This document shows, one piece after another, positions 1 through 64,000 of a stretch of 64,000 nt of DNA. The DNA lies in contig NZ_CP012850.1 in assembly GCF_000802205.1 (NCBI RefSeq), positions 2,940,587 through 3,004,586 of the forward strand. Reading direction: 5' to 3'. Positions within the stretch are counted from its first letter, which is position 1. Each line of letters starts with the position of its first letter. The translations under genes were made by a program, and so were the position numbers. Under the pieces are notes generated by a model. That model did not search any database. It was not told where the DNA came from and was given only the letters and a program-made list of their open reading frames with translations. The DNA is from Candidatus Nitrosocosmicus oleophilus. GTDB lineage: Archaea > Thermoproteota > Nitrososphaeria > Nitrososphaerales > Nitrososphaeraceae.

Positions 1-104
1 CAGGTTTTATCCAAAAATTAAACGGTACATTCATCAAACCTGCATCATTAGGTCCAACATAACCGCAAGGGAACAAACTAATTTAGGAATTACTGTAGGA
101 GGAC

Positions 105-431
105 ATGGATAATATTTTTGATCTTGATTCAATGCTATTAGAGCTTAACAAAAAAGGCAATTCATCATGTTCCTTGGATGTTTTACACAATAACAGTTTT
201 GAAGTGGGAGTGCTTAGACTCAATCCAGGTCAGAAGGACACACAGGGACCTCATTCAGAAGACGAACTCTATTTCGTTATGGAAGGTAAAGGATTAATCA
301 ATATATTAGAGAAGAATCATGAAATAAGAAAAGGTTCTTGTATTTTTGTTCCCTCAAAAACAAAGCATTACTTTCATGGGAATAAAGAAAGACTAGTAGT
401 CTTATACGTATTTAATGTTTCAAAGAGCTGA
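105..431 (+). CDS. Small cupin-domain protein
   Basis: A 108-residue single-domain cupin. The first cupin motif is visible as the GPHSEDELYFVMEGKG segment (residues about 46-61), with a metal-type His and Glu. The second is the KTKHYFHG segment near residue 88, which supplies a further His. Cupins of this size bind a metal or small ligand in a beta-barrel; no substrate can be read from the sequence. A GGAGG stretch lies only two bases before the ATG, unusually close for a ribosome site, so a start at the second ATG (codon 10) cannot be excluded. No operon partner is visible. Confidence 0.8.
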   Translation: MDNIFDLDSMLLELNKKGNSSCSLDVLHNNSFEVGVLRLNPGQKDTQGPHSEDELYFVMEGKGLINILEKNHEIRKGSCIFVPSKTKHYFHGNKERLVVLYVFNVSKS

Positions 432-644
432 TTCAAGCAGTTCATACAAAAAAGATACTTAATTCTCAACCCTCAAACAAAGATCGGGATAAAACACTTT
501 TAGACTCACAAGTCAACCAAAAGTAGTTTCAAAAAAAATGCAAAACCGATTGTATGCGTACTCTATTTTGGCTTCATAATTTAAAATAACCCGATTCTAA
601 ACCTATCTGGTATTGATAATTCTAGATGATAATTTAACTATCAT

Positions 645-1529
645 TTAATCTGGTGACATCATATCGGCAATTCGAGTTACCCTATCCTCAGGATTATATT
701 GATTAACTACCTCATACAATGGCATTCTTTTTCCCCCAACTATTTTGATATCTATTTCGATTTTGCCATTCGAGTCTATATCGATAATATTATAGGTATC
801 CTCAAAAACCCCTCTATATCTCCAAGAACAAGCTGTGCCGGCATAAGCTATTTTCATTGTACCTAAATCCCAGATCCAAGGCCTGTGCTTGTGACCGCAG
901 ATAACAATATCGACATCATTAGCCAGACATGTTCTTAAAACATCACCTGCGTCAGATATTCCCACTACATTTGTATAGCCTGTATCAGGTATGGCAATCA
1001 AATGGTGATGCATTGCAACAATCTTTATTATTGCTTTAGTCCTATTTTGAGACTGCTGCTGACCCTGTTGGTGTTTCAGATCCGCTTTAGGTTTGGGAAT
1101 GTGATATTTTCTTAGAATCTTGTTTAACCATAGGTTTTGTCTAAATCCAACTTCACCTTCATCTCTATCTGCTCTTGCAGTTCCTACCGTAGTAACTATT
1201 ACTGTTTGGTTCTTGTTCTTCGGATTATTATACTTGTAAACCCGTGAACCACTCGGTGCAGAAACAGGAAAGAATTGTCTAAATAAAAGATAGCCAGTGT
1301 GTCTATAGTCATGGTTTCCTGGAAATATTATCAGATTCTTGCATGTGAATTTTTTTATTTCTTGTTGGGCCTGTTCGAACTGAAAGAATAATCCGTCATC
1401 AGTTAAATCCCCTGATATAATAATGACATCAGGTTTTAAATCATTATTAATCTCATCCACCAAAGTATCAAAAGTATCTTTTTTAAATAAACCACCAATG
1501 TGCAAGTCAGATATTTGAACAAATCTCAT
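645..1529 (-). CDS. Calcineurin-like metallophosphoesterase
   Basis: A 294-residue protein with the full set of metallophosphoesterase motifs: DLHIGG near the N-terminus, GDLTDDG at about residue 41, GNHDYR at about residue 71, and the late AMHHH and CGHKHRPW motifs. These ligate two metals in enzymes that cleave phosphomonoesters or phosphodiesters. The layout is CpdA/YfcE-like, without the capping domain of Mre11. It lies downstream of, and in the same direction as, the HerA-like ATPase (gap 146 bases). In archaea HerA usually travels with Mre11/Rad50/NurA, so the pairing is suggestive, but a DNA-repair role is inference only. Confidence 0.85.
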   Translation of the reverse strand: MRFVQISDLHIGGLFKKDTFDTLVDEINNDLKPDVIIISGDLTDDGLFFQFEQAQQEIKKFTCKNLIIFPGNHDYRHTGYLLFRQFFPVSAPSGSRVYKYNNPKNKNQTVIVTTVGTARADRDEGEVGFRQNLWLNKILRKYHIPKPKADLKHQQGQQQSQNRTKAIIKIVAMHHHLIAIPDTGYTNVVGISDAGDVLRTCLANDVDIVICGHKHRPWIWDLGTMKIAYAGTACSWRYRGVFEDTYNIIDIDSNGKIEIDIKIVGGKRMPLYEVVNQYNPEDRVTRIADMMSPD

Positions 1530-1675
1530 ATCCTATATCTTATTTAATATTTTGAAATATAACGTTAAATACTTTCACAAAGAGAAAGAGATGAAAATCA
1601 TATTCTGCAAATTGATTGAATCCCCTTAAACAATTATCATAACAATTACTAGTGATGAATTCTAGTCAGTGAGAG

Positions 1676-3475
1676 TCATGGTTTTTTGAATGTAGGTTTG
1701 GGTATAGCAATTTTAATAGGATGTCTAAAGGCAGGATGTACCAAGATAAACTCACCTCTGTGTAGTTTGCTGATAACCGATTTGGTAGTGTCATCTACCA
1801 TTGAATATGGATTTGTAGAAAGCTCGGATAAGCCCAACTTGGTGATAACATGTAACCCAGTATTTTCATTAATGCTCTGATCAATTTGACTTTTGAATTG
1901 CTGTGCAGAGAAAAGTATGCAGTGTCTAGACTTGCCAGTGATCAAAATCTTTAACAGTTCTTCTGCAACAGCCGAACGATTAGACATCGACATTCTGAGA
2001 TCCATATTACCTGATTCTCCCCGTGGCAAAAATCTGTTAATTTCATCAATAAAGATTACAATATATTTTGGTTTTTTTGTCAATTCTTTTTTTGTAATCT
2101 CTTTTTGATCATCAATTTCATCTCCGCTACCCACACTATCGTATTCGTCATCAGGATTATTAGCATGGCCAAGCGAGTACATCTCGTTTATCGTTTTCAT
2201 TACATCTCCCACTACAAACGCTTGCTCATCTAACGTAGGCAGCCTAGCAATATCTATCACAAACACTTCATTCTTATTCATTTTTTTAATTTCCCTACCA
2301 AGATATCTACTTGTTACTTTTTTGTCTACAAATAGAGTAGATGGCTTCCTATATTTTTGGATCATACCCTGAAACTTTAGTAATGTAGTCTTATGGGTAA
2401 CGATTTCTTCTGGGAATTCACTAAAATTGATCAAGTCCGTCCAGTTTGCAATTTTCTGAGGATTTCCCTTGTCACCACCCCTTTGGTCCAAGTTGGGCCA
2501 TAATTCGTAAATGTAATTTAGGATTGAGGAAATATTATGTTGAGGGTCCAGAGTTGATTCAGAGGAAAATAACAATTCCAGCCGATCATAGACATCGGAT
2601 AATTCAAAAGAATATGTGAAGTAGTTTTTCTCAGGAATATGTGCTGAATTTGGTTTACCATCTACTCCCCTTGGGAGAAAATATTTTACATTGTTAAACG
2701 GAGTTAAATTCAAACCAAGGATGTCCAGTTCTTCTTTATCCTCGCTAGCATAAGTTTCCTCTCTTTCTTTATCTATGTATAAAAGATCTTTTTCTTTGGT
2801 ATTAAGTAGAATTATAGAAATACCTTCCTCTAATAGTTTTTGATGAAGGACCTGTAACAAGAATAAGAGATAACTGGTCTTCATGTTCCCTGAAATTCCC
2901 GTGGCGTTAACATGAGTGGTATCAGGTCCAAAAATGTAAGTTACATCCAAGTCAATTGGGATTTTAGTATTGTTAGTCATCGAGATCACGCCTGCGGGAA
3001 TAGGATGTTCCATTTCAGGGATCCCAAGAGATGAAATGACATCCTCTACAGTAGCAAAAGTTACAAGTTTGCCTTCTTGAACAGGCATATTGATGTTCCA
3101 ATTTTTTGATTTTGAAGGTATTTTGTTAGGGCTAGAAGTATTAGAAGAAATATCTTCTTTAAAACTAATTAATTGAAGGTTAGCAATTACATCAATCTTT
3201 GCAACTGTCAGGCCACCGCTCAACTTTTCATCCGAGTTTAAAAGTAAATTGATCTGAGTCGGATAGTAATTTCTAGAAAAAGTTTCGCTGTCTATGTAGA
3301 TTCTCTTTAGTTCTTTGATCATTCCAATAGTTTTTGTGTTCTGGACATTTTCAACACTAATAAAGTCAAATGGGTTTATCAGGATTTCAGGTTTGATTAT
3401 AATCCAAAATGAATCGATAGAATTGGAAAAATTTTCAGATACGAAGGTAATTCCGATGGGTTTGTTATCTTGCAT
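1676..3475 (-). CDS. HerA-like (DUF87) ATPase with HAS-barrel-type N-terminus
   Basis: A 599-residue P-loop ATPase of the HerA/FtsK group. Residues 1-100 resemble the HAS-barrel that precedes HerA motors. A P-loop-like GISGNMKTS segment lies near residue 195, and a clear Walker B (YIVIFIDEINRFLP) near residue 443, followed by a sensor-type region and a C-terminal arm. HerA proteins are hexameric DNA translocases working with nucleases. The P-loop is odd: Met occupies the place of the glycine that normally precedes the catalytic Lys. Whether it hydrolyses ATP normally is therefore open. The ATG start follows a short AT-rich leader. Confidence 0.75.
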   Translation of the reverse strand: MQDNKPIGITFVSENFSNSIDSFWIIIKPEILINPFDFISVENVQNTKTIGMIKELKRIYIDSETFSRNYYPTQINLLLNSDEKLSGGLTVAKIDVIANLQLISFKEDISSNTSSPNKIPSKSKNWNINMPVQEGKLVTFATVEDVISSLGIPEMEHPIPAGVISMTNNTKIPIDLDVTYIFGPDTTHVNATGISGNMKTSYLLFLLQVLHQKLLEEGISIILLNTKEKDLLYIDKEREETYASEDKEELDILGLNLTPFNNVKYFLPRGVDGKPNSAHIPEKNYFTYSFELSDVYDRLELLFSSESTLDPQHNISSILNYIYELWPNLDQRGGDKGNPQKIANWTDLINFSEFPEEIVTHKTTLLKFQGMIQKYRKPSTLFVDKKVTSRYLGREIKKMNKNEVFVIDIARLPTLDEQAFVVGDVMKTINEMYSLGHANNPDDEYDSVGSGDEIDDQKEITKKELTKKPKYIVIFIDEINRFLPRGESGNMDLRMSMSNRSAVAEELLKILITGKSRHCILFSAQQFKSQIDQSINENTGLHVITKLGLSELSTNPYSMVDDTTKSVISKLHRGEFILVHPAFRHPIKIAIPKPTFKKP

Positions 3476-3889
3476 CTATAAAATCTTAATCTACAAAGGT
3501 TATAAGAAACCAAGTATCGAGTTACATCCTGTCCAGCTGTCTTTACAAAAAATTTATTTTAATGATCCGCTTTTTGCAAATGTCAAGAATGTCATGAAAG
3601 TAAACTCACTCTCATTAATTTTCTGAATTCCTATTAATGAAGATTCATGTTAAAGACAATCGAATAACGTTACTGGACCAATTTGTATCTTTATGAAAAT
3701 ATCAATGTATACTTTTTACATTAAGAAATGAAATTAGGTATACAGGGTACAGGAGTACGCATAACTATTCCAGTTTACCAGGTTAATATTTAGAAGACTG
3801 CTCCTAATAGAGTAGGATTGAAATATTATTATCAAATTTTTTTATCACATTTAACTAATTCTTGTAACCCTTTGGAATGTACTATTTGA
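3476..3889. other. Intergenic, no gene recognised
   Basis: The 5' regions of the divergent HerA-like and YetF-like genes meet here. The stretch is AT-rich and contains no open frame that looks like a protein. Promoters for both neighbours should lie inside it, but no motif stands out. Confidence 0.5.
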
Positions 3890-3913
3890 TTGTGGTTACT
3901 AACATTAACATAT

Positions 3914-4771
3914 ATGCAAGCATACCAACTTTATAGATTGATAAATAATTCAAGAATATGGATGATAACAGTCATACCGCTTGCAATAATGATAGTAATT
4001 TTTGGATATCTTGTATATCAGGTTAATGATCTTTCAGTCAAACTAAACGCAGCATTAGAACAAGATTCTTTGTCCCTTAAAACAAAAACTAGGGAGAACT
4101 CAAGCTTACTGGAGGTAGAAGAAAACAATAGTAACAATGGTACAATCGACAATAGTATTTCAGAACAACTAATGCTAAATAACGTATCATCCGAAACATC
4201 ATCTGAATCACAGGAATCTGGGATAGATAATGGTGGGCAGAATGCTGATGCTGGAGCTTCTCCTTACATTGTGATACATGACGCTCTAATTCCTGACCCA
4301 TCTTCCATTTTATCGGTAATCATAAGGACTGCAATAATCGCAACCTTGGTTTTTGTTATCGTTAAATGGCTGGGTGGAAAAGGTATAGGCCAGTTATCTC
4401 CTTTTGGATTATTAATCGTAGTGGGTCTGGGGTCAGCAATTGGCGATCCTATGATTTATAAAGAAATATCTATCCCGCAAGCGATGGCTGCAGTCATCAT
4501 TGCGGTAATATTCTTTAAAGTAATTGACTATTTGACCTTGAAGAGTAGGCGATTTAGAGAATCCATAGAACCTAAACCAATCTTGCTAGTAGAACATGGA
4601 TCGATTGTTAATGAAGGTCTAAAAAGGGCTAAGATGGATATGGCAGAATTTGAGGCCGAAATGAGATTAAGCGGTTTAGAAAATGCAAGGGAAATTAAGT
4701 ACGCCCGTCTGGAATCTAACGGTAAGATTAGCTTTATAATAAATAAGAAAACGACATCAGATGGAAATTAA
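3914..4771 (+). CDS. YetF-like (DUF421) membrane protein
   Basis: About 285 residues from the ATG at 3914; a TTG start at 3890 would add eight residues. One membrane segment lies near the N-terminus, followed by a Ser/Asn/Glu-rich linker of about 90 residues. The DUF421 core comes next: helices around IIRTAIIATLVFVIVKW and SPFGLLIVVGLGSAIGD, then the cytoplasmic EPKPILLVEHGSIV and ALLS-type region (EFEAEMRLSG). YetF proteins are membrane proteins of unclear function with a cytoplasmic domain. The extra N-terminal anchor and long low-complexity linker are unusual for the family. A strong hairpin follows the gene. Confidence 0.75.
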   Translation: MQAYQLYRLINNSRIWMITVIPLAIMIVIFGYLVYQVNDLSVKLNAALEQDSLSLKTKTRENSSLLEVEENNSNNGTIDNSISEQLMLNNVSSETSSESQESGIDNGGQNADAGASPYIVIHDALIPDPSSILSVIIRTAIIATLVFVIVKWLGGKGIGQLSPFGLLIVVGLGSAIGDPMIYKEISIPQAMAAVIIAVIFFKVIDYLTLKSRRFRESIEPKPILLVEHGSIVNEGLKRAKMDMAEFEAEMRLSGLENAREIKYARLESNGKISFIINKKTTSDGN

Positions 4772-5103
4772 GCGACTAATTAAACTTGAATTGATTGGGA
4801 CTTCATCTCCTTACATCATCTAAGTTGACGAATATTCTGGATAACATTGGTGGTTCTTCACAGAAGGACCACCTTTAGAAAGAACATGTTAGTTCGTAAA
4901 ATCGTAACTAACCCTCGTAATTTATGCTCTTTTCAACTAAATTGTTATTTGTAATTTGATGCGATCTTTTGTAGACATTCGAATAGCTAAACAAGAGAAC
5001 ATTAATTGCATTAATCTATTATAAATATAGCAAAGAAACGAACATAATTAAGATTTAGATTGATGGGTTTAGAGGACTCTCCAGAGTATCCATACTTACC
5101 AAT
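4772..5103. other. Intergenic, hairpin only
   Basis: Apart from the hairpin at 4849-4873, this AT-rich interval shows no coding signal. The TATA-like TATAAATATAG at 5020-5030 probably belongs to the peptidyl-tRNA hydrolase promoter. Confidence 0.4.
4849..4873 (+). terminator. Strong hairpin downstream of the yetF-like gene
   Basis: Two 11-base arms (GGTGGTTCTTC and GAAGGACCACC) pair around a 3-base loop ACA; the one mismatch is a G-U pair in RNA. Only TTT follows, so it is a weak intrinsic terminator. It could instead be an RNA structure or a protein-binding site. Confidence 0.4.
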
Positions 5104-5499
5104 TTGTTTAATTTATATGATTCATTCTCATTTTTAAGATTATTGAACAGCAGTGACGACATAAAATACGTCGTTGTAGTAAGAAAAGATCTCGGAATGG
5201 GTGTCGGAAAAATTGCTGGCCAGGTAGGACATGCATGTAGTTCCGTTGTGTGGCAGAACCCAGACCATGTTGCTAATTGGTTTAACTACGGTGGTCAAAA
5301 AAAAGCAGTATTGAAGATCCAATCAGAAAAAGAACTAATAGATATAATAAAAAAGGCTCAAGCATACGGTATCATTACTACAGTGATAAGAGATGCTGGA
5401 AAAACACAGATAGAGCCTAATACCATGACATGCTGTGGATTCGGTCCAGATTATTCGACAAAATTAGATAAATTGACCGGACATTTAAAGTTACTGTAG
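5104..5499 (+). CDS. pth2: Peptidyl-tRNA hydrolase, archaeal/eukaryotic type (PTH2)
   Basis: This enzyme releases peptides from tRNAs that drop off the ribosome. The 115-residue core carries PTH2 family marks: VVVRKDLGMGVGKIAGQVGHA at the N-terminus (Lys and Gln-Val-Gly-His of the active site), the GQKKAVLKI strand, then DAGKTQIEPNT and GFGPD near the end. The first in-frame start is TTG at 5104, which gives 131 residues. Another TTG at 5143 would begin just before the conserved domain (NSSDDIKY) and fits the usual family length of about 117 better. Single gene with no operon partner visible. Confidence 0.93.
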   Translation: MFNLYDSFSFLRLLNSSDDIKYVVVVRKDLGMGVGKIAGQVGHACSSVVWQNPDHVANWFNYGGQKKAVLKIQSEKELIDIIKKAQAYGIITTVIRDAGKTQIEPNTMTCCGFGPDYSTKLDKLTGHLKLL

Positions 5500-5765
5500 T
5501 AGTAACACTTCTGGCGACTCGAAAATAAATTTGGTTTTTCATGTAATAGTATCCTTTTGGTGTAACTTCCATGAACCAGCAAAAATTTTTCATCGCCATT
5601 CTTCAAAAATTGATATTTATTTTAAAAAAATGAATACTTGGAGAGGGAATACGAATATTACTAAGAAACACATGAAAGGGATGCAGAATTGCTCTATGTA
5701 GTTGCGACGTCTTACCTTTCTTATTCAATATCAATTTATTTGACGGTAATAGGCTGATATGTAAG

Positions 5766-6704
5766 ATGCACGTACCGAATCCTAATAACACTTTTTACTA
5801 CTTGGGCTTGTCAGTTCTATTTTCGACAATATTAGGATTATTATTCCCAAATATAGGAATCGTAGTGGAACCGTATTTGTTGTTGTGGCTTGGACTTTTA
5901 CTTTTGTTCAATCTAATCAACATGAACCTGTCAGAACTTTATACAGTATTTTCACATCCGAAGAAGCTTATAATACTTACAATAGTGAAACTGGTGTTAA
6001 TTCCAGTCGGATTGTACGCGATAATGAACATCTTTTCGCTTACCATTGTTCCTATAAGTACAAATTTAATGTTGTCAGTGTTTTTACTATCGGGCATATC
6101 TACAGGGCTTGGATCACCTTTTGTTGTAAACTTTGTTGGGGGCAGATTGCCAATAGTAGTAGGTCTAATAATAGCAACCTCACTATCTGTTCCATTTGTG
6201 TTACCAAGTTTAATATTTCTTTTTTTTAGCAGCAACTTTACAATCCCTATTTTCGACATGGTTGTGCTTTTATTGGTAGCATTAATGCTGCCTTTGATAG
6301 CAAGTCAGCTTTTAAAAAAAATTTCTCCCAAACTTACGGATCTAGTCAATAAACAATCACTAAACCTCTCACTTGTTTTCATTTTTCTTATCAACCTGGG
6401 GATTTTTGCCAAATATTCCTATTTCTTTTTTTCCAATTTCTTAGGAACTGTAGAAAACATATTTTTGGCGTTTATATTATTTGGGTATTATGGACTAACA
6501 GGATATGGTATCTCCAGGATAATGGGCTTATCAAAGGATGATAGAATATCAACAATGATTTCAATGATATATATTAACAATATTTTGATAGTTGTGTTTG
6601 CTCAACAATTCTTTGGTACTGAGATCGCTGCATTAGCAGCATTTTTCAATATTCCTTATTACTTGGGGATATTACTACTAAAAAAAATTTTCAATGCAAA
6701 ATAA
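5766..6704 (+). CDS. BASS-family (bile acid:sodium symporter-like) transporter
   Basis: A 312-residue, almost wholly hydrophobic protein with nine to ten predicted membrane helices. The segment LLSGISTGLGSPFVVNFVGG (about residues 103-122) and the later ISMIYINNILIVVFAQQFFG resemble the paired discontinuous helices that hold sodium and substrate in the BASS fold. The family moves organic anions or, in the ACR3 branch, arsenite; no arsenic genes are nearby and the ACR3 cysteine motif is absent. The substrate is unknown. Confidence 0.72.
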   Translation: MHVPNPNNTFYYLGLSVLFSTILGLLFPNIGIVVEPYLLLWLGLLLLFNLINMNLSELYTVFSHPKKLIILTIVKLVLIPVGLYAIMNIFSLTIVPISTNLMLSVFLLSGISTGLGSPFVVNFVGGRLPIVVGLIIATSLSVPFVLPSLIFLFFSSNFTIPIFDMVVLLLVALMLPLIASQLLKKISPKLTDLVNKQSLNLSLVFIFLINLGIFAKYSYFFFSNFLGTVENIFLAFILFGYYGLTGYGISRIMGLSKDDRISTMISMIYINNILIVVFAQQFFGTEIAALAAFFNIPYYLGILLLKKIFNAK

Positions 6705-6923
6705 ATTATTGTCATCATTTATTTTTTTGGATTTATTAGAAGAAAAGGTCACAATCCGGTTTATGTTTTAGGGGAGTTAACCCATTGTATCAAGAATCAC
6801 AAATTGTAACCTGCTACTAGTAAATATCAAAAAATTTGGTTATTGATCATCTTAGCCTATTACTAGGGAATTATTTCAAAATAACTTTGATCTTGATCGT
6901 GTGGGGTCAATACTCCACCACCT

Positions 6924-7517
6924 TTACTTTCTGTAATGTACTGCATATGAATTCTGTATTGTTGAATCCAAATCCTTTTTGAATTGATTACTAATTAGGC
7001 CGCCATACACTACCAAGTCTCTTGCAAAACTTTCAAGTCTACCGAGCAACTGTACATTTATGATCTCGCGGTCCGCATTAAAATCCTGATTCGAGTTTAT
7101 AGATATCCCATATGGTAAACTCCAACCATAGCACTGCCTTATAGCCGTTCTCATCTGATCCATTACTGTCAAACCTTTTTCATGCGAAGAGCAAAGGTAC
7201 CCAAAAGTCTTTCCGGCAAACTCTGCCCAAAAGTAATCTAAAAAGTTTTTCAGTGATCCTGCCATTGAACCATGATAGTCGGGTGTTGCAAGGACTAAAG
7301 CGTCAGCCCAGTTAACTAATTCAACAGCGTGTTTAATCCCACTTAATTTTTCGTTGTATTCTGCAGTATACATAGGCAAAGGATTTGAATAGAGATTCAG
7401 TAACCTTGTATCCCCGCCATTTTTGTTTACATTGTTTAATATGATCTTTAAAGTTTCTGTACTAAAGGAATCTTGCCTCATGCTAGATCCAACACCTAAA
7501 ACCTTTAAGGTCATCAT
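6924..7517 (-). CDS. NADPH-dependent FMN reductase family protein
   Basis: A 197-residue flavodoxin-fold oxidoreductase. The phosphate-binding loop GVGSSMRQDSFS is at residues 9-20, and the flavin-contacting LVLATPDYHGSMAGSLKNFLD segment is near residue 75. Members reduce FMN, quinones, chromate or azo compounds with NAD(P)H. It lies 147 bases downstream of the SufR-like regulator in the same direction. A TATA-like run (about 7590-7620) lies between them, so it probably has its own promoter. Redox-stress control by that regulator is an inference from position. Confidence 0.85.
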   Translation of the reverse strand: MMTLKVLGVGSSMRQDSFSTETLKIILNNVNKNGGDTRLLNLYSNPLPMYTAEYNEKLSGIKHAVELVNWADALVLATPDYHGSMAGSLKNFLDYFWAEFAGKTFGYLCSSHEKGLTVMDQMRTAIRQCYGWSLPYGISINSNQDFNADREIINVQLLGRLESFARDLVVYGGLISNQFKKDLDSTIQNSYAVHYRK

Positions 7518-7664
7518 CTCTAGTAAATACCACCTGGGACGATCTGAAAAGTATAATTTGTTTTATTCACACATACTATTCGTCATGGTAATTTATAAAT
7601 ATAATAGTTTACAAATTATATAAATTAGAAAATACAGATTCTGGATAAGTACCTCTAACAAATA

Positions 7665-8315
7665 TTAAAGGAAATCACTCTTTTCTTTAATCAAGAACTT
7701 ACAGATTGAATCTCCTTTGGCTGCTCTATGAGTAACCTCTACATTAGCATCAAGTATATATTCAAATAATTCTGTTTCAATAGAGCAGGCCTCCCAATGT
7801 TTTTCCGCTATCATTATTATTGGACAATTATATTCCAACAGAGTATGAGAATTGCGTTTTCTGTCTTTTTTGGATTCAGCGATATAGCCTTCTTCATCCC
7901 TGATTCTTGCTAATTCTTTTACTCTTTCATTGAATTTCATATCCTTCATACGTACACTATATTTTTCTAATAACTCCTTTTGACGTTCCCGCAATACAGA
8001 CTCTACTGCATCCTTACCCATCTTTTTTTCTAAATAGTCCAAAGCATGTGTTGCTATTTCACCATAAGATCTTGGAAATGCAGTTTTACCAGTACTTGAT
8101 AATGAATATTGCATTGTGGGTCTCCCTACACCTTTACGAATTTCCACACTTTCAACCAAGCCTCTATCTTGTAAATCACTCAAATGCTTGTGTACGGCCA
8201 TTCTAGAAATCTTCATAACCTTTGACAAGTCCTTTAATCCTGCTTGTTTCATGACTTTCAGATAATACAATATTTTTCTCTTTGGATCAGATTGTGAAAA
8301 GGTTTCTGATTTCAT
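7665..8315 (-). CDS. SufR-like winged-helix regulator with three conserved cysteines
   Basis: A 216-residue transcription factor. A DeoR/ArsR-type winged helix occupies residues 13-75 (LKDLSKVMKISRMAVHKHLS), followed by a helical linker. The C-terminal domain has Cys164, Cys177 and Cys205 in the context NCPIIMIAEKHWEACSIE and GDSICKFLI. This arrangement is that of the SufR group, where cysteines hold an iron-sulfur cluster that controls DNA binding. No suf genes are close; the adjacent same-strand FMN reductase is the likeliest partner. Cluster binding is inferred from the Cys pattern. Confidence 0.8.
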   Translation of the reverse strand: MKSETFSQSDPKRKILYYLKVMKQAGLKDLSKVMKISRMAVHKHLSDLQDRGLVESVEIRKGVGRPTMQYSLSSTGKTAFPRSYGEIATHALDYLEKKMGKDAVESVLRERQKELLEKYSVRMKDMKFNERVKELARIRDEEGYIAESKKDRKRNSHTLLEYNCPIIMIAEKHWEACSIETELFEYILDANVEVTHRAAKGDSICKFLIKEKSDFL

Positions 8316-8598
8316 TTTACGATACTCCTTTAAAATCCATCTAAGGTACCTAAGTAGAGCATTGCTAATTAATATACAATTTGGTTTATTAATTAAGTTA
8401 GGGTTTTAGATTTTTTTGGGTATTACACCTAGTTAGGATTCAATATATATATATATCAGCATAACAGAAGTTTCCAATTCAATTAAAATCAAGAAGAAAA
8501 AGATGTACCAATCAAGCTTTGACAAAAGATCAGGCTTTAACTTCTAAATAAATGTAAAGTACCAAAGTTTAAAAATGGTTCAAAATAACAAATCATAG

Positions 8599-9522
8599 TT
8601 GATTATAAGAAAACCTCACCTGGCGATAGTGGGTTTGACAATCATAACTATTATTCTAATATATTACTATTACTATGAGATAGTTGTATTGAGAGAGAAA
8701 CCACCCGAGCCCCAGGAAATAATCACTCCTGAAGGCAAAGATATTTTTGGAGTTGATGAGATCTATCCCACAGCAAAGGATGGTAGAGAGTGGTTTATTA
8801 ATATGCAAGATCCTCTTGATGACGATGCATTCTCAATTACATCAAATGTTCCTATAGTCAAGAATTCAGAAGATGAACCAGCCTGGTTTATTAATGATAC
8901 TCAGATAAGAATGAATATAGGTACTCCAGATAGTGCACAACCATGGAAAAATATTGAGATGACCGGCTATGTTAAGATAAAATCAGTTTATGATACCAAT
9001 CAAGAAGACGAAGGAGGAACTGATGGTGGAGATTCTGAGTCTCTGGCCCATGATTTTACATGGCGTGCACGTGGAGGCTCACATAATAATCAAAATCCTT
9101 GTGAGGGGACCGCATTGAATGGGGGGATTGATGTGATGAACATGGAAGCAGCTTGGAAGAAGGAAATATGGCATACCGGGGGCTACACTGATTCCAGAGG
9201 TTCGGCTAAAGCAACTGAAAAGCCTCTATTTGATAGATGGATTGGGTGGAAGGTGATAATGTACAACCAGGATAGTGACACCAGTGTCAAAATGGAATCA
9301 TTTATTGATGATGATAATGACAATGTATGGAAAAAGGTCAATGAGATCACCGATGATGGTGGTTGGTTTGCCAATAGTTCAGATAAAGAATTTAACAGTG
9401 CAAAATGCAATAAGGCCAAGGACTACGTCATAACTAATTCAGGACCTATAGCAAGTTTTAGAGCAGACAATTTAGCCTTTGAGTTCAAGAATCTTAGTAT
9501 CAGAGAAATTCAGCCCGTCTAA
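8599..9522 (+). CDS. Membrane-anchored extracellular protein, probable beta-sandwich
   Basis: A 307-residue protein from a TTG start. Residues 8-30 are one membrane or signal segment; everything after it is likely outside the cell. The body has many aromatic beta-strand stretches (EWFINMQDPL, AWFINDTQIRMNI, FTWRARGGSH, WIGWKVIMYN) and an Asp-rich turn near IDDDNDNVWKKV that could bind calcium. The look is that of a concanavalin/LamG-like jelly-roll used in carbohydrate binding or lyase activity, but no catalytic motif can be named. Confidence 0.6.
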   Translation: MIIRKPHLAIVGLTIITIILIYYYYYEIVVLREKPPEPQEIITPEGKDIFGVDEIYPTAKDGREWFINMQDPLDDDAFSITSNVPIVKNSEDEPAWFINDTQIRMNIGTPDSAQPWKNIEMTGYVKIKSVYDTNQEDEGGTDGGDSESLAHDFTWRARGGSHNNQNPCEGTALNGGIDVMNMEAAWKKEIWHTGGYTDSRGSAKATEKPLFDRWIGWKVIMYNQDSDTSVKMESFIDDDNDNVWKKVNEITDDGGWFANSSDKEFNSAKCNKAKDYVITNSGPIASFRADNLAFEFKNLSIREIQPV

Positions 9523-9638
9523 AATGATTTAAAACTAGATATTTTTTTTGGGTCTCAGTAAAGTATGACAACCAGTTTTGGTAATTAGTTGTCTTTACAA
9601 ACTAAAACATATTGATTGATTAAGATGCTTTTAATGGA

Positions 9639-9770
9639 TTGCTTTGGATTGATCGTCAGCCCTACTCCGATATCAAGGTCGAGAGGATTGAAATTGTTAC
9701 AGATAAAGGTAGAAAATACCACTTAAAGCAAGTAAAACCTGAATTTCCATTTGATTTTCAAAGGCGTTGA
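9639..9770 (+). CDS. Small ORF or gene remnant, 43 residues
   Basis: A TTG-started frame just upstream of the multicopper oxidase reads like genuine protein: LLWIDRQPYSDIKVERIEIV, then TDKGRKYHLKQVKPEFP. It begins only a few codons after an in-frame stop and no good ribosome site is visible. It may be a real small gene or the tail of a decayed one. No family recognised. Confidence 0.35.
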   Translation: MLWIDRQPYSDIKVERIEIVTDKGRKYHLKQVKPEFPFDFQRR

Positions 9771-9820
9771 TCCACTTATTGTTAATAATGGTTCATGGAT
9801 TAAACCCAAACATTGAAAAC

Positions 9821-9850
9821 TTAACCAAGGTTAACATTTATTAACCTAGG
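9821..9850. promoter_or_regulatory. Candidate metal-repressor operator before the multicopper oxidase
   Basis: An inverted repeat (TTAACC, AA, GGTTAA) at 9821-9834 is followed by a related half-site TTAACCTAGG at 9841-9850, ending 15 bases before the ATG. TAACCT/AGGTTA half-sites resemble those bound by DtxR/IdeR-family repressors. A DtxR-type gene closes this gene block, so feedback control is plausible, but binding is inferred. Confidence 0.4.
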
Positions 9851-9865
9851 AAAGTAATATAGATT

Positions 9866-11206
9866 ATGCAAAATTTTAGGCGATTGGCATTGCCCCTTTT
9901 TTCAATTATTTTGGTTATTACGATAGCTTTGATAATGTCTGCCTACCTACTTAACCCATCAAATCCATCTTTTGATACCCATGCTCAAAACTCGACCGAC
10001 AATAGAAAAATGATTGGAAGTCATACGCCAGGCTATCCTGTCTTCCGATCAACTGGAGATATACTAGATCCTATTTCTATTCCTGGCAACTCCAAAAATG
10101 CAGTGGTAGATCCGAATCAATATTTACATGAATTCAATTATGGACACGTGTCAAAATATGCCAATGGAACCACCCTAAGAGAATACACACTGATTGCTTC
10201 TGACTCGGAGATAAAAGAAGTGTCACCGGGGGTCTTTTACAATGTGTGGACTTACAACGGCACAATACCTGGCCCGACAATTCGAGCTACAGAAGGTGAT
10301 CACATCAAGATCAATTTCATAAATAACGGTTCAAAACCTCATTCACTACACACCCACGGAATTCATCCAGCAGAGATGGATGGAGTTTTTGACATGGTTG
10401 GTCCAAAGGGCAAGTTCACATATGAATTTACGGCTGAGCCATATGGAGTTTATCCATACCATTGTCACATGACGCCACTAGAGGAGCACATAACACATGG
10501 ACTCTATGGCGTCATGATTATTGATCCAAAGACTCCAAGACCTCCAGCAGATGAAATGGTTATGGTTATGAATGGTTATGATACTGACTTTGACACGGAA
10601 AATAACTTTTACACTGTAAATGGAATCCCATATTTTTATATGCATAATCCGATAGAGATCAAAAAGGATGAGCTAACAAGAATTTACCTAGTCAATATGT
10701 TAGAGTTTGATCCAATAAACAACTTTCATTTGCACGCCAACATGTTTAACTATTATCCAAGTGGAACTAGTCAAACTCCTGCTGAGCTTAATGACATCGT
10801 AACTATGAGTCAAGGAGAAAGAGGCATCTTAGAATTCAAATACAAATATCCAGGAAATTACATGTTCCACGCTCATAAAACAGAATTTGCAGAAAAGGGA
10901 TGGATGGGTATGTTCAAAGTGGTAGACAACAGTCAAGACGATAAAAAAGAGGTTGATCTGAGGAGCAATAGTGCAGAAAACCCAACTAATGTATCTGTTT
11001 CCAAGAATCAGTCCTATCTGGTAGCAAATTCTAGTCAGAACGGTGTAATGAATACTGATTCAGAAAATAACAAGATGACATATAATTACACTGACTATAA
11101 GTTTAGTAACAACTCACTACATAATAGCCAACAACAGACAGCCAATCCAAATGAGGTTATTTCTTCCTATCAGTACGGAACAAACTCAAGCCAAGCCAAG
11201 GAGTAG
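9866..11206 (+). CDS. Two-domain multicopper oxidase, exported
   Basis: A 446-residue exported protein: signal/anchor at residues 5-28, cupredoxin domain 1 at about 100-220, domain 2 at about 230-355, then a Ser/Asn-rich tail of 90 residues. Copper motifs seen are HTHGIH (162-167), HCHMTPLEEH (199-208) with Cys200 as the type 1 ligand, HLHANMF (288-294) and FHAHKTEF (334-341). Domain 2 has no type 1 Cys, so the type 1 site is in domain 1 only. This distinguishes it from three-domain laccases; the family includes nitrite-reductase-like and metal-oxidising enzymes. It sits 7 bases before the ZIP gene. A role in oxidising a metal ion for uptake is inferred from that link. Confidence 0.85.
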   Translation: MQNFRRLALPLFSIILVITIALIMSAYLLNPSNPSFDTHAQNSTDNRKMIGSHTPGYPVFRSTGDILDPISIPGNSKNAVVDPNQYLHEFNYGHVSKYANGTTLREYTLIASDSEIKEVSPGVFYNVWTYNGTIPGPTIRATEGDHIKINFINNGSKPHSLHTHGIHPAEMDGVFDMVGPKGKFTYEFTAEPYGVYPYHCHMTPLEEHITHGLYGVMIIDPKTPRPPADEMVMVMNGYDTDFDTENNFYTVNGIPYFYMHNPIEIKKDELTRIYLVNMLEFDPINNFHLHANMFNYYPSGTSQTPAELNDIVTMSQGERGILEFKYKYPGNYMFHAHKTEFAEKGWMGMFKVVDNSQDDKKEVDLRSNSAENPTNVSVSKNQSYLVANSSQNGVMNTDSENNKMTYNYTDYKFSNNSLHNSQQQTANPNEVISSYQYGTNSSQAKE

Positions 11207-11213
11207 ATAGATA

Positions 11214-12899
11214 ATGAAAGATAAGAAATTAGAAAAAGTAGACAAGGAAAAAGAGTTTGGCAAGAATGATGAAAATAAATTATCCACCAATACTCTCGGC
11301 AATACTGATGGACAAGGTCAAAAGAGGCAAGATATTAGAGATACAGAAGAGCCAACCGCTATTGGTATCAATGCAAGTAATACAAATACAAAGTCAACAA
11401 AAGGAAAAAGAAGAAAAATTGCATCATTGGTCTTAGCAATTACACCACTGATCATTTTAGCAGGGATGGTTTATTTTCTTTCAAGTCCATTTGGACAAAA
11501 CCTGATAAACACTGGAGTTCCTCTACCAGAAGTAACAATAGAAAAAGTAGAATTTCATGAGAATCAAGTGGTGGCTTTTATACGCAATACGGGCCCCGAG
11601 CAAGTTATGATTTCTCAAGCAGACATTAATGATAGGATACAATCTGCCGCAATTGAACCCTCTCAAGTATTGCCCAGGCTTTCAGAAGCTAAAGTCATAA
11701 TACCCTTTTTTTGGAACACAGCAGAACCTTATGAAGTGGGCATAACTACTTCTGACGGAACAAGATTTAGCAAGGTTATCGATGCCGCTGCCCCTGCTCC
11801 GGTTCCAAACATCAATCAGTTCTCAGTATTCGCGATGTTGGGAGTATTCGTAGGGGTAATACCAGTTCTGATTGGACTTGCATGGTATCCGTTTATGAGG
11901 AAAATAACAAGAAACCAGTATAATTTCTTTCTGAGTTTGACCGCAGGATTGCTAGTATTCTTGGGTATTGATGCATTTTTAGAAAGTAACGAAATAGCCG
12001 CGAATAATCTAGCTGCAACATTTAATGGCCAACTTTTAATACCAGTTATAATCATCGCGACTTTCCTTGGGCTATTCTATCTTTCAGAATATTTCGGCAA
12101 GAGAGCAGAGTCAAAGTTATCATTTGAATATGAAAAAGAGGAGACAGAACAGAATGACACAAGACGTTTAAATGCTCAAAATAATTTTCAAGAATCCTCC
12201 GTTAATCCCCTATCTAAAACTAGGGTTTCATCATCATCCTTGACAAACCCGCTTTCAAATGACATGATAGGTTTAGCACAAAAAGAGGAAGAGAAGAATA
12301 GAGTAGAGAAGAAAGAAGAAGAAGAAGAAAAACTAACTCGATTGATTGATAAGCGCGAATTAATAAAGCCACTTACCCTATCGCTAATGGTTGCAATCGG
12401 AATAGGCCTACATAATTTCGGAGAGGGTTTGGCAATAGGGGCAGCTGTTTTACTTGGTGAAATAGCGCTTAGTACCTTTTTAATCATTGGCTTTACAATC
12501 CATAATACAACAGAGGGCCTAGCTATCGTTGCCCCCCTTGCAAAAACAGGAAAGTTAATGATAAGACGATTAGTTGCAATGGGACTGATTGCAGGGATTC
12601 CTACTATTTTAGGCACATGGATCGGTGGATTTGTATACTCTCCTTTGGCCTCAATCATATTCTTGTCGATTGGAGCAGGTGCAATATTTCAGGTCGTTTA
12701 CGCCCTTGCAGTATGGATGAGTAAGTCATTGAGGGAAAGTAGTAAGACTAACAAAGCCGAAAGCGTAGATTTGGGAGAAATAACAGGTAGATCCGGATCA
12801 AGATTATTAGCTTCCCAGGGAAAAAGTCCCACTGCGGCTATAATAGCAGGCTTCATCGTAGGATTGCTAATAATGTATATAACAGGATTGTTGGTGTAG
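11214..12899 (+). CDS. ZIP-family metal transporter with long N-terminal extension
   Basis: A 561-residue membrane protein. A charged cytoplasmic segment (1-70) is followed by a membrane helix (about 72-92) and an extracellular beta-like domain (about 100-195). The ZIP core follows, with a charged linker at about 300-380. The two metal-site helices carry HNFGEGLAIG (His400) and HNTTEGLAIV (His430), the hallmark of ZIP carriers for Zn, Fe or Mn. Plain ZIP proteins have 230-350 residues, so the extracellular domain is an add-on that could meet the multicopper oxidase encoded just upstream. The next gene is a DtxR-type regulator. Confidence 0.88.
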   Translation: MKDKKLEKVDKEKEFGKNDENKLSTNTLGNTDGQGQKRQDIRDTEEPTAIGINASNTNTKSTKGKRRKIASLVLAITPLIILAGMVYFLSSPFGQNLINTGVPLPEVTIEKVEFHENQVVAFIRNTGPEQVMISQADINDRIQSAAIEPSQVLPRLSEAKVIIPFFWNTAEPYEVGITTSDGTRFSKVIDAAAPAPVPNINQFSVFAMLGVFVGVIPVLIGLAWYPFMRKITRNQYNFFLSLTAGLLVFLGIDAFLESNEIAANNLAATFNGQLLIPVIIIATFLGLFYLSEYFGKRAESKLSFEYEKEETEQNDTRRLNAQNNFQESSVNPLSKTRVSSSSLTNPLSNDMIGLAQKEEEKNRVEKKEEEEEKLTRLIDKRELIKPLTLSLMVAIGIGLHNFGEGLAIGAAVLLGEIALSTFLIIGFTIHNTTEGLAIVAPLAKTGKLMIRRLVAMGLIAGIPTILGTWIGGFVYSPLASIIFLSIGAGAIFQVVYALAVWMSKSLRESSKTNKAESVDLGEITGRSGSRLLASQGKSPTAAIIAGFIVGLLIMYITGLLV

Positions 12900-12935
12900 T
12901 GTGATAGTTTTGCAAAGTTTTTTATCAACCCTCGG

Positions 12936-12947
12936 TTTCTATATAAC
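12936..12947 (+). promoter_or_regulatory. TATA box of the DtxR-type regulator gene
   Basis: TTTCTATATAAC is centred about 26 bases before the GTG start, the archaeal spacing for a leaderless transcript. It lies in the 67-base gap after the ZIP gene. The repressor can therefore be transcribed separately. The CTAACTAGG right after it resembles the half-site before the oxidase gene. Confidence 0.5.
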
Positions 12948-12966
12948 TAACTAGGTGGACTAGAAA

Positions 12967-13422
12967 GTGTCAAATAATACTTCATCTTTGGGAGAAAATA
13001 CAATAATTGACTCTATTAGAAAGGTCAATAGTTCACAAAGAAAGGAACGTACAGATAGGATGGAGGACTATCTTGAGATTATTTATGAGCTAGTCCAACA
13101 AAAAGGATATGCTACCAGCGTCGACATTACCGAATGTTTGAATGTCTCAGCCCCTAGTGTTACCAAAATGATGAGAAGGTTAGATACCACAGGATATTTA
13201 GAATATGAAAAATACAGAGGTATTCGTTTAACCCAACAAGGGACAAATGTTGCCCAAAATATTAGAAGAAAACATGAATTATTGACAGAGTTCTTTACTT
13301 TCATAGGTGTACGAGAGGATGTTGCAAACTCAGATGCAGAAGGCATAGAACATCACCTACATTCTGAAACGCTAGAAAAACTAGAAGAATTTCTTAACGC
13401 TAATAGAAAAAAGCAGAAATAA
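12967..13422 (+). CDS. DtxR/MntR-type metal-dependent repressor
   Basis: A 151-residue protein from a GTG start. The winged helix (about residues 22-85) contains RMEDYLEIIYELVQQKGYA and SAPSVTKMMRRLDTTGYL. The dimerisation part has the metal-ligand pattern GIEHHLHSETLEKLEEFL. The C-terminal SH3-like domain of DtxR/IdeR is missing, as in MntR. Such proteins bind Mn or Fe and then repress uptake genes. Its position after the multicopper oxidase and ZIP genes makes those its probable targets. Confidence 0.9.
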   Translation: MSNNTSSLGENTIIDSIRKVNSSQRKERTDRMEDYLEIIYELVQQKGYATSVDITECLNVSAPSVTKMMRRLDTTGYLEYEKYRGIRLTQQGTNVAQNIRRKHELLTEFFTFIGVREDVANSDAEGIEHHLHSETLEKLEEFLNANRKKQK

Positions 13423-13904
13423 TTGTAAAAACCACAGCATATTTCGTAAAGCAATCATCCTAGTCTCCTAATTACCTATATTAGTAGATTAACTGAATAG
13501 AAATTGTAATTGAGACAATCATTACCATCCACACAAAATCAATCCTTAACGGATCGGTTATTTAGCTAATACGAAATATAGTATGGAGAATCAAGTCATG
13601 AACTATATAATTCAAACATAATCGTACTTTGCAACCTAAGAAAAGGTAACTTTGAAATGCTAATTGAATACTTCAAGAGGGATCTCCGGAGATCGGTATC
13701 TGACGATATCCAAATAAATGGTTAAATATTTCAAGAATTAAACCTACTAACTAAAATTAAGGAATATTTGCTTGATAGAATAAAAGCAGAATATTTTCTG
13801 ATTTTAAAAAATACAAAAATGATGTAGAAACCATTAAGAAAGACTAAACTAATGTATTTGAACCATAAGTCATATTTGAAAAATGAAGAATAAAAAAACT
13901 AAAA
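13423..13904. other. Intergenic, no gene recognised
   Basis: An AT-rich gap of 482 bases between two convergent genes. The only feature is a perfect 14-base palindrome GATCTCCGGAGATC at 13681-13694, inside a 22-codon frame too short to trust. Confidence 0.5.
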
Positions 13905-14663
13905 TCATATTTTCTCATAATAATCTATTATTCTAGACATATCGCTATTCTTTCGCTTCTTTCTCTGTTGAAGTATAGTTTCCCAATTAACAGAATAGTT
14001 TTTTGTAACGTCTTCTATCTCCGTGCCTGAAAATGCTAGCACATATTGATACTTTTTATTCCAATTTTGTTCATAATAATGAGGGTTATTGACCGAAATA
14101 GGATATTCAAGAGTTGAATCCACATGAATCCATTTTTCTTCTATTAAAGCTTCGTTCCAACAGTGATCGAGAAAATCGTGAACAATTCTAGATTGAATCG
14201 ATAGAGAACTGAGTATGGCCCCAAATAGAAACGACCATTCACTACATCTACCGATCCGATTAAATGCTATGTTTTCTATTTCGCCGTAACGGGGGAACGC
14301 CAGGGTAAAAGAACATTGAGGGCAATCATAATATTCTACACTTCTTACTATCCATGAATTTCCCTTAACATATCTAAGACTTAATGATATGTTGCACGAT
14401 GGACATACTGGGCTCTTATCCATCCATTTCATAAAATCGTGTTTGAACCAATAAAGCAGCAAGGCCATAGGTATCTTCAAGTCTAATTTTCCTCCTACTG
14501 CCCCTTCAAATTTGTTTTTAATTTTGATTGGCACTAGCATCCTAATGGATTCAAGTAGGTACCTATCCAGATATTGCTTGCTCACTTGCTTGTACAAGAC
14601 AAGAGTGTCCTTTGTAATTGGATAAGGAAGACCACTATTTGCTAAATCAAAAAAGTTTAGCAC
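13905..14663 (-). CDS. Peptide:N-glycanase-like transglutaminase-fold protein
   Basis: A 252-residue protein closely laid out like the core of eukaryotic cytosolic PNGase (Png1/NGLY1), which removes N-glycans from misfolded glycoproteins. Two CxxC knuckles (Cys87/Cys90, Cys114/Cys117) match the PNGase zinc site. The triad is Cys140 in GRCSEWSFLF, His167 in DHCWNE and Asp182 in WIHVDST. The Cys-His spacing of 27 equals that of yeast Png1 as I recall it. The downstream YYEQNWNKKYQYVLAFS and EDVTKNYS segments also mirror Png1. The PUB domain is absent. It is divergent from an M1 aminopeptidase (265 bases apart). Glycan-releasing activity is inferred; a transglutaminase-like protease is the alternative. 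Confidence 0.75.
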   Translation of the reverse strand: MLNFFDLANSGLPYPITKDTLVLYKQVSKQYLDRYLLESIRMLVPIKIKNKFEGAVGGKLDLKIPMALLLYWFKHDFMKWMDKSPVCPSCNISLSLRYVKGNSWIVRSVEYYDCPQCSFTLAFPRYGEIENIAFNRIGRCSEWSFLFGAILSSLSIQSRIVHDFLDHCWNEALIEEKWIHVDSTLEYPISVNNPHYYEQNWNKKYQYVLAFSGTEIEDVTKNYSVNWETILQQRKKRKNSDMSRIIDYYEKI

Positions 14664-14928
14664 TAGTTAATCACCAAACAATCATTTAAAAATCAAGTGC
14701 TATAATTCAAGACCCCTGCATCATGAATCTCATCTAAATGCTGTTGATATTTGTGCCAATCGAGGTGAAAGGAGGTTGCATACAAGGAAAAATGTTGAAA
14801 AGTAAAAATAAAAAGATCAGGTAAACAAACACTAATCGTCCATATTTTCATAATTCTAATTATATTCTATTTTCAATAGACTTATGTTTGAATAAGCGCA
14901 TACGGGTAAATGTTTAAAGAAATAAGGC

Positions 14929-17697
14929 ATGATACAACTTAACAAAGATTCTATTGAAACTGAAAAAAAAGTGTCAGAAAAAAAAAGGTTTGTGTTTCCA
15001 GGAAGCAAAGTCCACTCTATGCCTTTCTTGTCTTTTACGATTGAGCATATGTCGTTAAAGATAAAGCCTGATCTAGTAAACAAGATCCTACTTGATTGCG
15101 AACAGCAAATAACAATTAGGGCTTTCGATGATTTAGCAGAAATCGTGTTAGATATTTCTGATTTAAAAGTTTCAAAGGTAAATTCACAGTCTATTAATAT
15201 TTCAAATTTTAGATGCGTTGATAACAAGCAAGTCATAATAGAATTTTCAGAACAATTTAGAGCTGGAAGCACCGTAAACGTTGATATTTCATATTCTGCC
15301 GGCTATACCAGTATTGACGGCAAAGAAGAATTCGGTTCTCCAAAAACTGGGTTTCACTTTATTACAAAGAGTAATTATAGCAAACAAATTCCTGCATACC
15401 AAGCGTGGACACAAGGAGAAGCAACCGAATCACGATACTGGTTTCCGTCAATTGATATACCCCAGGTCAAATTTACTTTGGATATCGAAGTCTCTGCACC
15501 ACAAGGGTACGATGTAATTTCAAATGGATTATTAGAATCAAAGGTTATGAAAGATGAATTTGTAATTTGGAAGTATGTTGAAAAAAGACCCCTTCCTTCT
15601 TACCTTATTTCAGTTGTAATTGGTACGTTTTCACATTATGAATCAAAATATAGAGACGTTTCCCTCTACTATTACTGGCCAGAAGAGATTAAAGAAGAAG
15701 ATGCCATGTTAACTTTTTCTGAGACTCCGAAAATGTTAAAATTCTTTGAAGAATATTTCGAAACCAATTATCCTTTCAAAAAATACTCTCAGACCGCTGT
15801 TGATAATTTTGAGTTTGGAGGTATGGAAAATACCACCTGCACTACTTTAACCAGGAGAGTTTTGCATGATAAAAAAGCTTCTAGCGACTATAGAAATGAT
15901 ATTTTTTTGGTCGTTCACGAGCTTGCACACCAGTGGTTTGGAGATATGGTTACCTGCAAAGATTGGCCGCATATTTGGTTAAATGAAGGATTTGCCACAT
16001 ATTGTGAATCATTGTATTGGGAAAATTCTCGTGGAAAAGATGAATTTCAGTATAACTTGATAGAAGCTACAGATATTTATTTTGAAGAATCAAATACACT
16101 CTATAACAGACCAATTGTTACTAATTTATATAAACATGTAGATGATTTGTTTGACGCCCATTCATATGAAAAATCAGGGTTTATCCTCCACATGATTCGA
16201 AATCATGTAGGAGAGAATAATTTTAGAAAATCACTTAAGGTCTATTTGGAAAAATATCAGAACAGATCGGCTGAAACGCTAGACTTGCTAAAAGTAATTG
16301 AAGAAGTCTCAGGTAGAGAAATGGCATCATTTTTTGACCAATGGATTTACAAACAAGGTCACCCTAAATTGGAGATCGAGTATTCTCTGGAGAATAGTGA
16401 TTCTATTGAGAATGTTAACAGAAATTCTCAAAGACTGAAAATCAAAATCTTACAGAAAAACATAGATGATAGCTATGAAGATTCCTTTAGATATTATCAA
16501 TTTCAATTGGAATTTAAAATAAAAATTGTAGATAGTTCTGGTCAAAAAAACCAAATGGCGCATTTAATGAATGTGAATAACAATGATTCAGAGTCGTTTG
16601 TAGATATAGTCGGCAATTTCAATATTGAATCGATCTCCATTGATCCAGAATTTAAGATTCTAAAAGAAATAAGTTCTATTAAAGTAGTAAATGAAACCAG
16701 AGACTTTCAATTAAAGAAATTGCTTCATAACCAAGTGAAATGTGGAGAAACCATTGTAGAAAGAATTAACGCTTTAAGATTACTGAAGGATCGATATTCA
16801 GAAGATGGGATCAGGGCACTTTATGATGCAATTGTTCAAGACAAATTTTATGGGGTAGCCATTGAGGCGGCGAATACACTTGGCTCTTTTTATGACAAAA
16901 ATAATTATGAAAAATCTGATAATTCATATCAGTGTTTGGTTTCCATATTAAGTAGTAAATCAACCTTTGATGCTTTACGATCGGAGGTCAAAAAAGCTGT
17001 CATTAGAAACATTGGGATATTTGAAAGAGTTGAATCAATTAGTTTGCTAAAAGATGTAATTCACGGATCTAGAGACGAAAGCAATTTTGTAAGATCATCT
17101 GCGGCTACGGCCCTAGGAAAAAGCAGTAAGGAGGTAGAAGAGGTGAAGAATAAGTTCCAAGTAATTTCACTTTTAAAAAACCTTGTTGAAGAAACAGAGA
17201 CTTTTCAAAACGTTTTAGCTACTGGGGCTTTGGAAGGACTGAAAGAGTTAGCAACTGATAAAGATAACCAGATACGCATTGAGGTAGCTAATTTTTTTCT
17301 GGAGAATACACTTGAATCAAAGGACTACTTTGTGAGAGCCCAGGCAACATCAAATTTGGCCAAGTTTTTGGTTAGCAAGAATGACACGGTAGACGCAGAC
17401 ACTAGTGCTATGCACCAGGCTGTTTTTAACAGACTTAAGGATTTGTTAAGAGATGATAGACGAAAGATAAAGATAAATGCTTGTTCTGCACTCGCTGATA
17501 AAGACGGAAGATTTCACACTATACCAGATAAGCGAACGTACGAAACGATCCAAGTGCTTATTGATGTCGCAAAAAATGATATGGACGGATTTGTTAGAAG
17601 AAAAGCTGAACATAGTGCAAACATCGTGAGAGAATGGATACATACATGGGCAAGTAAACCCTTGCTAGTCAATTCTGAACCTAGTTCCAGTTCATAA
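14929..17697 (+). CDS. M1-family aminopeptidase with C-terminal HEAT-like repeats
   Basis: A 922-residue zinc aminopeptidase. The N-terminal beta domain (about 25-230) precedes the GGMEN exopeptidase motif (about 297-301) and the zinc site HELAHQW (His330, Glu331, His334) with Glu353 in WLNEGF. A catalytic Tyr region follows (HSYEKSGFILHMI). Residues from about 590 to 905 form helical pairs of HEAT/armadillo type. The layout recalls tricorn-interacting factors F2/F3, which trim proteasome products, and eukaryotic TAF2. No signal peptide is seen, so it acts in the cytoplasm. The divergent PNGase-like gene suggests a joint role in protein turnover. Confidence 0.9.
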   Translation: MIQLNKDSIETEKKVSEKKRFVFPGSKVHSMPFLSFTIEHMSLKIKPDLVNKILLDCEQQITIRAFDDLAEIVLDISDLKVSKVNSQSINISNFRCVDNKQVIIEFSEQFRAGSTVNVDISYSAGYTSIDGKEEFGSPKTGFHFITKSNYSKQIPAYQAWTQGEATESRYWFPSIDIPQVKFTLDIEVSAPQGYDVISNGLLESKVMKDEFVIWKYVEKRPLPSYLISVVIGTFSHYESKYRDVSLYYYWPEEIKEEDAMLTFSETPKMLKFFEEYFETNYPFKKYSQTAVDNFEFGGMENTTCTTLTRRVLHDKKASSDYRNDIFLVVHELAHQWFGDMVTCKDWPHIWLNEGFATYCESLYWENSRGKDEFQYNLIEATDIYFEESNTLYNRPIVTNLYKHVDDLFDAHSYEKSGFILHMIRNHVGENNFRKSLKVYLEKYQNRSAETLDLLKVIEEVSGREMASFFDQWIYKQGHPKLEIEYSLENSDSIENVNRNSQRLKIKILQKNIDDSYEDSFRYYQFQLEFKIKIVDSSGQKNQMAHLMNVNNNDSESFVDIVGNFNIESISIDPEFKILKEISSIKVVNETRDFQLKKLLHNQVKCGETIVERINALRLLKDRYSEDGIRALYDAIVQDKFYGVAIEAANTLGSFYDKNNYEKSDNSYQCLVSILSSKSTFDALRSEVKKAVIRNIGIFERVESISLLKDVIHGSRDESNFVRSSAATALGKSSKEVEEVKNKFQVISLLKNLVEETETFQNVLATGALEGLKELATDKDNQIRIEVANFFLENTLESKDYFVRAQATSNLAKFLVSKNDTVDADTSAMHQAVFNRLKDLLRDDRRKIKINACSALADKDGRFHTIPDKRTYETIQVLIDVAKNDMDGFVRRKAEHSANIVREWIHTWASKPLLVNSEPSSSS

Positions 17698-17842
17698 ATG
17701 TACAACATCCACCTAGCTACTAATATCATATTACCTAAATTAGGACCTAGATCAATTATCATTGTACGCGATCTAGTATGATCGGATTAGGCGAATAGAA
17801 TTTCCTTAAACCTTTATATTTTCCAAATAAAACTTTTCTATT

Positions 17843-18493
17843 ATGATTGAATCAGAAATTAAAGGTACTTTGTCAAGTGAACCATTAAGAAAAGTAGCCT
17901 TGGTTCTCATTATTAGTAGTATTTCTTTGGTTTCCTTCTTGATAATAGAGTCGGTTTCAACCGTTTCATCCACTTTTGGCCAAATTGATTCCTTACAGGC
18001 AAACAGTTCTAGATCTAATCAATTAACCATGGATGATTACGATACCCTAGTGAATCCATTTTATTCAGAAAATACAAAATCAACAAACATTAAAGTATCA
18101 AGTATTGATCCCATTCCAACCGTTGAAGTTACTTATACTGGTAACAGTACTATTGGTGGAGCACCAACTCAAACCATAGGTACAATAGTGGATAAGATGA
18201 ATAATGATGGGACAGTTTTTTCTAAAGGTCAAGCGATAATATTGACATCAACAGGTCAAGTCATAACTTACAGATCTGAATCAATAGGTAACTACAATCC
18301 TGATGGGAGTTTCTCAGACAGTGGTATAATGGTCTTCCACATGCCTTTTCAAATGAATTCAGGAAATTCTACTGAAGAATACTCGAATTCAACAGACACC
18401 CTTCATACCCAATATGATAATCTATTTGGCATCTACAAGAAAACCGTAGACCCTGAGGGAAATGGTCTTACCAAGGTCTGGAAATGGAGATAG
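17843..18493 (+). CDS. Exported protein of unknown function
   Basis: A 216-residue protein with one membrane segment at residues 18-40, a cleavable-looking or anchored export signal. The mature part is rich in Ser, Thr and Asn and has beta-strand character (TVEVTYTGNSTIGG, AIILTSTGQVITYRSE). Several NxS/T sites would allow N-glycosylation. The TTTATA box near 17812-17818 lies about 27 bases before the ATG. No family recognised; a surface role is inferred from the signal only. Confidence 0.65.
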   Translation: MIESEIKGTLSSEPLRKVALVLIISSISLVSFLIIESVSTVSSTFGQIDSLQANSSRSNQLTMDDYDTLVNPFYSENTKSTNIKVSSIDPIPTVEVTYTGNSTIGGAPTQTIGTIVDKMNNDGTVFSKGQAIILTSTGQVITYRSESIGNYNPDGSFSDSGIMVFHMPFQMNSGNSTEEYSNSTDTLHTQYDNLFGIYKKTVDPEGNGLTKVWKWR

Positions 18494-18647
18494 AAATCTA
18501 CATCCTGATTACTTATAGAAGTGTCGTCCCCTATCTTTATGAATAATTTAGTTTTTGGGCTACCAATAAAGTAATTACCTGTATTTATAAAAGAAATGAA
18601 ACATAATAATCGCACAGGTTGGTGCTTTTACCATCACAAATAGATCC

Positions 18648-21074
18648 ATAGTTGTAATCTGTGAGAAACCTTCTGTTGCAAAACGAATAGCACAAGCGCT
18701 TAGTACATATTATCACGACCACAGAAATCATTATTCAGACAAAACCTCAGACCAAGAACAAAAAAATAGATCACAACCACCACAACCAACATCTTCAACA
18801 TTATTTACTACCATTAGGGGTTTGAATGGTCAAGATTACATCATTTGTCATGCATTAGGGCACTTATACGGACTATCAGATAATAACAAAGGATCTAGAA
18901 AAGCATTCCCAGTCCTTGATCCCACTTGGTTACCATTATCCATACTAAAAAAGAAGGGGCCAAGCTCAAAATATCTGGCTTTCAAGATTGAAAAAATATT
19001 GAGGGAAATTTCTCAAATATCTAAAAATGCCTCAGGCTTTATTCATGCCTGCGACTATGACCAAGAAGGTGAAGTGATTGGATATAATATATTAGAGCAT
19101 GCTTGTCACCACAAATACTCTATTTCAAAGAGAGCCAAATTTTCATCGCTTACGGATGAAGAAATAATACAATCTTTTAATAATTTGTTACCTCCCAACG
19201 AAAAGCTAAAGGATGCAGGGACGTCACGACATATGATAGATTTCATATATGGAATTAATCTTTCTAGGGCCCTAACTAATTCTGTCAATAAAAAAAAAGA
19301 ATCTGCTGGAGAAATCAAAAAAGGTTATCAGCAATTATCAATTGGCAGGGTCCAGGGTCCCACACTTGCATTCGTAGTAGAAAGGGAAAAAGAAATTGAA
19401 AATCACATATTTGAACCCTATTGGAATGTTATAGCAGATTTTAAAAAAAACAATCAAATCATCAAAACTTATTATTATCCCCAGCGAATAGATACAAAAC
19501 CAGTTGCCGAGAACATTGTCAACTCTTGCAAAAATCAACTCGGCAAAGTAACAAATATCAAGATTATTAAAACATCAATAAGACCACCAATTCCTTTTAA
19601 TCTTGGAGACCTTCAAAAAGAAGCCTATAGGCTTTTTAGATTTACCCCAAGTTACACCCTTTCAATCGCTGAGAAATTGTACTTGGCTGCCCTTATTTCA
19701 TATCCAAGAACATCAAGCCAAAAGTTACCTTCCCCAATTAACTATGAAAAAATAATCAAAGCAGTTTCAACCCTGAATAATAATTTACATCAGGATAGTT
19801 CATATGGTAACAAAACTGGATCAATCCTTTCATATTCAGAGATCTCTATAAAATTGTTAGCCAATAAGACCCTCAAACCAAACGAAGGAAAAGAAACTGA
19901 TCCTGCGCATCCGGCCATTTATCCGACAGGCCAAAAACCAAAGCAAAAACTCGAAGATTCAGAATTAAAACTATTAGATCTCATAATCAGGAGATTCTTT
20001 TCTGCGTTTGGAAAAGATGCCTCTTCTAGTCAATCTACTGTCACGATAACAGTAAAAGACAAATATACGTTTAAAGCAGAAGAGAAAAAAATTGTTTTTG
20101 AAGGATGGATTCAATATTATAGGCCCTACTTTGATTTATCAGGCTTTGTAAATTTAGACTCACTTTCATTTCTAAAACCAGACGATATTTTAGAAAATAT
20201 AAAAATGGAACTTTTAGAAAAGTTTACCCAGCCTCCTCCCAGATACAATCAATCAACGTTGTTGCAAAAAATGGAAAGAGAAAAAATAGGGACCAAAGCC
20301 ACCAGGTCTGAAATAATTGGTACTTTGTTTAAGAGAAATTATATTACTAATCTTGTACCCCCCGCTACTACTGCAACCAATCAATCCGTTACCTATGATT
20401 CAAAGATATCAAAAAATTATCCTATTTCCAATAATCAAAAGGTAAAGACAAGCAAGTTAGAATATACAGGTGTCCAAAAATCAGGATTAAGACCTACAGA
20501 AATTGGAATAGCTATTGTAAGTTCAATGAAGAAATACATACCTAACATTGTTTCGACAAGTCTAACACAAGACATGGAAACCCAGTTAGAACAAATTGAA
20601 TCAGGAAATTCCACAAGTATACAAGTGGTAGAAAAGGCACGCACCCAAATTAAAGAAGCAATACAGTCTTTTAATATCAACGAAACTAAAATTGGCCAAG
20701 AAATATCTTTAGCCTTAGAAGCAAATAGAACAACAAATCCTTCACGAAAACCCATCGCCCTAGTTGCGTTGGGCACCTGTCCTGTTTGCAAGAATGGAAA
20801 TTTAATTGTCAAAAAGGCGATAAAATCAAAGAAAAGATTTGCAGGGTGTACATCCTATGCATCAACAAAATGCTTGGCTACATCCCCATTACCTCAAAAA
20901 GGTACAATAAAAAGCACTGGGAAAAGGTGTGAAAAATGCAACTGGCCCATTATCATAGCTAGTGGCAATAATCAGGGTAAAAAATACCAATGGGAGTTTT
21001 GTATTAATTCTCAATGCCCCTTGAAAATTTACAGCAATAGCGACAAAAAAAATCCTCCTTCACAACCAACATAA
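18648..21074 (+). CDS. topA: Type IA DNA topoisomerase (archaeal TopA-like), start unresolved
   Basis: Relaxes negative supercoils through a 5'-phosphotyrosine link. Visible are the TOPRIM DYDQEGEVIG motif, the active-site Tyr in ALISYPRTSS (codon 294 from the ATG at 18822), and two C-terminal Cys4 modules (CPVC, then CEKC with later Cys pairs). The first ATG at 18822 is too late: the same frame upstream encodes IVVICEKPSVAKRIAQAL, the TOPRIM start with its catalytic Glu. That frame opens at 18600 but has no ATG, GTG or TTG before this motif. Either an unusual start codon (for example ATA at 18648) or a frameshift near 18620-18650 is needed. I set the start at the conserved motif. Confidence 0.88.
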   Translation: MVVICEKPSVAKRIAQALSTYYHDHRNHYSDKTSDQEQKNRSQPPQPTSSTLFTTIRGLNGQDYIICHALGHLYGLSDNNKGSRKAFPVLDPTWLPLSILKKKGPSSKYLAFKIEKILREISQISKNASGFIHACDYDQEGEVIGYNILEHACHHKYSISKRAKFSSLTDEEIIQSFNNLLPPNEKLKDAGTSRHMIDFIYGINLSRALTNSVNKKKESAGEIKKGYQQLSIGRVQGPTLAFVVEREKEIENHIFEPYWNVIADFKKNNQIIKTYYYPQRIDTKPVAENIVNSCKNQLGKVTNIKIIKTSIRPPIPFNLGDLQKEAYRLFRFTPSYTLSIAEKLYLAALISYPRTSSQKLPSPINYEKIIKAVSTLNNNLHQDSSYGNKTGSILSYSEISIKLLANKTLKPNEGKETDPAHPAIYPTGQKPKQKLEDSELKLLDLIIRRFFSAFGKDASSSQSTVTITVKDKYTFKAEEKKIVFEGWIQYYRPYFDLSGFVNLDSLSFLKPDDILENIKMELLEKFTQPPPRYNQSTLLQKMEREKIGTKATRSEIIGTLFKRNYITNLVPPATTATNQSVTYDSKISKNYPISNNQKVKTSKLEYTGVQKSGLRPTEIGIAIVSSMKKYIPNIVSTSLTQDMETQLEQIESGNSTSIQVVEKARTQIKEAIQSFNINETKIGQEISLALEANRTTNPSRKPIALVALGTCPVCKNGNLIVKKAIKSKKRFAGCTSYASTKCLATSPLPQKGTIKSTGKRCEKCNWPIIIASGNNQGKKYQWEFCINSQCPLKIYSNSDKKNPPSQPT

Positions 21075-21220
21075 TGGACAGAGAGAAACAACAGATCACA
21101 ATTCAATTTAAAAACATGACAGCTTTGTCGATGTCTACTAGGATATAGGTAAATAATAGATATTGATGAGCAAAATAACGAATTCGTTATACTTGGTAAA
21201 TCATGTTTTACTCACCGAAA

Positions 21221-21769
21221 TTATCTTACCACAAGTACAGGACAGTGTGCGTATTTTAGCACTTCTGTGGCAGTACTTCCAACTAGCATTTTTTTCAAAC
21301 CGGTTCGGCCCTTACTTCCAACTACTAGTAAGTCGACATTTTTGGATTCGGCGTAATCAACTATGGTCGATGCAGCAGATGTTTCAGCCTCAATAATTGC
21401 AGTTTCAAAGCGTGAAACAGTTGAATCAGTAGAGGTAGAATCAGCGGTATTAGAAGTAGGAGTGGCATTGATTCCTTCCGAAATCACTTTATCATTTTCT
21501 GAAGCCAGCACCTTCCTGTTGCCTGCATTGTACTTTTCTTTAAGCGAATTCATCAATTCGTCAAATTTCTGACGCTCTTTTTCTAACTTGTCAGAACCGT
21601 ATGTCGGGGCGAATACAACACTTGAAAGTAAATATGGATATTTGTAACCATCTAAAATGTGCAAAATTATCAATGAAGAATTATATTTATTGCCTATTTC
21701 CATAGCACTTTCAACGGCATCCAATGAGGGTTTTGATCCATCAAATGCAACCAATATCTTTGAAAACAT
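21221..21769 (-). CDS. Universal stress protein (UspA family)
   Basis: A 182-residue single UspA domain. ILVAFDGSKPS at residues 5-15 and the late VVGSKGRTGLKKMLVGSTATEVLK (ATP-binding GxxGxxxxxxGS type) are diagnostic, and it ends in CPVLVVR. A Ser/Thr-rich insert at about 105-120 is longer than usual. Such proteins bind ATP or other nucleotides and accumulate under stress. Monocistronic by position. Confidence 0.93.
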   Translation of the reverse strand: MFSKILVAFDGSKPSLDAVESAMEIGNKYNSSLIILHILDGYKYPYLLSSVVFAPTYGSDKLEKERQKFDELMNSLKEKYNAGNRKVLASENDKVISEGINATPTSNTADSTSTDSTVSRFETAIIEAETSAASTIVDYAESKNVDLLVVGSKGRTGLKKMLVGSTATEVLKYAHCPVLVVR

Positions 21770-22060
21770 TAGGTTTCTTGTTTAAACTATAACTTATTTT
21801 AATTGTTTGATTTATTCTGTTGTCATCCCACATGAACAAGACAGAGGAAATAACTAGGGATTATTAATTAAGGATTTTTGCTAATGTTGAAGAACAAAAT
21901 AGAAAACAGATGTTTACTAAGACACAGAAGGAGAAACTACATCAACGCTCGTAAGACCTCAAATCCAAATTCAAGGGTTCAATTTTGCTATTCTTATGAC
22001 GGCAACCAATGCATTAGTGATAAATATTGGCAAGTTCATTTTAAAGTACGTGTCTTCTGT

Positions 22061-24397
22061 ATGTCAAGTCAAAATTCTTTGAAATTGAAAGGAAAAACAA
22101 CCAAGACTGACTTGGTTTCCAAAGTATATGAAAAATTACAAAAAAATATTTTAAAATTTAAACAAGTTTCAAATAAACCACTTACACTTGGAGAAAAAAT
22201 TCTGATAGGTCACCTTGATGAGTCAACGGACTTTATGACCTTCAATGGCTTAACTCCGGGAAATGGATATATCTTGTTAAACCCAGACAGAGTTGCCCTT
22301 CAAGACGTTACAGGACAAACCACAATCTTGCAATTTATGCAAGCAGGTATAAAACAGGTTTTGGTCCCCACTACGGTACATTGCGACCATTTGATTCAAG
22401 CAAGGGTGGGCAGCGATTCTGACACCAAAGCCGCAATTTACGAAAATAATGAAGTCTATCAATTTCTAGAATCTGCCTCAAGAAAATATGGTATAGGATT
22501 TTGGAAACCTGGTGCTGGAATAATACACCAGGTTGTTCTAGAAAACTATGCATTTCCAGGTGGTTTGATGATCGGAACAGATTCTCATACCCCAAATGCC
22601 GGAGGATTAGGTATGCTTGCTATAGGGGTAGGCGGACTGGATGCTGCCGAAGTCATGGCAGGGCTGCCTTGGGAAGTCTTGTACCCAAAAAGAATCGGAG
22701 TATATTTAACAGGGAAACTAAACGGTTGGACATCTCCTAAAGATATCATACTATTTGTTGCATCAAAGCTAACCGTATCTGGCGGGACTAACGCAATAAT
22801 AGAATACTTTGGACCAGGTGCAAGAAGTGTAAGCTGCACGGGAAAAGCCACCATAACAAATATGGGTGCAGAAATAGGTGCTACCTGTTCTGTTTTTTCA
22901 TATGACGACAAAATGGAATCCTACTTGATCTCTACAGGTCGAAAAGATTTGGCAGATATTGCAAATAAAAACAAAGAATTGCTTACACCAGATCCAGAAA
23001 TTGAAAAAGAAATCAGCCAGAATCGCGACAACGCTACTAAATATTTCGATCAACTTATTGAAATAAACCTAGACGAACTAGAACCTTACATAGTAGGTCC
23101 GCATACCCCTGATCTCGCCAGGCCCATTTCAAAAATGGCTGAAGACATTCAAAAAAACAACTACTTAGACACGATTTCTGTTTCGCTTATAGGAAGCTGT
23201 ACTAATTCATCTTACGAAGACATGTCCCGTGCAGCTGATATCGCAAAGCAGGCAATAGAAAAAGGAATCAAGACAAAAACACCTCTTCAAGTTACACCGG
23301 GCTCAGAAATGATAAGAGAAACGATAGAAAGAGATGGTCAGATTCAATTGTTAAGAGATATTGGAGCAAATGTATTAGCTAATGCATGTGGACCCTGTAT
23401 AGGGCAATGGAGCAGGCCTGAAATAAAAAAAGGAGAGCCAAATACTATAGTCACTTCCTATAACAGAAACTTCCCTGGAAGAAATGATGGTAGAAGAGAA
23501 ACCATGAACTTTATTGGTAGTCCAGAACTTGTAATAGCCCTCGCCCTAGGCGGTCGACTCTCATTTAACCCACTAAAGGACGAGCTGGAGGCAAGCGACG
23601 GGACCAAATTCAAACTAGACCCCCCGAAAATAGCCCCCGAAGTCCCAAAAGACGGTTTCAAAGACACGGTAGACATCTATGTCGCTCCCGCTACAGACCC
23701 AGAAAGCGTGGCAGTTGTAATAGACAAAAATAGCCAACGACTTCAAGCTCTAGAACCCTTTTTAGAGTGGGACGGAAACGACTTTATCAAATTACCAGTA
23801 TTGACCAAGGTAAAGGGAAAATGTACAACTGATCATATTTCACCTGCCGGTCCATGGTTAATGTATAGGGGTCATCTAGACAGATTAAGCGATAATTTGT
23901 TATTAGGCGCAGTAAACGCATTTAGAGACGGAGAAGTAGGCAAAGGACTCAATCTCTTAAATAAGAACATTGAAACTTTTTCCCATATCGCCAGAGAGTA
24001 CAGGAAGAATGGATTAAAATGGATAATCATTGGCGATAAGAATTATGGAGAAGGCAGCAGCCGTGAACACGCAGCAATGACTCCAAGATATTTAGGCTGT
24101 GCTGCAGTAATTGCAAAAAGTTTTGCCAGAATACATGAAACAAATCTAAAGAAACAAGGGATTCTTGCTCTGACTTTTGTGGAATCATCTGATTATGAGA
24201 AGATAAGAGAAGACGACAGAATAAGCATAATTGATTTACAAGATCTTAGACCCAAAGGTGTAGTAACTGCCAACTTATACCATAGTGATGGTACTGTAGA
24301 ACAAATTCCATTGATACATTCATACAATGATGCTCAACTAAAGTGGTTTCGTGCTGGTTCTGCCCTTAACATCCTGAGATCAACTGAAAGAGTTTAA
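22061..24397 (+). CDS. acn: Aconitate hydratase, mitochondrial-like type
   Basis: Interconverts citrate and isocitrate through a 4Fe-4S cluster. From the ATG at 22061 the protein has 778 residues, the size of mitochondrial aconitase. An upstream in-frame ATG at 21878 would add 61 residues rich in Arg and Cys that do not look like the family. Cluster cysteines are in IGSCTNSS and NACGPCIGQW; substrate-contact motifs include GTDSHTPNAGGLG, SYNRNFPGRNDG and GSSREHAAM. It would serve the citric-acid cycle. Transcribed alone, divergent from the UspA gene. Confidence 0.95.
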   Translation: MSSQNSLKLKGKTTKTDLVSKVYEKLQKNILKFKQVSNKPLTLGEKILIGHLDESTDFMTFNGLTPGNGYILLNPDRVALQDVTGQTTILQFMQAGIKQVLVPTTVHCDHLIQARVGSDSDTKAAIYENNEVYQFLESASRKYGIGFWKPGAGIIHQVVLENYAFPGGLMIGTDSHTPNAGGLGMLAIGVGGLDAAEVMAGLPWEVLYPKRIGVYLTGKLNGWTSPKDIILFVASKLTVSGGTNAIIEYFGPGARSVSCTGKATITNMGAEIGATCSVFSYDDKMESYLISTGRKDLADIANKNKELLTPDPEIEKEISQNRDNATKYFDQLIEINLDELEPYIVGPHTPDLARPISKMAEDIQKNNYLDTISVSLIGSCTNSSYEDMSRAADIAKQAIEKGIKTKTPLQVTPGSEMIRETIERDGQIQLLRDIGANVLANACGPCIGQWSRPEIKKGEPNTIVTSYNRNFPGRNDGRRETMNFIGSPELVIALALGGRLSFNPLKDELEASDGTKFKLDPPKIAPEVPKDGFKDTVDIYVAPATDPESVAVVIDKNSQRLQALEPFLEWDGNDFIKLPVLTKVKGKCTTDHISPAGPWLMYRGHLDRLSDNLLLGAVNAFRDGEVGKGLNLLNKNIETFSHIAREYRKNGLKWIIIGDKNYGEGSSREHAAMTPRYLGCAAVIAKSFARIHETNLKKQGILALTFVESSDYEKIREDDRISIIDLQDLRPKGVVTANLYHSDGTVEQIPLIHSYNDAQLKWFRAGSALNILRSTERV

Positions 24398-24659
24398 TCG
24401 ATCTCTACTCTTACTTCTATTCCTACATCTTAGTCATGGATATCACGACCGCTATATCCATTACTGTTGCTAGTCTACTTCAGCTGACAATCCATTTATT
24501 ATAAGAAACAGACAAGTGAGCAAAAATATTCATTTTGTTTAAGTTTTCTTGTTCTTTTTCGCTATCATTTATATATTACAAAAGAAGTAACGAAACAATT
24601 AAACTCACAGGAGCAACTAAAAAAATTCAAATATTGAGGTGGAGGAACACCTATCTATC

Positions 24660-25058
24660 TCAAATACTCAAAGCAGATACTTCAAAAAAGCCTAATTTCC
24701 CCAGATAGGGAATTTCTTCTTTAAATTTTAAAGCATCTTTTACTAAAAAGCCATACCTCTTAAATGTATGATTTGATTTTAACTTTTCAATTGAGAAATG
24801 CTTGTGATGATCACCCAAAAAATCTTCAATAGTTGTATACTTTATAACATCGTACACAAGCGCTTTTCCTATAATCGCACCTCTGACCAAATTGCGTTCG
24901 TCAAAATCTAGAGTCAAACAGGCATCTTTATTGACATTTTTTGAGGCATGTATCAAGAATGAACCTCGAAAGTTGGTATTCCATTTTCTGATTTCTATAG
25001 TCTTTCTTCCAGTTGCAAGCAAATCAGCATAAGGCTGTTTTAGAGAAAGACATTTCAA
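24660..25058 (-). CDS. ASCH-domain protein
   Basis: A 132-residue protein covering one ASCH domain. The N-terminal CLSLKQPYADLLATGRKTIE motif and the IRKWNTNFRGSFLIHAS strand form the predicted RNA-binding cleft. ASCH folds are related to PUA and are thought to bind RNA or modified bases. No partner gene is apparent. Confidence 0.85.
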   Translation of the reverse strand: MKCLSLKQPYADLLATGRKTIEIRKWNTNFRGSFLIHASKNVNKDACLTLDFDERNLVRGAIIGKALVYDVIKYTTIEDFLGDHHKHFSIEKLKSNHTFKRYGFLVKDALKFKEEIPYLGKLGFFEVSALSI

Positions 25059-25281
25059 ATACTGAAAATCTGAAAGTAAGATATTTAAATCATAATAATA
25101 TTTTTAGTAGGATGTTCATCTCCATTTATTATATAATCCGACCGGATTTGAATGGTTTGAAAGGAAGATCCTTGGTTGCATCCAAAGAAAAGTTAATCAA
25201 ATATTTCTCTAAATGACAAGCTTGTCAACAATGACACTCAGATAATCAAACTAAAATTGTTCCTACTTAATTAACTAAATG

Positions 25282-26052
25282 CTAGGCGACACAAAGTATT
25301 TTTGTTAATATCTTAGAAGCACTCGCTCTTATTGAAAAATCCATTAGAGAGGTCATTTCAGTAACATTGGGATTTATTTCTACAAGCACTGCATGATTTT
25401 TGACAGCGTGATATGGTAAAGTATTAGCTGGAGAAACGTTTAATGATGTTCCAATAACAAACATTATGTCACATTCAGACGATAATCGGATGGCTTGAAT
25501 CCAGGCGTCTTGAGGCAAGGGTTCCTCAAAAAGTACCACATCAGGTTTTAATATGTTATCACAACCTGGACAAGTTGGAATTTTTTCTTCACTAAAGTTA
25601 TTGAAAAAATCAAAATAATCATACTGTTTCCTTTTTCCACAAGCTAAACAAACCATTCCAAAAATGTTGCCATGTAACTCTATGACATTTTGAGATCCTC
25701 CTCGCTGATGTAATCTATCAATATTTTGAGTTATAACGTGACTATTTTCGGGCCTTGTATTTTCAAATCTTCCGATAGCAGTATGAGCATCATTACATTC
25801 AGCTTGACATACAAGTCTTTGTCGTGAGTAAAAGAAATCCCATACCAATTCTGGATTTGAAATAAAGGCAGAGTGTGAAGCAAGTTTCGCTGGGTCGTAC
25901 TTTTTCCATAAGCCATCCTTATCCCTAAAAGTGGGGATTCCACTTTCCCTTGAAATCCCAGCTCCTGTAAAAAATACGAAATTTTCGGATTTATCAATGA
26001 TTTTTTGAATTTGAATTATATCTTCCAGGTAATCTCCCTCAATGCCCTCCAT
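25282..26052 (-). CDS. Sir2-family NAD-dependent protein deacylase
   Basis: A 256-residue sirtuin. The NAD-binding GAGISRESGIPTFRDKDGLW lies at residues 31-50 and ITQNIDRLHQRGG follows at about 104-116. The catalytic His is in ELHGNIF. Zinc is held by two CxxC pairs (CLAC, CPGC) with a short insert between them, and the late GTSLNVSPANTLP motif completes the Rossmann site. In archaea sirtuins deacetylate chromatin proteins and enzymes. Monocistronic. Confidence 0.95.
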   Translation of the reverse strand: MEGIEGDYLEDIIQIQKIIDKSENFVFFTGAGISRESGIPTFRDKDGLWKKYDPAKLASHSAFISNPELVWDFFYSRQRLVCQAECNDAHTAIGRFENTRPENSHVITQNIDRLHQRGGSQNVIELHGNIFGMVCLACGKRKQYDYFDFFNNFSEEKIPTCPGCDNILKPDVVLFEEPLPQDAWIQAIRLSSECDIMFVIGTSLNVSPANTLPYHAVKNHAVLVEINPNVTEMTSLMDFSIRASASKILTKILCVA

Positions 26053-26356
26053 GCTGGTTGTTTATTGCTATGGAATTTAAATTCATAGATTTATATAGAT
26101 TACAAACGTGTTCGTACTAAATAGAGCCTCAAACTACCGTAATTGCTTATCAAAAATATAAGAAACTGTCATATATTTCAGATAGAAAAATGAAAATCCT
26201 AGCCTTAGAAACAGATCATTTGAAGAGAATCTTAATGTGACAGGAAGATTTGAATTTGAGTGAACTTGGGATGGTCGTTGATAAAATTACGTTCCTAATA
26301 TGGTAATATAATTTCAGATGATAAATTATGTTACCATTAGTGAATGCTTACAAACA
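26053..26356. other. Intergenic, no gene recognised
   Basis: AT-rich interval between sirB-type and msrA genes, both on the minus strand. Nothing coding is apparent; a 16-codon frame near 26190 is too short to support. Confidence 0.4.
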
Positions 26357-26938
26357 CTACAAGTATTCATTCTTTACTCTGTCCTGGAATTTTGATAATA
26401 ATTTTTGTACTTTTGGATCGATCACGTAACTACAATACGGTACATTCTTGTTGTTATCATAGTAATTTTTGTGATACTTCTCAGCAGGGTAGAAATTTTT
26501 AAAAGGGGTGATTTCAGTGACTATAGGATTAGAGTAAACTTTCTTTTTCTCAATATTTTCTTTCACGAGATTTGCTGTGTCCTTTTGTTTTGGTGTTTGA
26601 TAAAAAATGGCAGATCGATATTGTGTTCCCACATCATTTCCCTGTCGATTAAGTGTCGTTGGATCATGAGTATACCAAAATATTTCAAAGAGTTTTTCTA
26701 GAGGAATGATTTTTGGATCAAATCGGATTTGAATGGCTTCAGCATGACCAGTTTCACCAGTACAAACTTGGTCATACGATGGGTCATCTAGAAATCCTCC
26801 TGAATATCCAGGTATGACTGAGACAATTCCCCGAACTCGCTTAAAAACGGCCTCTGTACACCAAAAGCAGCCGTTTGCCAGTGTTATTTCTTCGAAACCA
26901 TCTGTATTGTTAGAATTTTTGGCTTGTGGGTCGTTCAT
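26357..26938 (-). CDS. msrA: Peptide methionine-S-sulfoxide reductase
   Basis: Repairs oxidised methionine. The catalytic Cys lies in NGCFWCTEAVFKRV at residues 23-36, and the family segments GYSGG, YDQVCTGETGHAEA, FWYTHDPTTLNRQGNDVGTQ and YRSAIFY are all present. At 193 residues the length is typical. It is cytoplasmic and needs a thiol donor such as thioredoxin. Start chosen at the ATG 26938. Confidence 0.96.
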   Translation of the reverse strand: MNDPQAKNSNNTDGFEEITLANGCFWCTEAVFKRVRGIVSVIPGYSGGFLDDPSYDQVCTGETGHAEAIQIRFDPKIIPLEKLFEIFWYTHDPTTLNRQGNDVGTQYRSAIFYQTPKQKDTANLVKENIEKKKVYSNPIVTEITPFKNFYPAEKYHKNYYDNNKNVPYCSYVIDPKVQKLLSKFQDRVKNEYL

Positions 26939-27555
26939 ATGAATAGATAAGCAGCCACCACCCTATTAGATTTATTCACTCCTTTGTGTGTTTTTGAGAG
27001 TAATTTAGAGATGCCAAATTAGAACCAGGGTTTGAATTGACAAAAAGTCGTTGAGAAGGTCTATAATATTTTAAAAATAAAACAGAGGCATTTAAGAATG
27101 ATTTTAACTTTAGCTTATCCTATACAAATAAACCGAATTTTATCAAGAATTTTAAGAATTAATAAATTAATAAAAATAAAGGTAACTACGAAGATTTAAG
27201 ATTTGTTAATAAAAAGTATCATTGATTTGGTCCTTACTGCAAATCAAGAATAATCTTAATTTCGAATCAGAATACCATCAAGATAAAACAGGTATGAAAT
27301 TAGAATTGAAACTACCACATTAACATATGTGAAATCAGAACGTATTCAATTTATCGATTTAAAGTTTTTCAAAAATTATACTATACGATCAATTAGTAAG
27401 ATTATTAAATATTAAGACATTAAAATTTTAATTAACAAAAAAGGATCGTTCTAATTAATCAACTTTGAAGAGGTTGTAATCGTAATTAAATATAAAGGTT
27501 ATCTCTAACTGATTTTATTCGTTTAAATAATAGAAGATTTATAGTATTTAAAAAA
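26939..27555. other. Intergenic, very AT-rich, no gene recognised
   Basis: A 617-base divergent gap with long runs of A and T and no coding frame on either strand. It must contain the promoters of msrA and the secreted protein at 27556; several TTAATTAA-like stretches prevent picking one TATA box. Confidence 0.5.
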
Positions 27556-28869
27556 TTGGTAACTGTAGATCCTTTTTTCAAAAGTTTTTTTATTCTGTTT
27601 ATTACAATTATCTTCTTTTCTTTTATTATCTTTTATATGAACAATATTTTGATTGTAGGGCCCAAATCAAATGTAGAAATTATGGCTTTCGCTCAAACCG
27701 TAAGTCATATTCAAGGGAAAAACTATGTTTTACTAAATACTACAGATACCAAGAATTGTCCTGAATTTTACGATAATCCTGGAGAAAGTAATAAAACCTT
27801 TGCTTCTCCTATAAATAACACATCATCCATCCCCCATAACGGGAGCGGAATAGGTAATATCACCGATCCAGTCGAAGATCCAAAGACAATCACCAATATT
27901 TGTCCATTCTTAAAGATAATGTATCCATATGATTGTTCATCAGAAATAAACAGTTTATCGGAAATAATGTGTGATTCAAAGGAAGAAGATCTAAATCAAA
28001 CTGAAGTCGAAGAGGATGAGGACAATAATGAGGAGGAAGTAGAACAGGCCGAAGAAGAAATACCAGATAATGAAATATTTGACGAAAAAGGTTTGTTGAT
28101 AGCGGATACAAAATTCAACAAACAATATTCATACGAATTAGTTGACCCTCTTAATTCTGACAAAAAAATAAGAGTTAATTTGGACCTTGGAAAGCACACT
28201 CAAGGACATAATAAACACATAAATTCACCCAGGATTGAAATTGAGAGAGAAAACATTAACGGAAGCTTAGACATGAATGCTGCGAAGAACCAAATGATAG
28301 TTTGGAAAGGAAACATATTGAATTATTTTGAACAACCAGAAGATAAGTTTGATAATGAAACATATATTGAAATAATGTTTAACACTGGTTTTCACGCGTC
28401 TGATGCACCAGATATTGAGCGGAGAGGAATCGGAGTAGTATTTGACGTTTCAAACAGCAGTAACCCATACATTATGGATTATCGTGATGACGGCAGATAC
28501 TTGAAACTTACAATGAATGATGTAAAAAATTTAGCAGGAGATGATTTTATTTTTCATTCAAACGACAATAGGAGCAAAGACTATTTCCTAAACGATCTCA
28601 TTAATACTAGTAATGTTACCCTGAAGGTGAAAACTTTTTTGACAGGCGATAATAAACGCGTTATAGAAGCATATATCGATCCTGGTACAGGCAAAGAGAT
28701 TTGCTATTGGACTTTAAAAGACGCTTCAAAACTGCAACATCATGAGGAAATTAAGGATATAGAGGGATTTATAGAAACAGTTCATCAGGGTTCGGGATTT
28801 ACCTATGTCCGAACTGACAACATAGATACTCGTCTCGCATCCTTACAATCACTAATTTTAACTAATTAG
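27556..28869 (+). CDS. Large exported protein of unknown function
   Basis: A 437-residue protein from a TTG start. Residues 6-30 form a signal or anchor. Residues 45-145 are Asn/Thr/Pro-rich with five Cys that could form disulfides. An acidic stretch of Glu/Asp follows at about 145-170 (EVEEDEDNNEEEVEQ). Residues 180-437 are a beta-rich domain with repeated aromatic strands (IVWKGNILNYFEQPED, YIMDYRDDGRYLKL). No family recognised; the composition suits a cell-surface protein, perhaps cation binding. Confidence 0.6.
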   Translation: MVTVDPFFKSFFILFITIIFFSFIIFYMNNILIVGPKSNVEIMAFAQTVSHIQGKNYVLLNTTDTKNCPEFYDNPGESNKTFASPINNTSSIPHNGSGIGNITDPVEDPKTITNICPFLKIMYPYDCSSEINSLSEIMCDSKEEDLNQTEVEEDEDNNEEEVEQAEEEIPDNEIFDEKGLLIADTKFNKQYSYELVDPLNSDKKIRVNLDLGKHTQGHNKHINSPRIEIERENINGSLDMNAAKNQMIVWKGNILNYFEQPEDKFDNETYIEIMFNTGFHASDAPDIERRGIGVVFDVSNSSNPYIMDYRDDGRYLKLTMNDVKNLAGDDFIFHSNDNRSKDYFLNDLINTSNVTLKVKTFLTGDNKRVIEAYIDPGTGKEICYWTLKDASKLQHHEEIKDIEGFIETVHQGSGFTYVRTDNIDTRLASLQSLILTN

Positions 28870-29396
28870 TGTGGTTGTTACATTTTTTGAAGTAAATTGT
28901 CAGTCCTAAATGAGAATTATTGAGCACACACAGATCAATGCACTTTTTTTTCTTCTACATCTTTATTGTCAAATCAAATTCCCCATAAATCTATTGTGTT
29001 TACCATAGACAACCAGCAAAGTTCTCAGGTTCTACAAAATTTTATGATCATATATTTAGTATATAGTATATTAAGGATCAATCTTTATACTCCTAGGCCA
29101 GTTGAGGTCAATTCAAGTACCATCTGAGGGGTCTATTTGGGTATATCCTTTCAGTTGTGCATTAAGCACTATCCACTATGATCCTGCAAGCGCCTACCCA
29201 AAATGACTTTAAGTACACCTAACCCATCCCGTCTTCTCAGAGCATGAATATCAACAGCAAAAGACAAAAATGATTTATAGGCGACATAAACCGAAAAATA
29301 ATTGATTTCACCTCATCCCCTCAATAAATTTGGGATCTGGATATAAAGGATGTAGTGAATGATTCTTTAGGTAATAAAATCAAGAGGTACCATAAT
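28870..29396. other. Intergenic between convergent genes, no gene recognised
   Basis: A 527-base gap with no credible frame on either strand and no tRNA-like fold. A TATATTTAGTATATAGTATATT run at about 29051-29072 is the only notable motif. Confidence 0.45.
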
Positions 29397-30203
29397 CTAT
29401 TTTCTAAATTTAGTTAATTCCTTTGCAACAGCATCAATAGTATAGGTCACAGTGAAAGGCTCCCCGCTTGTTTTGTGAAATATTAGTGCATTACCTACGA
29501 AATCGAGCGTCCCTGAACTCATTCCCGTTCCATTGATTTCAATAGGCACATCAACCAAGTTTCGGAGATGAGTTATTGCAATGCTCTTATTTCCAGGCAA
29601 TACTGCATGATAAGGTTCACCATGAGTGGAATCTGGGTTCTTCAATGGTGAGTAAGTATGAAGGACCTCGACTTCTATTGGTTTACTTGCTGTAAATGTT
29701 ACTGTGCCTGACCAAATCTTACCGTCATTCCTTAATGGAAGAGCAAAAACTACTTCGTGTGATGGCTGGCCTGGATGTCTTACCGGTGCTGGTACCGACA
29801 TTGAAGTATTTTGAATGGTTATTTCATGCAAAGATAGCTGGTTTGATGATGATGTCTCAGTCGGGGAATTTGTTGTACTATTTGAAATGGATTTTGAGGA
29901 ACTAGATGCTAAAAAGCTATTAATGTCATTAACAAAACTCGAAAAAGATCCAAATGATACGTTTCCGTTCTCTATCAATGAGGGCGGATATGTTAAATTA
30001 TTAATGCTACTGTTATTGCTGCTGATGCTGCTAGAGATGTTGTTGATGCTAGTGCTATTCTTGATATTATTAGGTGAATCCAGCTGAGCGTATGAAACTT
30101 GATATGAAAAAAATATCATCGTAGCGTTAAAAACAATTAATGCAATGCTTGTTTTGCTAAACAACAGATGCTGTCTCTTTTTAAATGTAATTTCTGTATT
30201 CAT
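29397..30203 (-). CDS. Exported protein with Ser/Asn-rich linker, unknown function
   Basis: A 268-residue protein. A signal segment at residues 15-38 ends near SYAQ, a plausible cleavage site. A low-complexity Ser/Asn region (about 45-125) follows, coded by repetitive AGC/AAC codons. The C-terminal domain (about 125-262) has beta strands such as ITIQNTSMSVPAPVRHPGQP and HEVVFALPLRNDG, and a TVTFTASKPIEVEVLHTYSP stretch. A surface-attached ligand-binding domain is likely; no family recognised. Confidence 0.6.
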   Translation of the reverse strand: MNTEITFKKRQHLLFSKTSIALIVFNATMIFFSYQVSYAQLDSPNNIKNSTSINNISSSISSNNSSINNLTYPPSLIENGNVSFGSFSSFVNDINSFLASSSSKSISNSTTNSPTETSSSNQLSLHEITIQNTSMSVPAPVRHPGQPSHEVVFALPLRNDGKIWSGTVTFTASKPIEVEVLHTYSPLKNPDSTHGEPYHAVLPGNKSIAITHLRNLVDVPIEINGTGMSSGTLDFVGNALIFHKTSGEPFTVTYTIDAVAKELTKFRK

Positions 30204-30442
30204 TGTCTACCTCATAAACGATGTTTAGGAAGTAAAAAATCTTTACTAATCTAAAAATGTCATCATTATGACTTATCCTTACGAACGTCATTTGCGATAT
30301 TCATTACTTTATGGTTCTGAAATACCAAAACTCAAAAATGTTGATGAAAACACAGATTCAAAAAAGTAAGAAATATGCAAACCCACTTCAACTTTGATAT
30401 TCTCAGAAGGATAGATCTCCAAAGATCAATAAGCAAGGATTT

Positions 30443-31405
30443 TCAACTTTTGACAGTATCCATAAATAATTCTATGGATTTTAGATCAAATGGATCCTGG
30501 AATGTGAGAAAGAACTGGGTGATACCCAGGTCCACATATTCTCGTATCCTTGCGCATACTTCAGCAGGATTTCCCACAAGACCTTTCTTTAATATTTGAT
30601 CGTAAACACCTGGTCCCCTCTCCATAGCAAATACCTTTTTTTTGTAATCGAGTTCTTGCTCGGTACTAGCAATAAGTACATCTAATTCAATCGATCTCTT
30701 TACCTTTCTATTTTGTTGGTCTTTATCTTCTTTCTTACTTTGGGATTCTAATAATTTTTCAAATCTTTCGTTTAAAGTAAAATATTCGTTTGGCGTCAGA
30801 TAGGAACATTCCCATACATCTGCATAGGTTGCAGCAATTTTCATCATTCTTTCTTGTTTGGCAGCTACTGTTATAGGAATTCTATTTTTAGGTTTAACAA
30901 ATGAAGCCCCATGTATTTTATAATATAGACCCTCAAAATTAGTAGCCACAGTGCGCCCAGATTGACCGTAGTCTATATCATAGTTTTCCAGGAATTTTGA
31001 TAGTAATTGAATGCCTTCGTTGAATAAATCCACACGCTGAGTTGCAGTTGGATAGTTTATTCCAAAAGGATACCACCACTGGAGAGAATATTGGAGGCTT
31101 GCACCAGCACCTGTTCTAAATTCAAGCCGTCCATTTGAAAGATCTTGAAAGGTAATTGATTGCTTTACAAGTAAAGCCAAGCTTCTATATTCCGGAAGTA
31201 TATAAGTTATAACTGGACCGAGTTTAATTTTATTAGTAATTGGGATTAATGCGGAGAGAACAGTCCAACAGTCAAGGTCAATTTCGGTTAACGATTCACC
31301 ATAATAAAAACCGTAATATCCAAGCTCTTCAGCTAACAAGCATGTTTGCTTAATTTTTTCATAATCCGTTCCCCAAATTTCAAGACAATAATGAATATCA
31401 TTCAA
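30443..31405 (-). CDS. Luciferase-like (LLM) flavin/F420-dependent oxidoreductase
   Basis: A 320-residue TIM-barrel oxidoreductase. Family marks are the AEELGYYGFYYGES strand, IKLGPVITYILPEYRSLALL, LSNGRLEFRTGAGA and the later VAAKQERMMKIAATYADVWE. Nitrososphaerota make F420, so F420 is a likely cofactor, though FMN cannot be excluded. The substrate is unknown. Monocistronic, with a TATA-rich leader at about 31500. Confidence 0.85.
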   Translation of the reverse strand: MNDIHYCLEIWGTDYEKIKQTCLLAEELGYYGFYYGESLTEIDLDCWTVLSALIPITNKIKLGPVITYILPEYRSLALLVKQSITFQDLSNGRLEFRTGAGASLQYSLQWWYPFGINYPTATQRVDLFNEGIQLLSKFLENYDIDYGQSGRTVATNFEGLYYKIHGASFVKPKNRIPITVAAKQERMMKIAATYADVWECSYLTPNEYFTLNERFEKLLESQSKKEDKDQQNRKVKRSIELDVLIASTEQELDYKKKVFAMERGPGVYDQILKKGLVGNPAEVCARIREYVDLGITQFFLTFQDPFDLKSIELFMDTVKS

Positions 31406-31735
31406 TAAAACAAAGTCCGATGCAATATATTAAAACATCACCTTAGATCCAAATTTGGGTAATCTCGAGATTTTGGATAAGGAAATATATCAGACAATGT
31501 TACTTATATATAGTAATAAATACCACTATTTCAGGTTGTACGTCTAGAACAAGACAAATTCATATAGGTGGGGGGATATGGTCGACTGGCTTGCTCTTTG
31601 TCGACTATAACATTGGTTGTTTATATACTACTTTCTTTTTAAGGACCACAAAAATAAACATCCAACTCTTTCTGCATCAATCAATCGAACAAAAAAAATA
31701 AAAATGGTTTAAAATTAATCTATTCTTGTCTTCTC
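31406..31735. other. Intergenic, no gene recognised
   Basis: A 330-base gap. It contains two GTCGAC palindromes 13 bases apart (about 31580-31605) and a short G run; neither is explained. The LLM-gene promoter probably lies around 31496-31512 (TTATATATAG). Confidence 0.4.
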
Positions 31736-33223
31736 TTATTCAACGTAGTGATGATGTATCAGCTGATCATAGAACCTTATAGACTTGATGTTTACGAATT
31801 CAAACATCCCATGCTTTGATAATTCCCTCCCAAATCCACTATTTTTGATTCCTCCAAATGGAACCCTTGGATCTGATACAACTACATTATTGACTGTGAC
31901 AATTCCAGCCTGCAATAATTTTGAATATTTCTCGGCTTTACCCAGATTTTGGGTCCAAATGCTTGCACCAAGACCAAATTGTGTATCATTTGCTATTTCC
32001 AATGCTTCTTGTTCATCTTCAACTACTATCACGGGGGCAATCGGACCAAATGTTTCTTCTCGAGCTACCTCCATTTTAGGAGTAACATTTTTTAAAATGG
32101 TTGGTTTGTAGAAATACCCTTTTTCATTGCCATCATTTTTCTTACCTAATCGCTGTCCACCCGTTACCAATTCTGCACCTTCTTTCAAAGATCTCTTTAC
32201 CATTTCGTCAATATTTTCTAGTGCAGAAGAGTTTACCAATGGTCCTATATCTGTTTCCTCTGAAAGTGGATCTCCAATTCTTAACTTTTCTGTCTTTTCA
32301 GCAAATTTTTCAATAAATTGAGAAGCTACGTTTTTGACGACAATAAAGCGTTTAGATGCTATACAACTTTGTCCACAGTTTATGAAACGTCCTTTTACAG
32401 CTCCACTTGATGCTTTATCAATATCTGCGTCCTCACAAACGATAAATGGGTCGCTACCTCCTAACTCTAATACTATTTTTTTCAATTGAGCTGTTGCATG
32501 CTTGGCAACCTTTGCACCCACAGGTACACTGCCAGTAAAAGTAACTGCACTAACATCATCAGAGTCGATTAAGTATTCTGCTTCGACCGATGAAGCAATA
32601 ACTGTCTTAAAAACATTGTCGGGTAAACCAATTTTTTCAAAAATCCTCTCGATTTCTAGACCACATTGCATAGTAACACTGGATGGTTTCAAGATAATGG
32701 TATTACCGGCTATCAGTGACGGTGCAGCAAACCTTAGGGCTTGCCAGTAGGGAAAATTCCAGGGCATCAGACTTGCGATTACTCCTAACGGTTCAAATGT
32801 GACGATAGATTTCCTTGCATCCGTATTGATAACCTCATCGTGCAAAAACACTCCACCGTTATCTGCAAAATATTCTACAGCCCAGATGCACTTGTCTATT
32901 TCGGATCTGGCTTCTTTAACTGTTTTTCCCATCTCTGAAGTAGCGATTCGAGCTAGTCTTTCCTTCTCCTTCTTAAATTCATTCGCAAAAGCATAAAGAA
33001 AACCCGATCTTTTTCGGTAATCCTTTTTCCATTCTTTGAAAGCTTTTTTAGATTTATTTGCTAAAGTTGTAATTTCTTCCTTTGAAATTAGTCTATATTC
33101 TTTAATTATTTCTTCAGTAGCAGGATTAACAGTGACTATAGTATTAGAGGGTTTTTCATTACTTTTTGTTATATTGTTTTTTTTTAAAGGAACATTATTA
33201 GAAATCAATTGATATCCAAGCAT
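31736..33223 (-). CDS. Aldehyde dehydrogenase, succinate-semialdehyde type
   Basis: A 495-residue NAD(P)-dependent aldehyde dehydrogenase. The oxyanion Asn is in PWNFPYW, the catalytic Glu in LELGGSDPF and the catalytic Cys in [22 protein letters not shown] marks the cofactor site and [10 protein letters not shown] is also typical. The first 25 residues (poly-Lys/Asn) are not part of the fold, so translation might begin later. Similarity of style to GabD-type enzymes suggests succinate semialdehyde as substrate, which would touch the 3-hydroxypropionate/4-hydroxybutyrate cycle; this is inference. Confidence 0.9.
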
Positions 33224-33482
33224 CTCCTATTCATGTACTGCAATTTATATCGTACTTTTAATGATTATTGGAATTAAACTTTGCTAATGTCTTGGGCTAT
33301 AAAATTTTGGTTTTCCGTAAAACTCATATTGATATTTTGGTAGGCGGAGGTCCATCAAATGGTGCCTAGTTGTCAAATCTGGAGCCCTTGCTGAAACGAA
33401 TTCTCACTCTCCTGATTACAAGATAAATATGTCGAAACAACTTGAAAATGACAAAATAGAATGCAATCGATGTGTTTTAGGG

Positions 33483-34121
33483 TCAAATTTTAACCTTTGG
33501 CAAATTCCATGCGTATTTTATGGCCAATAACCTGATGCCTGTGGCCGAAATAATTCCACTGATTGCTGCCACTACTGGATCGGTCGAGATTATCAATACA
33601 AAAAAAACAACTACTCCTACGAAACTAGCTGTTGCATATAGTTCTCTGACAAATACTAATGGTATTTCATTTACTAGGACGTCTCTTAGGATTCCTCCTC
33701 CTGTAGCTGTTATCAAACCTCCAACAGAAACTAGAAGAAAATTTGGACCAAAGATAGAATAAGCAATGCTTGCTCCAATTACCGTGAAAACTCCCAATCC
33801 TATTGCATCACATTTTAGAAAAATATTCCAGTGTTTTTTCAACCGAGGATATAGAAAAAAAATAGAAAAGCCCGTAACTATGGTTAGAATTAAGTACATC
33901 GGATCTGTCAATGCAGCGGGAGGATATTCTCTAAAAATGACATCTCGTATCAATCCACCTGCTAGTCCAGTAACACTAGAAAGAATAACTACTCCTACGA
34001 TGTCGGCTTTTTGTTCAATTGCTTTGAATGCTCCTGTAATTGCAAATGCTACTGTACCAAAATAATCAAGAAATAGTAATATTTGGGGATAATAGAAAAA
34101 GACAAATTGCAAGTCAATCAT
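33483..34121 (-). CDS. TRIC/UPF0126 cation-channel family membrane protein
   Basis: A 212-residue membrane protein with seven helices arranged as two inverted copies of a three-helix unit. Each copy carries the Gly-rich signature: GLAGGLIRDVIFREYPPAAL in the first and ATGGGILRDVLVNEIPLVF in the second. Prokaryotic TRIC homologues are trimeric potassium-permeable channels. No partner gene. The 3' end lies close to an unrelated upstream-facing intergenic stretch. Confidence 0.9.
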   Translation of the reverse strand: MIDLQFVFFYYPQILLFLDYFGTVAFAITGAFKAIEQKADIVGVVILSSVTGLAGGLIRDVIFREYPPAALTDPMYLILTIVTGFSIFFLYPRLKKHWNIFLKCDAIGLGVFTVIGASIAYSIFGPNFLLVSVGGLITATGGGILRDVLVNEIPLVFVRELYATASFVGVVVFFVLIISTDPVVAAISGIISATGIRLLAIKYAWNLPKVKI

Positions 34122-34457
34122 CCATAGCTAGTAACTTAAATGATATATTTGAGATTGCATTCATCAGTTAGGGTAATTTGGAGTCTAACAAACTGACGAT
34201 TCCTATTAATCGATTCTCAAAACAAGATTTAGGATCAGAGGCGTTAAATACACTGGTTGATTACTCCTTTGATTCAGCTCCTAGACATGTTCAAATGTAG
34301 AAAAGCATGTTATTGCAATATATCGTAAAAATATGATAAGTCACTTGGTTGGTTCTAATATGACCAAAGAAGATTCATGATGATCCCGGTGAAATTGAAT
34401 AAAATCATAAAAATATACTAATGTTAAAGTTCTAAAATTTGAAAAGATTTGGAAAAA
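34122..34457. other. Intergenic, no gene recognised
   Basis: A 336-base AT-rich gap between two minus-strand membrane-protein genes, without coding or structural signal apart from TATA-like runs. Confidence 0.4.
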
Positions 34458-34775
34458 TTAAAACGGATTTGGAAATGTTGGCAAAAAGATACCAACTATT
34501 GATACTACTATCCAGATAACAACAGCAATCAAAATAGCCTTGAGCCATCCCGTATTATAAAGCCACTTGAGTGATATTAACCAAATAATACCCCCTATAG
34601 CGGCTGCAATAAAGCCATATCCAAATACATAAGTAACAATACCAAACATAATTGAGCCTAAAAGAGCAGCAAAGAAGGCAGTTTTAAACCCCTCCTTTTC
34701 GCCCATCAGCTTTGTAACGACATAAATTAGAAAAGTGGATATCACTAAACCTATTAAGAAACCTAATATTCCCAA
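34458..34775 (-). CDS. Small integral membrane protein, unknown
   Basis: A 105-residue protein with three to four membrane helices (about 2-22, 29-50, 51-70, 78-98) separated by short charged turns (KLMGEKEGFK, KWLYNTGWLK). It has no soluble domain and no recognised family motif. The composition and the Gly-rich helix FGYGFIAAAIGGIIW are consistent with a real protein. Function unknown. Confidence 0.6.
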   Translation of the reverse strand: MGILGFLIGLVISTFLIYVVTKLMGEKEGFKTAFFAALLGSIMFGIVTYVFGYGFIAAAIGGIIWLISLKWLYNTGWLKAILIAVVIWIVVSIVGIFLPTFPNPF

Positions 34776-34885
34776 GTATTACTCGGTATTAGGAATTACG
34801 AATATTAAGTTTTATCTAGTTTTGAGAATATCTAGTTCACAGAATTTAACTTCCCTCAACCTATAGAATTAGGGTTAGTGCAGGT

Positions 34886-34910
34886 ATGGGTGAGTGCAGG
34901 CACTACCCAT
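34886..34910. other. Near-perfect hairpin between divergent genes
   Basis: ATGGGTGAGTGC and GCACTACCCAT form an 11-pair stem with one bulged G and a tight loop. It is preceded by a direct copy of AGTGCAGG. It lies 100 bases before wrbA and about 110 after the other gene's start, so it may be an operator or RNA structure rather than a terminator. Confidence 0.35.
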
Positions 34911-34980
34911 TACCCCTTTTATTAGCAATCGCTTATGTCGATGAAATGAAAAATTGTAACATTTCTTGTCGTATACGTGA

Positions 34981-34988
34981 TTTATATA
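34981..34988 (+). promoter_or_regulatory. TATA box of the wrbA-like gene
   Basis: TTTATATA is centred about 27 bases before the GTG start at 35011, a spacing that implies a leaderless mRNA. Confidence 0.55.
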
Positions 34989-35010
34989 TTTTAGTAAAAA
35001 CTAATTAATT

Positions 35011-35637
35011 GTGTCTGAAAAAATATCAAAAATTCTTATTCTTTTTTATTCAAGATACGGAAACACTGCTAAGATGGCCGAGGAAATTGCATATGGAGCA
35101 AAAGAAGTTCCAAATACAAGTGTAACACTTCGAAGAATTGCGGATGACGTTCCTGCTGAAGTAATTTCGGAAAACCCCGAGTGGTCAAAAACTGTTGAAG
35201 ACTTGACTAATAGGTATCCAACCAGTAAGATAGAAGATTTAGTAAAGGAAATGCCTAATTATGATGCAATTATCTTTGGATCACCTACAAGGTTTGGCAA
35301 TATGGCTGCACCCATGAAAGCCCTCTGGGATCGCACTAGCGAATTATGGATGAAGGGATCCCTTATTGACAAGTTAGGTGCGGTGTTCACCGGAGCGGCT
35401 TCCGTCCATGGCGGTCAAGAAACAACTGCTATTTCAATGATGTTTCCCATGCTTCACCATGGAATGATAATTTTAGGTGTCCCTTATGCCGTTCCCGAAT
35501 TAACTCAGAGTGGAAGTCCCTATGGTCCTAGTAGAATTGTCGGGCCCATGTCAAATAAGGAAATTACGGAGGCAGATACCAAGGTAGCACGAGCACTAGG
35601 AAAGAGAGTCTCAGAATTGGCACAGAAACTATCCTAG
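35011..35637 (+). CDS. wrbA: NAD(P)H:quinone oxidoreductase, WrbA family
   Basis: A 208-residue flavodoxin-like enzyme that reduces quinones by two electrons using FMN. The FMN phosphate loop is YSRYGNTAKMAEEIA (residues 13-27). FGSPTRFGNMAAPMKALWD and the FTGAASVHGGQETTAISMM stretch are WrbA hallmarks, and the YGPSRIVGP loop near the end completes the site. Starts with GTG and is leaderless by its TATA position. Confidence 0.95.
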   Translation: MSEKISKILILFYSRYGNTAKMAEEIAYGAKEVPNTSVTLRRIADDVPAEVISENPEWSKTVEDLTNRYPTSKIEDLVKEMPNYDAIIFGSPTRFGNMAAPMKALWDRTSELWMKGSLIDKLGAVFTGAASVHGGQETTAISMMFPMLHHGMIILGVPYAVPELTQSGSPYGPSRIVGPMSNKEITEADTKVARALGKRVSELAQKLS

Positions 35638-35709
35638 AATACCAAGGTTTGGAAAGCAGCACAGATCCCTGTGGGTTGCTACTTGAATACCATCCAGACA
35701 AATTTAACC

Positions 35710-35733
35710 ATTGATTGATTGATTGATTGATTG
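35710..35733. repeat. (ATTG)6 microsatellite
   Basis: Six exact copies of ATTG in the intergenic space after wrbA, followed by ATGATG-rich sequence. Simple slippage-prone repeat; not in a gene. Confidence 0.9.
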
Positions 35734-35857
35734 ATGCATATACCTTCTGAAATGATGATCGGCACGGAGAACAGGATGATAATTAATGATGATGATGGCA
35801 TGAAAGAAAATATCAAAATTCATAAAAAATTGGATTTCAACAGGGGTATTAAGAAAT

Positions 35858-36670
35858 TTACTTGAAATTGCTTGTTGCTACCCCATATTTCCATTTACTG
35901 GCATTCATCTTGTGTATGAAATCTAAAACAACTCTTGCAAGAATATCTATAATTTCCTGTCCCTTTTGAATTGATGCCTCCTTGGGAGCACCAGTCGCTC
36001 CGGTCGTAGTTAACTCACTAAATTTCCAGTAAAGCCGGATATCATCTCCAGGAAGGTTTGGAATAATCTTATCTGGCGCCGACTTTAGGTCAACTAAATC
36101 AGGTCTTACTGCCATCATAGCAGAAGTTTCTGCTTCTCCACCGTGACCTAACCCTTTCCACACATTGAAAATAGTGGTGTTTTTTTGTCCAACTAGTACC
36201 CACCATGATTCAAGACAAGCAATAACCATATCAGGATACTTGTCTTTTAAATTTCGCGAAGCTACTTCAATTGGTGCAATATTACCGTCATGACCATTTA
36301 TTACAAGTACTTTTTTGATTTCATTTTTTGCCAAACTATCTAACACATCTTCGATTACAGAAATCATAGTCGAAAATTTTAGGCTCATTGTCATTTGAAA
36401 ATCATTGTGATGTATACTAACTCCGTAAGGCAGGACAGGTAATATGAAACAGTTATTATCTGAAGAAGGATTGTTGTTGTCAATTTTTTCTAATATGATT
36501 TTGGCAAGATTCATTGGAAAGATAAAGTCAGAACCAAAAGGAAGATGGGTTCCGTGATTTTCACATGAACCAAGAATAATCAAAGCTATTGAATTTTTGT
36601 TGACGACGTTATTAACCTCGCTTGCATTCATTTCTTCTAATAGTAGTTTTTTATCCATTACATCAATCAC
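35858..36670 (-). CDS. Creatininase-family amidohydrolase
   Basis: A 270-residue metal-dependent hydrolase. Metal-ligand motifs are GSCENHGTHLPFGSDF (Glu, His, Asp), VINGHDGN and GHGGEAETSAM. The family includes creatinine amidohydrolase, mycofactocin MftE and the archaeal ArfB formamide hydrolase of flavin/F420 synthesis. The sequence alone does not separate these. ArfB would be plausible in an F420-making archaeon, but no riboflavin or F420 genes are adjacent. Confidence 0.85.
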   Translation of the reverse strand: MIDVMDKKLLLEEMNASEVNNVVNKNSIALIILGSCENHGTHLPFGSDFIFPMNLAKIILEKIDNNNPSSDNNCFILPVLPYGVSIHHNDFQMTMSLKFSTMISVIEDVLDSLAKNEIKKVLVINGHDGNIAPIEVASRNLKDKYPDMVIACLESWWVLVGQKNTTIFNVWKGLGHGGEAETSAMMAVRPDLVDLKSAPDKIIPNLPGDDIRLYWKFSELTTTGATGAPKEASIQKGQEIIDILARVVLDFIHKMNASKWKYGVATSNFK

Positions 36671-36850
36671 TTTCTAATTGAATTGGCTATACTTTAAATT
36701 TTGATTTTCAATTATCATTAACATATGTTTCAATAACAATATACAATTGTTGGATAATCTTGTAGGCTCATAAGACTTCTTCATATCTATGTAAATTTAA
36801 TCATTGTATGCAAAATTTAACAAACAAGACTTTGATTTTTTAATGGACAA

Positions 36851-38302
36851 TCAATAAGAACTAAAGTGGACATCTTTCTTAATTCCTGGATTCAATTTAA
36901 TATTTGATCCAACGAGTTCTTCCATCTTTTTTGCGACAAGCAAAACTATATAATCTCCATACTGGGGACCAATTATCTGTAGACCTACAGGAAGTATATT
37001 GGCTTTTTCAGTAACAAATCCCAGTGGGATTGTAATTGCAGGAAGCCCGATACTATTGAACAATATGGTATTCCTTAGTAATGTTTTTCTAACATTTAGG
37101 AGTAGATCATTAACTTTTACATCGACTTTTCGTAGCTCTGGCGCCGGGATGACAGTAGTGGGTAATAGAATAGCCTTAATTCCACTACTAAAGATGTTCA
37201 TAAATTCATGTTTGATTTTTTTTATTTGTTTTTTGGCTCGGATATACTCATCAATACTAGTATTAGTTCCTTCGATGAGCATTTTCAAAACATCGGTCCC
37301 AAATTGTCCTGTATTTGATTCAAGTCTACCAGCATGAATGATTGAAGCTTCATACAATCTAACCTTCTTCCAACTTGAGAAAAAGTTATTTGTATACTTC
37401 GTCTCAAAATTTTTTACCAATATTGGAGACTGTGAAACAATATTTATGAAATCAGTAAACATTTTTTGAATTCGAGAATCTATGATTTTGAGAAAATATC
37501 CGTTTGGAATTCCTATTACTATTTTTGAAGTCCTCAAAGGTTTGTCGGTAAAAATTGTGTTTTTTTTTAACTTTTTGCAGTTTTTATGATCACATAGACT
37601 TTTAAATATCAAATTCGCATCCCACACACTCCTTGTCAGCCACCCGATATGATCTAATGATGGTGACAGTGGGAAAACTCCCGATGCACTTATCAAGCCG
37701 AAAGTAGGCTTGACACCCACTAAACCACATAGAGAAGTTGGAACTCTTACAGACCCACCTGTATCTGTTCCTAAAGAAAATACTACCATACCAGAAGCAA
37801 CGGCAACAGAGGATCCACCACTAGAACCTCCAGAGATTCTCGATAAGTCCCAGGGATTTTTTGAGTCTCCGAAGACAGGATTTTTGCCTGTAATTCCTGA
37901 TGCAAATTCATTTAGATTGTTTGTCCCGATAAGAATTGCCCCTTTTTTATTCAAGATTTTTACAATTGAGGCGGTAGTATTGGAAACATAATTAGAATAA
38001 AATTTTGAGCCTGCAGTAAATTTGAGTCCCATTACATGAATCATGTCCTTAATAGAGTAAGGAATTCCATGCAAAGGATCCAAAATATCATTTTGTTTTA
38101 CTTGTTTATCGCATTTTTCAGCAAATTCGAAAATTTCTTCTTCTTTTCGAATAGTTATAAACGAATTTAATACATGATTGAATCTTTTTATTCGATCTAA
38201 GCACAATCCTGTCAATTCTGAAGGAAGTAACTCACCGGTCCTGATAGATCTTGATAGATATTCGATGGTAAATGGAGAAATTGGAGGTTTCAAACCGATC
38301 AT
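36851..38302 (-). CDS. Amidase-signature family amidase
   Basis: A 483-residue amidase. The Ser-cisSer-Lys triad is visible: Lys in PYSIKDMIHV, the cis-Ser in GGSSGGSSVAVASG and the nucleophile in GTDTGGSVRVPTSLCG. The style is near GatA, the glutaminase subunit of tRNA amidotransferase, but gatB and gatC are not next to it. A stand-alone amidase is therefore more likely. Substrate unknown. Cytoplasmic, monocistronic. Confidence 0.88.
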   Translation of the reverse strand: MIGLKPPISPFTIEYLSRSIRTGELLPSELTGLCLDRIKRFNHVLNSFITIRKEEEIFEFAEKCDKQVKQNDILDPLHGIPYSIKDMIHVMGLKFTAGSKFYSNYVSNTTASIVKILNKKGAILIGTNNLNEFASGITGKNPVFGDSKNPWDLSRISGGSSGGSSVAVASGMVVFSLGTDTGGSVRVPTSLCGLVGVKPTFGLISASGVFPLSPSLDHIGWLTRSVWDANLIFKSLCDHKNCKKLKKNTIFTDKPLRTSKIVIGIPNGYFLKIIDSRIQKMFTDFINIVSQSPILVKNFETKYTNNFFSSWKKVRLYEASIIHAGRLESNTGQFGTDVLKMLIEGTNTSIDEYIRAKKQIKKIKHEFMNIFSSGIKAILLPTTVIPAPELRKVDVKVNDLLLNVRKTLLRNTILFNSIGLPAITIPLGFVTEKANILPVGLQIIGPQYGDYIVLLVAKKMEELVGSNIKLNPGIKKDVHFSSY

Positions 38303-39008
38303 GATTTAATTCCTACAAACTACTGTTTAGGTAATAAATTATTTGATCCTACAAATTAGGAGGGGTTTACATTATAATACAAATTAAAACTATTTCCCCA
38401 TCTCAAGTAATCATTCTTGCTAAAATAGATAAAGTTATTCATAAAACACAAATAGTAGAATTACTCTTCTACAAGAGGTATCAACTGGAGTAATATACTT
38501 TACGCGATACTGAAATTTGTATAAAAATTCTGTAATAGCAGATGGGTCTTCTCTTACAATCATTTCGGGATTTGTTTTAATAATGATACTCTAAACATAG
38601 ATGAAGCAAGAATCGGTAGTAAAAAAAGTCGATTTAACTGGCCAATTCTAATGCTATGTTAGTAATTTGTGAATATATGTAATTATACGTCAATGTTATA
38701 AAAACCCAAGGTGATAACACTTTACCTAAATTACTCTTTTAGGAACAGCATTTAAAGCGTCTAATCTTTGATCTAAATAAATACAAACTAATCCATAAAT
38801 TCAATGACATTTTACTTTAATGATTTCATTCTTACCCTAAGTATTCAAAGAATGATTCCTTTTGAGAGAAAATAGAATTAGAGTCTATATTAAAACGGTA
38901 ACACTTTTAAATATTGTTATAGCATGACAGGACATGTAATGTGAAGGTAAATATCTAAGATAAAACAAAAAAAGCGTGGTAATTGACCGATTAAGGTATA
39001 ATTATCAA
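38303..39008. other. Intergenic before the insertion element
   Basis: About 700 AT-rich bases holding only the weak small frame at 38435-38563. The insertion element landed at its right end. Confidence 0.45.
38435..38563 (-). CDS. Possible small ORF, 42 residues
   Basis: An ATG-started frame in the gap upstream of the amidase reads MIVREDPSAITEFLYKFQYR, then VKYITPVDTSCRRVILLFVF. The frame stays open and protein-like for ten codons before the ATG. It could be a small protein or a fragment of a lost gene. No promoter or ribosome site stands out. Confidence 0.3.
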   Translation of the reverse strand: MIVREDPSAITEFLYKFQYRVKYITPVDTSCRRVILLFVFYE

Positions 39009-39017
39009 GTTTTAAAG
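39009..39017 (+). repeat. Left target-site duplication (GTTTTAAAG)
   Basis: This 9-base sequence is repeated exactly at 40015-40023, directly outside the two inverted ends of the element. Nine bases is the duplication size of the IS903 group within IS5. Confidence 0.85.
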
Positions 39018-40014
39018 TGCTTTGTCGCCTAACTCAACATATTTAGCTGGAATGAACAGATTGATTATTTGTGATAGACTGGCCCTCTTACAATCGCTCA
39101 TTAGTTCAACGCGGTGAGATCCTCTTCTCGTATGATTTCCTTGATGGTTGGGGTTCAGAGATAGAGAATATGAATATAAACAAAAAGGGTAAACCATTTG
39201 TATTTCCAGATTCTTTCATCTTGGCCATTGGTTACATTCGCTATTTATTTCACCTACCATACAGACAAACCCAAGGTATAATTAAGGCCACAGGAAAAAG
39301 GTTACCTGCTAATCCACCAAGTTATGGTCACATCTGTAAACGAATCAACAAGCTAAACATCGATATTAAAAGAGACAAGATGGATGACGATGATGACCTA
39401 ATAATATCAATAGACAGTACAGGTATCAAGATTACTACCAGAGGTCAGTGGATGGATGAGAAATGGAATACACAAAATAGAAAAGGATATCTCAAGATCC
39501 ACGTTGCTGTAGACATAAAGACCAGGAAAATCATTGCTTTGGAAGTGACAGATGAGAAGGTACATGATGGGAAAATGCTAAAGAAACTAGTCAATCATGT
39601 TTTGGATTCGAGAGAACCAAACACTGTAAAGATAAAATCGGTACTAGCTGATGGAGCCTATGATTCAAATCCAAACTTTGTGTATCTTGAGGACAAAAAG
39701 ATCAATCCAGGTATAAAGGTAAGAAGGAACTCTATTGTTTCTCCTAAAAACAATAGGTTAAGGAACAACGAAGTAAAGTTACAAGCAAAGGATCTGTTGA
39801 AATGGAAGACAAAAAGAAAATACGGACAGAGATGGATATCTGAAACTGTGTTCTCAGCTATAAAGAGAATGTTTGGTGAATACACATCAGCAAACAGGTT
39901 TCAAAACATGGTAAAGGAGATCATGATAAAAGTATCATTGTATAACATTTTTAGAAGAATATAACATGATGATCATGATGATAACCGGAGAATAAGGAAT
40001 TATGCAACAAAGCA
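39018..40014 (+). mobile_element. Complete IS5-family (IS903-like) insertion sequence, 997 bp
   Basis: Ends are 18-base imperfect inverted repeats: TGCTTTGTCGCCTAACTC on the left (39018-39035) and, read inward from the right (39997-40014), TGCTTTGTTGCATAATTC, with 4 mismatches. These closely resemble IS903 ends. It encodes one intact DDE transposase and is flanked by perfect 9-base duplications, so insertion is recent enough for both copies to be unchanged. It interrupts no recognisable gene. Confidence 0.9.
39071..39964 (+). CDS. IS5-family DDE transposase
   Basis: A 297-residue transposase. The IDWPSYNRSLVQRGE start and the DUF4372-free compact layout match the IS903 subgroup. Catalytic residues are seen as Asp in ISIDSTGIK, Asp in VLADGAYDS and Glu in SETVFSAIKRMFGE, the last with the YREK-like spacing. 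GTG at 39071 is the only usable start because TGA precedes it in frame. Intact, so probably active. Confidence 0.93.
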   Translation: MIDWPSYNRSLVQRGEILFSYDFLDGWGSEIENMNINKKGKPFVFPDSFILAIGYIRYLFHLPYRQTQGIIKATGKRLPANPPSYGHICKRINKLNIDIKRDKMDDDDDLIISIDSTGIKITTRGQWMDEKWNTQNRKGYLKIHVAVDIKTRKIIALEVTDEKVHDGKMLKKLVNHVLDSREPNTVKIKSVLADGAYDSNPNFVYLEDKKINPGIKVRRNSIVSPKNNRLRNNEVKLQAKDLLKWKTKRKYGQRWISETVFSAIKRMFGEYTSANRFQNMVKEIMIKVSLYNIFRRI

Positions 40015-40023
40015 GTTTTAAAG
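40015..40023 (+). repeat. Right target-site duplication (GTTTTAAAG)
   Basis: Exact partner of the copy at 39009-39017, defining the right border of the insertion sequence. Confidence 0.85.
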
Positions 40024-40101
40024 AACAAAATAAACTATATTAAATTACTAAAATTATCATCTGTGATTGATCAAGGTAATTCATCCAAACATTGTTAAAA
40101 A

Positions 40102-40503
40102 ATGGGTAAATATGATAGAAGAGTTTTTAGCCTGATGAACAAAATATTAACAGGAATAGTTTCAGCCTTACTCGTAGCAGGAATTGTTGGAATATACATT
40201 CCACATGTATCAGCAACTGTTGCTCAAGAAGAATTAGAATTCTGTTCTGGCAATAGTGCACTAGGACAAAAAGCAACTAGTTCAGCAGAACAAGGTCCAT
40301 CACAAGACCAAGCAAGTGGTTCAGACGCACAATCTATAGCACCAGAATTTAACGCTTTAACTGGTAACAGTCTTAATTTCAATGCACAACAAAATGGTGA
40401 ATGCTTTTCCCCATTAGAAGCAACCAATGGAGCTCCATTAGGTGCAGCTGAAAGCGAAAATCCATTAGCATCTACAACTGCTCTCCAAAACAGCACCAAC
40501 TAA
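40102..40503 (+). CDS. Small exported protein, unknown
   Basis: A 133-residue protein with a signal segment at about residues 14-38 (ILTGIVSALLVAGIVGIYIP) ending near VSAT. The mature part is low in charge and rich in Ala, Gln, Asn and Ser, with two Cys (in EFCSGNS and GECFSPLE) that could pair. Codon use is more GC-tolerant than its neighbours. A terminator hairpin follows directly. No family recognised. Confidence 0.65.
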   Translation: MGKYDRRVFSLMNKILTGIVSALLVAGIVGIYIPHVSATVAQEELEFCSGNSALGQKATSSAEQGPSQDQASGSDAQSIAPEFNALTGNSLNFNAQQNGECFSPLEATNGAPLGAAESENPLASTTALQNSTN

Positions 40504-40511
40504 TATAACAT

Positions 40512-40537
40512 AACCCCTTGAGGGTTTTACTTTTTTT
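40512..40537 (+). terminator. Hairpin-plus-T terminator after the small exported protein gene
   Basis: AACCC and GGGTT arms with loop CTTGA are followed by TTTTACTTTTTTT. It begins 9 bases after the stop codon, matching a termination signal for that gene. Confidence 0.7.
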
Positions 40538-40647
40538 CAATGTTTTTAGATTTTTTGGATTTTAGCCCAGGATATCTTTTTGTATATTGGCTAAGAAAGA
40601 AATTCAAGATGATTAGATTATTATATTGATAAATTGTTTCTACATAA

Positions 40648-41067
40648 ATGAAATCGACTACTGAATATCTAACATTTAATACCAAATCAAGGTTCCAACT
40701 AATCAATATAACCATGGATGTGGAAAAGATCTTAAATGTAAGCGGAATCAAAGAAGGTTTATGTTTAATTAATTCAATGCATATATCAGCTAGCATTTTT
40801 ATCAACGATGATGAAGAAGGATTACATCGTGATTTTCATGAATGGTTAGAAAAATTAGCACCACATGAACCTATTAGTCAGTATAGACATAATGATACTG
40901 GCGAAGAAAATGCTGATGCCCACTTAAAGCGACAAATCATGGGAAGGGAGGCAGTAGTGGCAATTACCAAGGGCAAATTAGACTTTGGTCCCTGGGAACA
41001 AATCTTTTATGGGGAATTTGATGGAAAAAGAAAGAAAAGGGTCCTAGTTAAGATTATTGGGGAATAA
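40648..41067 (+). CDS. YjbQ / UPF0047 family protein
   Basis: A 139-residue protein of the YjbQ family, small trimeric barrels with weak thiamine-phosphate-synthase activity in bacteria. Conserved pieces are [18 protein letters not shown] with the His, the [21 protein letters not shown] metal region with paired His, and the late [17 protein letters not shown] stretch. Physiological role unresolved even in well-studied bacteria. Monocistronic. Confidence 0.93.
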
Positions 41068-41446
41068 CAGATTACCCATTTATAGCAATTTAGTCTCTCA
41101 TTTGGTAACCCGAATCATACTAACTGTAAGAGGTTCATCACAGGTAAAAACTAATACATTTTCCTTCAACATCGTAACCCTGCAACTTGGTGATATTAGA
41201 ATGAGAAGAGTGATTCTAGAGGCACCATTTACTAAACGCACATACAATATAGTACAATGATTAGAATTTATTGATCTAACCAATTTGTTTCACTTTAGGA
41301 TCATCACGTGCCCATTAGAGAAAGCTTGTCTTTATGGGGAGATAATATTATGGCAAAAATTCACACAAACCAGTACAATGACCTTCTTTATTAACAAGAA
41401 ACGGAAATCATTTGTCAACATTATATACCTCTTTACATATAGTATA
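41068..41446. other. Intergenic, no gene recognised
   Basis: The 379 bases between YjbQ and the next small gene carry open frames without protein character. The frame continuing upstream of 41447 (to 41285) is poor sequence, so it is left out. A TTTACATATAGTATAATG run just before 41447 looks like a TATA region. Confidence 0.4.
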
Positions 41447-41764
41447 ATGGATGATTTTTTGACCCAAAATAATTTTCCCCTAAAAAGTTGGCATATTGAA
41501 AATATGGAAAAAACAGTTATAAAATATGTTAAAGGACTCCCTGAGGATGCATCAAAATGGGAGATAAGGAAACACAAAAAATATGGCAAATTATCAAATA
41601 TAATTAGAAATATCCATTATGACATCAAACATGGCGTTACCAATGATCAAGTTATTGAAGTTTTCGTGAAAATCCGAAATGAGCCAGTATTCTGTGATTT
41701 ACAGAATAATCTTGATGCTATGAATAGACTCGGAGATTTGGAAAAGCACTGGAAGGAAACATAA
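41447..41764 (+). CDS. Small soluble protein, unknown
   Basis: 105 residues from the ATG at 41447, chosen because the upstream extension is not protein-like and TATA-like sequence precedes it. The protein is helical and charged, with segments such as ALPLKSWH-like KSWHIENMEKTVIKYVKGLP, ASKWEIRKHKKYGKLSN and DIKHGVTNDQVIEVFV. No motif or family recognised. Cytoplasmic. Confidence 0.55.
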   Translation: MDDFLTQNNFPLKSWHIENMEKTVIKYVKGLPEDASKWEIRKHKKYGKLSNIIRNIHYDIKHGVTNDQVIEVFVKIRNEPVFCDLQNNLDAMNRLGDLEKHWKET

Positions 41765-42086
41765 ATGACCAAATAGCAATAACCTACGACTTACTAGTGA
41801 TTAACCATGTTCTTTCAAAAAAACTTATCGCGAAGGAGCGAACAAGGAATCTTCATTTCAAAGTTATTGGATTAATGATTAATGATTAATGATTAATGGT
41901 TTGGACTTCATCTTATACCTATTAAAATATAGAATTTTTATATCAATTTCTTAACTAATTTCTAGATATTTATATTAAGGTAATCGATTATCTTGAAAAA
42001 AGACACCCAATTATATTAAACCGATAACAAAATGGTCATTTAGGTTTGCAACTTTTCAAGAAGTCATCTCCTTAAAAAGAATATAG
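41765..42086. other. Intergenic with tandem repeat
   Basis: A 322-base AT-rich gap between the converging small genes. It holds the (ATTAATG)4 repeat and nothing else recognisable. Confidence 0.4.
41871..41898. repeat. Four tandem copies of ATTAATG
   Basis: Exact 7-base unit four times in the gap after the small gene at 41447. Simple repeat; no gene overlaps it. Confidence 0.9.
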
Positions 42087-42218
42087 CTACCTTCTAGGTC
42101 TTTGATTCGTATTCATTCTACGATGTGAAGAAGAACAATAACCACAATATTCTGTAATACCCGCTTTCCCATGGCACATACATTCACATTTACTTCCCGC
42201 TGAAAATTTTTGTCTCAT
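42087..42218 (-). CDS. Small Cys-rich (zinc-knuckle-like) protein, 43 residues
   Basis: An ATG-started frame encodes a 43-residue basic peptide with cysteines C11, C13, C15, C25, C28 and His16, His32: CECMCHGKAG, then EYCGYCSSSHRR. The six potential metal ligands in 22 residues are hard to get by chance and suggest a zinc or iron-binding mini-protein. Its C-terminus is Arg-rich, which could bind nucleic acid. No family recognised. Supported by composition rather than homology. Confidence 0.55.
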   Translation of the reverse strand: MRQKFSAGSKCECMCHGKAGITEYCGYCSSSHRRMNTNQRPRR

Positions 42219-42371
42219 ACATATAATTACTACACCAACCCTTATAACAATTGGTAATTTTACGTATATAAAAATCGAATAATTACAACTTAGATTAGAT
42301 TTATTTGATCATGAAAGATAAAATCGCCTTTCAAACCAGTCAAAGTTAATGGCCATGCGTTGAATAATCAG

Positions 42372-42770
42372 TTATTCCTGTGCCAGTAGTTTAATGTACT
42401 TGAGAACTTTATTTTCAATAATGAATATTGAATTAGCCTCAACGTCAAATGAGATCAAGATATAGTATTTGCTTTCACTTACACTCTTTAATGGTATTGT
42501 AGCGCGTATTAGTTTGTCATACTTGCCCACTGAGTAATTAAGAGCACCTAGATTTTTCTGAAAATCTTCACGAATTTCTGCTCTAAATACTGCTTGCATT
42601 GCATAGAGCTTTGTTTCATCGTCATCCATAAGTGGATTCAATTGTTCTCGGTAGGAGGTTCCCACCAAAGTACCCATCCCATTTGCTATGCCTACAAACC
42701 GGATTAGTGGATCCAATTCCCTTATGTGTTTACAGTGATTATTTGCGAAATCTTTATTATCAAAATCCAA
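42372..42770 (-). CDS. Conserved-looking soluble protein, unknown
   Basis: A 132-residue protein with a regular alpha/beta pattern: helix at CKHIRELDPLIRFVGIANGM, a loop TLVGTSYREQLNPLMDDDET, strands RATIPLKSV and YYILISFDVEANSIFIIENK. The look is that of a small sensory or Roadblock-type fold, but I cannot name the family. Expressed alone on the minus strand. Confidence 0.6.
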   Translation of the reverse strand: MDFDNKDFANNHCKHIRELDPLIRFVGIANGMGTLVGTSYREQLNPLMDDDETKLYAMQAVFRAEIREDFQKNLGALNYSVGKYDKLIRATIPLKSVSESKYYILISFDVEANSIFIIENKVLKYIKLLAQE

Positions 42771-43118
42771 TAATACTCAATTAATATCAAATACGTTTCA
42801 TGTTATTAATTTTTGTTCTTTTCAGTAAAATTTGATACGTTGTAGTTGAAAATTAATGAGCATGTTATGAAATACATTCTGTTAAGATCCAAGCATAGTA
42901 GCAGAATATATTAATAATTATTTTTCATAGGAACGATTTGTTTTATTTTTGAAAGAATACAACATTGTCAAAGGAAAATCTAACGGCAAAAATGAGTGCA
43001 AAAATTCATTCACTTTTGGACTGCATAACCAAACAAGATTATTGTTTATCTAATAACACCAATGCAATTGATCTCTAATGAAAATCACCATCCTGTTGGT
43101 GATTACCCCACAATGTGA
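42771..43118. other. Intergenic with terminator
   Basis: Between two minus-strand genes; holds the TPR-gene terminator at 43083-43104 and AT-rich promoter sequence for the gene at 42770. No other feature. Confidence 0.45.
43083..43104 (-). terminator. Terminator hairpin of the TPR gene
   Basis: AATCACCA and TGGTGATT form a perfect 8-pair stem with a 6-base loop, 15 bases beyond the stop codon of the minus-strand TPR gene. On the minus strand it is followed by TTTTC. Confidence 0.55.
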
Positions 43119-45218
43119 TTACATAAGGGGAATAGAATAGTGTGCTTCATTCCTCGATATTTTCTTTTGTCCTTCAGTCTTTGACATAACTGCGTAATCG
43201 GGGTTTAGATCAATTGCCTGGTTCAAATAAAATACAGAATCAGGTAATTCGTCATCATTTGATTTTGTTTTAGATACAAAACATCTATACCAGACCTCGG
43301 GTATCAATGGATCTTGTTTTAATATGTGGTTGTAAATTGAGACTGATTCTTTGTACGATCCCAAGTGCTCCATTATGAATCCATATGTATATAGAATATC
43401 AATATCCGTTGGATCGATACCTAATGCGCGCTTTATTGTTTCCAGTGCTTCGTTAATGCGCGTCGGGAATTGATTTGCGAGAATCCATGACTTTCCATTT
43501 AGTGCTTTTACGTTATCAGAATCAATTTCCAGAGTTTTTTCGTATGAAAAGATGGCTTCTGTAAATTTGGATGTAGCTGAAAGGGCCATTCCTTTATTAT
43601 AAAATGCATCTGCATAGTAGGGGTTTATTTCGATGGCCTTATCAAAGGATGTGATGGCTTCTGTAAATTTGGATGTAGCTGAAAGGGCCATTCCTTTATT
43701 ATAAAATGCATCTGCATAGTAGGGGTTTATTTCGATGGCCTTATCAAAGGATGTGATGGCTTCTGTAAATTTGGATGTAGCTGAAAGGGCCATTCCTTTA
43801 TTATAAAATGCATCTGCATAGTAGGGGTTTATTTCGATGGCCTTATCAAAGGATGTGATGGCTTCTGTAAATTTGGATGTAGCTGAAAGGGCCATTCCTT
43901 TATTATAAAATGCATCTGCATAGTAGGGGTTTATTTCGATGGCTTTGTCGTAGCAGGCTATGGCTTCTTGGTTATCTCCTAAATAATACAAAGATAGGCC
44001 TTTGTTGTTGTAGGCATCAGCATACTGTGGGTTTATTTCGATGGCTTTGTCGTAGCAGGCTATGGCTTCTTGGTTATTTCCAGTAACTGCCAAAACTAAA
44101 CCTTTGTTGCAAAATGCGAGATCATATTTGGGGTTTATCTCGATGGCTTTGTCGTAGCAGGCTATGGCATCCTGACTTCCAATGTAATATAAAGACAAGC
44201 CTTTGTTGTTGTAGGCATCAGCATACTGTGGGTTTATTTCGATGGCTTTGTCGTAGCAGGCTATGGCTTCTTGGTTATCTCCTAAATAATACAAAGATAG
44301 GCCTTTGTTGTTGTAGGCATCAGCATACTGTGGGTTTATTTCGATGGCTTTGTCGTAGCAGGCTATGGCTTCTTGGTTATTTCCAGTAACGGACAAGGCT
44401 ATACCTTTGTTGTAAAATGCAAGATCATATTCGGGGTTTATTTCGATGGCTTTGTCGTAGCAGGCTATGGCTTCTTGGTTATCTCCTAAATAATACAAAG
44501 ATAGGCCTTTGTTGTTGTAGGCATCAGCATACTGTGGGTTTATTTCGATGGCTTTGTCGTAGCAGGCTATGGCTTCTTGGTTATTTCCAGTAACGGACAA
44601 GGCTATACCTTTGTTGTAAAATGCAAGATCATATTCGGGGTTTATTTCGATGGCTTTGTCGTAGCAGGCTATGGCTTCTTGGTTATCTCCTAAATAATAC
44701 AAAGATAGGCCTTTGTTGTTGTAGGCATCAGCATACTGTGGGTTTATCTCGGTTTTCTGTTCAAAGGAAGTGACGGTTTTTTGGTCATCATTGTTAGAAT
44801 TAGTAGAACTATCTGAATAATGTGGGTTTATCTCGGTTTTCTGTTCAAAGGAAGTGACGGTTTTTTGGTCATCATTGTTAGAATTAGTAGAACTATCTTT
44901 AATAGAAGTATTGCTAACATTGGACGGTATTGATTTAATTAAATTTGCCAATACCTCTATTTGAGTTTCAATCGACTCTTTGTGTTTTGTAGAGATATCA
45001 GAGTTTCTGATCTTGGCGTTTAAGATAGCAGTAATGTCATCGATCGAATTGCGTAAAGATGGGTCTAAATTTTCAAGAGAGTCGTCCTTTATAGGACTTC
45101 CACTGTCATCGGCAGTATTATCGATGTTGGCCTCATTATTATTGGCATTCGCATCAGCAGTATTATTATCCCTAATCTTATCCTTAGGGATTTTGTTAAT
45201 TTTATAATTTCCATCCAA
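43119..45218 (-). CDS. TPR-repeat protein with near-identical tandem repeats
   Basis: 699 residues from a TTG start. An N-terminal Asn/Asp/Ser-rich segment (1-170) includes two copies of a 28-residue unit (DSSTNSNNDDQKTVTSFEQK and on). About 15 TPRs of 34 residues follow. Units 1-8 alternate between a YADAYNNKGLSLYYLGDNQE type and a YDLAFYNKGIALSVTGNNQE type; units 9-12 are YADAFYNKGMALSATSKFTE. Unit 6 lacks one residue. The last three units are more divergent. TPR proteins are scaffolds for other proteins. No signal peptide is seen. Confidence 0.9.
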   Translation of the reverse strand: MDGNYKINKIPKDKIRDNNTADANANNNEANIDNTADDSGSPIKDDSLENLDPSLRNSIDDITAILNAKIRNSDISTKHKESIETQIEVLANLIKSIPSNVSNTSIKDSSTNSNNDDQKTVTSFEQKTEINPHYSDSSTNSNNDDQKTVTSFEQKTEINPQYADAYNNKGLSLYYLGDNQEAIACYDKAIEINPEYDLAFYNKGIALSVTGNNQEAIACYDKAIEINPQYADAYNNKGLSLYYLGDNQEAIACYDKAIEINPEYDLAFYNKGIALSVTGNNQEAIACYDKAIEINPQYADAYNNKGLSLYYLGDNQEAIACYDKAIEINPQYADAYNNKGLSLYYIGSQDAIACYDKAIEINPKYDLAFCNKGLVLAVTGNNQEAIACYDKAIEINPQYADAYNNKGLSLYYLGDNQEAIACYDKAIEINPYYADAFYNKGMALSATSKFTEAITSFDKAIEINPYYADAFYNKGMALSATSKFTEAITSFDKAIEINPYYADAFYNKGMALSATSKFTEAITSFDKAIEINPYYADAFYNKGMALSATSKFTEAIFSYEKTLEIDSDNVKALNGKSWILANQFPTRINEALETIKRALGIDPTDIDILYTYGFIMEHLGSYKESVSIYNHILKQDPLIPEVWYRCFVSKTKSNDDELPDSVFYLNQAIDLNPDYAVMSKTEGQKKISRNEAHYSIPLM
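43551..44750 (-). repeat. Tandem 102-bp repeats inside the TPR gene
   Basis: Four almost identical 102-base copies lie at about 43551-43930, then about eight copies of a second set at 43930-44750, in which alternating 204-base doublets are also copied exactly. Silent sites are conserved too, so amplification is recent or continuing by recombination. Confidence 0.85.
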
Positions 45219-46014
45219 ATAATGTCAATTCATATTACCTCTATCGTTTATTTAACCATTATAGTAAATCCATATGACAATCTGAAGATCTTTCGGTTAT
45301 GATATAAAACTCATATTAATTTACAGCAAAATTTAGAAATCACATATCTGAATATTGCTATACTATTTAGTAGCCAGTAAATAAATTTGTTGATAACATA
45401 TAATCATTTAGCCCTTAATGCACGAGTAATAAGAGTAATACCACTTTATATCTTATTTTGTGACAATATCAAATTTTCCGATCATTTATAAAAACATTAA
45501 AACTTTCAGCTTCGATTTTAACTTTGTTATAATATTCAAATACTTTTGTAATATTCTAACCAATTTAGCATGGATATTAGTACTAAAATGGAGACTGTTC
45601 TAATTAATTTCGTTTAAGATGATAGTAGCCTGGATTTAATTCATTTTTAATATAACTTGGGGTTAATAATGATAATTTTTTTGGTACTACAATCATTTTA
45701 AAACATAGAGTGACTAAGAAAGTTGAAATGAAATTGTGAAATAATCTAAGGATAGATCATCTATGATAACGAACTAGAACAGTAAATTTAAGATCAAATA
45801 ATTTTAAATTAACTAATCATAGGTTTAAAAATTTAAATATTTTGTTGCTATTATGAGTATTACTTGCGAATGAATGCCCAAATATTGAGTTAAAAATACT
45901 TTGAATGATCCAATATAATATTGAAATGTCAAACTTTATTAGTATTATTCAATTAGGATTGAACTATGTTACCATAAAGATAACTCATAAGTTTTAAGAC
46001 TGCTTATATAGTAT
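45219..46014. other. Large AT-rich intergenic region, no gene recognised
   Basis: About 800 bases with no frame over 20 codons that looks like protein. It separates the TPR gene from the small gene at 46015 and marks the left edge of the signalling island. No repeats or RNA fold were recognised. Confidence 0.5.
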
Positions 46015-46188
46015 ATGAATAAAATTGTTAAAGAAATAGCATCTATGATAGAAAATGGTATTAATGAAAATAAATTCGATATGAGCACATCTGGACTTAG
46101 TCAAGAACAGATGGATGTCATAAATAACTTTTCAAAATCATTAAACAGGAATGCTTGGTGGGGACCTTATCCACTCAAGGGGAAATAA
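46015..46188 (+). CDS. Small protein of 57 residues
   Basis: An ATG-started frame encoding 57 residues: a charged N-terminal half (MNKIVKEIASMIENGINENK) and a tail ending NAWWGPYPLKGK. The TATA-like TATATAGTATATG run just before it is close, implying a leaderless start. Too short for a family call. The aromatic Trp-Trp-Gly-Pro-Tyr-Pro tail is distinctive. It precedes a small zinc-finger protein in the same direction. Confidence 0.5.
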   Translation: MNKIVKEIASMIENGINENKFDMSTSGLSQEQMDVINNFSKSLNRNAWWGPYPLKGK

Positions 46189-46265
46189 TTATATTCAATT
46201 ATCTGTATGGAAATGTTCCATGATGGTATGGAAAGATTGAATCTTGGTTTTACATGTGAGTAATA

Positions 46266-46451
46266 ATGGAACTCGATAAAGACATTTGCAATTGCATACT
46301 GTGTGGCCAGAGGTGCTACAATAATTTGGTCAATAACGATACTAAGGTGAAGTTGTTCTTTGATAGGCCAGATTGTTTTAGACTATACAAAAGGTTCATT
46401 AGTATTTATGGAGCCGAATTCTCAGAGTTCTTAGGAATCTCGAAGTCATGA
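46266..46451 (+). CDS. Stand-alone mini zinc-finger protein related to a histidine-kinase sensor domain
   Basis: A 61-residue protein: CxxCG (C10-C13) with further Cys8, Cys17 and Cys37, then DCFRLYKRFISIYGAEFSEF. The same order (CYLCG, NCFMFYNRLSSVYGKNFSEL) starts the histidine kinase encoded at 48972-50441. The kinase uses two His before its third Cys, whereas here Asp/Arg/Pro stand there. It may be a competitor or partner of that sensor domain. Function inferred from similarity. Confidence 0.65.
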   Translation: MELDKDICNCILCGQRCYNNLVNNDTKVKLFFDRPDCFRLYKRFISIYGAEFSEFLGISKS

Positions 46452-46643
46452 ATTTTTTTATATAAATGTGAAAGCTCGAATATTTAATAAGGATTGAAAA
46501 GTGCAGCTAAATCTAATATGTTTCTCTGAATCAGGATAATCTCAAACTTAGAAAGAGGTTTGCGACATTATCGACATCCTTTTCTTTGAGGGAATCTAAC
46601 AATTACTAAAAGATTAAAATATAAGTAAAATTAAGGAGTACAA

Positions 46644-48002
46644 TTGAAATCATTGGATATTTCATCTAAGAATCCATCTCATAGTCCTTTGATAATAGCT
46701 ATTATTATGATGACTGTATTATTTATAGATTTTTACTTAAGCACGATAGCTAATATAATTGTCCCATTTTCAGAATCATTCTATGGACTAAGTATTTTTT
46801 TGATAATGATCATTGCAAGTATAGGGGCAAGTCATTATTTTTTGAATAAGCTTTTTGTAATAGTGAAAGGTAATAGAAACGCATTCAGCAAATACAAAAA
46901 AATAATTCGAGTTATTCAATTGATTTTATATGCACTAGGAATTATCCTGTTGATAAATATTTTACTTCAGAACAAATATTATACAATAAATATAATTTCG
47001 ATTGTCACGATTAGTTACAGTTGTAGTATCGTAGCTAGTTTGTTGGTAAGTATAAAACTATTTAGTTGGTATAGGGAAAATAAGAACATTTTTTCGTTTT
47101 TGTTTGGTTTGACTATTTTATTCATTTTTATTAATAATTTGATATCATTACCCCTCTTTGATCTATTATTGTTTGAAAAACCTTATGAAATCAATCATAA
47201 TACTCCAGTTGAATTCAATTTTGAATGTACTGATGCTTCAACATATTGTGATATTAAACAAAACTTGCTCAATTATCAGTCATATACATTGATGACCTAC
47301 ATATTACTTTTCTGGATAAGTAGTATATTTCTCTTACACCATCATATAAAGAAGCTTGGAAAAGTAAAGTTCATAATTTTAGTGACTTTACCTATAGTAA
47401 TATTTTATTTCCAATTTATATATCAATATAATGAGCTTTATAGCCTAAATGATGAATTAAAATTTGATGAAAATGTAATTTATTCGATTCAAGTTTTTAT
47501 TCTTGTATTATGCTATGCAGGTGTAGGAATATTTTTTGGGTTGGGATTAAGATCGGTTGCAAATTTAATGAAATTTTCTCCAAATATTGAAAATTATCTA
47601 AAAATGGCATCGTATGGAATAATGCTTTTTATACTAGCAGCAAACTCAACTATTGTTGCTATTGGAATACCGCCGTATGGTATCCCGAGCATGATTTTTC
47701 TTCCCTTTGCATCTATATTAATTTATGTTGGTATCTATTATTCAGTTATTGCTATTTCAAATGATGTTACTGTTAGAAAGTATATCAAGAATTCAACATT
47801 GAATGAGCTAAAAATATTAGGGAAATTCGCTGAATCCCAAATGATAGACAACATGAAAGATAAAGTATTAAAAATGAGTAAACAATATTCCGACCAATTG
47901 CATAAACAAAGCAACACAGATACTACAGAAACGGAAGAGGACTTGAAAAATTATCTAGAGGATGCAATCAAGTTATTTAATACAAAGAATTCTAAGGAAT
48001 AA
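46644..48002 (+). CDS. Polytopic membrane protein, unknown
   Basis: 452 residues from a TTG start preceded by AAGGAG. About ten to eleven membrane helices run from residue 15 to 385, with an extracytoplasmic loop near 185-210 holding two Cys (FECTDASTYCDIK). A charged cytoplasmic tail of about 65 residues ends in a coiled-coil-like stretch (TETEEDLKNYLEDAIKLF). No transporter motif recognised. Its convergence on the ParA-like gene (gap 6 bases) and nearness to the sensor kinase suggest a sensory or secretion role. Confidence 0.6.
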   Translation: MKSLDISSKNPSHSPLIIAIIMMTVLFIDFYLSTIANIIVPFSESFYGLSIFLIMIIASIGASHYFLNKLFVIVKGNRNAFSKYKKIIRVIQLILYALGIILLINILLQNKYYTINIISIVTISYSCSIVASLLVSIKLFSWYRENKNIFSFLFGLTILFIFINNLISLPLFDLLLFEKPYEINHNTPVEFNFECTDASTYCDIKQNLLNYQSYTLMTYILLFWISSIFLLHHHIKKLGKVKFIILVTLPIVIFYFQFIYQYNELYSLNDELKFDENVIYSIQVFILVLCYAGVGIFFGLGLRSVANLMKFSPNIENYLKMASYGIMLFILAANSTIVAIGIPPYGIPSMIFLPFASILIYVGIYYSVIAISNDVTVRKYIKNSTLNELKILGKFAESQMIDNMKDKVLKMSKQYSDQLHKQSNTDTTETEEDLKNYLEDAIKLFNTKNSKE

Positions 48003-48008
48003 AAGTTA

Positions 48009-48860
48009 TTAAGCCAGTTTTTCCACTGATTCAACTAAATCATATACTTTTTTAGTAAATGGGTGATTTTGAAATTCATGAGCAGTTAAATATTCTCTTT
48101 CTTTAAATTGGATGTCACAATAGCAAGGTATCTCAGCCAGGGTATCAATATGGAAGGATTCAATGTGTAAGTTGTTCAAGGCATCTTGAATTTTTTCTTT
48201 AAAAAGAGACTCAGTTAAATCAAATTTGCTATAACTACTATCTTTATTGAATGGAACGCAATAACCAGACACACGGTTTAACAGCAGTTTACAAATCGAT
48301 CCATGCTCAATAAGAGAACCATATATTTCATTTATCATTTTTAGTGTTCCTTTCAAATCCAAATCGCCCATCTTCAAGGTCAATAGCACAATATCAGAAA
48401 TTACTATTGAGTTAATAGACCAATACCTAATGCCTGGGCTAGTATCCATTATTATGAAGTCTGCATCATTATCTACTAAAAGTGATTCTCGTAATGAAAT
48501 GAAATTTCTAAACTGCTTTAGTTGTTGCTCCCGATCATTTACCAGACTACCCTCTAATTGATATATGTCCTCTTTTCCGCCTCTTGAGAATCCCACCGAT
48601 AGTTTTCCCCTGAACTTATGATCAATAAAGGAACTAGAGTCAATCATAATATCATTCAAATTAGTATTGTTTTTTAAATAATCGTTTATCCAATATTTAG
48701 GTTCTATATTAAAATATGTATAAAGACTGGGAGCATAGAAATCTAGATCTAGGAGATAGACTTTGTAGCCCTTAGAGGCCAGTACAAACGAAAAATTGGC
48801 GGCTAGCGTCGTTTTCCCAGTACCTCCTTTATAAGAATGGAAAGAGATGCATTTGCCCAA
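48009..48860 (-). CDS. ParA/MinD-family ATPase
   Basis: A 283-residue deviant-Walker ATPase. The P-loop YKGGTGKTTLAANF is at residues 10-23 with the signature Lys near its start, then LLDLDFYAPSLYTYF (Walker A' ), IIMDTSPGIRYWS (Walker B) and a late LLNRVSGY base-contact loop. Such proteins form ATP-dependent dimers that position plasmids, chemoreceptors or membrane complexes. No parB is nearby. It ends 6 bases from the convergent membrane-protein gene and lies 111 bases downstream of the histidine kinase on the same strand. Confidence 0.85.
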   Translation of the reverse strand: MGKCISFHSYKGGTGKTTLAANFSFVLASKGYKVYLLDLDFYAPSLYTYFNIEPKYWINDYLKNNTNLNDIMIDSSSFIDHKFRGKLSVGFSRGGKEDIYQLEGSLVNDREQQLKQFRNFISLRESLLVDNDADFIIMDTSPGIRYWSINSIVISDIVLLTLKMGDLDLKGTLKMINEIYGSLIEHGSICKLLLNRVSGYCVPFNKDSSYSKFDLTESLFKEKIQDALNNLHIESFHIDTLAEIPCYCDIQFKEREYLTAHEFQNHPFTKKVYDLVESVEKLA

Positions 48861-48971
48861 TTAAGATACTTTAAGAGGTTATTTAAAAAACCTTTTGAAA
48901 TATGGTTAATGAAAAATTGCAGACTATTTTAGTAAAACTATGTTGTCCTATAAGGACATAAGTTACAAAAA

Positions 48972-50441
48972 TCATTCCGTCGGTAATTCAAAGCTAAATG
49001 TACTACCTGCTCCGATATCATTATTTCTTCCTTCAATCCGTCCTTGGTGTTTCTCTATTATTAATTTTGATATGTAAAGACCCAAACCAGTTCCGAGTTT
49101 GTCGGTTGTAAAGAATTTGGTAAATAATTTGGGGAATTCATTTTCATTAATACCACATCCAGTATCGCTAATTTTGACTTTCAAATTTTGTGGCAATTTT
49201 TCTATAGATATGTCAATTCGTCCTTCCTCGGTGAACTTTATTGAATTACTTATTAGATTATCTAGTACTTCAGTTATTCTTATTTTGTCGGCTTGAATCA
49301 CCAACGGTTTGAATGAGTAAGTCAGATCAAGTTTTATATTTTTGTTATTTACCTGTAAGGCATAATCACTTACTAAGTCTTCAATGGTTTTCACAATATC
49401 GAATGGTTCGATGTTAAGGTTAAAAATTCTATTTTCCATCCTTGCATAATCAAGAATATTATTAGTCATGATATCTAATTTTCGAGCATTTCTTGAGATG
49501 ATTTTCAATAATTCATTTTTTTGTTCAGAACTTAGTCTCGTATTGTTTTGCATCATGTCTGAAAATCCTAGAATCGGTTGGATGGGATTTTTTAATTCAT
49601 GAGCAAGGATTCTTACAAAATTATGATTGGAGATATTGTTCCTATTTAGTTCCAAGGACAAATTTTTTACCTTATTTTCCAATATTGACTGCTTCCAAAG
49701 GCTTTCAAAAACGATTGTGTTGTACCAAATCAATGAATCTTTTGTAGAAATCACATTAAAATACGTAAATTCTTGTGGGTTGTTATCATTTCTTTTCATT
49801 TCAGAAAAAATAGATGTGACTTTATCTCTAACAACTATTAAATATTGGATGCTATTTTCAGGTATATAGTTTAATTCTACATACCCGTTGTCCTTAACGT
49901 CGGATTTTTCGAAAAAGGACAACACTTTTTTGTTTTTTGGGGCTAATAATTTAATTTTGGGTTTTGGTAAATCTATGTCATTGTAATTATATGAAGAAAA
50001 TAACAAATCAAATGTATTGTTAAATCTAGAAAAAATTTCACTACTTGAAAAAACGATCTGCAACTCTTCCTTCGTCTCAGAAATCTCTTTCAGAAGCATT
50101 CCTTCAAAAACAGCGAAATCAGAGATGATCTCAGAACTGCTAAATTTAGTGTTCTTGATTTCAAAAAGTGATAATTCAAGGATATCACCAGAATAACTTT
50201 CCCATTTGATCTTGTCCAAACCTAATTCTGAAAAATTTTTACCATAGACAGAAGAAAGCCTATTGTAAAACATGAAGCAATTTTTATGATGAAATCTCTC
50301 GCCTCCCTGGTCTGTCGGTTCAACCTGCAAATCACCGGTAAATTTAATTGATTTACCACAAAGGTAACATTTTATCTCATCCTTAAATTCATCCACCTGT
50401 GAATTTGAATTTGTGATGATTGTTATATAGGTAGTTAGCAA
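48972..50441 (-). CDS. Cytosolic histidine kinase with N-terminal zinc-finger domain
   Basis: 489 residues. The N-terminus has CYLCG (C25, C28), His51-His52 and Cys55, a likely zinc site. A sensor region of about 140 residues (100-240) follows, then a coiled stretch. The HisKA box HELKNP has phospho-acceptor His281. The HATPase domain has an N box (DNLISNSIKF, 394-403), G1 (DTGCGI, 426-431) and G2 (GTGLGL, 450-455). No membrane helices, so it is a soluble sensor. A receiver protein at 51770 is a candidate partner. It shares an 78-base intergenic gap with the divergent ATP-grasp gene. Confidence 0.9.
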   Translation of the reverse strand: MLTTYITIITNSNSQVDEFKDEIKCYLCGKSIKFTGDLQVEPTDQGGERFHHKNCFMFYNRLSSVYGKNFSELGLDKIKWESYSGDILELSLFEIKNTKFSSSEIISDFAVFEGMLLKEISETKEELQIVFSSSEIFSRFNNTFDLLFSSYNYNDIDLPKPKIKLLAPKNKKVLSFFEKSDVKDNGYVELNYIPENSIQYLIVVRDKVTSIFSEMKRNDNNPQEFTYFNVISTKDSLIWYNTIVFESLWKQSILENKVKNLSLELNRNNISNHNFVRILAHELKNPIQPILGFSDMMQNNTRLSSEQKNELLKIISRNARKLDIMTNNILDYARMENRIFNLNIEPFDIVKTIEDLVSDYALQVNNKNIKLDLTYSFKPLVIQADKIRITEVLDNLISNSIKFTEEGRIDISIEKLPQNLKVKISDTGCGINENEFPKLFTKFFTTDKLGTGLGLYISKLIIEKHQGRIEGRNNDIGAGSTFSFELPTE

Positions 50442-50519
50442 GATAAATAAATAAACTTATCTTGATTTTGCTTCTTTCTTTAAAAGTATACTAAAAATTA
50501 TAAAACAAGTGTATTAAGA

Positions 50520-51635
50520 TTGAATGTGTTTAAGAGACCCTTTGTGTTTAATTTTTTAGAAAAACTGAATTATGAAAGAATTTTATTGAATAATACCAAC
50601 CCCTTAGAGTTACTAGATCAACTAAATATACCAAAAGAAAGAAATACATCAATTAGTCCTAAAATTCTAATAGTTACAAAGAAAATAGATATTGAAGCAG
50701 ATCTTCTTGGAATACAATTCTTAAAACATGGGATAGAATACTTAAAACTAACAGAGGAAGACATACCGCTAAACTTTGGCTGTGAGTTTAGAATAGGTAA
50801 AAAGAATAAATTTAGAGTTGTAATAAAAGGAAGAAAGACAAATCTCCAGAATATTAAGATTGTTTTATTGAGGCATTTTGATCCAAAATTTTTGAATTAT
50901 TTTTCCGGAATTAGACAAACATACTTCGTGCAACAATGGTATCAGACCTTTTTATGCCTTCAACAGATTTTAAAATGTGTATGGATAAATGATCCTCAAA
51001 AGACTTTTGACGCTGAAAATAGATTGAATCAGTTACTTACTGCGCAACGGATTGGCTTTAACATACCAGAAACATCAATTACAAATCACCCAGATGTCGG
51101 TAGGAGATTCTTTGATGAAAATTTCGGAACTACGCTAGTTAAAGTTCTTCATCATCACGAAATTATTCACAAATGCATGTCATACAGATTCTTGGCCACT
51201 AAGATAGAGAATAGCCATTTATCAAAATTTGACGAATTATCATATTCGCCTGTAATTTTTCAGAAGAGGATTGAAATCGATTCAGAGATTCGAGTAACCA
51301 TCATAGGTGACAATATTTTTTCTTGCGATCTTTCTACTAGTCATGGCAAAAAATACTTTGACCTGCACAGGATCAAAGAGAAAGATTTGAAGTATAAGGA
51401 GATCAATTTAGAGAAAAAAATAGAAAAACTATGCCTAAAGCTCAATAAAGAACTGAAGTTACTGGTATCAAGTATTGACTTCATCGTAGACAAAAAGGGG
51501 GAGATAGTTTTTCTTGAAATCAATCCAGTTGGGGATTGGAATTGGATTGAAAAACATACTAATTTACCGATAACAAAATCAATGTTTGACTTTGTGAACA
51601 GTCTATTAAAAAAAAATAGATTACATGATTCATAA
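50520..51635 (+). CDS. MvdC/MvdD-like ATP-grasp peptide ligase with leader-like N-terminal extension
   Basis: 371 residues. From about residue 48 it follows MvdC/MvdD enzymes, which join side chains in graspetides (microviridins): ILIVTKKIDIEADL, then VWINDPQKTFDAENRLNQLL, TAQRIGFNIPETSITNHP, SPVIFQKRIEIDSEIRVTII and VSSIDFIVDKKGEIVFLEIN. Metal ligands Asp320, Glu333 and Asn335 are present. Family members normally begin at the first of these motifs. Here 47 residues precede it, containing RPFVFNFLEKL (6-16), close to the PFFARFLE motif of microviridin leaders. No precursor gene is next to it. Divergent from a histidine kinase. The extension as built-in leader is inference. Confidence 0.75.
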   Translation: MNVFKRPFVFNFLEKLNYERILLNNTNPLELLDQLNIPKERNTSISPKILIVTKKIDIEADLLGIQFLKHGIEYLKLTEEDIPLNFGCEFRIGKKNKFRVVIKGRKTNLQNIKIVLLRHFDPKFLNYFSGIRQTYFVQQWYQTFLCLQQILKCVWINDPQKTFDAENRLNQLLTAQRIGFNIPETSITNHPDVGRRFFDENFGTTLVKVLHHHEIIHKCMSYRFLATKIENSHLSKFDELSYSPVIFQKRIEIDSEIRVTIIGDNIFSCDLSTSHGKKYFDLHRIKEKDLKYKEINLEKKIEKLCLKLNKELKLLVSSIDFIVDKKGEIVFLEINPVGDWNWIEKHTNLPITKSMFDFVNSLLKKNRLHDS

Positions 51636-51769
51636 ATGTATCATAATTAAACTCAAAAATTTCTTTGATCATTCTAGACCATGAGAATATGACCAATAAT
51701 TTGATAACTTTGTGGTGTCAAAATGTAAATATATTTTAGTTGGTTTAACAATCAATAAAATATTCTATA

Positions 51770-52144
51770 ATGGGAAATAATATCATAGTAATCGATGATG
51801 ATGTAGGAACAGCATTATTCTTTAAAATTTGTTTAGAAGATGAGGGGTACCAAGTTAATATTTACAATGATCCGAACTCCCTTTTAGAAGAATTTGAACC
51901 TGGAATTTATGATCTCCTTATAACCGATATAAGAATGCCCAGAATAAATGGTTTTGAATTAGCTAGTAGGGTTAGAATAATGGATAGTAAAATTAAGATC
52001 TGCCTAGCTACTGCATTTGAGGAATATTATCAGTCAATTATAAAGTCGTATTCAGATTTAAGTTTTAACTGCATAATCAGAAAACCAATTAATAAAGATA
52101 ATTTTTTGGAGATCGTTGAAAGCAGGTTGAATGAATCAAAGTAG
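51770..52144 (+). CDS. Single-domain response regulator (receiver)
   Basis: 124 residues, one receiver domain: acidic VIDDD pocket at residues 7-11, phospho-acceptor Asp53 in LITDIRMPRING, the Thr position in LATAF and Lys in IRKPI near residue 106. No output domain, so it acts by protein contact. It lies 134 bases after the ATP-grasp gene in the same direction and near the histidine kinase, its probable partner. An ATATTTTAG TATA region precedes it. Confidence 0.93.
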   Translation: MGNNIIVIDDDVGTALFFKICLEDEGYQVNIYNDPNSLLEEFEPGIYDLLITDIRMPRINGFELASRVRIMDSKIKICLATAFEEYYQSIIKSYSDLSFNCIIRKPINKDNFLEIVESRLNESK

Positions 52145-52193
52145 ATTCAGAAATTTTATGAGAGCCATCTACCAATAAAATCTCTAAATAATT

Positions 52194-52400
52194 CTAGTCC
52201 GCCCTTTCTATCTTAAATCCTATTCTAACCTCTACCTGATATTCAACTTGCTGATTTTCATCCAATCTAAAGGTAACTCTACCCATTTCACCCCATTGAA
52301 TATTCTTCACGGTTTTAGACGCTTCCTTAAAGGCGTTGTTGACAGCTTCATTTATTCCAGTTGGTGACGTGCCAACTATTTCGATATATTTGTAAACCAT
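52194..52400 (-). CDS. Dodecin family flavin-binding protein
   Basis: 68 residues. KYIEIVGTSPTGINEAVNNA, then TVKNIQWGEMGRVTFRL and YQVEVRIGFKIE match dodecin. Trp36 is in the position that stacks on the flavin. Dodecins form hollow dodecamers that store riboflavin, FMN or other flavins. Monocistronic. Confidence 0.92.
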   Translation of the reverse strand: MVYKYIEIVGTSPTGINEAVNNAFKEASKTVKNIQWGEMGRVTFRLDENQQVEYQVEVRIGFKIERAD

Positions 52401-52555
52401 TAGAGGTTTTAATTTTCGTCACATAAAAATATAATCAAAAATCTACAATTAACAGGTTCATGATAAACTTTATTGAAAAAATTTCAAAATTAATGATTAT
52501 TGATTAACAAAAGTCATGTTTGTCATCATTGATCGACTATACTCCTTTATTCGAC

Positions 52556-52906
52556 CTAGGAATTTTCAATGAGTTGTTTCAAAATATGACGATGACATTT
52601 ATTCATGTTTTCTGGTTCATAGCAAAGTAACACAACATCGTTCCTCCTTGAATAATCTTTTATCCATTTTATGTTAGAAATAGCTGGCGTGGCACTCATT
52701 TCTTTTTGATACAAATCTGTGTATTCATTAATATCCAGTTCATCGCGTTCAAACTTATCAGTCAAACTCTTAGAGGGTGATAAATCATAAAACCAAGCAT
52801 CCATTTTATGCTGTAGCTCAAAAGGCAGTGTAGCGGAAACAGCAATCCTGTAGTAATCACTCTTATATCTTGAAAGATTGGTTAATGAATCTGTATATAT
52901 GGTCAC
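52556..52906 (-). CDS. DUF488 family protein
   Basis: 116 residues. The family hallmark CxxxxxxxCHR near the C-terminus is seen in LLCYEPENMNKCHRHIL, preceded by WFYDLSPSK in place of the usual DVR motif. DUF488 proteins have unknown biochemical function, and the pair of Cys with His suggests a metal or redox site. Monocistronic. Confidence 0.82.
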   Translation of the reverse strand: MTIYTDSLTNLSRYKSDYYRIAVSATLPFELQHKMDAWFYDLSPSKSLTDKFERDELDINEYTDLYQKEMSATPAISNIKWIKDYSRRNDVVLLCYEPENMNKCHRHILKQLIENS

Positions 52907-53028
52907 AAAACTAATAATTGTGACATCACTAAAATCGTTTTTGATTTTGAAAAAAAAGTTTAATAAACTAAAGAATGGGAATTTTTTTATTATTTAAATA
53001 CTGTATAAGGTTAATGATTATCTGATAA

Positions 53029-53877
53029 ATGTCGAATAAATATGCTCATCCTGAGGTTTTAGTTGATACAAGTTGGACTGAAGATCACTTAAAAGATCCG
53101 AATGTAAGAATTGCAGAGGTGGACTATGATCCAAAAGCAAACTACCATTTAGGACATATTCCCGGGTCAGTGTTGTTTGATTGGAAGAAGGATATCAATG
53201 ACCCCTTAAATAGGAACATCATTTCAAAAGAATCATGCGAAGAATTACTCAAAAAATCAGGAATAAATCAGGATACGACTCTAGTACTTTACGGAGATTT
53301 TAACAATTGGTTCGCGGCTTTCGCTTTTTGGGTTTTTAAGTATTATGGTTATAAGGATGTGCGCATAATAAATGGAGGCAGAAAAAAATGGCTTGAAGAG
53401 GATAGATCTATTGAGAAAACCATCCCAACTTATCCAACAGGCGATTTCAAAGCATCTAACCCTGATGAGAAAATAAGAACATATCTAAATCACGTGTCAG
53501 ATTCACTCAAAAACAACCAAAGCATCTTAGTCGATGTAAGGTCGCCAGCAGAATTTACTGGAGAAGTGACTGCACCAGCCGAATATCCTACTGAACATGC
53601 ACAAAGGGGTGGCCACATTCCTAAAGCTATCAATATACCGTGGGGAAAAGCAGTCAATGAGGATGGAACGTTCAAATCGCTTGAAGATTTAATGAAGCTT
53701 TATAAGGAAAATGGAATCCTGCCAGATAAGGAAGTAATTTCATACTGCAGGATTGGAGAAAGATCATCACATACATGGTTTGTGCTAAAGTATCTTTTGG
53801 GCTACCCAGATGTAAAGAACTATGATGGATCATGGACAGAATGGGGCAATATGATTGGAAACCCGATTGAAAAATAG
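53029..53877 (+). CDS. Two-domain rhodanese-type sulfurtransferase
   Basis: 282 residues forming two rhodanese domains. The active-site loop YCRIGERSSH is at about residues 242-251, with the catalytic Cys243; its CRxGxR form is typical of thiosulfate sulfurtransferase. Conserved GHIPGSVLFDW and RGGHIPKAINIPWGKA mark the two domains. It forms a persulfide from thiosulfate or mercaptopyruvate. It converges on the GcvH-TusA fusion with a 15-base gap, which suggests the two could exchange sulfur. Confidence 0.92.
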   Translation: MSNKYAHPEVLVDTSWTEDHLKDPNVRIAEVDYDPKANYHLGHIPGSVLFDWKKDINDPLNRNIISKESCEELLKKSGINQDTTLVLYGDFNNWFAAFAFWVFKYYGYKDVRIINGGRKKWLEEDRSIEKTIPTYPTGDFKASNPDEKIRTYLNHVSDSLKNNQSILVDVRSPAEFTGEVTAPAEYPTEHAQRGGHIPKAINIPWGKAVNEDGTFKSLEDLMKLYKENGILPDKEVISYCRIGERSSHTWFVLKYLLGYPDVKNYDGSWTEWGNMIGNPIEK

Positions 53878-53892
53878 ATTATTCCATTGTTC

Positions 53893-54642
53893 CTAATCTT
53901 TTATTTTTTTAATAATTACATTAAATAAGTAATTATTACTAGAATTTGGTAATGAAGATTGTACAGGGTTTTTCTCTTGCACAATTTCAATAATTTCTTG
54001 TTTGTTTTGATTAGCCCAACGTAATAATTCAAGATCAGCAGTAGGATCATCAGACACTAATCTTATAACGTGCCCAATCCGCATATTTTTCACCATGAAT
54101 TCATCTAATTTTGCCAAAGTGGCAGAACATTCAGTACCTAATTCAAACATGTGAAAATCAGGAAACGATTTAAAGCATTTCACATTGAATTTCTTAATTT
54201 GAGACTCTATCTCAAACTTACACTCCTCGATGGTTCTTATGGATTCAAGACTTTCGAGGTTGTCTTTAGTTTTGATCTTTGCTATCCATCCACGCTCAAA
54301 TGGGGAGTCATTAACAATCTTAGGGTTATCAATGATTTCTTGATTTGTTTCCACAATATTCCCAGATACAGGAGAACGAATTATTCCAAAGTGGTTTAAA
54401 CTCTCAATTGTACCCAAGCTCTTATTTCTAACTATTTCCGTGCCAACTGGTTTAGTTTTAAATTTGAGGATCTTGCCTGCTATGTATGAATATACTGGAG
54501 TAATACCTACAAGGACCTGCTTTACATCATTTTTTTTATCATCCGGCTTCTCTATTGATTTTACCCAAGTAAAGTTATCTAGATCATAAAAGTAATTTAC
54601 TGGAAATACACAATTTTCAATTCTGTTGTCTAGCATAGTCAT
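53893..54642 (-). CDS. GcvH-like domain fused to a TusA-like domain
   Basis: 249 residues. Residues 40-125 follow the H-protein/lipoyl fold: VGITPVYSYIAGKIL, then SLGTIESLNHFGIIRSPVSG and GWIAKIK. The lipoyl-Lys position in the usual ESVKA is Asn83 here (ESLNH), so lipoylation at the normal site is not possible. Residues 160-225 are TusA-like: ELGTECSATLAKLDEFM (Cys172, without the usual CPxP prolines), then VSDDPTADLELLRWAN. TusA carries persulfide sulfur. The neighbour is a rhodanese. A sulfur-relay role is inferred. Confidence 0.75.
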   Translation of the reverse strand: MTMLDNRIENCVFPVNYFYDLDNFTWVKSIEKPDDKKNDVKQVLVGITPVYSYIAGKILKFKTKPVGTEIVRNKSLGTIESLNHFGIIRSPVSGNIVETNQEIIDNPKIVNDSPFERGWIAKIKTKDNLESLESIRTIEECKFEIESQIKKFNVKCFKSFPDFHMFELGTECSATLAKLDEFMVKNMRIGHVIRLVSDDPTADLELLRWANQNKQEIIEIVQEKNPVQSSLPNSSNNYLFNVIIKKIKD

Positions 54643-54690
54643 TATTGCAAATAAATTAAAGGAAATTATTTCAATATAATAGTAACCATT

Positions 54691-56466
54691 TCATTTTACG
54701 GTCACGGATTTAGCCAAATTTCTAGGGTAATCTGGATCTACTTGTTTCTTCAAGGCCAAATAGTATGACATTAGTTGTAATGGGATGATTTCAAGAATTG
54801 GATAAAGGTAGCTATCAACATCAGGTAATTCCACAAACCGATCATATACCTCATTCTTTTTGTTTGAAATACCAATTATATAGGCCCCACGTGATTTAAT
54901 TTCATTCGAACTAGAAATAACGTCCTGATAGGTTTCGTCGGTAGGGTTTAAGACAACAACTACGGACTCTTTGTCAATCAACGCCAGTGGTCCGTGCTTT
55001 AACTCACCTGCGGCGATACCTTCTGCATGTATATAGGCCAACTCCTTAATTTTTAGAGATCCCTCTAAGGCAATCGGATAATGGATGGACCTCCCCAAAA
55101 TGTATATATCCTTAATATTAGTGTCCAGGGATGAAACTAGATTTTGAATAATACCATCCGAGTTCAACACCTTTTTTACCATCATTAGTAAATTCCTTTG
55201 ATTAAATTTATCAAATGGCATTTGACCACTCGATAAAATATTTACAATTTTATATATTAACATCAGCTGGCCCATGAAACTCTTTGTGGCAGCAACTCCT
55301 ATTTCGGGACCACAATTCAAGGTAAGAATAGAATCACTCATTCGTGCCAGAGACGAAGTAGGTACATTCACAATTGAAAGAATTTTAGCACCATTTTCTT
55401 TTGCTTTCTTTACTGAATGCAAAACATCAGCCGTTTCACCACTTTGGGAAATGGCTATTACAACTGAATTAGGCTCCAAAGAGTCCGAATAATATTGAAA
55501 TTCGCTTGACATAATTACCTCGGTTTTTATCTTTGCAAATTTTGAAAGGAGTTGCTTTCCCAACAATCCACAGTTATAGCTTGTTCCGCTACCAGTGATA
55601 TAAACATTGGATGCATCTCTAATGAATTCACAAAAATTTTGAAAATCATTGAATTCTTGAAATGGTTTCAATAGAGTTAATGACTGTTCATGAATTTCTT
55701 TTATAGTGTGGTGTGCATACTTTCCTTTTTCAGTAGACCCTAGTTCCCATGCAACCTGAGTTATAGGTCTGGCTACAATTCGTTTATTCAAATCAAATAT
55801 TCGATAAGTATTATGATCAATTATTACAATATCGCCATTATCCAAGAAAACAGATTTATCGGTGTATTTCAGGAAACCTAATACATCGCTAGATAGAAAC
55901 AAAGCACTATCAGATATTCCTACTATCAAGGGTTCATCGAATCGTGCACCGGCAATAATACCATTTTCAAAAATAGCAACAAAGGCAAAAGATCCTTTAA
56001 GGGCCTGACAGGTTTTCATCATAGTTTCTTTCACATTAGAGTCAGATTCTTGGTAGCATTTTTCCAACAGATGGGCAATAACCTCACTGTCAGTCTGACT
56101 TTTGAAAGTATGACCGTCTCTTGTTAACTCTGTTTTCAATTCTTGGTAATTTTCTATTATTCCGTTATGAACTACAGCAATATTGGATGAACATGAATAA
56201 TGTGGATGAGCATTTTTATCGTTTACGCTCCCATGAGTTGCCCAACGGGTATGACCTATTCCAATTTGTCCAGGAAGTTTATTGAGGTCCATTTCTTTAT
56301 CAACTTCTGCAACTTTTCCTACTCCCTTACTCACTAAAATATTTCCGTCATTTAAGGTTGCAATTCCAACACTGTCATAACCTCTATATTCCATCTTTTT
56401 TAAGCTCTCAACTAACAATGGAGCCGCAGAGATTAACTTCCCACTATACCCTATAATTGAACACAC
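54691..56466 (-). CDS. glmS: Glutamine-fructose-6-phosphate aminotransferase (isomerising)
   Basis: Makes glucosamine-6-phosphate for amino-sugar and glycan synthesis. 591 residues from a GTG start: class II glutaminase with nucleophile Cys2 (MCSIIGYSG), GIGHTRWATHG and HNGIIENYQEL, then two SIS domains (GSGTSYNCGLLGKQLL, AISQSGETADVLH, LGRSIHYPIALEGSLKIKE). It ends with the usual NLAKSVTV-type tail. Divergent from a winged-helix regulator (168 bases apart), which may control it. Confidence 0.96.
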   Translation of the reverse strand: MCSIIGYSGKLISAAPLLVESLKKMEYRGYDSVGIATLNDGNILVSKGVGKVAEVDKEMDLNKLPGQIGIGHTRWATHGSVNDKNAHPHYSCSSNIAVVHNGIIENYQELKTELTRDGHTFKSQTDSEVIAHLLEKCYQESDSNVKETMMKTCQALKGSFAFVAIFENGIIAGARFDEPLIVGISDSALFLSSDVLGFLKYTDKSVFLDNGDIVIIDHNTYRIFDLNKRIVARPITQVAWELGSTEKGKYAHHTIKEIHEQSLTLLKPFQEFNDFQNFCEFIRDASNVYITGSGTSYNCGLLGKQLLSKFAKIKTEVIMSSEFQYYSDSLEPNSVVIAISQSGETADVLHSVKKAKENGAKILSIVNVPTSSLARMSDSILTLNCGPEIGVAATKSFMGQLMLIYKIVNILSSGQMPFDKFNQRNLLMMVKKVLNSDGIIQNLVSSLDTNIKDIYILGRSIHYPIALEGSLKIKELAYIHAEGIAAGELKHGPLALIDKESVVVVLNPTDETYQDVISSSNEIKSRGAYIIGISNKKNEVYDRFVELPDVDSYLYPILEIIPLQLMSYYLALKKQVDPDYPRNLAKSVTVK

Positions 56467-56634
56467 AACTATTCTGAAAAAAAATTGTTTAAAACCTTTA
56501 TCAAAAATAAGATCTTTCCGTTATAAAAAAAAATATAATCGACGGGAAAAATTTGTTCGTCATTGTTCATAATTATTTTTCTATTATAACAAAAAATATA
56601 TACCAGCAAAAAAAAAATTATAACATCATATATT

Positions 56635-57618
56635 ATGGGGATCGAAAAAAAAATAATTTATGAAAAGGAGGGTAGACTCTATGAGAAAAAAATTATAGTG
56701 TTTGAAAAACAAAAAGAAATCCAAGTTTTATCAAATCCGATCGCCTGGAAGATACTAAGGCTGATTTCCGATAGACCCAGGTATACTGCTCAGATAGCCA
56801 AAGAATTAGAGATATACGAACAGAGCGCTTATTACTATGTCAGAAAATTGGTTTCGATTGGAGCAATTGAAGAAACAGGATCATATTTTGTCAAGGGCGG
56901 AACTGCCAAACTTTACTCGGCCACCAGCCCCGCCTTTGGTATCGAAATGGAATGGGGTGAAAATTTATCAATTGAATACAACCTAAATGATTGGAAAAAA
57001 ACCACAGAATTCTTGACTGCTAGAAAGTTTCTAAAGGAGTTCATCGATGAAAATAACAAATTCGACGGGTTAGTCATAGTAGGATCTCCTAATCCCCACG
57101 GGATCTTCAAAACATCTGCAAGAGATGGGCACTATGCAATTCAATTGGCTTTTTTTTTAGGAAATATATGCAATTTGCCTCAAGGCTTTGTTGTAAAGTT
57201 AGATGAAGATGCGAAGGCCGAGAAGGAGTTAGAAGATAATAACTTGATCATAATCGGTGGTCCAGGAACAAATATAGTTTCTTCTGAATTCAATAGGTAT
57301 TTACCAATTAAATTTAATGAAGAAAACTATTGGTCAGGCCTCGTGGACAAACCTGGGAGAATTTACCACCTAGACAATTTGGGAATTATTGCAAAATTTA
57401 AAAATCCATTTAATGAAAAAAAATCAATAATTTTGATCGCCGGAGTGAGATCAATTGGAACTAAATCCGGTGTAATTGCATTTACTAACTTTAGTAAAAA
57501 AACATTTTCAGATTATTCAGGAGATGAACAGGAATGGGAAGCCTTGGTTCAAGGCTATGACATGGATAGTGATGGCAAAATAGATTACGTAGATATAGAA
57601 AAGGTTGTAAGAACGTGA
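56635..57618 (+). CDS. Winged-helix protein with C-terminal EF-hand loop
   Basis: 327 residues. A winged helix occupies about 30-95 (NPIAWKILRLISDRPRYTAQ, ELEIYEQSAYYYVRKL). An alpha/beta domain (about 130-300) with LVIVGSPNPHG and LIIIGGPGTNIVS follows, resembling the repeated domain of archaeal S-layer or surface proteins. It ends in DMDSDGKIDYVD (309-320), a canonical EF-hand/dockerin calcium loop. No signal or membrane helix. A calcium-responsive regulator is a possible reading. It starts 168 bases from glmS and converges on the S4 gene (13-base gap). Confidence 0.65.
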   Translation: MGIEKKIIYEKEGRLYEKKIIVFEKQKEIQVLSNPIAWKILRLISDRPRYTAQIAKELEIYEQSAYYYVRKLVSIGAIEETGSYFVKGGTAKLYSATSPAFGIEMEWGENLSIEYNLNDWKKTTEFLTARKFLKEFIDENNKFDGLVIVGSPNPHGIFKTSARDGHYAIQLAFFLGNICNLPQGFVVKLDEDAKAEKELEDNNLIIIGGPGTNIVSSEFNRYLPIKFNEENYWSGLVDKPGRIYHLDNLGIIAKFKNPFNEKKSIILIAGVRSIGTKSGVIAFTNFSKKTFSDYSGDEQEWEALVQGYDMDSDGKIDYVDIEKVVRT

Positions 57619-57631
57619 GTCTCTAATAATT

Positions 57632-58141
57632 TCAATTGTTTTTGATAGATTCTGAGGTTTCAATCGCAGGGGTAAAATGCACTAGTATCTGAGACTCTTC
57701 CTCTTTCCTTACCAAATAGCCTGGCAGATTTATCTTTCGGTTTCCTAAGCTGACATGGCCATGCACAACCAACTGGCGAGCTTGATATGGTGATTTCAGA
57801 TTGGATTTTTTCATTATGATTGTTTGCAATCGTCTCTCCAAAATATCTTCTATCTTTAAGTTCAAAACGTCATCCAGGGATGAACCGCTAGAAACAAGAC
57901 CAAGTCTAGAAATATAGTTTAATAGCTGTGTTTCCTTTTCGTGTCTTACATCAATCGATAAAGATAAAAGGGCACGAGCTTGATTCCTTATCCTGGCAAT
58001 TTCTGTCTGAGCCTTCCATAACTCACGTTTATTTCTTAAACCATAAGAACCGACTACATACAACTCTGAACTTATTTGATCGCTTGTCCAAATGCTACGC
58101 GGTCGGTTATAATTCTTCTTTGATTTTCTAGGATCTCCCAC
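57632..58141 (-). CDS. rps4: Archaeal ribosomal protein S4 (uS4)
   Basis: A 169-residue 16S-rRNA-binding protein of the small subunit. The archaeal/eukaryotic form (S9e in eukaryotes) is shown by the MGDPRKSKKNYNRP start, by LGLVSSGSSLDDVL and by the S4 domain SPYQARQLVVHGHVSLGNRK. It starts with GTG. It follows the S13 gene with a 15-base gap, as in archaeal ribosomal operons, but S11 and rpoD do not follow. Confidence 0.96.
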   Translation of the reverse strand: MGDPRKSKKNYNRPRSIWTSDQISSELYVVGSYGLRNKRELWKAQTEIARIRNQARALLSLSIDVRHEKETQLLNYISRLGLVSSGSSLDDVLNLKIEDILERRLQTIIMKKSNLKSPYQARQLVVHGHVSLGNRKINLPGYLVRKEEESQILVHFTPAIETSESIKNN

Positions 58142-58156
58142 TCAATTCACCTTAGT

Positions 58157-58663
58157 TTATTTCGACCCTGCTGCTCCAGCTGGTGCCTTTCCTGATGCCT
58201 TCTTGACCCCCACGGCGGTGGCCTTCCTGCCCGTGGTTCTAGTGCACTGACCTCTAACTCTCAAACCAAACATATGCCTGTATCCTCTCCAACTCATAAC
58301 AGACTTCTCTCTCTCAATATCATTTGATTTGGTAAAATCCAAATCTGATGTAATTAGATGAATGTCAGCTCCTGAATCCATATCTTTTCTTCTATTAAGA
58401 TACCAATTAGGAACTCCGATTGTTCCAATATTTCTAATAGAATTCTCAATATCAGAAAGTTCTTTATCAGTCAAAAATCCTACCCTTAAGTATGGATTAA
58501 TGTTCAAAGTCTGCAATATTACTTGTGACAAATTATAACCAACACCTTTAACTTCACTTAATGCAACTACTGACTTCTTGCTGCCTTCGATATCTTTACC
58601 GGCTATTCTTAGAATATGTTTAAACTCTTCGACTGACAACTTGCTTATAAATGAGCATTCCAT
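58157..58663 (-). CDS. rps13: Archaeal ribosomal protein S13 (uS13)
   Basis: 168 residues. Archaeal S13 with GKDIEGSKKSVVALSEVKGV, then GYNLSQVILQ, PNWYLNRRKD and the C-terminal WRGYRHMFGLRVRGQCTRTT. It contacts the P-site tRNA and the B1b bridge. The tail ends in an Ala/Lys/Gly-rich stretch (KASGKAPAGAAGSK). It heads a two-gene operon with S4. Confidence 0.96.
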   Translation of the reverse strand: MECSFISKLSVEEFKHILRIAGKDIEGSKKSVVALSEVKGVGYNLSQVILQTLNINPYLRVGFLTDKELSDIENSIRNIGTIGVPNWYLNRRKDMDSGADIHLITSDLDFTKSNDIEREKSVMSWRGYRHMFGLRVRGQCTRTTGRKATAVGVKKASGKAPAGAAGSK

Positions 58664-59102
58664 TTTCCTAAATAAAAACTATACTAGCCAGGTCAAGTCA
58701 AGAGTCTAATTTATCTGATAATAATTACAATGACGAGACTTAAATGAGTCCTTAGATTGTAATATTTATACAAAAAGGATCGCATCAATGTAATAATAGG
58801 AGAGAATGTAACGAAAACAGCACAATTAAGTCTTATATCCTTCTTCATACACTATAAAGATAAAATGAATGAAAACATCATCCACAAGAGAAAGGTTCTG
58901 GAACAGCAGGGTGAAATAGAATCGGAAAACTATCAGGCAGATGTAGAACTAGCCATTGAGAACCACTAGATAATAGGCTATCAGTATTTGAGACTATCAA
59001 ACCAAACAAAAAAGATGCATGTGTTTTAAGTAATTAACATATTTGTCTAATTTATTCAAAAGGAAAATTTTAATAAGTCGCTAGTGATATATTTATTATA
59101 AA
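58664..59102. other. Intergenic between the S13 and PadR genes
   Basis: A 439-base divergent gap. A 34-codon frame (58865-58969, MNENIIHKRKVLEQQGEIES and on) is the only protein-like frame; it has no clear start signal. The TATATTTAT sequence at 59089-59097 fits the PadR promoter. Confidence 0.45.
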
Positions 59103-59624
59103 ATGATATCTGACTGGTTGTCCCGTGTAGGAAGTGCTATTCCTAGAGGGTTCTCTCGCCATTATATCTTGGAGCTTTTAGCTGAACAACCAATGACGGG
59201 TAAGGAGATCATCGACAAAGCAATAGTTCAAACAGGGGGAAAATGGAAACCATCTCCGGGCCTCATCTATCCATTACTGGGAAGACTACTAGAGGAAGGA
59301 TTAATTGAAGAACACGAAAATGGTAGGTATCGAATAACTAAGAAAGGGATTTCCATAGCCTCAGATATCAAATCAGCGCATAATATAATGCAAAAACAAC
59401 TGGAAGTAATGTTCAGGATTGGAAATATGGGAAAATTCATGACCATGGATTTGATTGATAGGATTTCGGCAATAGGATCCACACTAAGTTCAAATTTGGA
59501 CAGAATGACAGAAGAAGAAAAGAACAAGTACAAGGACTTTTTAGTAAATGAATTAAAGAAACTTAACAATCAGGAGAAAATTCAAGTTGATGATAGAAAA
59601 GTTGATGATAGAACCATAACTTGA
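59103..59624 (+). CDS. PadR-family transcriptional regulator
   Basis: 173 residues. The N-terminal winged helix has PRGFSRHYILELLAEQPMTG, then KEIIDKAIVQTGGKWKPSPG and LIYPLLGRLLEEGLIEE, the PadR signature. A helical C-terminal dimer region follows. Ligand unknown. It overlaps or nearly touches the UPF0148 gene, so the two form an operon. Confidence 0.9.
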   Translation: MISDWLSRVGSAIPRGFSRHYILELLAEQPMTGKEIIDKAIVQTGGKWKPSPGLIYPLLGRLLEEGLIEEHENGRYRITKKGISIASDIKSAHNIMQKQLEVMFRIGNMGKFMTMDLIDRISAIGSTLSSNLDRMTEEEKNKYKDFLVNELKKLNNQEKIQVDDRKVDDRTIT

Positions 59625-59629
59625 CTAAA

Positions 59630-60052
59630 ATGAATAACGATTTGATTAAACAGGGAGCTTACTATCTGTTGAGAGGAGGTACTCTCCTTTCAGAGCCTTG
59701 CAAAAAATGTGGAAATCTTCAGATAAAATATAAGGAAGATGTAATTTGTATGAATTGTCAACACATAGAACAAGGTAGAATGGAACCACAAGAAACCTCT
59801 GTAAGTAATATCGAGACTAAAAAAGAGATCCCCAATGTGAGGAGCGGAGAAGATGATAAAGGGACTCTGAATACTCTCGATGATATCCACGAAGTGTTAA
59901 GTCAGGTAGAACATAAAGTTCTTCAAAGCTTAGCAATGCTCAACGTGGAACAGGATTTGACGGCCAGTCCAAAAAGATTCAGGAAATATTTGAAAATTGT
60001 TCAAACTAGTTTGAAAACTATTGAGATGATTAAACATATCAAAAAGCTATAG
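59630..60052 (+). CDS. UPF0148 zinc-ribbon protein (SSSCA1/autoantigen p27 family)
   Basis: 140 residues from the ATG at 59630; a TTG at 59621 would overlap the PadR stop by four bases, typical of translational coupling. The zinc ribbon has CKKCG and CMNC (LLSEPCKKCGNLQI, VICMNCQHI). A helical C-terminal region follows. The family is archaeal/eukaryotic, function unknown. Co-transcribed with PadR. Confidence 0.85.
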   Translation: MNNDLIKQGAYYLLRGGTLLSEPCKKCGNLQIKYKEDVICMNCQHIEQGRMEPQETSVSNIETKKEIPNVRSGEDDKGTLNTLDDIHEVLSQVEHKVLQSLAMLNVEQDLTASPKRFRKYLKIVQTSLKTIEMIKHIKKL

Positions 60053-60335
60053 ATATACTTATTGTCTTGTATAAAAGGTGAATAAGAAGTAATCTTATAT
60101 CTAAACCTTTTTTTGATCTTGGTTCGCTATTCCCAATATAGACAGAGATAAAAAAATCAATTCCTACAGTGATTAGCAGAATCTGAATCTTGGCATTTCA
60201 AAGCTAAAGCGGATAAAATATTGTAAATATCTAGCTTTATTATCTATTTTAAACTCTTGAAACCATGTTAAAAATGCTTGATTTTTGAGGTTATCAATAA
60301 TTTTAATATAAAAGAAAGGAGTATAATCGACAAAA

Positions 60336-61079
60336 ATGATGAATATTTCGATCAAGATGCTCAAAGAAATAAAGTTGGACAATTTTGTTGTTTTTGCCTC
60401 TCTGCCAGATATGGGTAAAGTTGGTGGGCTTGTATCAGAACATCTAATTAAGGAACTTCAGGTAGAAAAATTTGCAGAGATCGGAATTTTTGAAAAACCT
60501 TGGGTAAAAAATGAAAAGGGATTGGTCAAGCCTGTAATAGATACGTACGACTTTTACGTTAATTATGAAAATAAAGTCATAATCATGACGGGTAAAGAAC
60601 AGCCACAGGATCCAAATAACCTTATTAATTTATGTCTTACCTCTTTTAACATCATAAAAAATATTGGTATTCCTAAAATTATTTATACGTCTGGAGGATA
60701 TCACCAGCCCCAATTAGCTCAGGCCCCAAAAGTATACGCAGTCTCAACAGATAAAGAGACTGTTATCAAGCTAAAAAGCCTAGGGATTAATGTCTTTGAT
60801 ACAGAAATTGAAGTTATTACCTGGTTTAATGGAGTAGTTCTTGGAGTTGCAAGCGAAATGAAGTTTAATGCGATAGGTCTTTTTGGTGAAATAATGGAAA
60901 CCAATGAAAAACAACCCTTAGCCGCAAAATCGATTCTAAAAGTGTTTTCCATTTTAGAGAACATATCTATTAATACCGATGGATTTGATTTAGAGTATGA
61001 GAATCAAATGCTCGATAAAAGTAAAAGAATTGATAACGATGGAAATACATCTAAAAAGTCGGGACCTGGTATAGGTTAA
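60336..61079 (+). CDS. PAC2-family protein (proteasome-assembly chaperone-like)
   Basis: 247 residues with the PAC2 fold: an N-terminal LPDMGKVGGLVSEHLIKEL segment, IIMTGKEQPQ, PKIIYTSGGYH and EVITWFNGVVLGVASEMKF stretches. Archaeal PAC2 proteins resemble eukaryotic proteasome-assembly chaperones, but their role is not settled. It could link with the proteolysis genes (M1 peptidase, Cdc48) of this window. Leader contains AATATAAAAG, a TATA region. Confidence 0.88.
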   Translation: MMNISIKMLKEIKLDNFVVFASLPDMGKVGGLVSEHLIKELQVEKFAEIGIFEKPWVKNEKGLVKPVIDTYDFYVNYENKVIIMTGKEQPQDPNNLINLCLTSFNIIKNIGIPKIIYTSGGYHQPQLAQAPKVYAVSTDKETVIKLKSLGINVFDTEIEVITWFNGVVLGVASEMKFNAIGLFGEIMETNEKQPLAAKSILKVFSILENISINTDGFDLEYENQMLDKSKRIDNDGNTSKKSGPGIG

Positions 61080-61534
61080 ATTAAATCATATTGCTATCAG
61101 TAACAAGAACGACCTTTTACCGATCTCACAAAAGGAATAATTGATTTGTTTCTAATTGCAAACTATTTTAAATCATTCCAAACAGGAAGCAATCTAAACC
61201 TCAAGTTTAAGGACTTCTATTTTCCGGTAACCGAAGTTGATTTGAATTGTATTTTGAACATATCTCCAATCAAATTAAACTTATAACTCTCAAGAGGATC
61301 CCTACTAAAAAATCATATACCTATCATAAAAGTTGATGACAGTTTTATCAGGTGCAGTCATTCTACAGAGAAAATGAATTATTAACTATTCACTAGCAAA
61401 ATTACAATCTTTCAAAAGAATGTAGTTATCCGGTCCAAATAATAACAAGTTATTTACTAACAAGAATACAAAAGTAGAATCTAAATACACCAATATCAAT
61501 ACAAATTAAAATACCAAAGACATTATCGGTAATA
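61080..61534. other. Intergenic, no gene recognised
   Basis: A 455-base gap between PAC2 and the SRPBCC gene; open frames on either strand are shadows or low in protein character. No RNA structure recognised. Confidence 0.45.
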
Positions 61535-61954
61535 GTGACACTAATATCTACTACCAGAATAATTAATTCTTCAGAGGAATTAATATGGAGTCTTATTTCC
61601 AATATTGATGATGATCCTGATTTTTGGCATGGTATAAAAGCTGTGAAAAATATTAAAAGAGAAGGAAATACTACCGAGCGAGAAACTACTATCGCCTTCA
61701 GACATTCGAAATGCCTCGAATTGGTAACGCTAACACCTCGAAGGCAAATAGCAATAGTGATCAGAGAAGGACCAATTGTTGGTACAAAGACAATAAATCT
61801 AGCTAAAATAGATGCAAAAAAATGTGAAATAAAAGTGGACTGGGATATCCATATGAATGGATTAATGAGTTTGTTCACATTCACTATCAAAAAACATATT
61901 TTGAAGGGAACAGATGAAGCTTTAGAAAGGATTGCCAATAAAGTCGAAAGATAA
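61535..61954 (+). CDS. SRPBCC (polyketide cyclase/START-like) protein
   Basis: 139 residues from a GTG start. The lipid/ligand-binding SRPBCC fold is suggested by the RIINSSEELIWSLISNIDDD start, DFWHGIKAVKNI loop and the final amphipathic helix LKGTDEALERIANKVE. Ligand unknown. Monocistronic; convergent with the Cdc48 gene. Confidence 0.8.
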   Translation: MTLISTTRIINSSEELIWSLISNIDDDPDFWHGIKAVKNIKREGNTTERETTIAFRHSKCLELVTLTPRRQIAIVIREGPIVGTKTINLAKIDAKKCEIKVDWDIHMNGLMSLFTFTIKKHILKGTDEALERIANKVER

Positions 61955-62128
61955 CATTGTATTAATTGGATCAAATAACAAAAGCAGCCGAGGAACTAAT
62001 TCAAGGTGTCGCCTAATCAATTCAGGCGTATACACAATCAATAGATTGACTATTTGAATTAGAATCCTTTCTGTTATCAACTCATGGCTATTTTTTATGG
62101 AATTTAACACAAGACATAGAATAATGAT

Positions 62129-64000
62129 TCAGCGTATAATGTTGTGGCCCTTTGCGCTTGTCACAATACTTTCTTTTGCTAATCTAAAATGTTCAAAAGT
62201 AATTCTAAAATTCTTTAAATCCTGTTTTTTTAGTTTCCTATTTATGGTATTAGCATTAGTTACCTCGGCCTTTCTATGGTTTCTTAGATAGTCCCTTAGA
62301 GCTAAAATTGATGCATGATTAATCATGCCTTCAATTTGAGCACCAGTGAATCCATCAGTTAATTTTAAAATTCTATCAATGGTCACGGTTGTTTCATCAA
62401 GAGGCTTTTTTTTAAGATGTATCTTGACAATTTGTCTTCTGGATTCGACTGTTGGAACAGGGATCTCTATGATCCTATCAAAGCGTCCAGGTCTCAAAAG
62501 AGCACCATCTATCAAATCAATCCTATTGGTAGCACCAATGACAAATACACCATCTAAATTTTCAATTCCATCCATCTCCGTTAGAATTTGACTCATCATT
62601 TTTGCAGATGAATCTGTTCCCTCCCTCTCAGTTTTCCTTTGAAGTGCTATTGCGTCAAATTCATCAAAAAAAACAAAACACGGAGCTAGCTGTCTAGCCT
62701 TTCTGAAAACCTCCTGGATCGCCTTCTCAGATTCTCCGGCCCATTTAGATAACAATTCGGCACCCTTTATGCTGATAAAGTTTGCACCAGAATTTGAAGC
62801 GACAGCCTTTGCCAACAGAGTCTTTCCTGTTCCGGGCATTCCATATAACAGTAAGCCTTTTGGAGGTCGTATACCGGCTATTTCATATATTTCAGAATGA
62901 TTTAATAGCCAATCGATCAGGTCTACTAACTCTTCTTTTAATGAATCCAAGCCACCTATTTCGCTCCACTTGACAGTTGGTTTTTGGATAGAGAACTCTC
63001 TGCTAGCTGAGGGAGTAACATCTTTCAAAGCATCATTAAAATCTGAATCAGTGATCGTTATTTTATCGAGTAAATCTTGTGGAATAGGGGTTTGATCAAT
63101 ATTAACTTGTGGCATCAAACGCCTTAGTGAGCGTATTGCAGCTTCTTTTGTTAAGGCCTCCAAATCTGCACCGACAAATCCATGTGTTAGTCTCGATAAC
63201 CGTCCTAGGTCAACATCCCGACCAAGGGGCATCCCCTTTGTATGGATATTTAGTATATCCAGTCTTCCAGCATCATCAGGAATACCTATTTCAATCTCTC
63301 TATCAAATCTCCCTGGTCGTCTAAGGGCGGGGTCTATAGCATTTGGTCTATTTGATGCACCTATCACAATAATCTTACCCCTAGAATTTATCCCATCCAT
63401 CAGTGTCAAAAGCTGTGATACTATACGTCTCTCAACCTCACCTGATACATCCTCCCGTTTTGGAGCGATAGAATCTAGTTCATCAATAAAAAGTATTGAT
63501 GGAGATTTCTCTTGCGCTTGTTCAAAGGTCTCCCGCAGTCTTTTCTCACTTTCACCATAAAACTTGCTTACTATCTCAGGCCCACTTATGGTAAAGAAGG
63601 AAGCGTTTGTTTCATTTGCAACTGCTTTTGCAAGCAGTGTTTTTCCTGTGCCTGGTGGACCATACAACAATACACCTTTGGGTGCATCAATTCCTAATTT
63701 TTCGAATAATTCCGGATGCCTAATTGGCAATTCAATCATTTCACGTATTTTGAGAATTGAACTTCTAATTCCGCCAATATCCTCATAATTAATTCTTTCA
63801 AAAGCATGGGACCTATTCTTCTTAAAACTACCGATCGAAAATTTTGTGGTTGTTTTTACTAGTAGAGGACCAGTACTAGGATTCAAGAAATTTACCAAAA
63901 AAATGATCTTTTTCCCAACCAGATTAATTGGGATAGTATCCGATCTGGAGATTACCCGTCCATCCAACAGCCTACCTAGTGAATTCTTAAACCCTGAATA
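62129..64000 (-). CDS. cdc48: Cdc48/VAT-type double AAA ATPase, partial at the right edge
   Basis: Unfolds proteins for degradation. D1 has [13 protein letters not shown], a Walker B in [11 protein letters not shown] and RRPGRFD; D2 has [25 protein letters not shown] and LLRPGRFDR. The frame stays open to the window end: before the TTG at 63967 it reads [11 protein letters not shown], continuing the N-domain barrel ([11 protein letters not shown]), so the true start is outside. The C-terminus ends KGHNIIR without the HbYX motif that docks on proteasomes. Sits convergent to the SRPBCC gene. Confidence 0.95.

Follow-up and report, generated by a model that had tools for sequence, protein, structure and literature searches.

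A probable peptide:N-glycanase of the Png1 type in ammonia-oxidizing archaea

Here, we present an analysis of a gene in a 64,000-nucleotide stretch of the chromosome of Candidatus Nitrosocosmicus oleophilus, to which we refer as the window. The gene has its stop codon at 13905-13907 and begins with a GTG codon that is conserved across the Nitrosocosmicus-type orthologues (Table 1). The encoded protein shows no evident signal peptide or transmembrane stretch in its sequence, matches Pfam PF01841 (Transglut_core) at 39.3 bits versus a cut-off of 23, and is the sole Transglut_core protein of the genome. The divergently transcribed gene for an M1-family aminopeptidase is located 265 bp away and is kept in six Nitrosocosmicus-type loci. 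Such a neighbor would suit peptide clearance; however, it is present in one Nitrosocosmicus subclade only, with a possible distant fragment in one other genus, and guilt by association with the aminopeptidase is therefore weak. At 9866-13422, genes for a multicopper oxidase, a ZIP metal transporter, and a DtxR-type repressor lie in a row, as they do in several Nitrosocosmicus-type loci, and look like a metal-responsive cluster. At loci L098, L100, and L104-L108, which represent two genera of one archaeal family and a single genus of another, the Png1-like gene faces a convergent MFS transporter gene; because this neighbor is common to both families, we suggest that the linkage is ancestral. 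In the loci compared, no conserved glycan-processing partner gene adjoins the Png1-like gene.

Table 1. Genes and protein features at the locus, in window coordinates
Feature	Position	Strand	Basis or remark
Multicopper oxidase, neighborhood kept	9866..11206	+	Pfam PF07732/PF07731; synteny
DtxR-type metal-dependent repressor, convergent neighbor	12967..13422	+	Pfam PF01325/PF02742; synteny
Png1-type peptide:N-glycanase-like protein	13905..14663	-	252 aa, GTG start
Transglutaminase-fold catalytic core, residues 138-223	13995..14252	-	Pfam PF01841; PNGase alignments
Catalytic Asp182 codon	14118..14120	-	Translation; PNGase alignment
Catalytic His167 codon	14163..14165	-	Translation; PNGase alignment
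Catalytic Cys140 codon	14244..14246	-	Translation; PNGase alignment
Zinc-ribbon segment C87xxC90 ... C114xxC117	14313..14405	-	ORF translation; aligned to yeast Png1
M1-family aminopeptidase with HEAT repeats, divergently transcribed	14929..17697	+	Pfam PF01433/PF17900; synteny

The original prediction described a eukaryotic-style peptide:N-glycanase (PNGase) core with two CxxC pairs, a Cys140-His167-Asp182 triad with the Cys-His spacing of yeast Png1, and downstream segments resembling Png1, and alignments bear out each of these elements. C140/H167/D182 align with C191/H218/D235 of yeast PNGase (PMC9102325) and C306/H333/D350 of mouse PNGase (PMC12248763), while C87/C90 and C114/C117, the predicted zinc ligands, correspond in the alignment to zinc cysteines 129/132/165/168 of yeast (PMC9102325). 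The last zinc cysteine lies 23 residues ahead of the catalytic cysteine, as in yeast. Downstream, the aligned yeast counterparts of NWNKKYQYVLAFS and EDVTKNYS are NWNKKMSYCIAF and VDVSKRYI, respectively. Across the 19 aligned archaeal homologues, the zinc cysteines and the triad never vary, nor do many of the residues around them; the FPRY motif and the segment following the catalytic Asp vary little or not at all, and W201 and K203 within this segment are invariant. In total, 45 positions are identical in the window protein, mouse, and yeast, and most of them are invariant in the 19 archaeal rows. The invariant W80, C114, E142, and R159 correspond to W244, C283, E311, and R328 of human NGLY1, which are among the positions of patient variants (PMC9102325). 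The Cys-His spacing is 27 in the archaeal, yeast, and mouse proteins; because this spacing is also found in short transglutaminase-like proteins of the phylum, it is weak evidence and by itself proves nothing. Among eight Nitrosocosmicus-type orthologues, pN/pS is 0.17-0.36, indicating purifying selection on the protein.

Beyond the zinc CxxC pairs, the triad, and the FPRY motif, the archaeal protein has in common with the eukaryotic cytosolic PNGases (yeast Png1 and mouse/human NGLY1; PDB 1x3w, 3esw, and 2f4m) the segment following the catalytic Asp (Y...W.K, AF, DV..Y), the N-terminal helices, and the overall core fold, at about 28% identity. It differs from them in lacking the eukaryote-specific PUB and PAW domains, for neither of which there is room, and in a segment past the catalytic Asp that is 3 residues longer. 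Also, the Nitrosocosmicus forms mostly have GRCSEW in place of the GRCGEW of Png1, which is kept in the g20, G041, and G024 forms.

Mouse PNGase (E value 7.2e-28) and yeast Png1 (8.5e-24 and 9.6e-24) were the only significant matches in a search of PDB sequences with the single protein. With a profile of the 19 archaeal sequences, the PNGases matched at 2.5e-41 and 2.6e-38, and all non-PNGase entries had E values of 0.06 or worse. At E values this low (7e-28 with the single sequence, 2.5e-41 with the profile), a chance resemblance to PNGases is excluded. The zinc-ribbon/N-terminal part alone recognized both PNGases and recognized no other protein of the phylum comparably. An AlphaFold (AF2) model of the protein (pLDDT 85.9; pTM 0.86) matched mouse PNGase first, with a Foldseek E value of 3e-16 and a Z score of 21.5 over 235 residues, followed by yeast Png1 (Z 18.9), while transglutaminases scored below 10.

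For phylogenetic analysis, we used only the transglutaminase core (about 124 columns) and removed the zinc ribbon so that it would not drive the result; an earlier full-length tree with very long branches had left the eukaryotic rows unplaced. The core tree included 16 archaeal representatives, mouse and yeast Png1, and short proteins of the phylum, with no Asgard rows. All 16 archaeal representatives form one clade (100/96), within which the two archaeal families separate as vertical descent predicts. This clade joins mouse and yeast Png1 at 93/89, a support that is good but not starred and that concerns two eukaryotic rows. A topology that unites the eukaryotic rows with the short phylum proteins was rejected (AU p 0.004), as was one that unites the archaeal set with these short transglutaminase-like proteins (AU p 0.002). 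Because the protein also has the zinc ribbon, we reject that it is a generic archaeal transglutaminase-like protease, and the core groups with Png1. We conclude that the zinc ribbon and the tree, rather than the Cys-His spacing, are the discriminating evidence for kinship with Png1. Together with the sequence searches and the predicted fold, the phylogeny makes the assignment to the Png1/NGLY1 family well supported. The gene, thus, encodes a Png1-type scaffold with an intact triad, the zinc-ligand pattern, and the predicted fold, under purifying selection.

The genome encodes one AglB/STT3 oligosaccharyltransferase and two Glyco_tran_28_C proteins, a domain family of Alg13- and MurG-type enzymes, making them candidates for Alg13/MurG-like glycosyltransferases. 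Alg14-13 homologues occur in the TACK superphylum, including Thaumarchaeota, and one has been inferred in the TACK ancestor (PMC8993221). A study of the related ammonia oxidizer N. viennensis reports a chitobiose-core N-glycan in this organism, with multicopper oxidases among its main N-glycoproteins, and none in the marine N. piranensis (PMC12153357). Thus, a bond type suited to a PNGase exists in this archaeal group, and an intact, conserved Png1-type core occurs in a group with known chitobiose-core N-glycans. The gene is absent from three complete Nitrososphaera-like genomes (G025, G026, and G042), which we take to be probably those of N. evergladensis, N. gargensis, and N. viennensis. Therefore, N-glycosylation does not imply a PNGase, and, because the probable N. 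viennensis genome is without the gene, chitobiose N-glycosylation does not require the enzyme.

Based on sequence and the predicted structure, we favor the idea that the protein belongs to the Png1/NGLY1 family as a minimal, zinc-containing cytosolic form that would deglycosylate cytosolic glycopeptides or unfolded glycoproteins, and we consider this reading reasonably likely to be correct. PNGase function is probable. We suggest that Cys140, activated by His167/Asp182, would attack the side-chain amide of an N-glycosylated Asn; the glycan would leave as a glycosylamine and Asp would stay in the peptide. As in yeast Png1, the cleft could be supported by the zinc ribbon together with the N-terminal helices. 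Substrates may be cytosolic glycopeptides or unfolded N-glycoproteins, i.e., surface proteins that failed or are being recycled, or peptides taken up by the cell, and their deglycosylation would precede final breakdown by peptidases. Glycosylated chains might enter the cytosol by retrotranslocation, by peptide import, or from lysed neighbors.

Alternatively, the protein could be a cysteine protease or amidase with the Png1 fold that acts on another amide, e.g., a peptide bond or free glycosyl-Asn, rather than on the N-glycans of glycoproteins. Proteases and amidases have the same transglutaminase fold and triad, and the genome has no second transglutaminase-core protein. Also, the gene adjoins that for the M1 aminopeptidase in one Nitrosocosmicus subclade, and Nitrososphaera-like genomes, including one that probably belongs to the glycosylating N. 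viennensis, do without it. However, the Png1-specific zinc ribbon, the FPRY motif, and the segment following the catalytic Asp show little or no variation, and the core groups with Png1, apart from other archaeal transglutaminase-like proteins. These observations argue that an activity on another amide is rather doubtful.

It is also conceivable that the protein is a noncatalytic binding or scaffold protein, in analogy to Rad4/XPC, which are relatives that are inactive through loss of the triad and that act on DNA. XPC/Rad4 is the second-best kind of structural match to the AlphaFold model after the PNGases, with a Z score of about 15, and has the same fold. In contrast to XPC/Rad4, which is inactivated and carries DNA-binding hairpin domains, the archaeal protein has the full triad in 19 of 19 aligned homologues and ends right after the Png1 core (about 30 residues past it), such that the Rad4 beta-hairpin DNA-binding domains do not fit. 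Moreover, the NCBIfam rad4 model gave 20.9 bits versus a cut-off of 400. Based on the intact triad, the early end, the rad4 score, and the lower fold score, we reject membership in XPC/Rad4, and a noncatalytic role appears very unlikely.

The Png1-like gene is present in 34 of 70 Nitrososphaeraceae genomes, representing 10 of 12 genera. A second family of the order has a gene with the zinc ribbon in only one genus, which we presume to be Nitrosotalea, and patchily (11 of 37 genomes); searches of the other families sampled in the order did not recover it. In the rest of the phylum, no profile match exceeds 74 bits, and the top-scoring proteins are either short and devoid of the zinc ribbon or transglutaminase-like and membrane-anchored. 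A scan of named genome contigs with the window protein recovered only close relatives (Candidatus Nitrosocosmicus and Nitrososphaerales MAGs), and the protein had no match in plasmid and phage records. In two genomes of the Nitrosocosmicus genus (G013 and G014), the copies contain several in-frame stops (L111, G013:C75; L112, G014:C42) and apparently are decaying genes or assembly errors; these copies suggest that the gene can be lost.

Outside the ammonia-oxidizing archaea, no known family is closer than eukaryotic Png1, and one could envisage that the gene was recently acquired from a eukaryote or is a contaminant. We reject this as highly improbable, because the gene lies on a complete, single-contig chromosome (3.43 Mb; 99.75% complete), has a GC content (35.6%) matching that of the window (34.3%), has conserved neighbors including the convergent MFS gene common to both families, and occurs as one clade in most genera of its family and in a genus of a second one. 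Rather, the synteny suggests that inheritance is old and mainly vertical, with losses. An ancient transfer between archaea and eukaryotes, in either direction, may have occurred.

Png1 is usually viewed as a eukaryotic enzyme that works in partnership with endoplasmic-reticulum-associated degradation. If the archaeal protein is an active PNGase, cytosolic N-glycan removal would not need an endoplasmic reticulum, and the protein would provide a small experimental enzyme for studying the origin of Png1 and of the DNA-repair protein XPC. As a more far-reaching idea, which we hold to be speculative and unlikely to be correct in full, archaea near the eukaryotic host lineage would have had a cytosolic deglycosylation enzyme ancestral to Png1 and XPC/Rad4, and in ammonia oxidizers this enzyme would clear glycopeptides and return nitrogen, because hydrolysis of the glycosylamine that a PNGase releases yields ammonia from the amide nitrogen of Asn. 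In the open-access literature that we found, a scope that most subscription journals fall outside, no archaeal Png1-type enzyme is described, and as far as these papers show, the protein is new to Archaea. If active, it would belong to the same reaction class (N-glycan release) as the bacterial enzymes of the PNGase F type, which have an unrelated double-jelly-roll fold (PMC8812541) and are secreted (PMC9102325).

A divergent homologue with a virus-like context was found on a short contig (G300:C26:1-4895) that is binned with an ammonia oxidizer of the second family and that also carries genes for a family-B DNA polymerase and a 5'-nucleotidase-like protein with phage-family matches. Its open reading frame (L110; about 2502-3053, plus strand) encodes a Png1-like core with GRCGEWANLF and without the zinc ribbon, and is possibly a viral derivative of Png1. 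Adding this row to the core tree opens the fork between the archaeal set and Png1, while holding the archaeal set, the eukaryotes, and the virus-like row together costs nothing. Scans of viral contigs with the archaeal profile, the mouse core, and this homologue gave no confirmed relative.

The short transglutaminase-like proteins of the phylum (L067-L073) are about 170 aa, look cytosolic, and constitute an uncharacterized second archaeal group near Png1. Their core has GxCxEF, DHxWxE, W.HVDPS, and W.K with a Cys-His spacing of 27; they lack the zinc ribbon, form a separate branch in the core tree, and score 65-74 bits with the core profile versus 88-97 bits for Png1. Finally, in one Nitrosocosmicus subclade (L017, L020, L022, and L028), a Ser/Asn-rich low-complexity insert of 40-60 residues separates the N-terminal helices of the Png1-like protein from its WFK motif.

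Follow-up and report, generated by a model that had tools for sequence, protein, structure and literature searches.

Graspetide enzymes, which crosslink small peptides into rings, have as their defining control the dependence on a leader that is normally read on the substrate, and the locus studied here raises the question of whether an archaeal ligase of this kind carries a leader within its own chain. The window, a stretch of 64,000 nucleotides from the genome of the soil archaeon Candidatus Nitrosocosmicus oleophilus (a single 3.43-Mb contig), contains a gene whose product had been read from its letters as an MvdC/MvdD-like ATP-grasp ligase behind a 47-residue N-terminal extension. The original prediction held that this may be a natural, permanently activated enzyme that modifies a leaderless peptide or protein in trans.

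The ligase gene and its family

The frame from 50520 to 51635 (+ strand) is an open, intact ORF, and the closest named relative of the gene comes from a Candidatus Nitrosocosmicus MAG. The start first assumed, TTG at 50520, was displaced: the codon equivalent to 50526 is the start in the genus, being GTG in nine of ten members and ATG in one, and several orthologues have a stop immediately 5' of it, so that translation most likely begins two codons downstream, at the conserved GTG, and gives a protein of 369 aa. In this GTG-started protein RPFVFNFLEKL spans residues 4-14 and PFVFNFLE residues 5-12; everywhere else, residues are counted with TTG 50520 as residue 1 (371-residue numbering). The following features were delineated, each on the + strand:

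50526..51635 (+): ATP-grasp ligase, putatively leader-fused, 369 aa with probable GTG start; rests on start conservation and on profile, PDB and fold matches
50538..50561 (+): leader-like motif PFVFNFLE, ORF residues 7-14, the counterpart of P-F-L-x-x-F in graspetide precursor leaders
50562..50660 (+): conserved extension linker, (N)T-N/I-N/D-P-x-x-L-x-x-x-L-N, with a predicted helix at residues 28-35
51141..51164 (+): KVLHHHEI segment, residues 208-215, signature of the leader-fused clade
51360..51368 (+): D-L-H, residues 281-283 (His283 against the Arg of D-W-R/D-Y-R)
51510..51542 (+): FLEINPVGDWN, residues 331-341, intact Mg/ATP-binding end of the ATP-grasp fold
Leader-like stretch as a free peptide: MFKRPFVFNFLEKLNYER

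The MvdC/MvdD layout proposed for residues 48-371 held up, with profile, PDB sequence and fold searches in agreement. The best NCBIfam profile over residues of about 48-358 was TIGR04187 (GRASP_SAV_5884, or TgmB-type ribosomal peptide maturase; 2.6e-51), and MvdC (1e-45) and MvdD (4.8e-34) matched over the ligase domain, all at 118-175 bits, which misses the curated cut-offs of 350-475 bits by far (175 against 350 for TIGR04187). Judged by these profiles, the enzyme is a relative of the graspetide ligases and not MvdC, MvdD or TgmB as such; the locus also differs from TgmB-type systems in having neither a tgmA precursor nor a tgmC methyltransferase. Searching PDB sequences returned AMdnB, MdnB, MdnC and CdnC far ahead of RimK (0.01), and Foldseek on an AlphaFold model of the ligase (mean pLDDT 76.9, pTM 0.79) returned CdnC 7mgv (8.9e-27), AMdnB (7.5e-26) and MdnC 5ig9 (8.0e-25), with RimK behind them at 1e-16.

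Graspetide synthetase sequence and fold are present across the full ligase length, and the fold and ATP-grasp motifs are shared with MdnC/MvdD and MdnB/MvdC (5ig9, 5ig8), AMdnB (7m4s), CdnC (7mgv) and PsnB (7drm). R118, K208, R258, D281 and FLEINP, conserved across distant relatives, are intact; Lys208, Arg258 and FLEINP, the residues expected from the fold to bind ATP/Mg, are conserved in an alignment of 15 relatives. What sets the archaeal ligase apart from microviridin-type enzymes is the position of the putative leader within the ligase chain, the exchange of the residues equivalent to MdnC Glu191/Asp192/Asn195, D-L-H in place of D-W-R, and the new KVLHHHEI segment.

It appears improbable that the protein is instead a RimK-like glutamate/amino-acid ligase, or some other non-graspetide ATP-grasp enzyme with an unrelated tail. 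RimK was the sole Pfam call above its cut-off, and the clade-specific His283 and HH segment point to an altered active site, but RimK was the best match in none of the profile, PDB sequence and fold searches, graspetide ligases scored well above it throughout (rimK_fam reached 1.7e-15 in NCBIfam), and the tail carries a graspetide leader motif. Membership of another ATP-grasp family had been named as an outcome that would speak against the original prediction, and the Foldseek order places the graspetide ligases first.

The leader-like N-terminus

Each of the 10 Nitrosocosmicus orthologues retains the extension and its motif in the reading frame of the ligase; absence of the motif from close homologues had been set beforehand as a refuting test, which the prediction passes. 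P7, F10, N11, F12, P28, L31 and N36 are invariant in these orthologues, and mean pairwise identity is 70% over residues 7-14, 59% over the ligase domain and 49% over the remaining extension. The likeness to microviridin leaders, P-F-x-x-x-F-L-E against PFFARFLE, was evaluated with a scoring matrix derived from 12 leaders whose precursors are real or likely. PFVFNFLE reached 13.8 bits, ranking first among the 53 window ORFs of at least 100 aa (8.0 bits for the runner-up N-terminus) and above every one of the 994 small ORFs in ten loci, with 1 of 2000 shuffles in a shuffle test of its score; this matrix test is partly circular, since several of the leaders were chosen through the motif itself. 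Profile-profile comparison of leaders and extensions brought the motif into register, pairing MSRQPFLAQFSTPR with FKRPFVFNFLEKL (P = 2.8e-4, probability 41%), and PFVFNF conforms to Phhx(1,2)h, the general graspetide leader motif of a published survey (PMC8939145). The proposed resemblance was thereby borne out, and on this sequence evidence the leader-like N-terminus is more than a chance likeness.

Pfam and NCBIfam gave no usable match to the extension alone, and a PDB match to the isolated extension was discarded as a chance match. A Pseudomonas plasmid ligase that aligned from residue 4 was likewise rejected as a spurious fused relative, because its ligase begins near residue 47 and its precursor lies in a separate gene.

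Among unfused relatives of the ligase, the P-F-L-x-x-F motif sits in a separate precursor. In two archaea from this phylum, the ligase is immediately preceded by a small gene that combines the motif with a Thr/Lys...Asp/Glu end: the L041 precursor (MAIKKELRHEPFLWIFREIP...KTQTKTCVQKERDDTD) reads EPFLWIF, and the L042 precursor (...MTNQEPFLLRFKTE...) reads EPFLLRF. Bacterial and phage-borne relatives likewise have a separate motif-bearing precursor upstream of the ligase; further leaders of this kind are MSRQPFLAQF, TPFLVNF, DPFLLRF and, in Nostoc, LPFFARFLEE, and a T/K...DD-type core ends most of the separate precursors. Because the same ligase is accompanied in relatives by a separate precursor bearing this motif, the extension appears equivalent to real leaders, in a homology-like manner. 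The window and nine orthologous loci (994 small ORFs) yielded no separate leader-bearing precursor that is conserved, and no conserved candidate for a nearby precursor joining a leader to a Thr/Ser/Lys-Glu/Asp core.

The two archaeal graspetide-like loci (L041:3686-4897 in genome G128; L042:4122-5426 in genome G135) also have a small membrane protein directly 3' of the ligase. Their existence qualifies the claim that such an enzyme would be unusual for archaea: ordinary graspetide-like loci, with separate precursors, occur elsewhere in the phylum.

Two AlphaFold runs left residues 1-25 and 1-23 below pLDDT 50, and both drew a helix at about residues 10-23 at low confidence, with only two alignment rows over the extension. 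In MdnC, Glu191, Asp192 and Asn195 hold Arg17 of the leader (PMC7823629); these residues align with Ser, His and Lys in the archaeal ligase, and the position of the leader Arg is Asn in the extension. As the MdnC anchoring residues are not kept, leader binding would differ in detail. Given the Arg-to-Asn exchange, the change could be compensatory and the contact re-tuned; a loss of leader binding would fit the altered residues too.

A lost contact bears on the alternative that the extension is a relic or a structural or dimerisation helix, derived from a leader or merely like one, with no activating role. Besides the missing MdnC contact residues, the helix is unplaced in the AlphaFold models, and P28, L31 and N36 in the remaining extension are conserved too, as expected of a structural element. 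Nevertheless, I consider this alternative unlikely: the leader motif is the most conserved part, above the ligase itself, it lies at the extreme N-terminus, where real precursors (MSRQPFLAQF, for example) also have it, and the loci supply no leader from elsewhere. More improbable still is a precursor-ligase fusion that modifies itself, in which the extension would hold both leader and core and the enzyme would crosslink its own N-terminus. The extension has about the length of a small precursor and contains a conserved Thr before acidic residues (NNTNPLELLD), but this Thr/acid pattern is lost in more divergent fused members, and the neighbours show no apparent protease site or exporter.

A probable leader-fused clade and its proposed mechanism

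In a tree of 38 ligases built with the extension trimmed off, the 12 fused ligases formed one group with a support of 100/99: ten from Nitrosocosmicus, one from a further Nitrososphaeraceae genome (L028), and one from a Ligilactobacillus salivarius plasmid (L059), whose placement is less sure than these values because of its long branch. The fused ligases have E59, F120, Q139, H212, H283 and D339 in common. H212 lies within a K-x-x-H-H segment in 12/12, and position 283 is His in all 12 as against Arg in 17/17 separate-precursor ligases. The best reading of these data is that the leader-fused ligases are one old clade. The ligase was found in 10 of 15 genus genomes, and a search of 400 genomes of the class returned, outside the fused members, only three distant unfused relatives; in scans of viral contigs, neither the orthologue profile nor the Lactobacillus protein picked up a relative.

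The L. salivarius ligase begins with MFLEKPFLLDLTSTEEN... (motif MFLEKPFLLDL) and adjoins a SagB-type dehydrogenase. On this plasmid (pLS_3, L059:1678-4319), a 41-aa Lys/Glu-rich leaderless peptide, the fused ligase, the dehydrogenase and a 92-aa protein lie in a row, which makes this a candidate cluster for a leaderless RiPP. SagB-associated ATP-grasps of branch 6 have precursors without the Phhx(1,2)h motif (PMC8939145); the L. salivarius member, also beside SagB, may belong to this branch, whereas SagB is absent from the archaeal module.

Overall, the archaeal enzyme is probably a naturally occurring fusion of leader and ligase that modifies a leaderless target in trans. The ancestral ligase would have worked with a separate precursor, whose P-F-L-x-x-F leader helix switched the enzyme on, and in the fused clade this leader would have moved into the ligase chain. 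There it may bind the leader site of the same chain or, in a dimer, the site on the partner subunit, and the bound leader would hold the enzyme in its active form in cis. ATP would phosphorylate a Glu/Asp side chain, which would then be joined to a nucleophile of the leaderless substrate in trans.

Engineered leader-ligase fusions that modify leaderless cores are cited in PMC13039773, and a leader remains functional after transfer to the opposite end of its precursor (PMC13003496). As in the engineered leader-MdnC/MvdC-type fusions, the leader would be covalently joined to the ligase; the archaeal fusion differs from them in being natural and genus-conserved, in the letters of its leader, and in its active-site changes. 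No natural leader-ligase fusion was found in the openly readable papers searched. A built-in leader appears to be otherwise known only from laboratory engineering, and to be shared with one Lactobacillus plasmid enzyme.

The surrounding module and candidate substrates

The ligase is surrounded by a conserved set of genes:

46015..46188 (+): 57-aa small protein ending in (F/Y)PLK; candidate for a partner or a substrate
46266..46451 (+): 61-aa Cys/His protein corresponding to the histidine kinase N-terminal domain as a separate copy
46644..48002 (+): 452-aa membrane protein with C-tail TDTTETEED
48009..48860 (-): MinD/ParA-like ATPase
48972..50441 (-): histidine kinase with N-terminal Cys/His domain, divergent from the ligase
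51770..52144 (+): response-regulator receiver protein, directly 3' of the ligase

The five genus genomes without the ligase also have no close orthologue of the membrane protein, the MinD-like ATPase or the 57-mer; in one ligase-bearing genome with a short contig (G017), the 57-mer was not found. The other Nitrososphaeraceae genome has a membrane-protein homologue directly upstream of its ligase, which in this MAG is interrupted by a frame break and has integrase-like ORFs after it (L028:1159-2287, genome G068). Given its strict co-occurrence with the module, the ligase belongs to a signalling-like set of genes, as opposed to a typical precursor-ligase-exporter cluster. A AAATAAACTTATCT box at window positions 50440-50465 is conserved in the divergent intergenic region between kinase and ligase of most orthologues and may represent a common promoter or regulator site.

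A check for mass losses of 18 Da had been proposed for the 57- and 61-residue products. Both are conserved neighbours, but neither resembles a graspetide core. The 57-mer (invariant K3, E7, a Gln and the C-terminal PLK; no usable match in Pfam or NCBIfam) was ruled out as a graspetide precursor for want of a conserved T/S...D/E core, and the 61-mer consists of a Zn-finger-like domain that the histidine kinase also has. As side observations, the 61-aa protein could be a competitor or regulator of the neighbouring kinase; a 57-mer paralogue (G000:C1:915969-916106; L040:2946-3107) has no PLK C-terminus and lies away from any ligase; and 61-aa paralogues similar to it occur in four other genomes.

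The 452-aa membrane protein belongs to a family that has no Pfam match and many Nitrososphaeraceae paralogues, with as many as 24 matches in a genome, and the module members have an extracytosolic-looking loop, TPVxFNFEC...YC, in common. A cytosolic tail motif, [ST][ED]TxE[ST][DE]ED, was present in 8/9 module membrane proteins and missing from every full-length paralogue tail examined. Acidic helix caps like TDTTETEED are common, and the Ser/Thr-Glu/Asp cluster of this tail as the ligase target is a lead only. Most likely, the substrate would be a protein or small protein of the histidine-kinase/MinD/membrane-protein module. Taken further, it is possible, if doubtful, that a naturally fused clade spanning archaea and bacteria, with a changed, His-rich active site, crosslinks leaderless proteins of signalling modules rather than an exported peptide; graspetide chemistry would then serve as protein modification.

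If the conserved fusion is real, it would show the evolutionary removal of leader control and provide a ligase that needs no separate leader, ready for use. Such a fusion could also account for ATP-grasp loci in which a leader-bearing precursor is not recognisable, in that the leader may sit in the ligase. For the organism, an ammonia-oxidising archaeon, peptide-crosslinking chemistry would then stand next to a two-component system.
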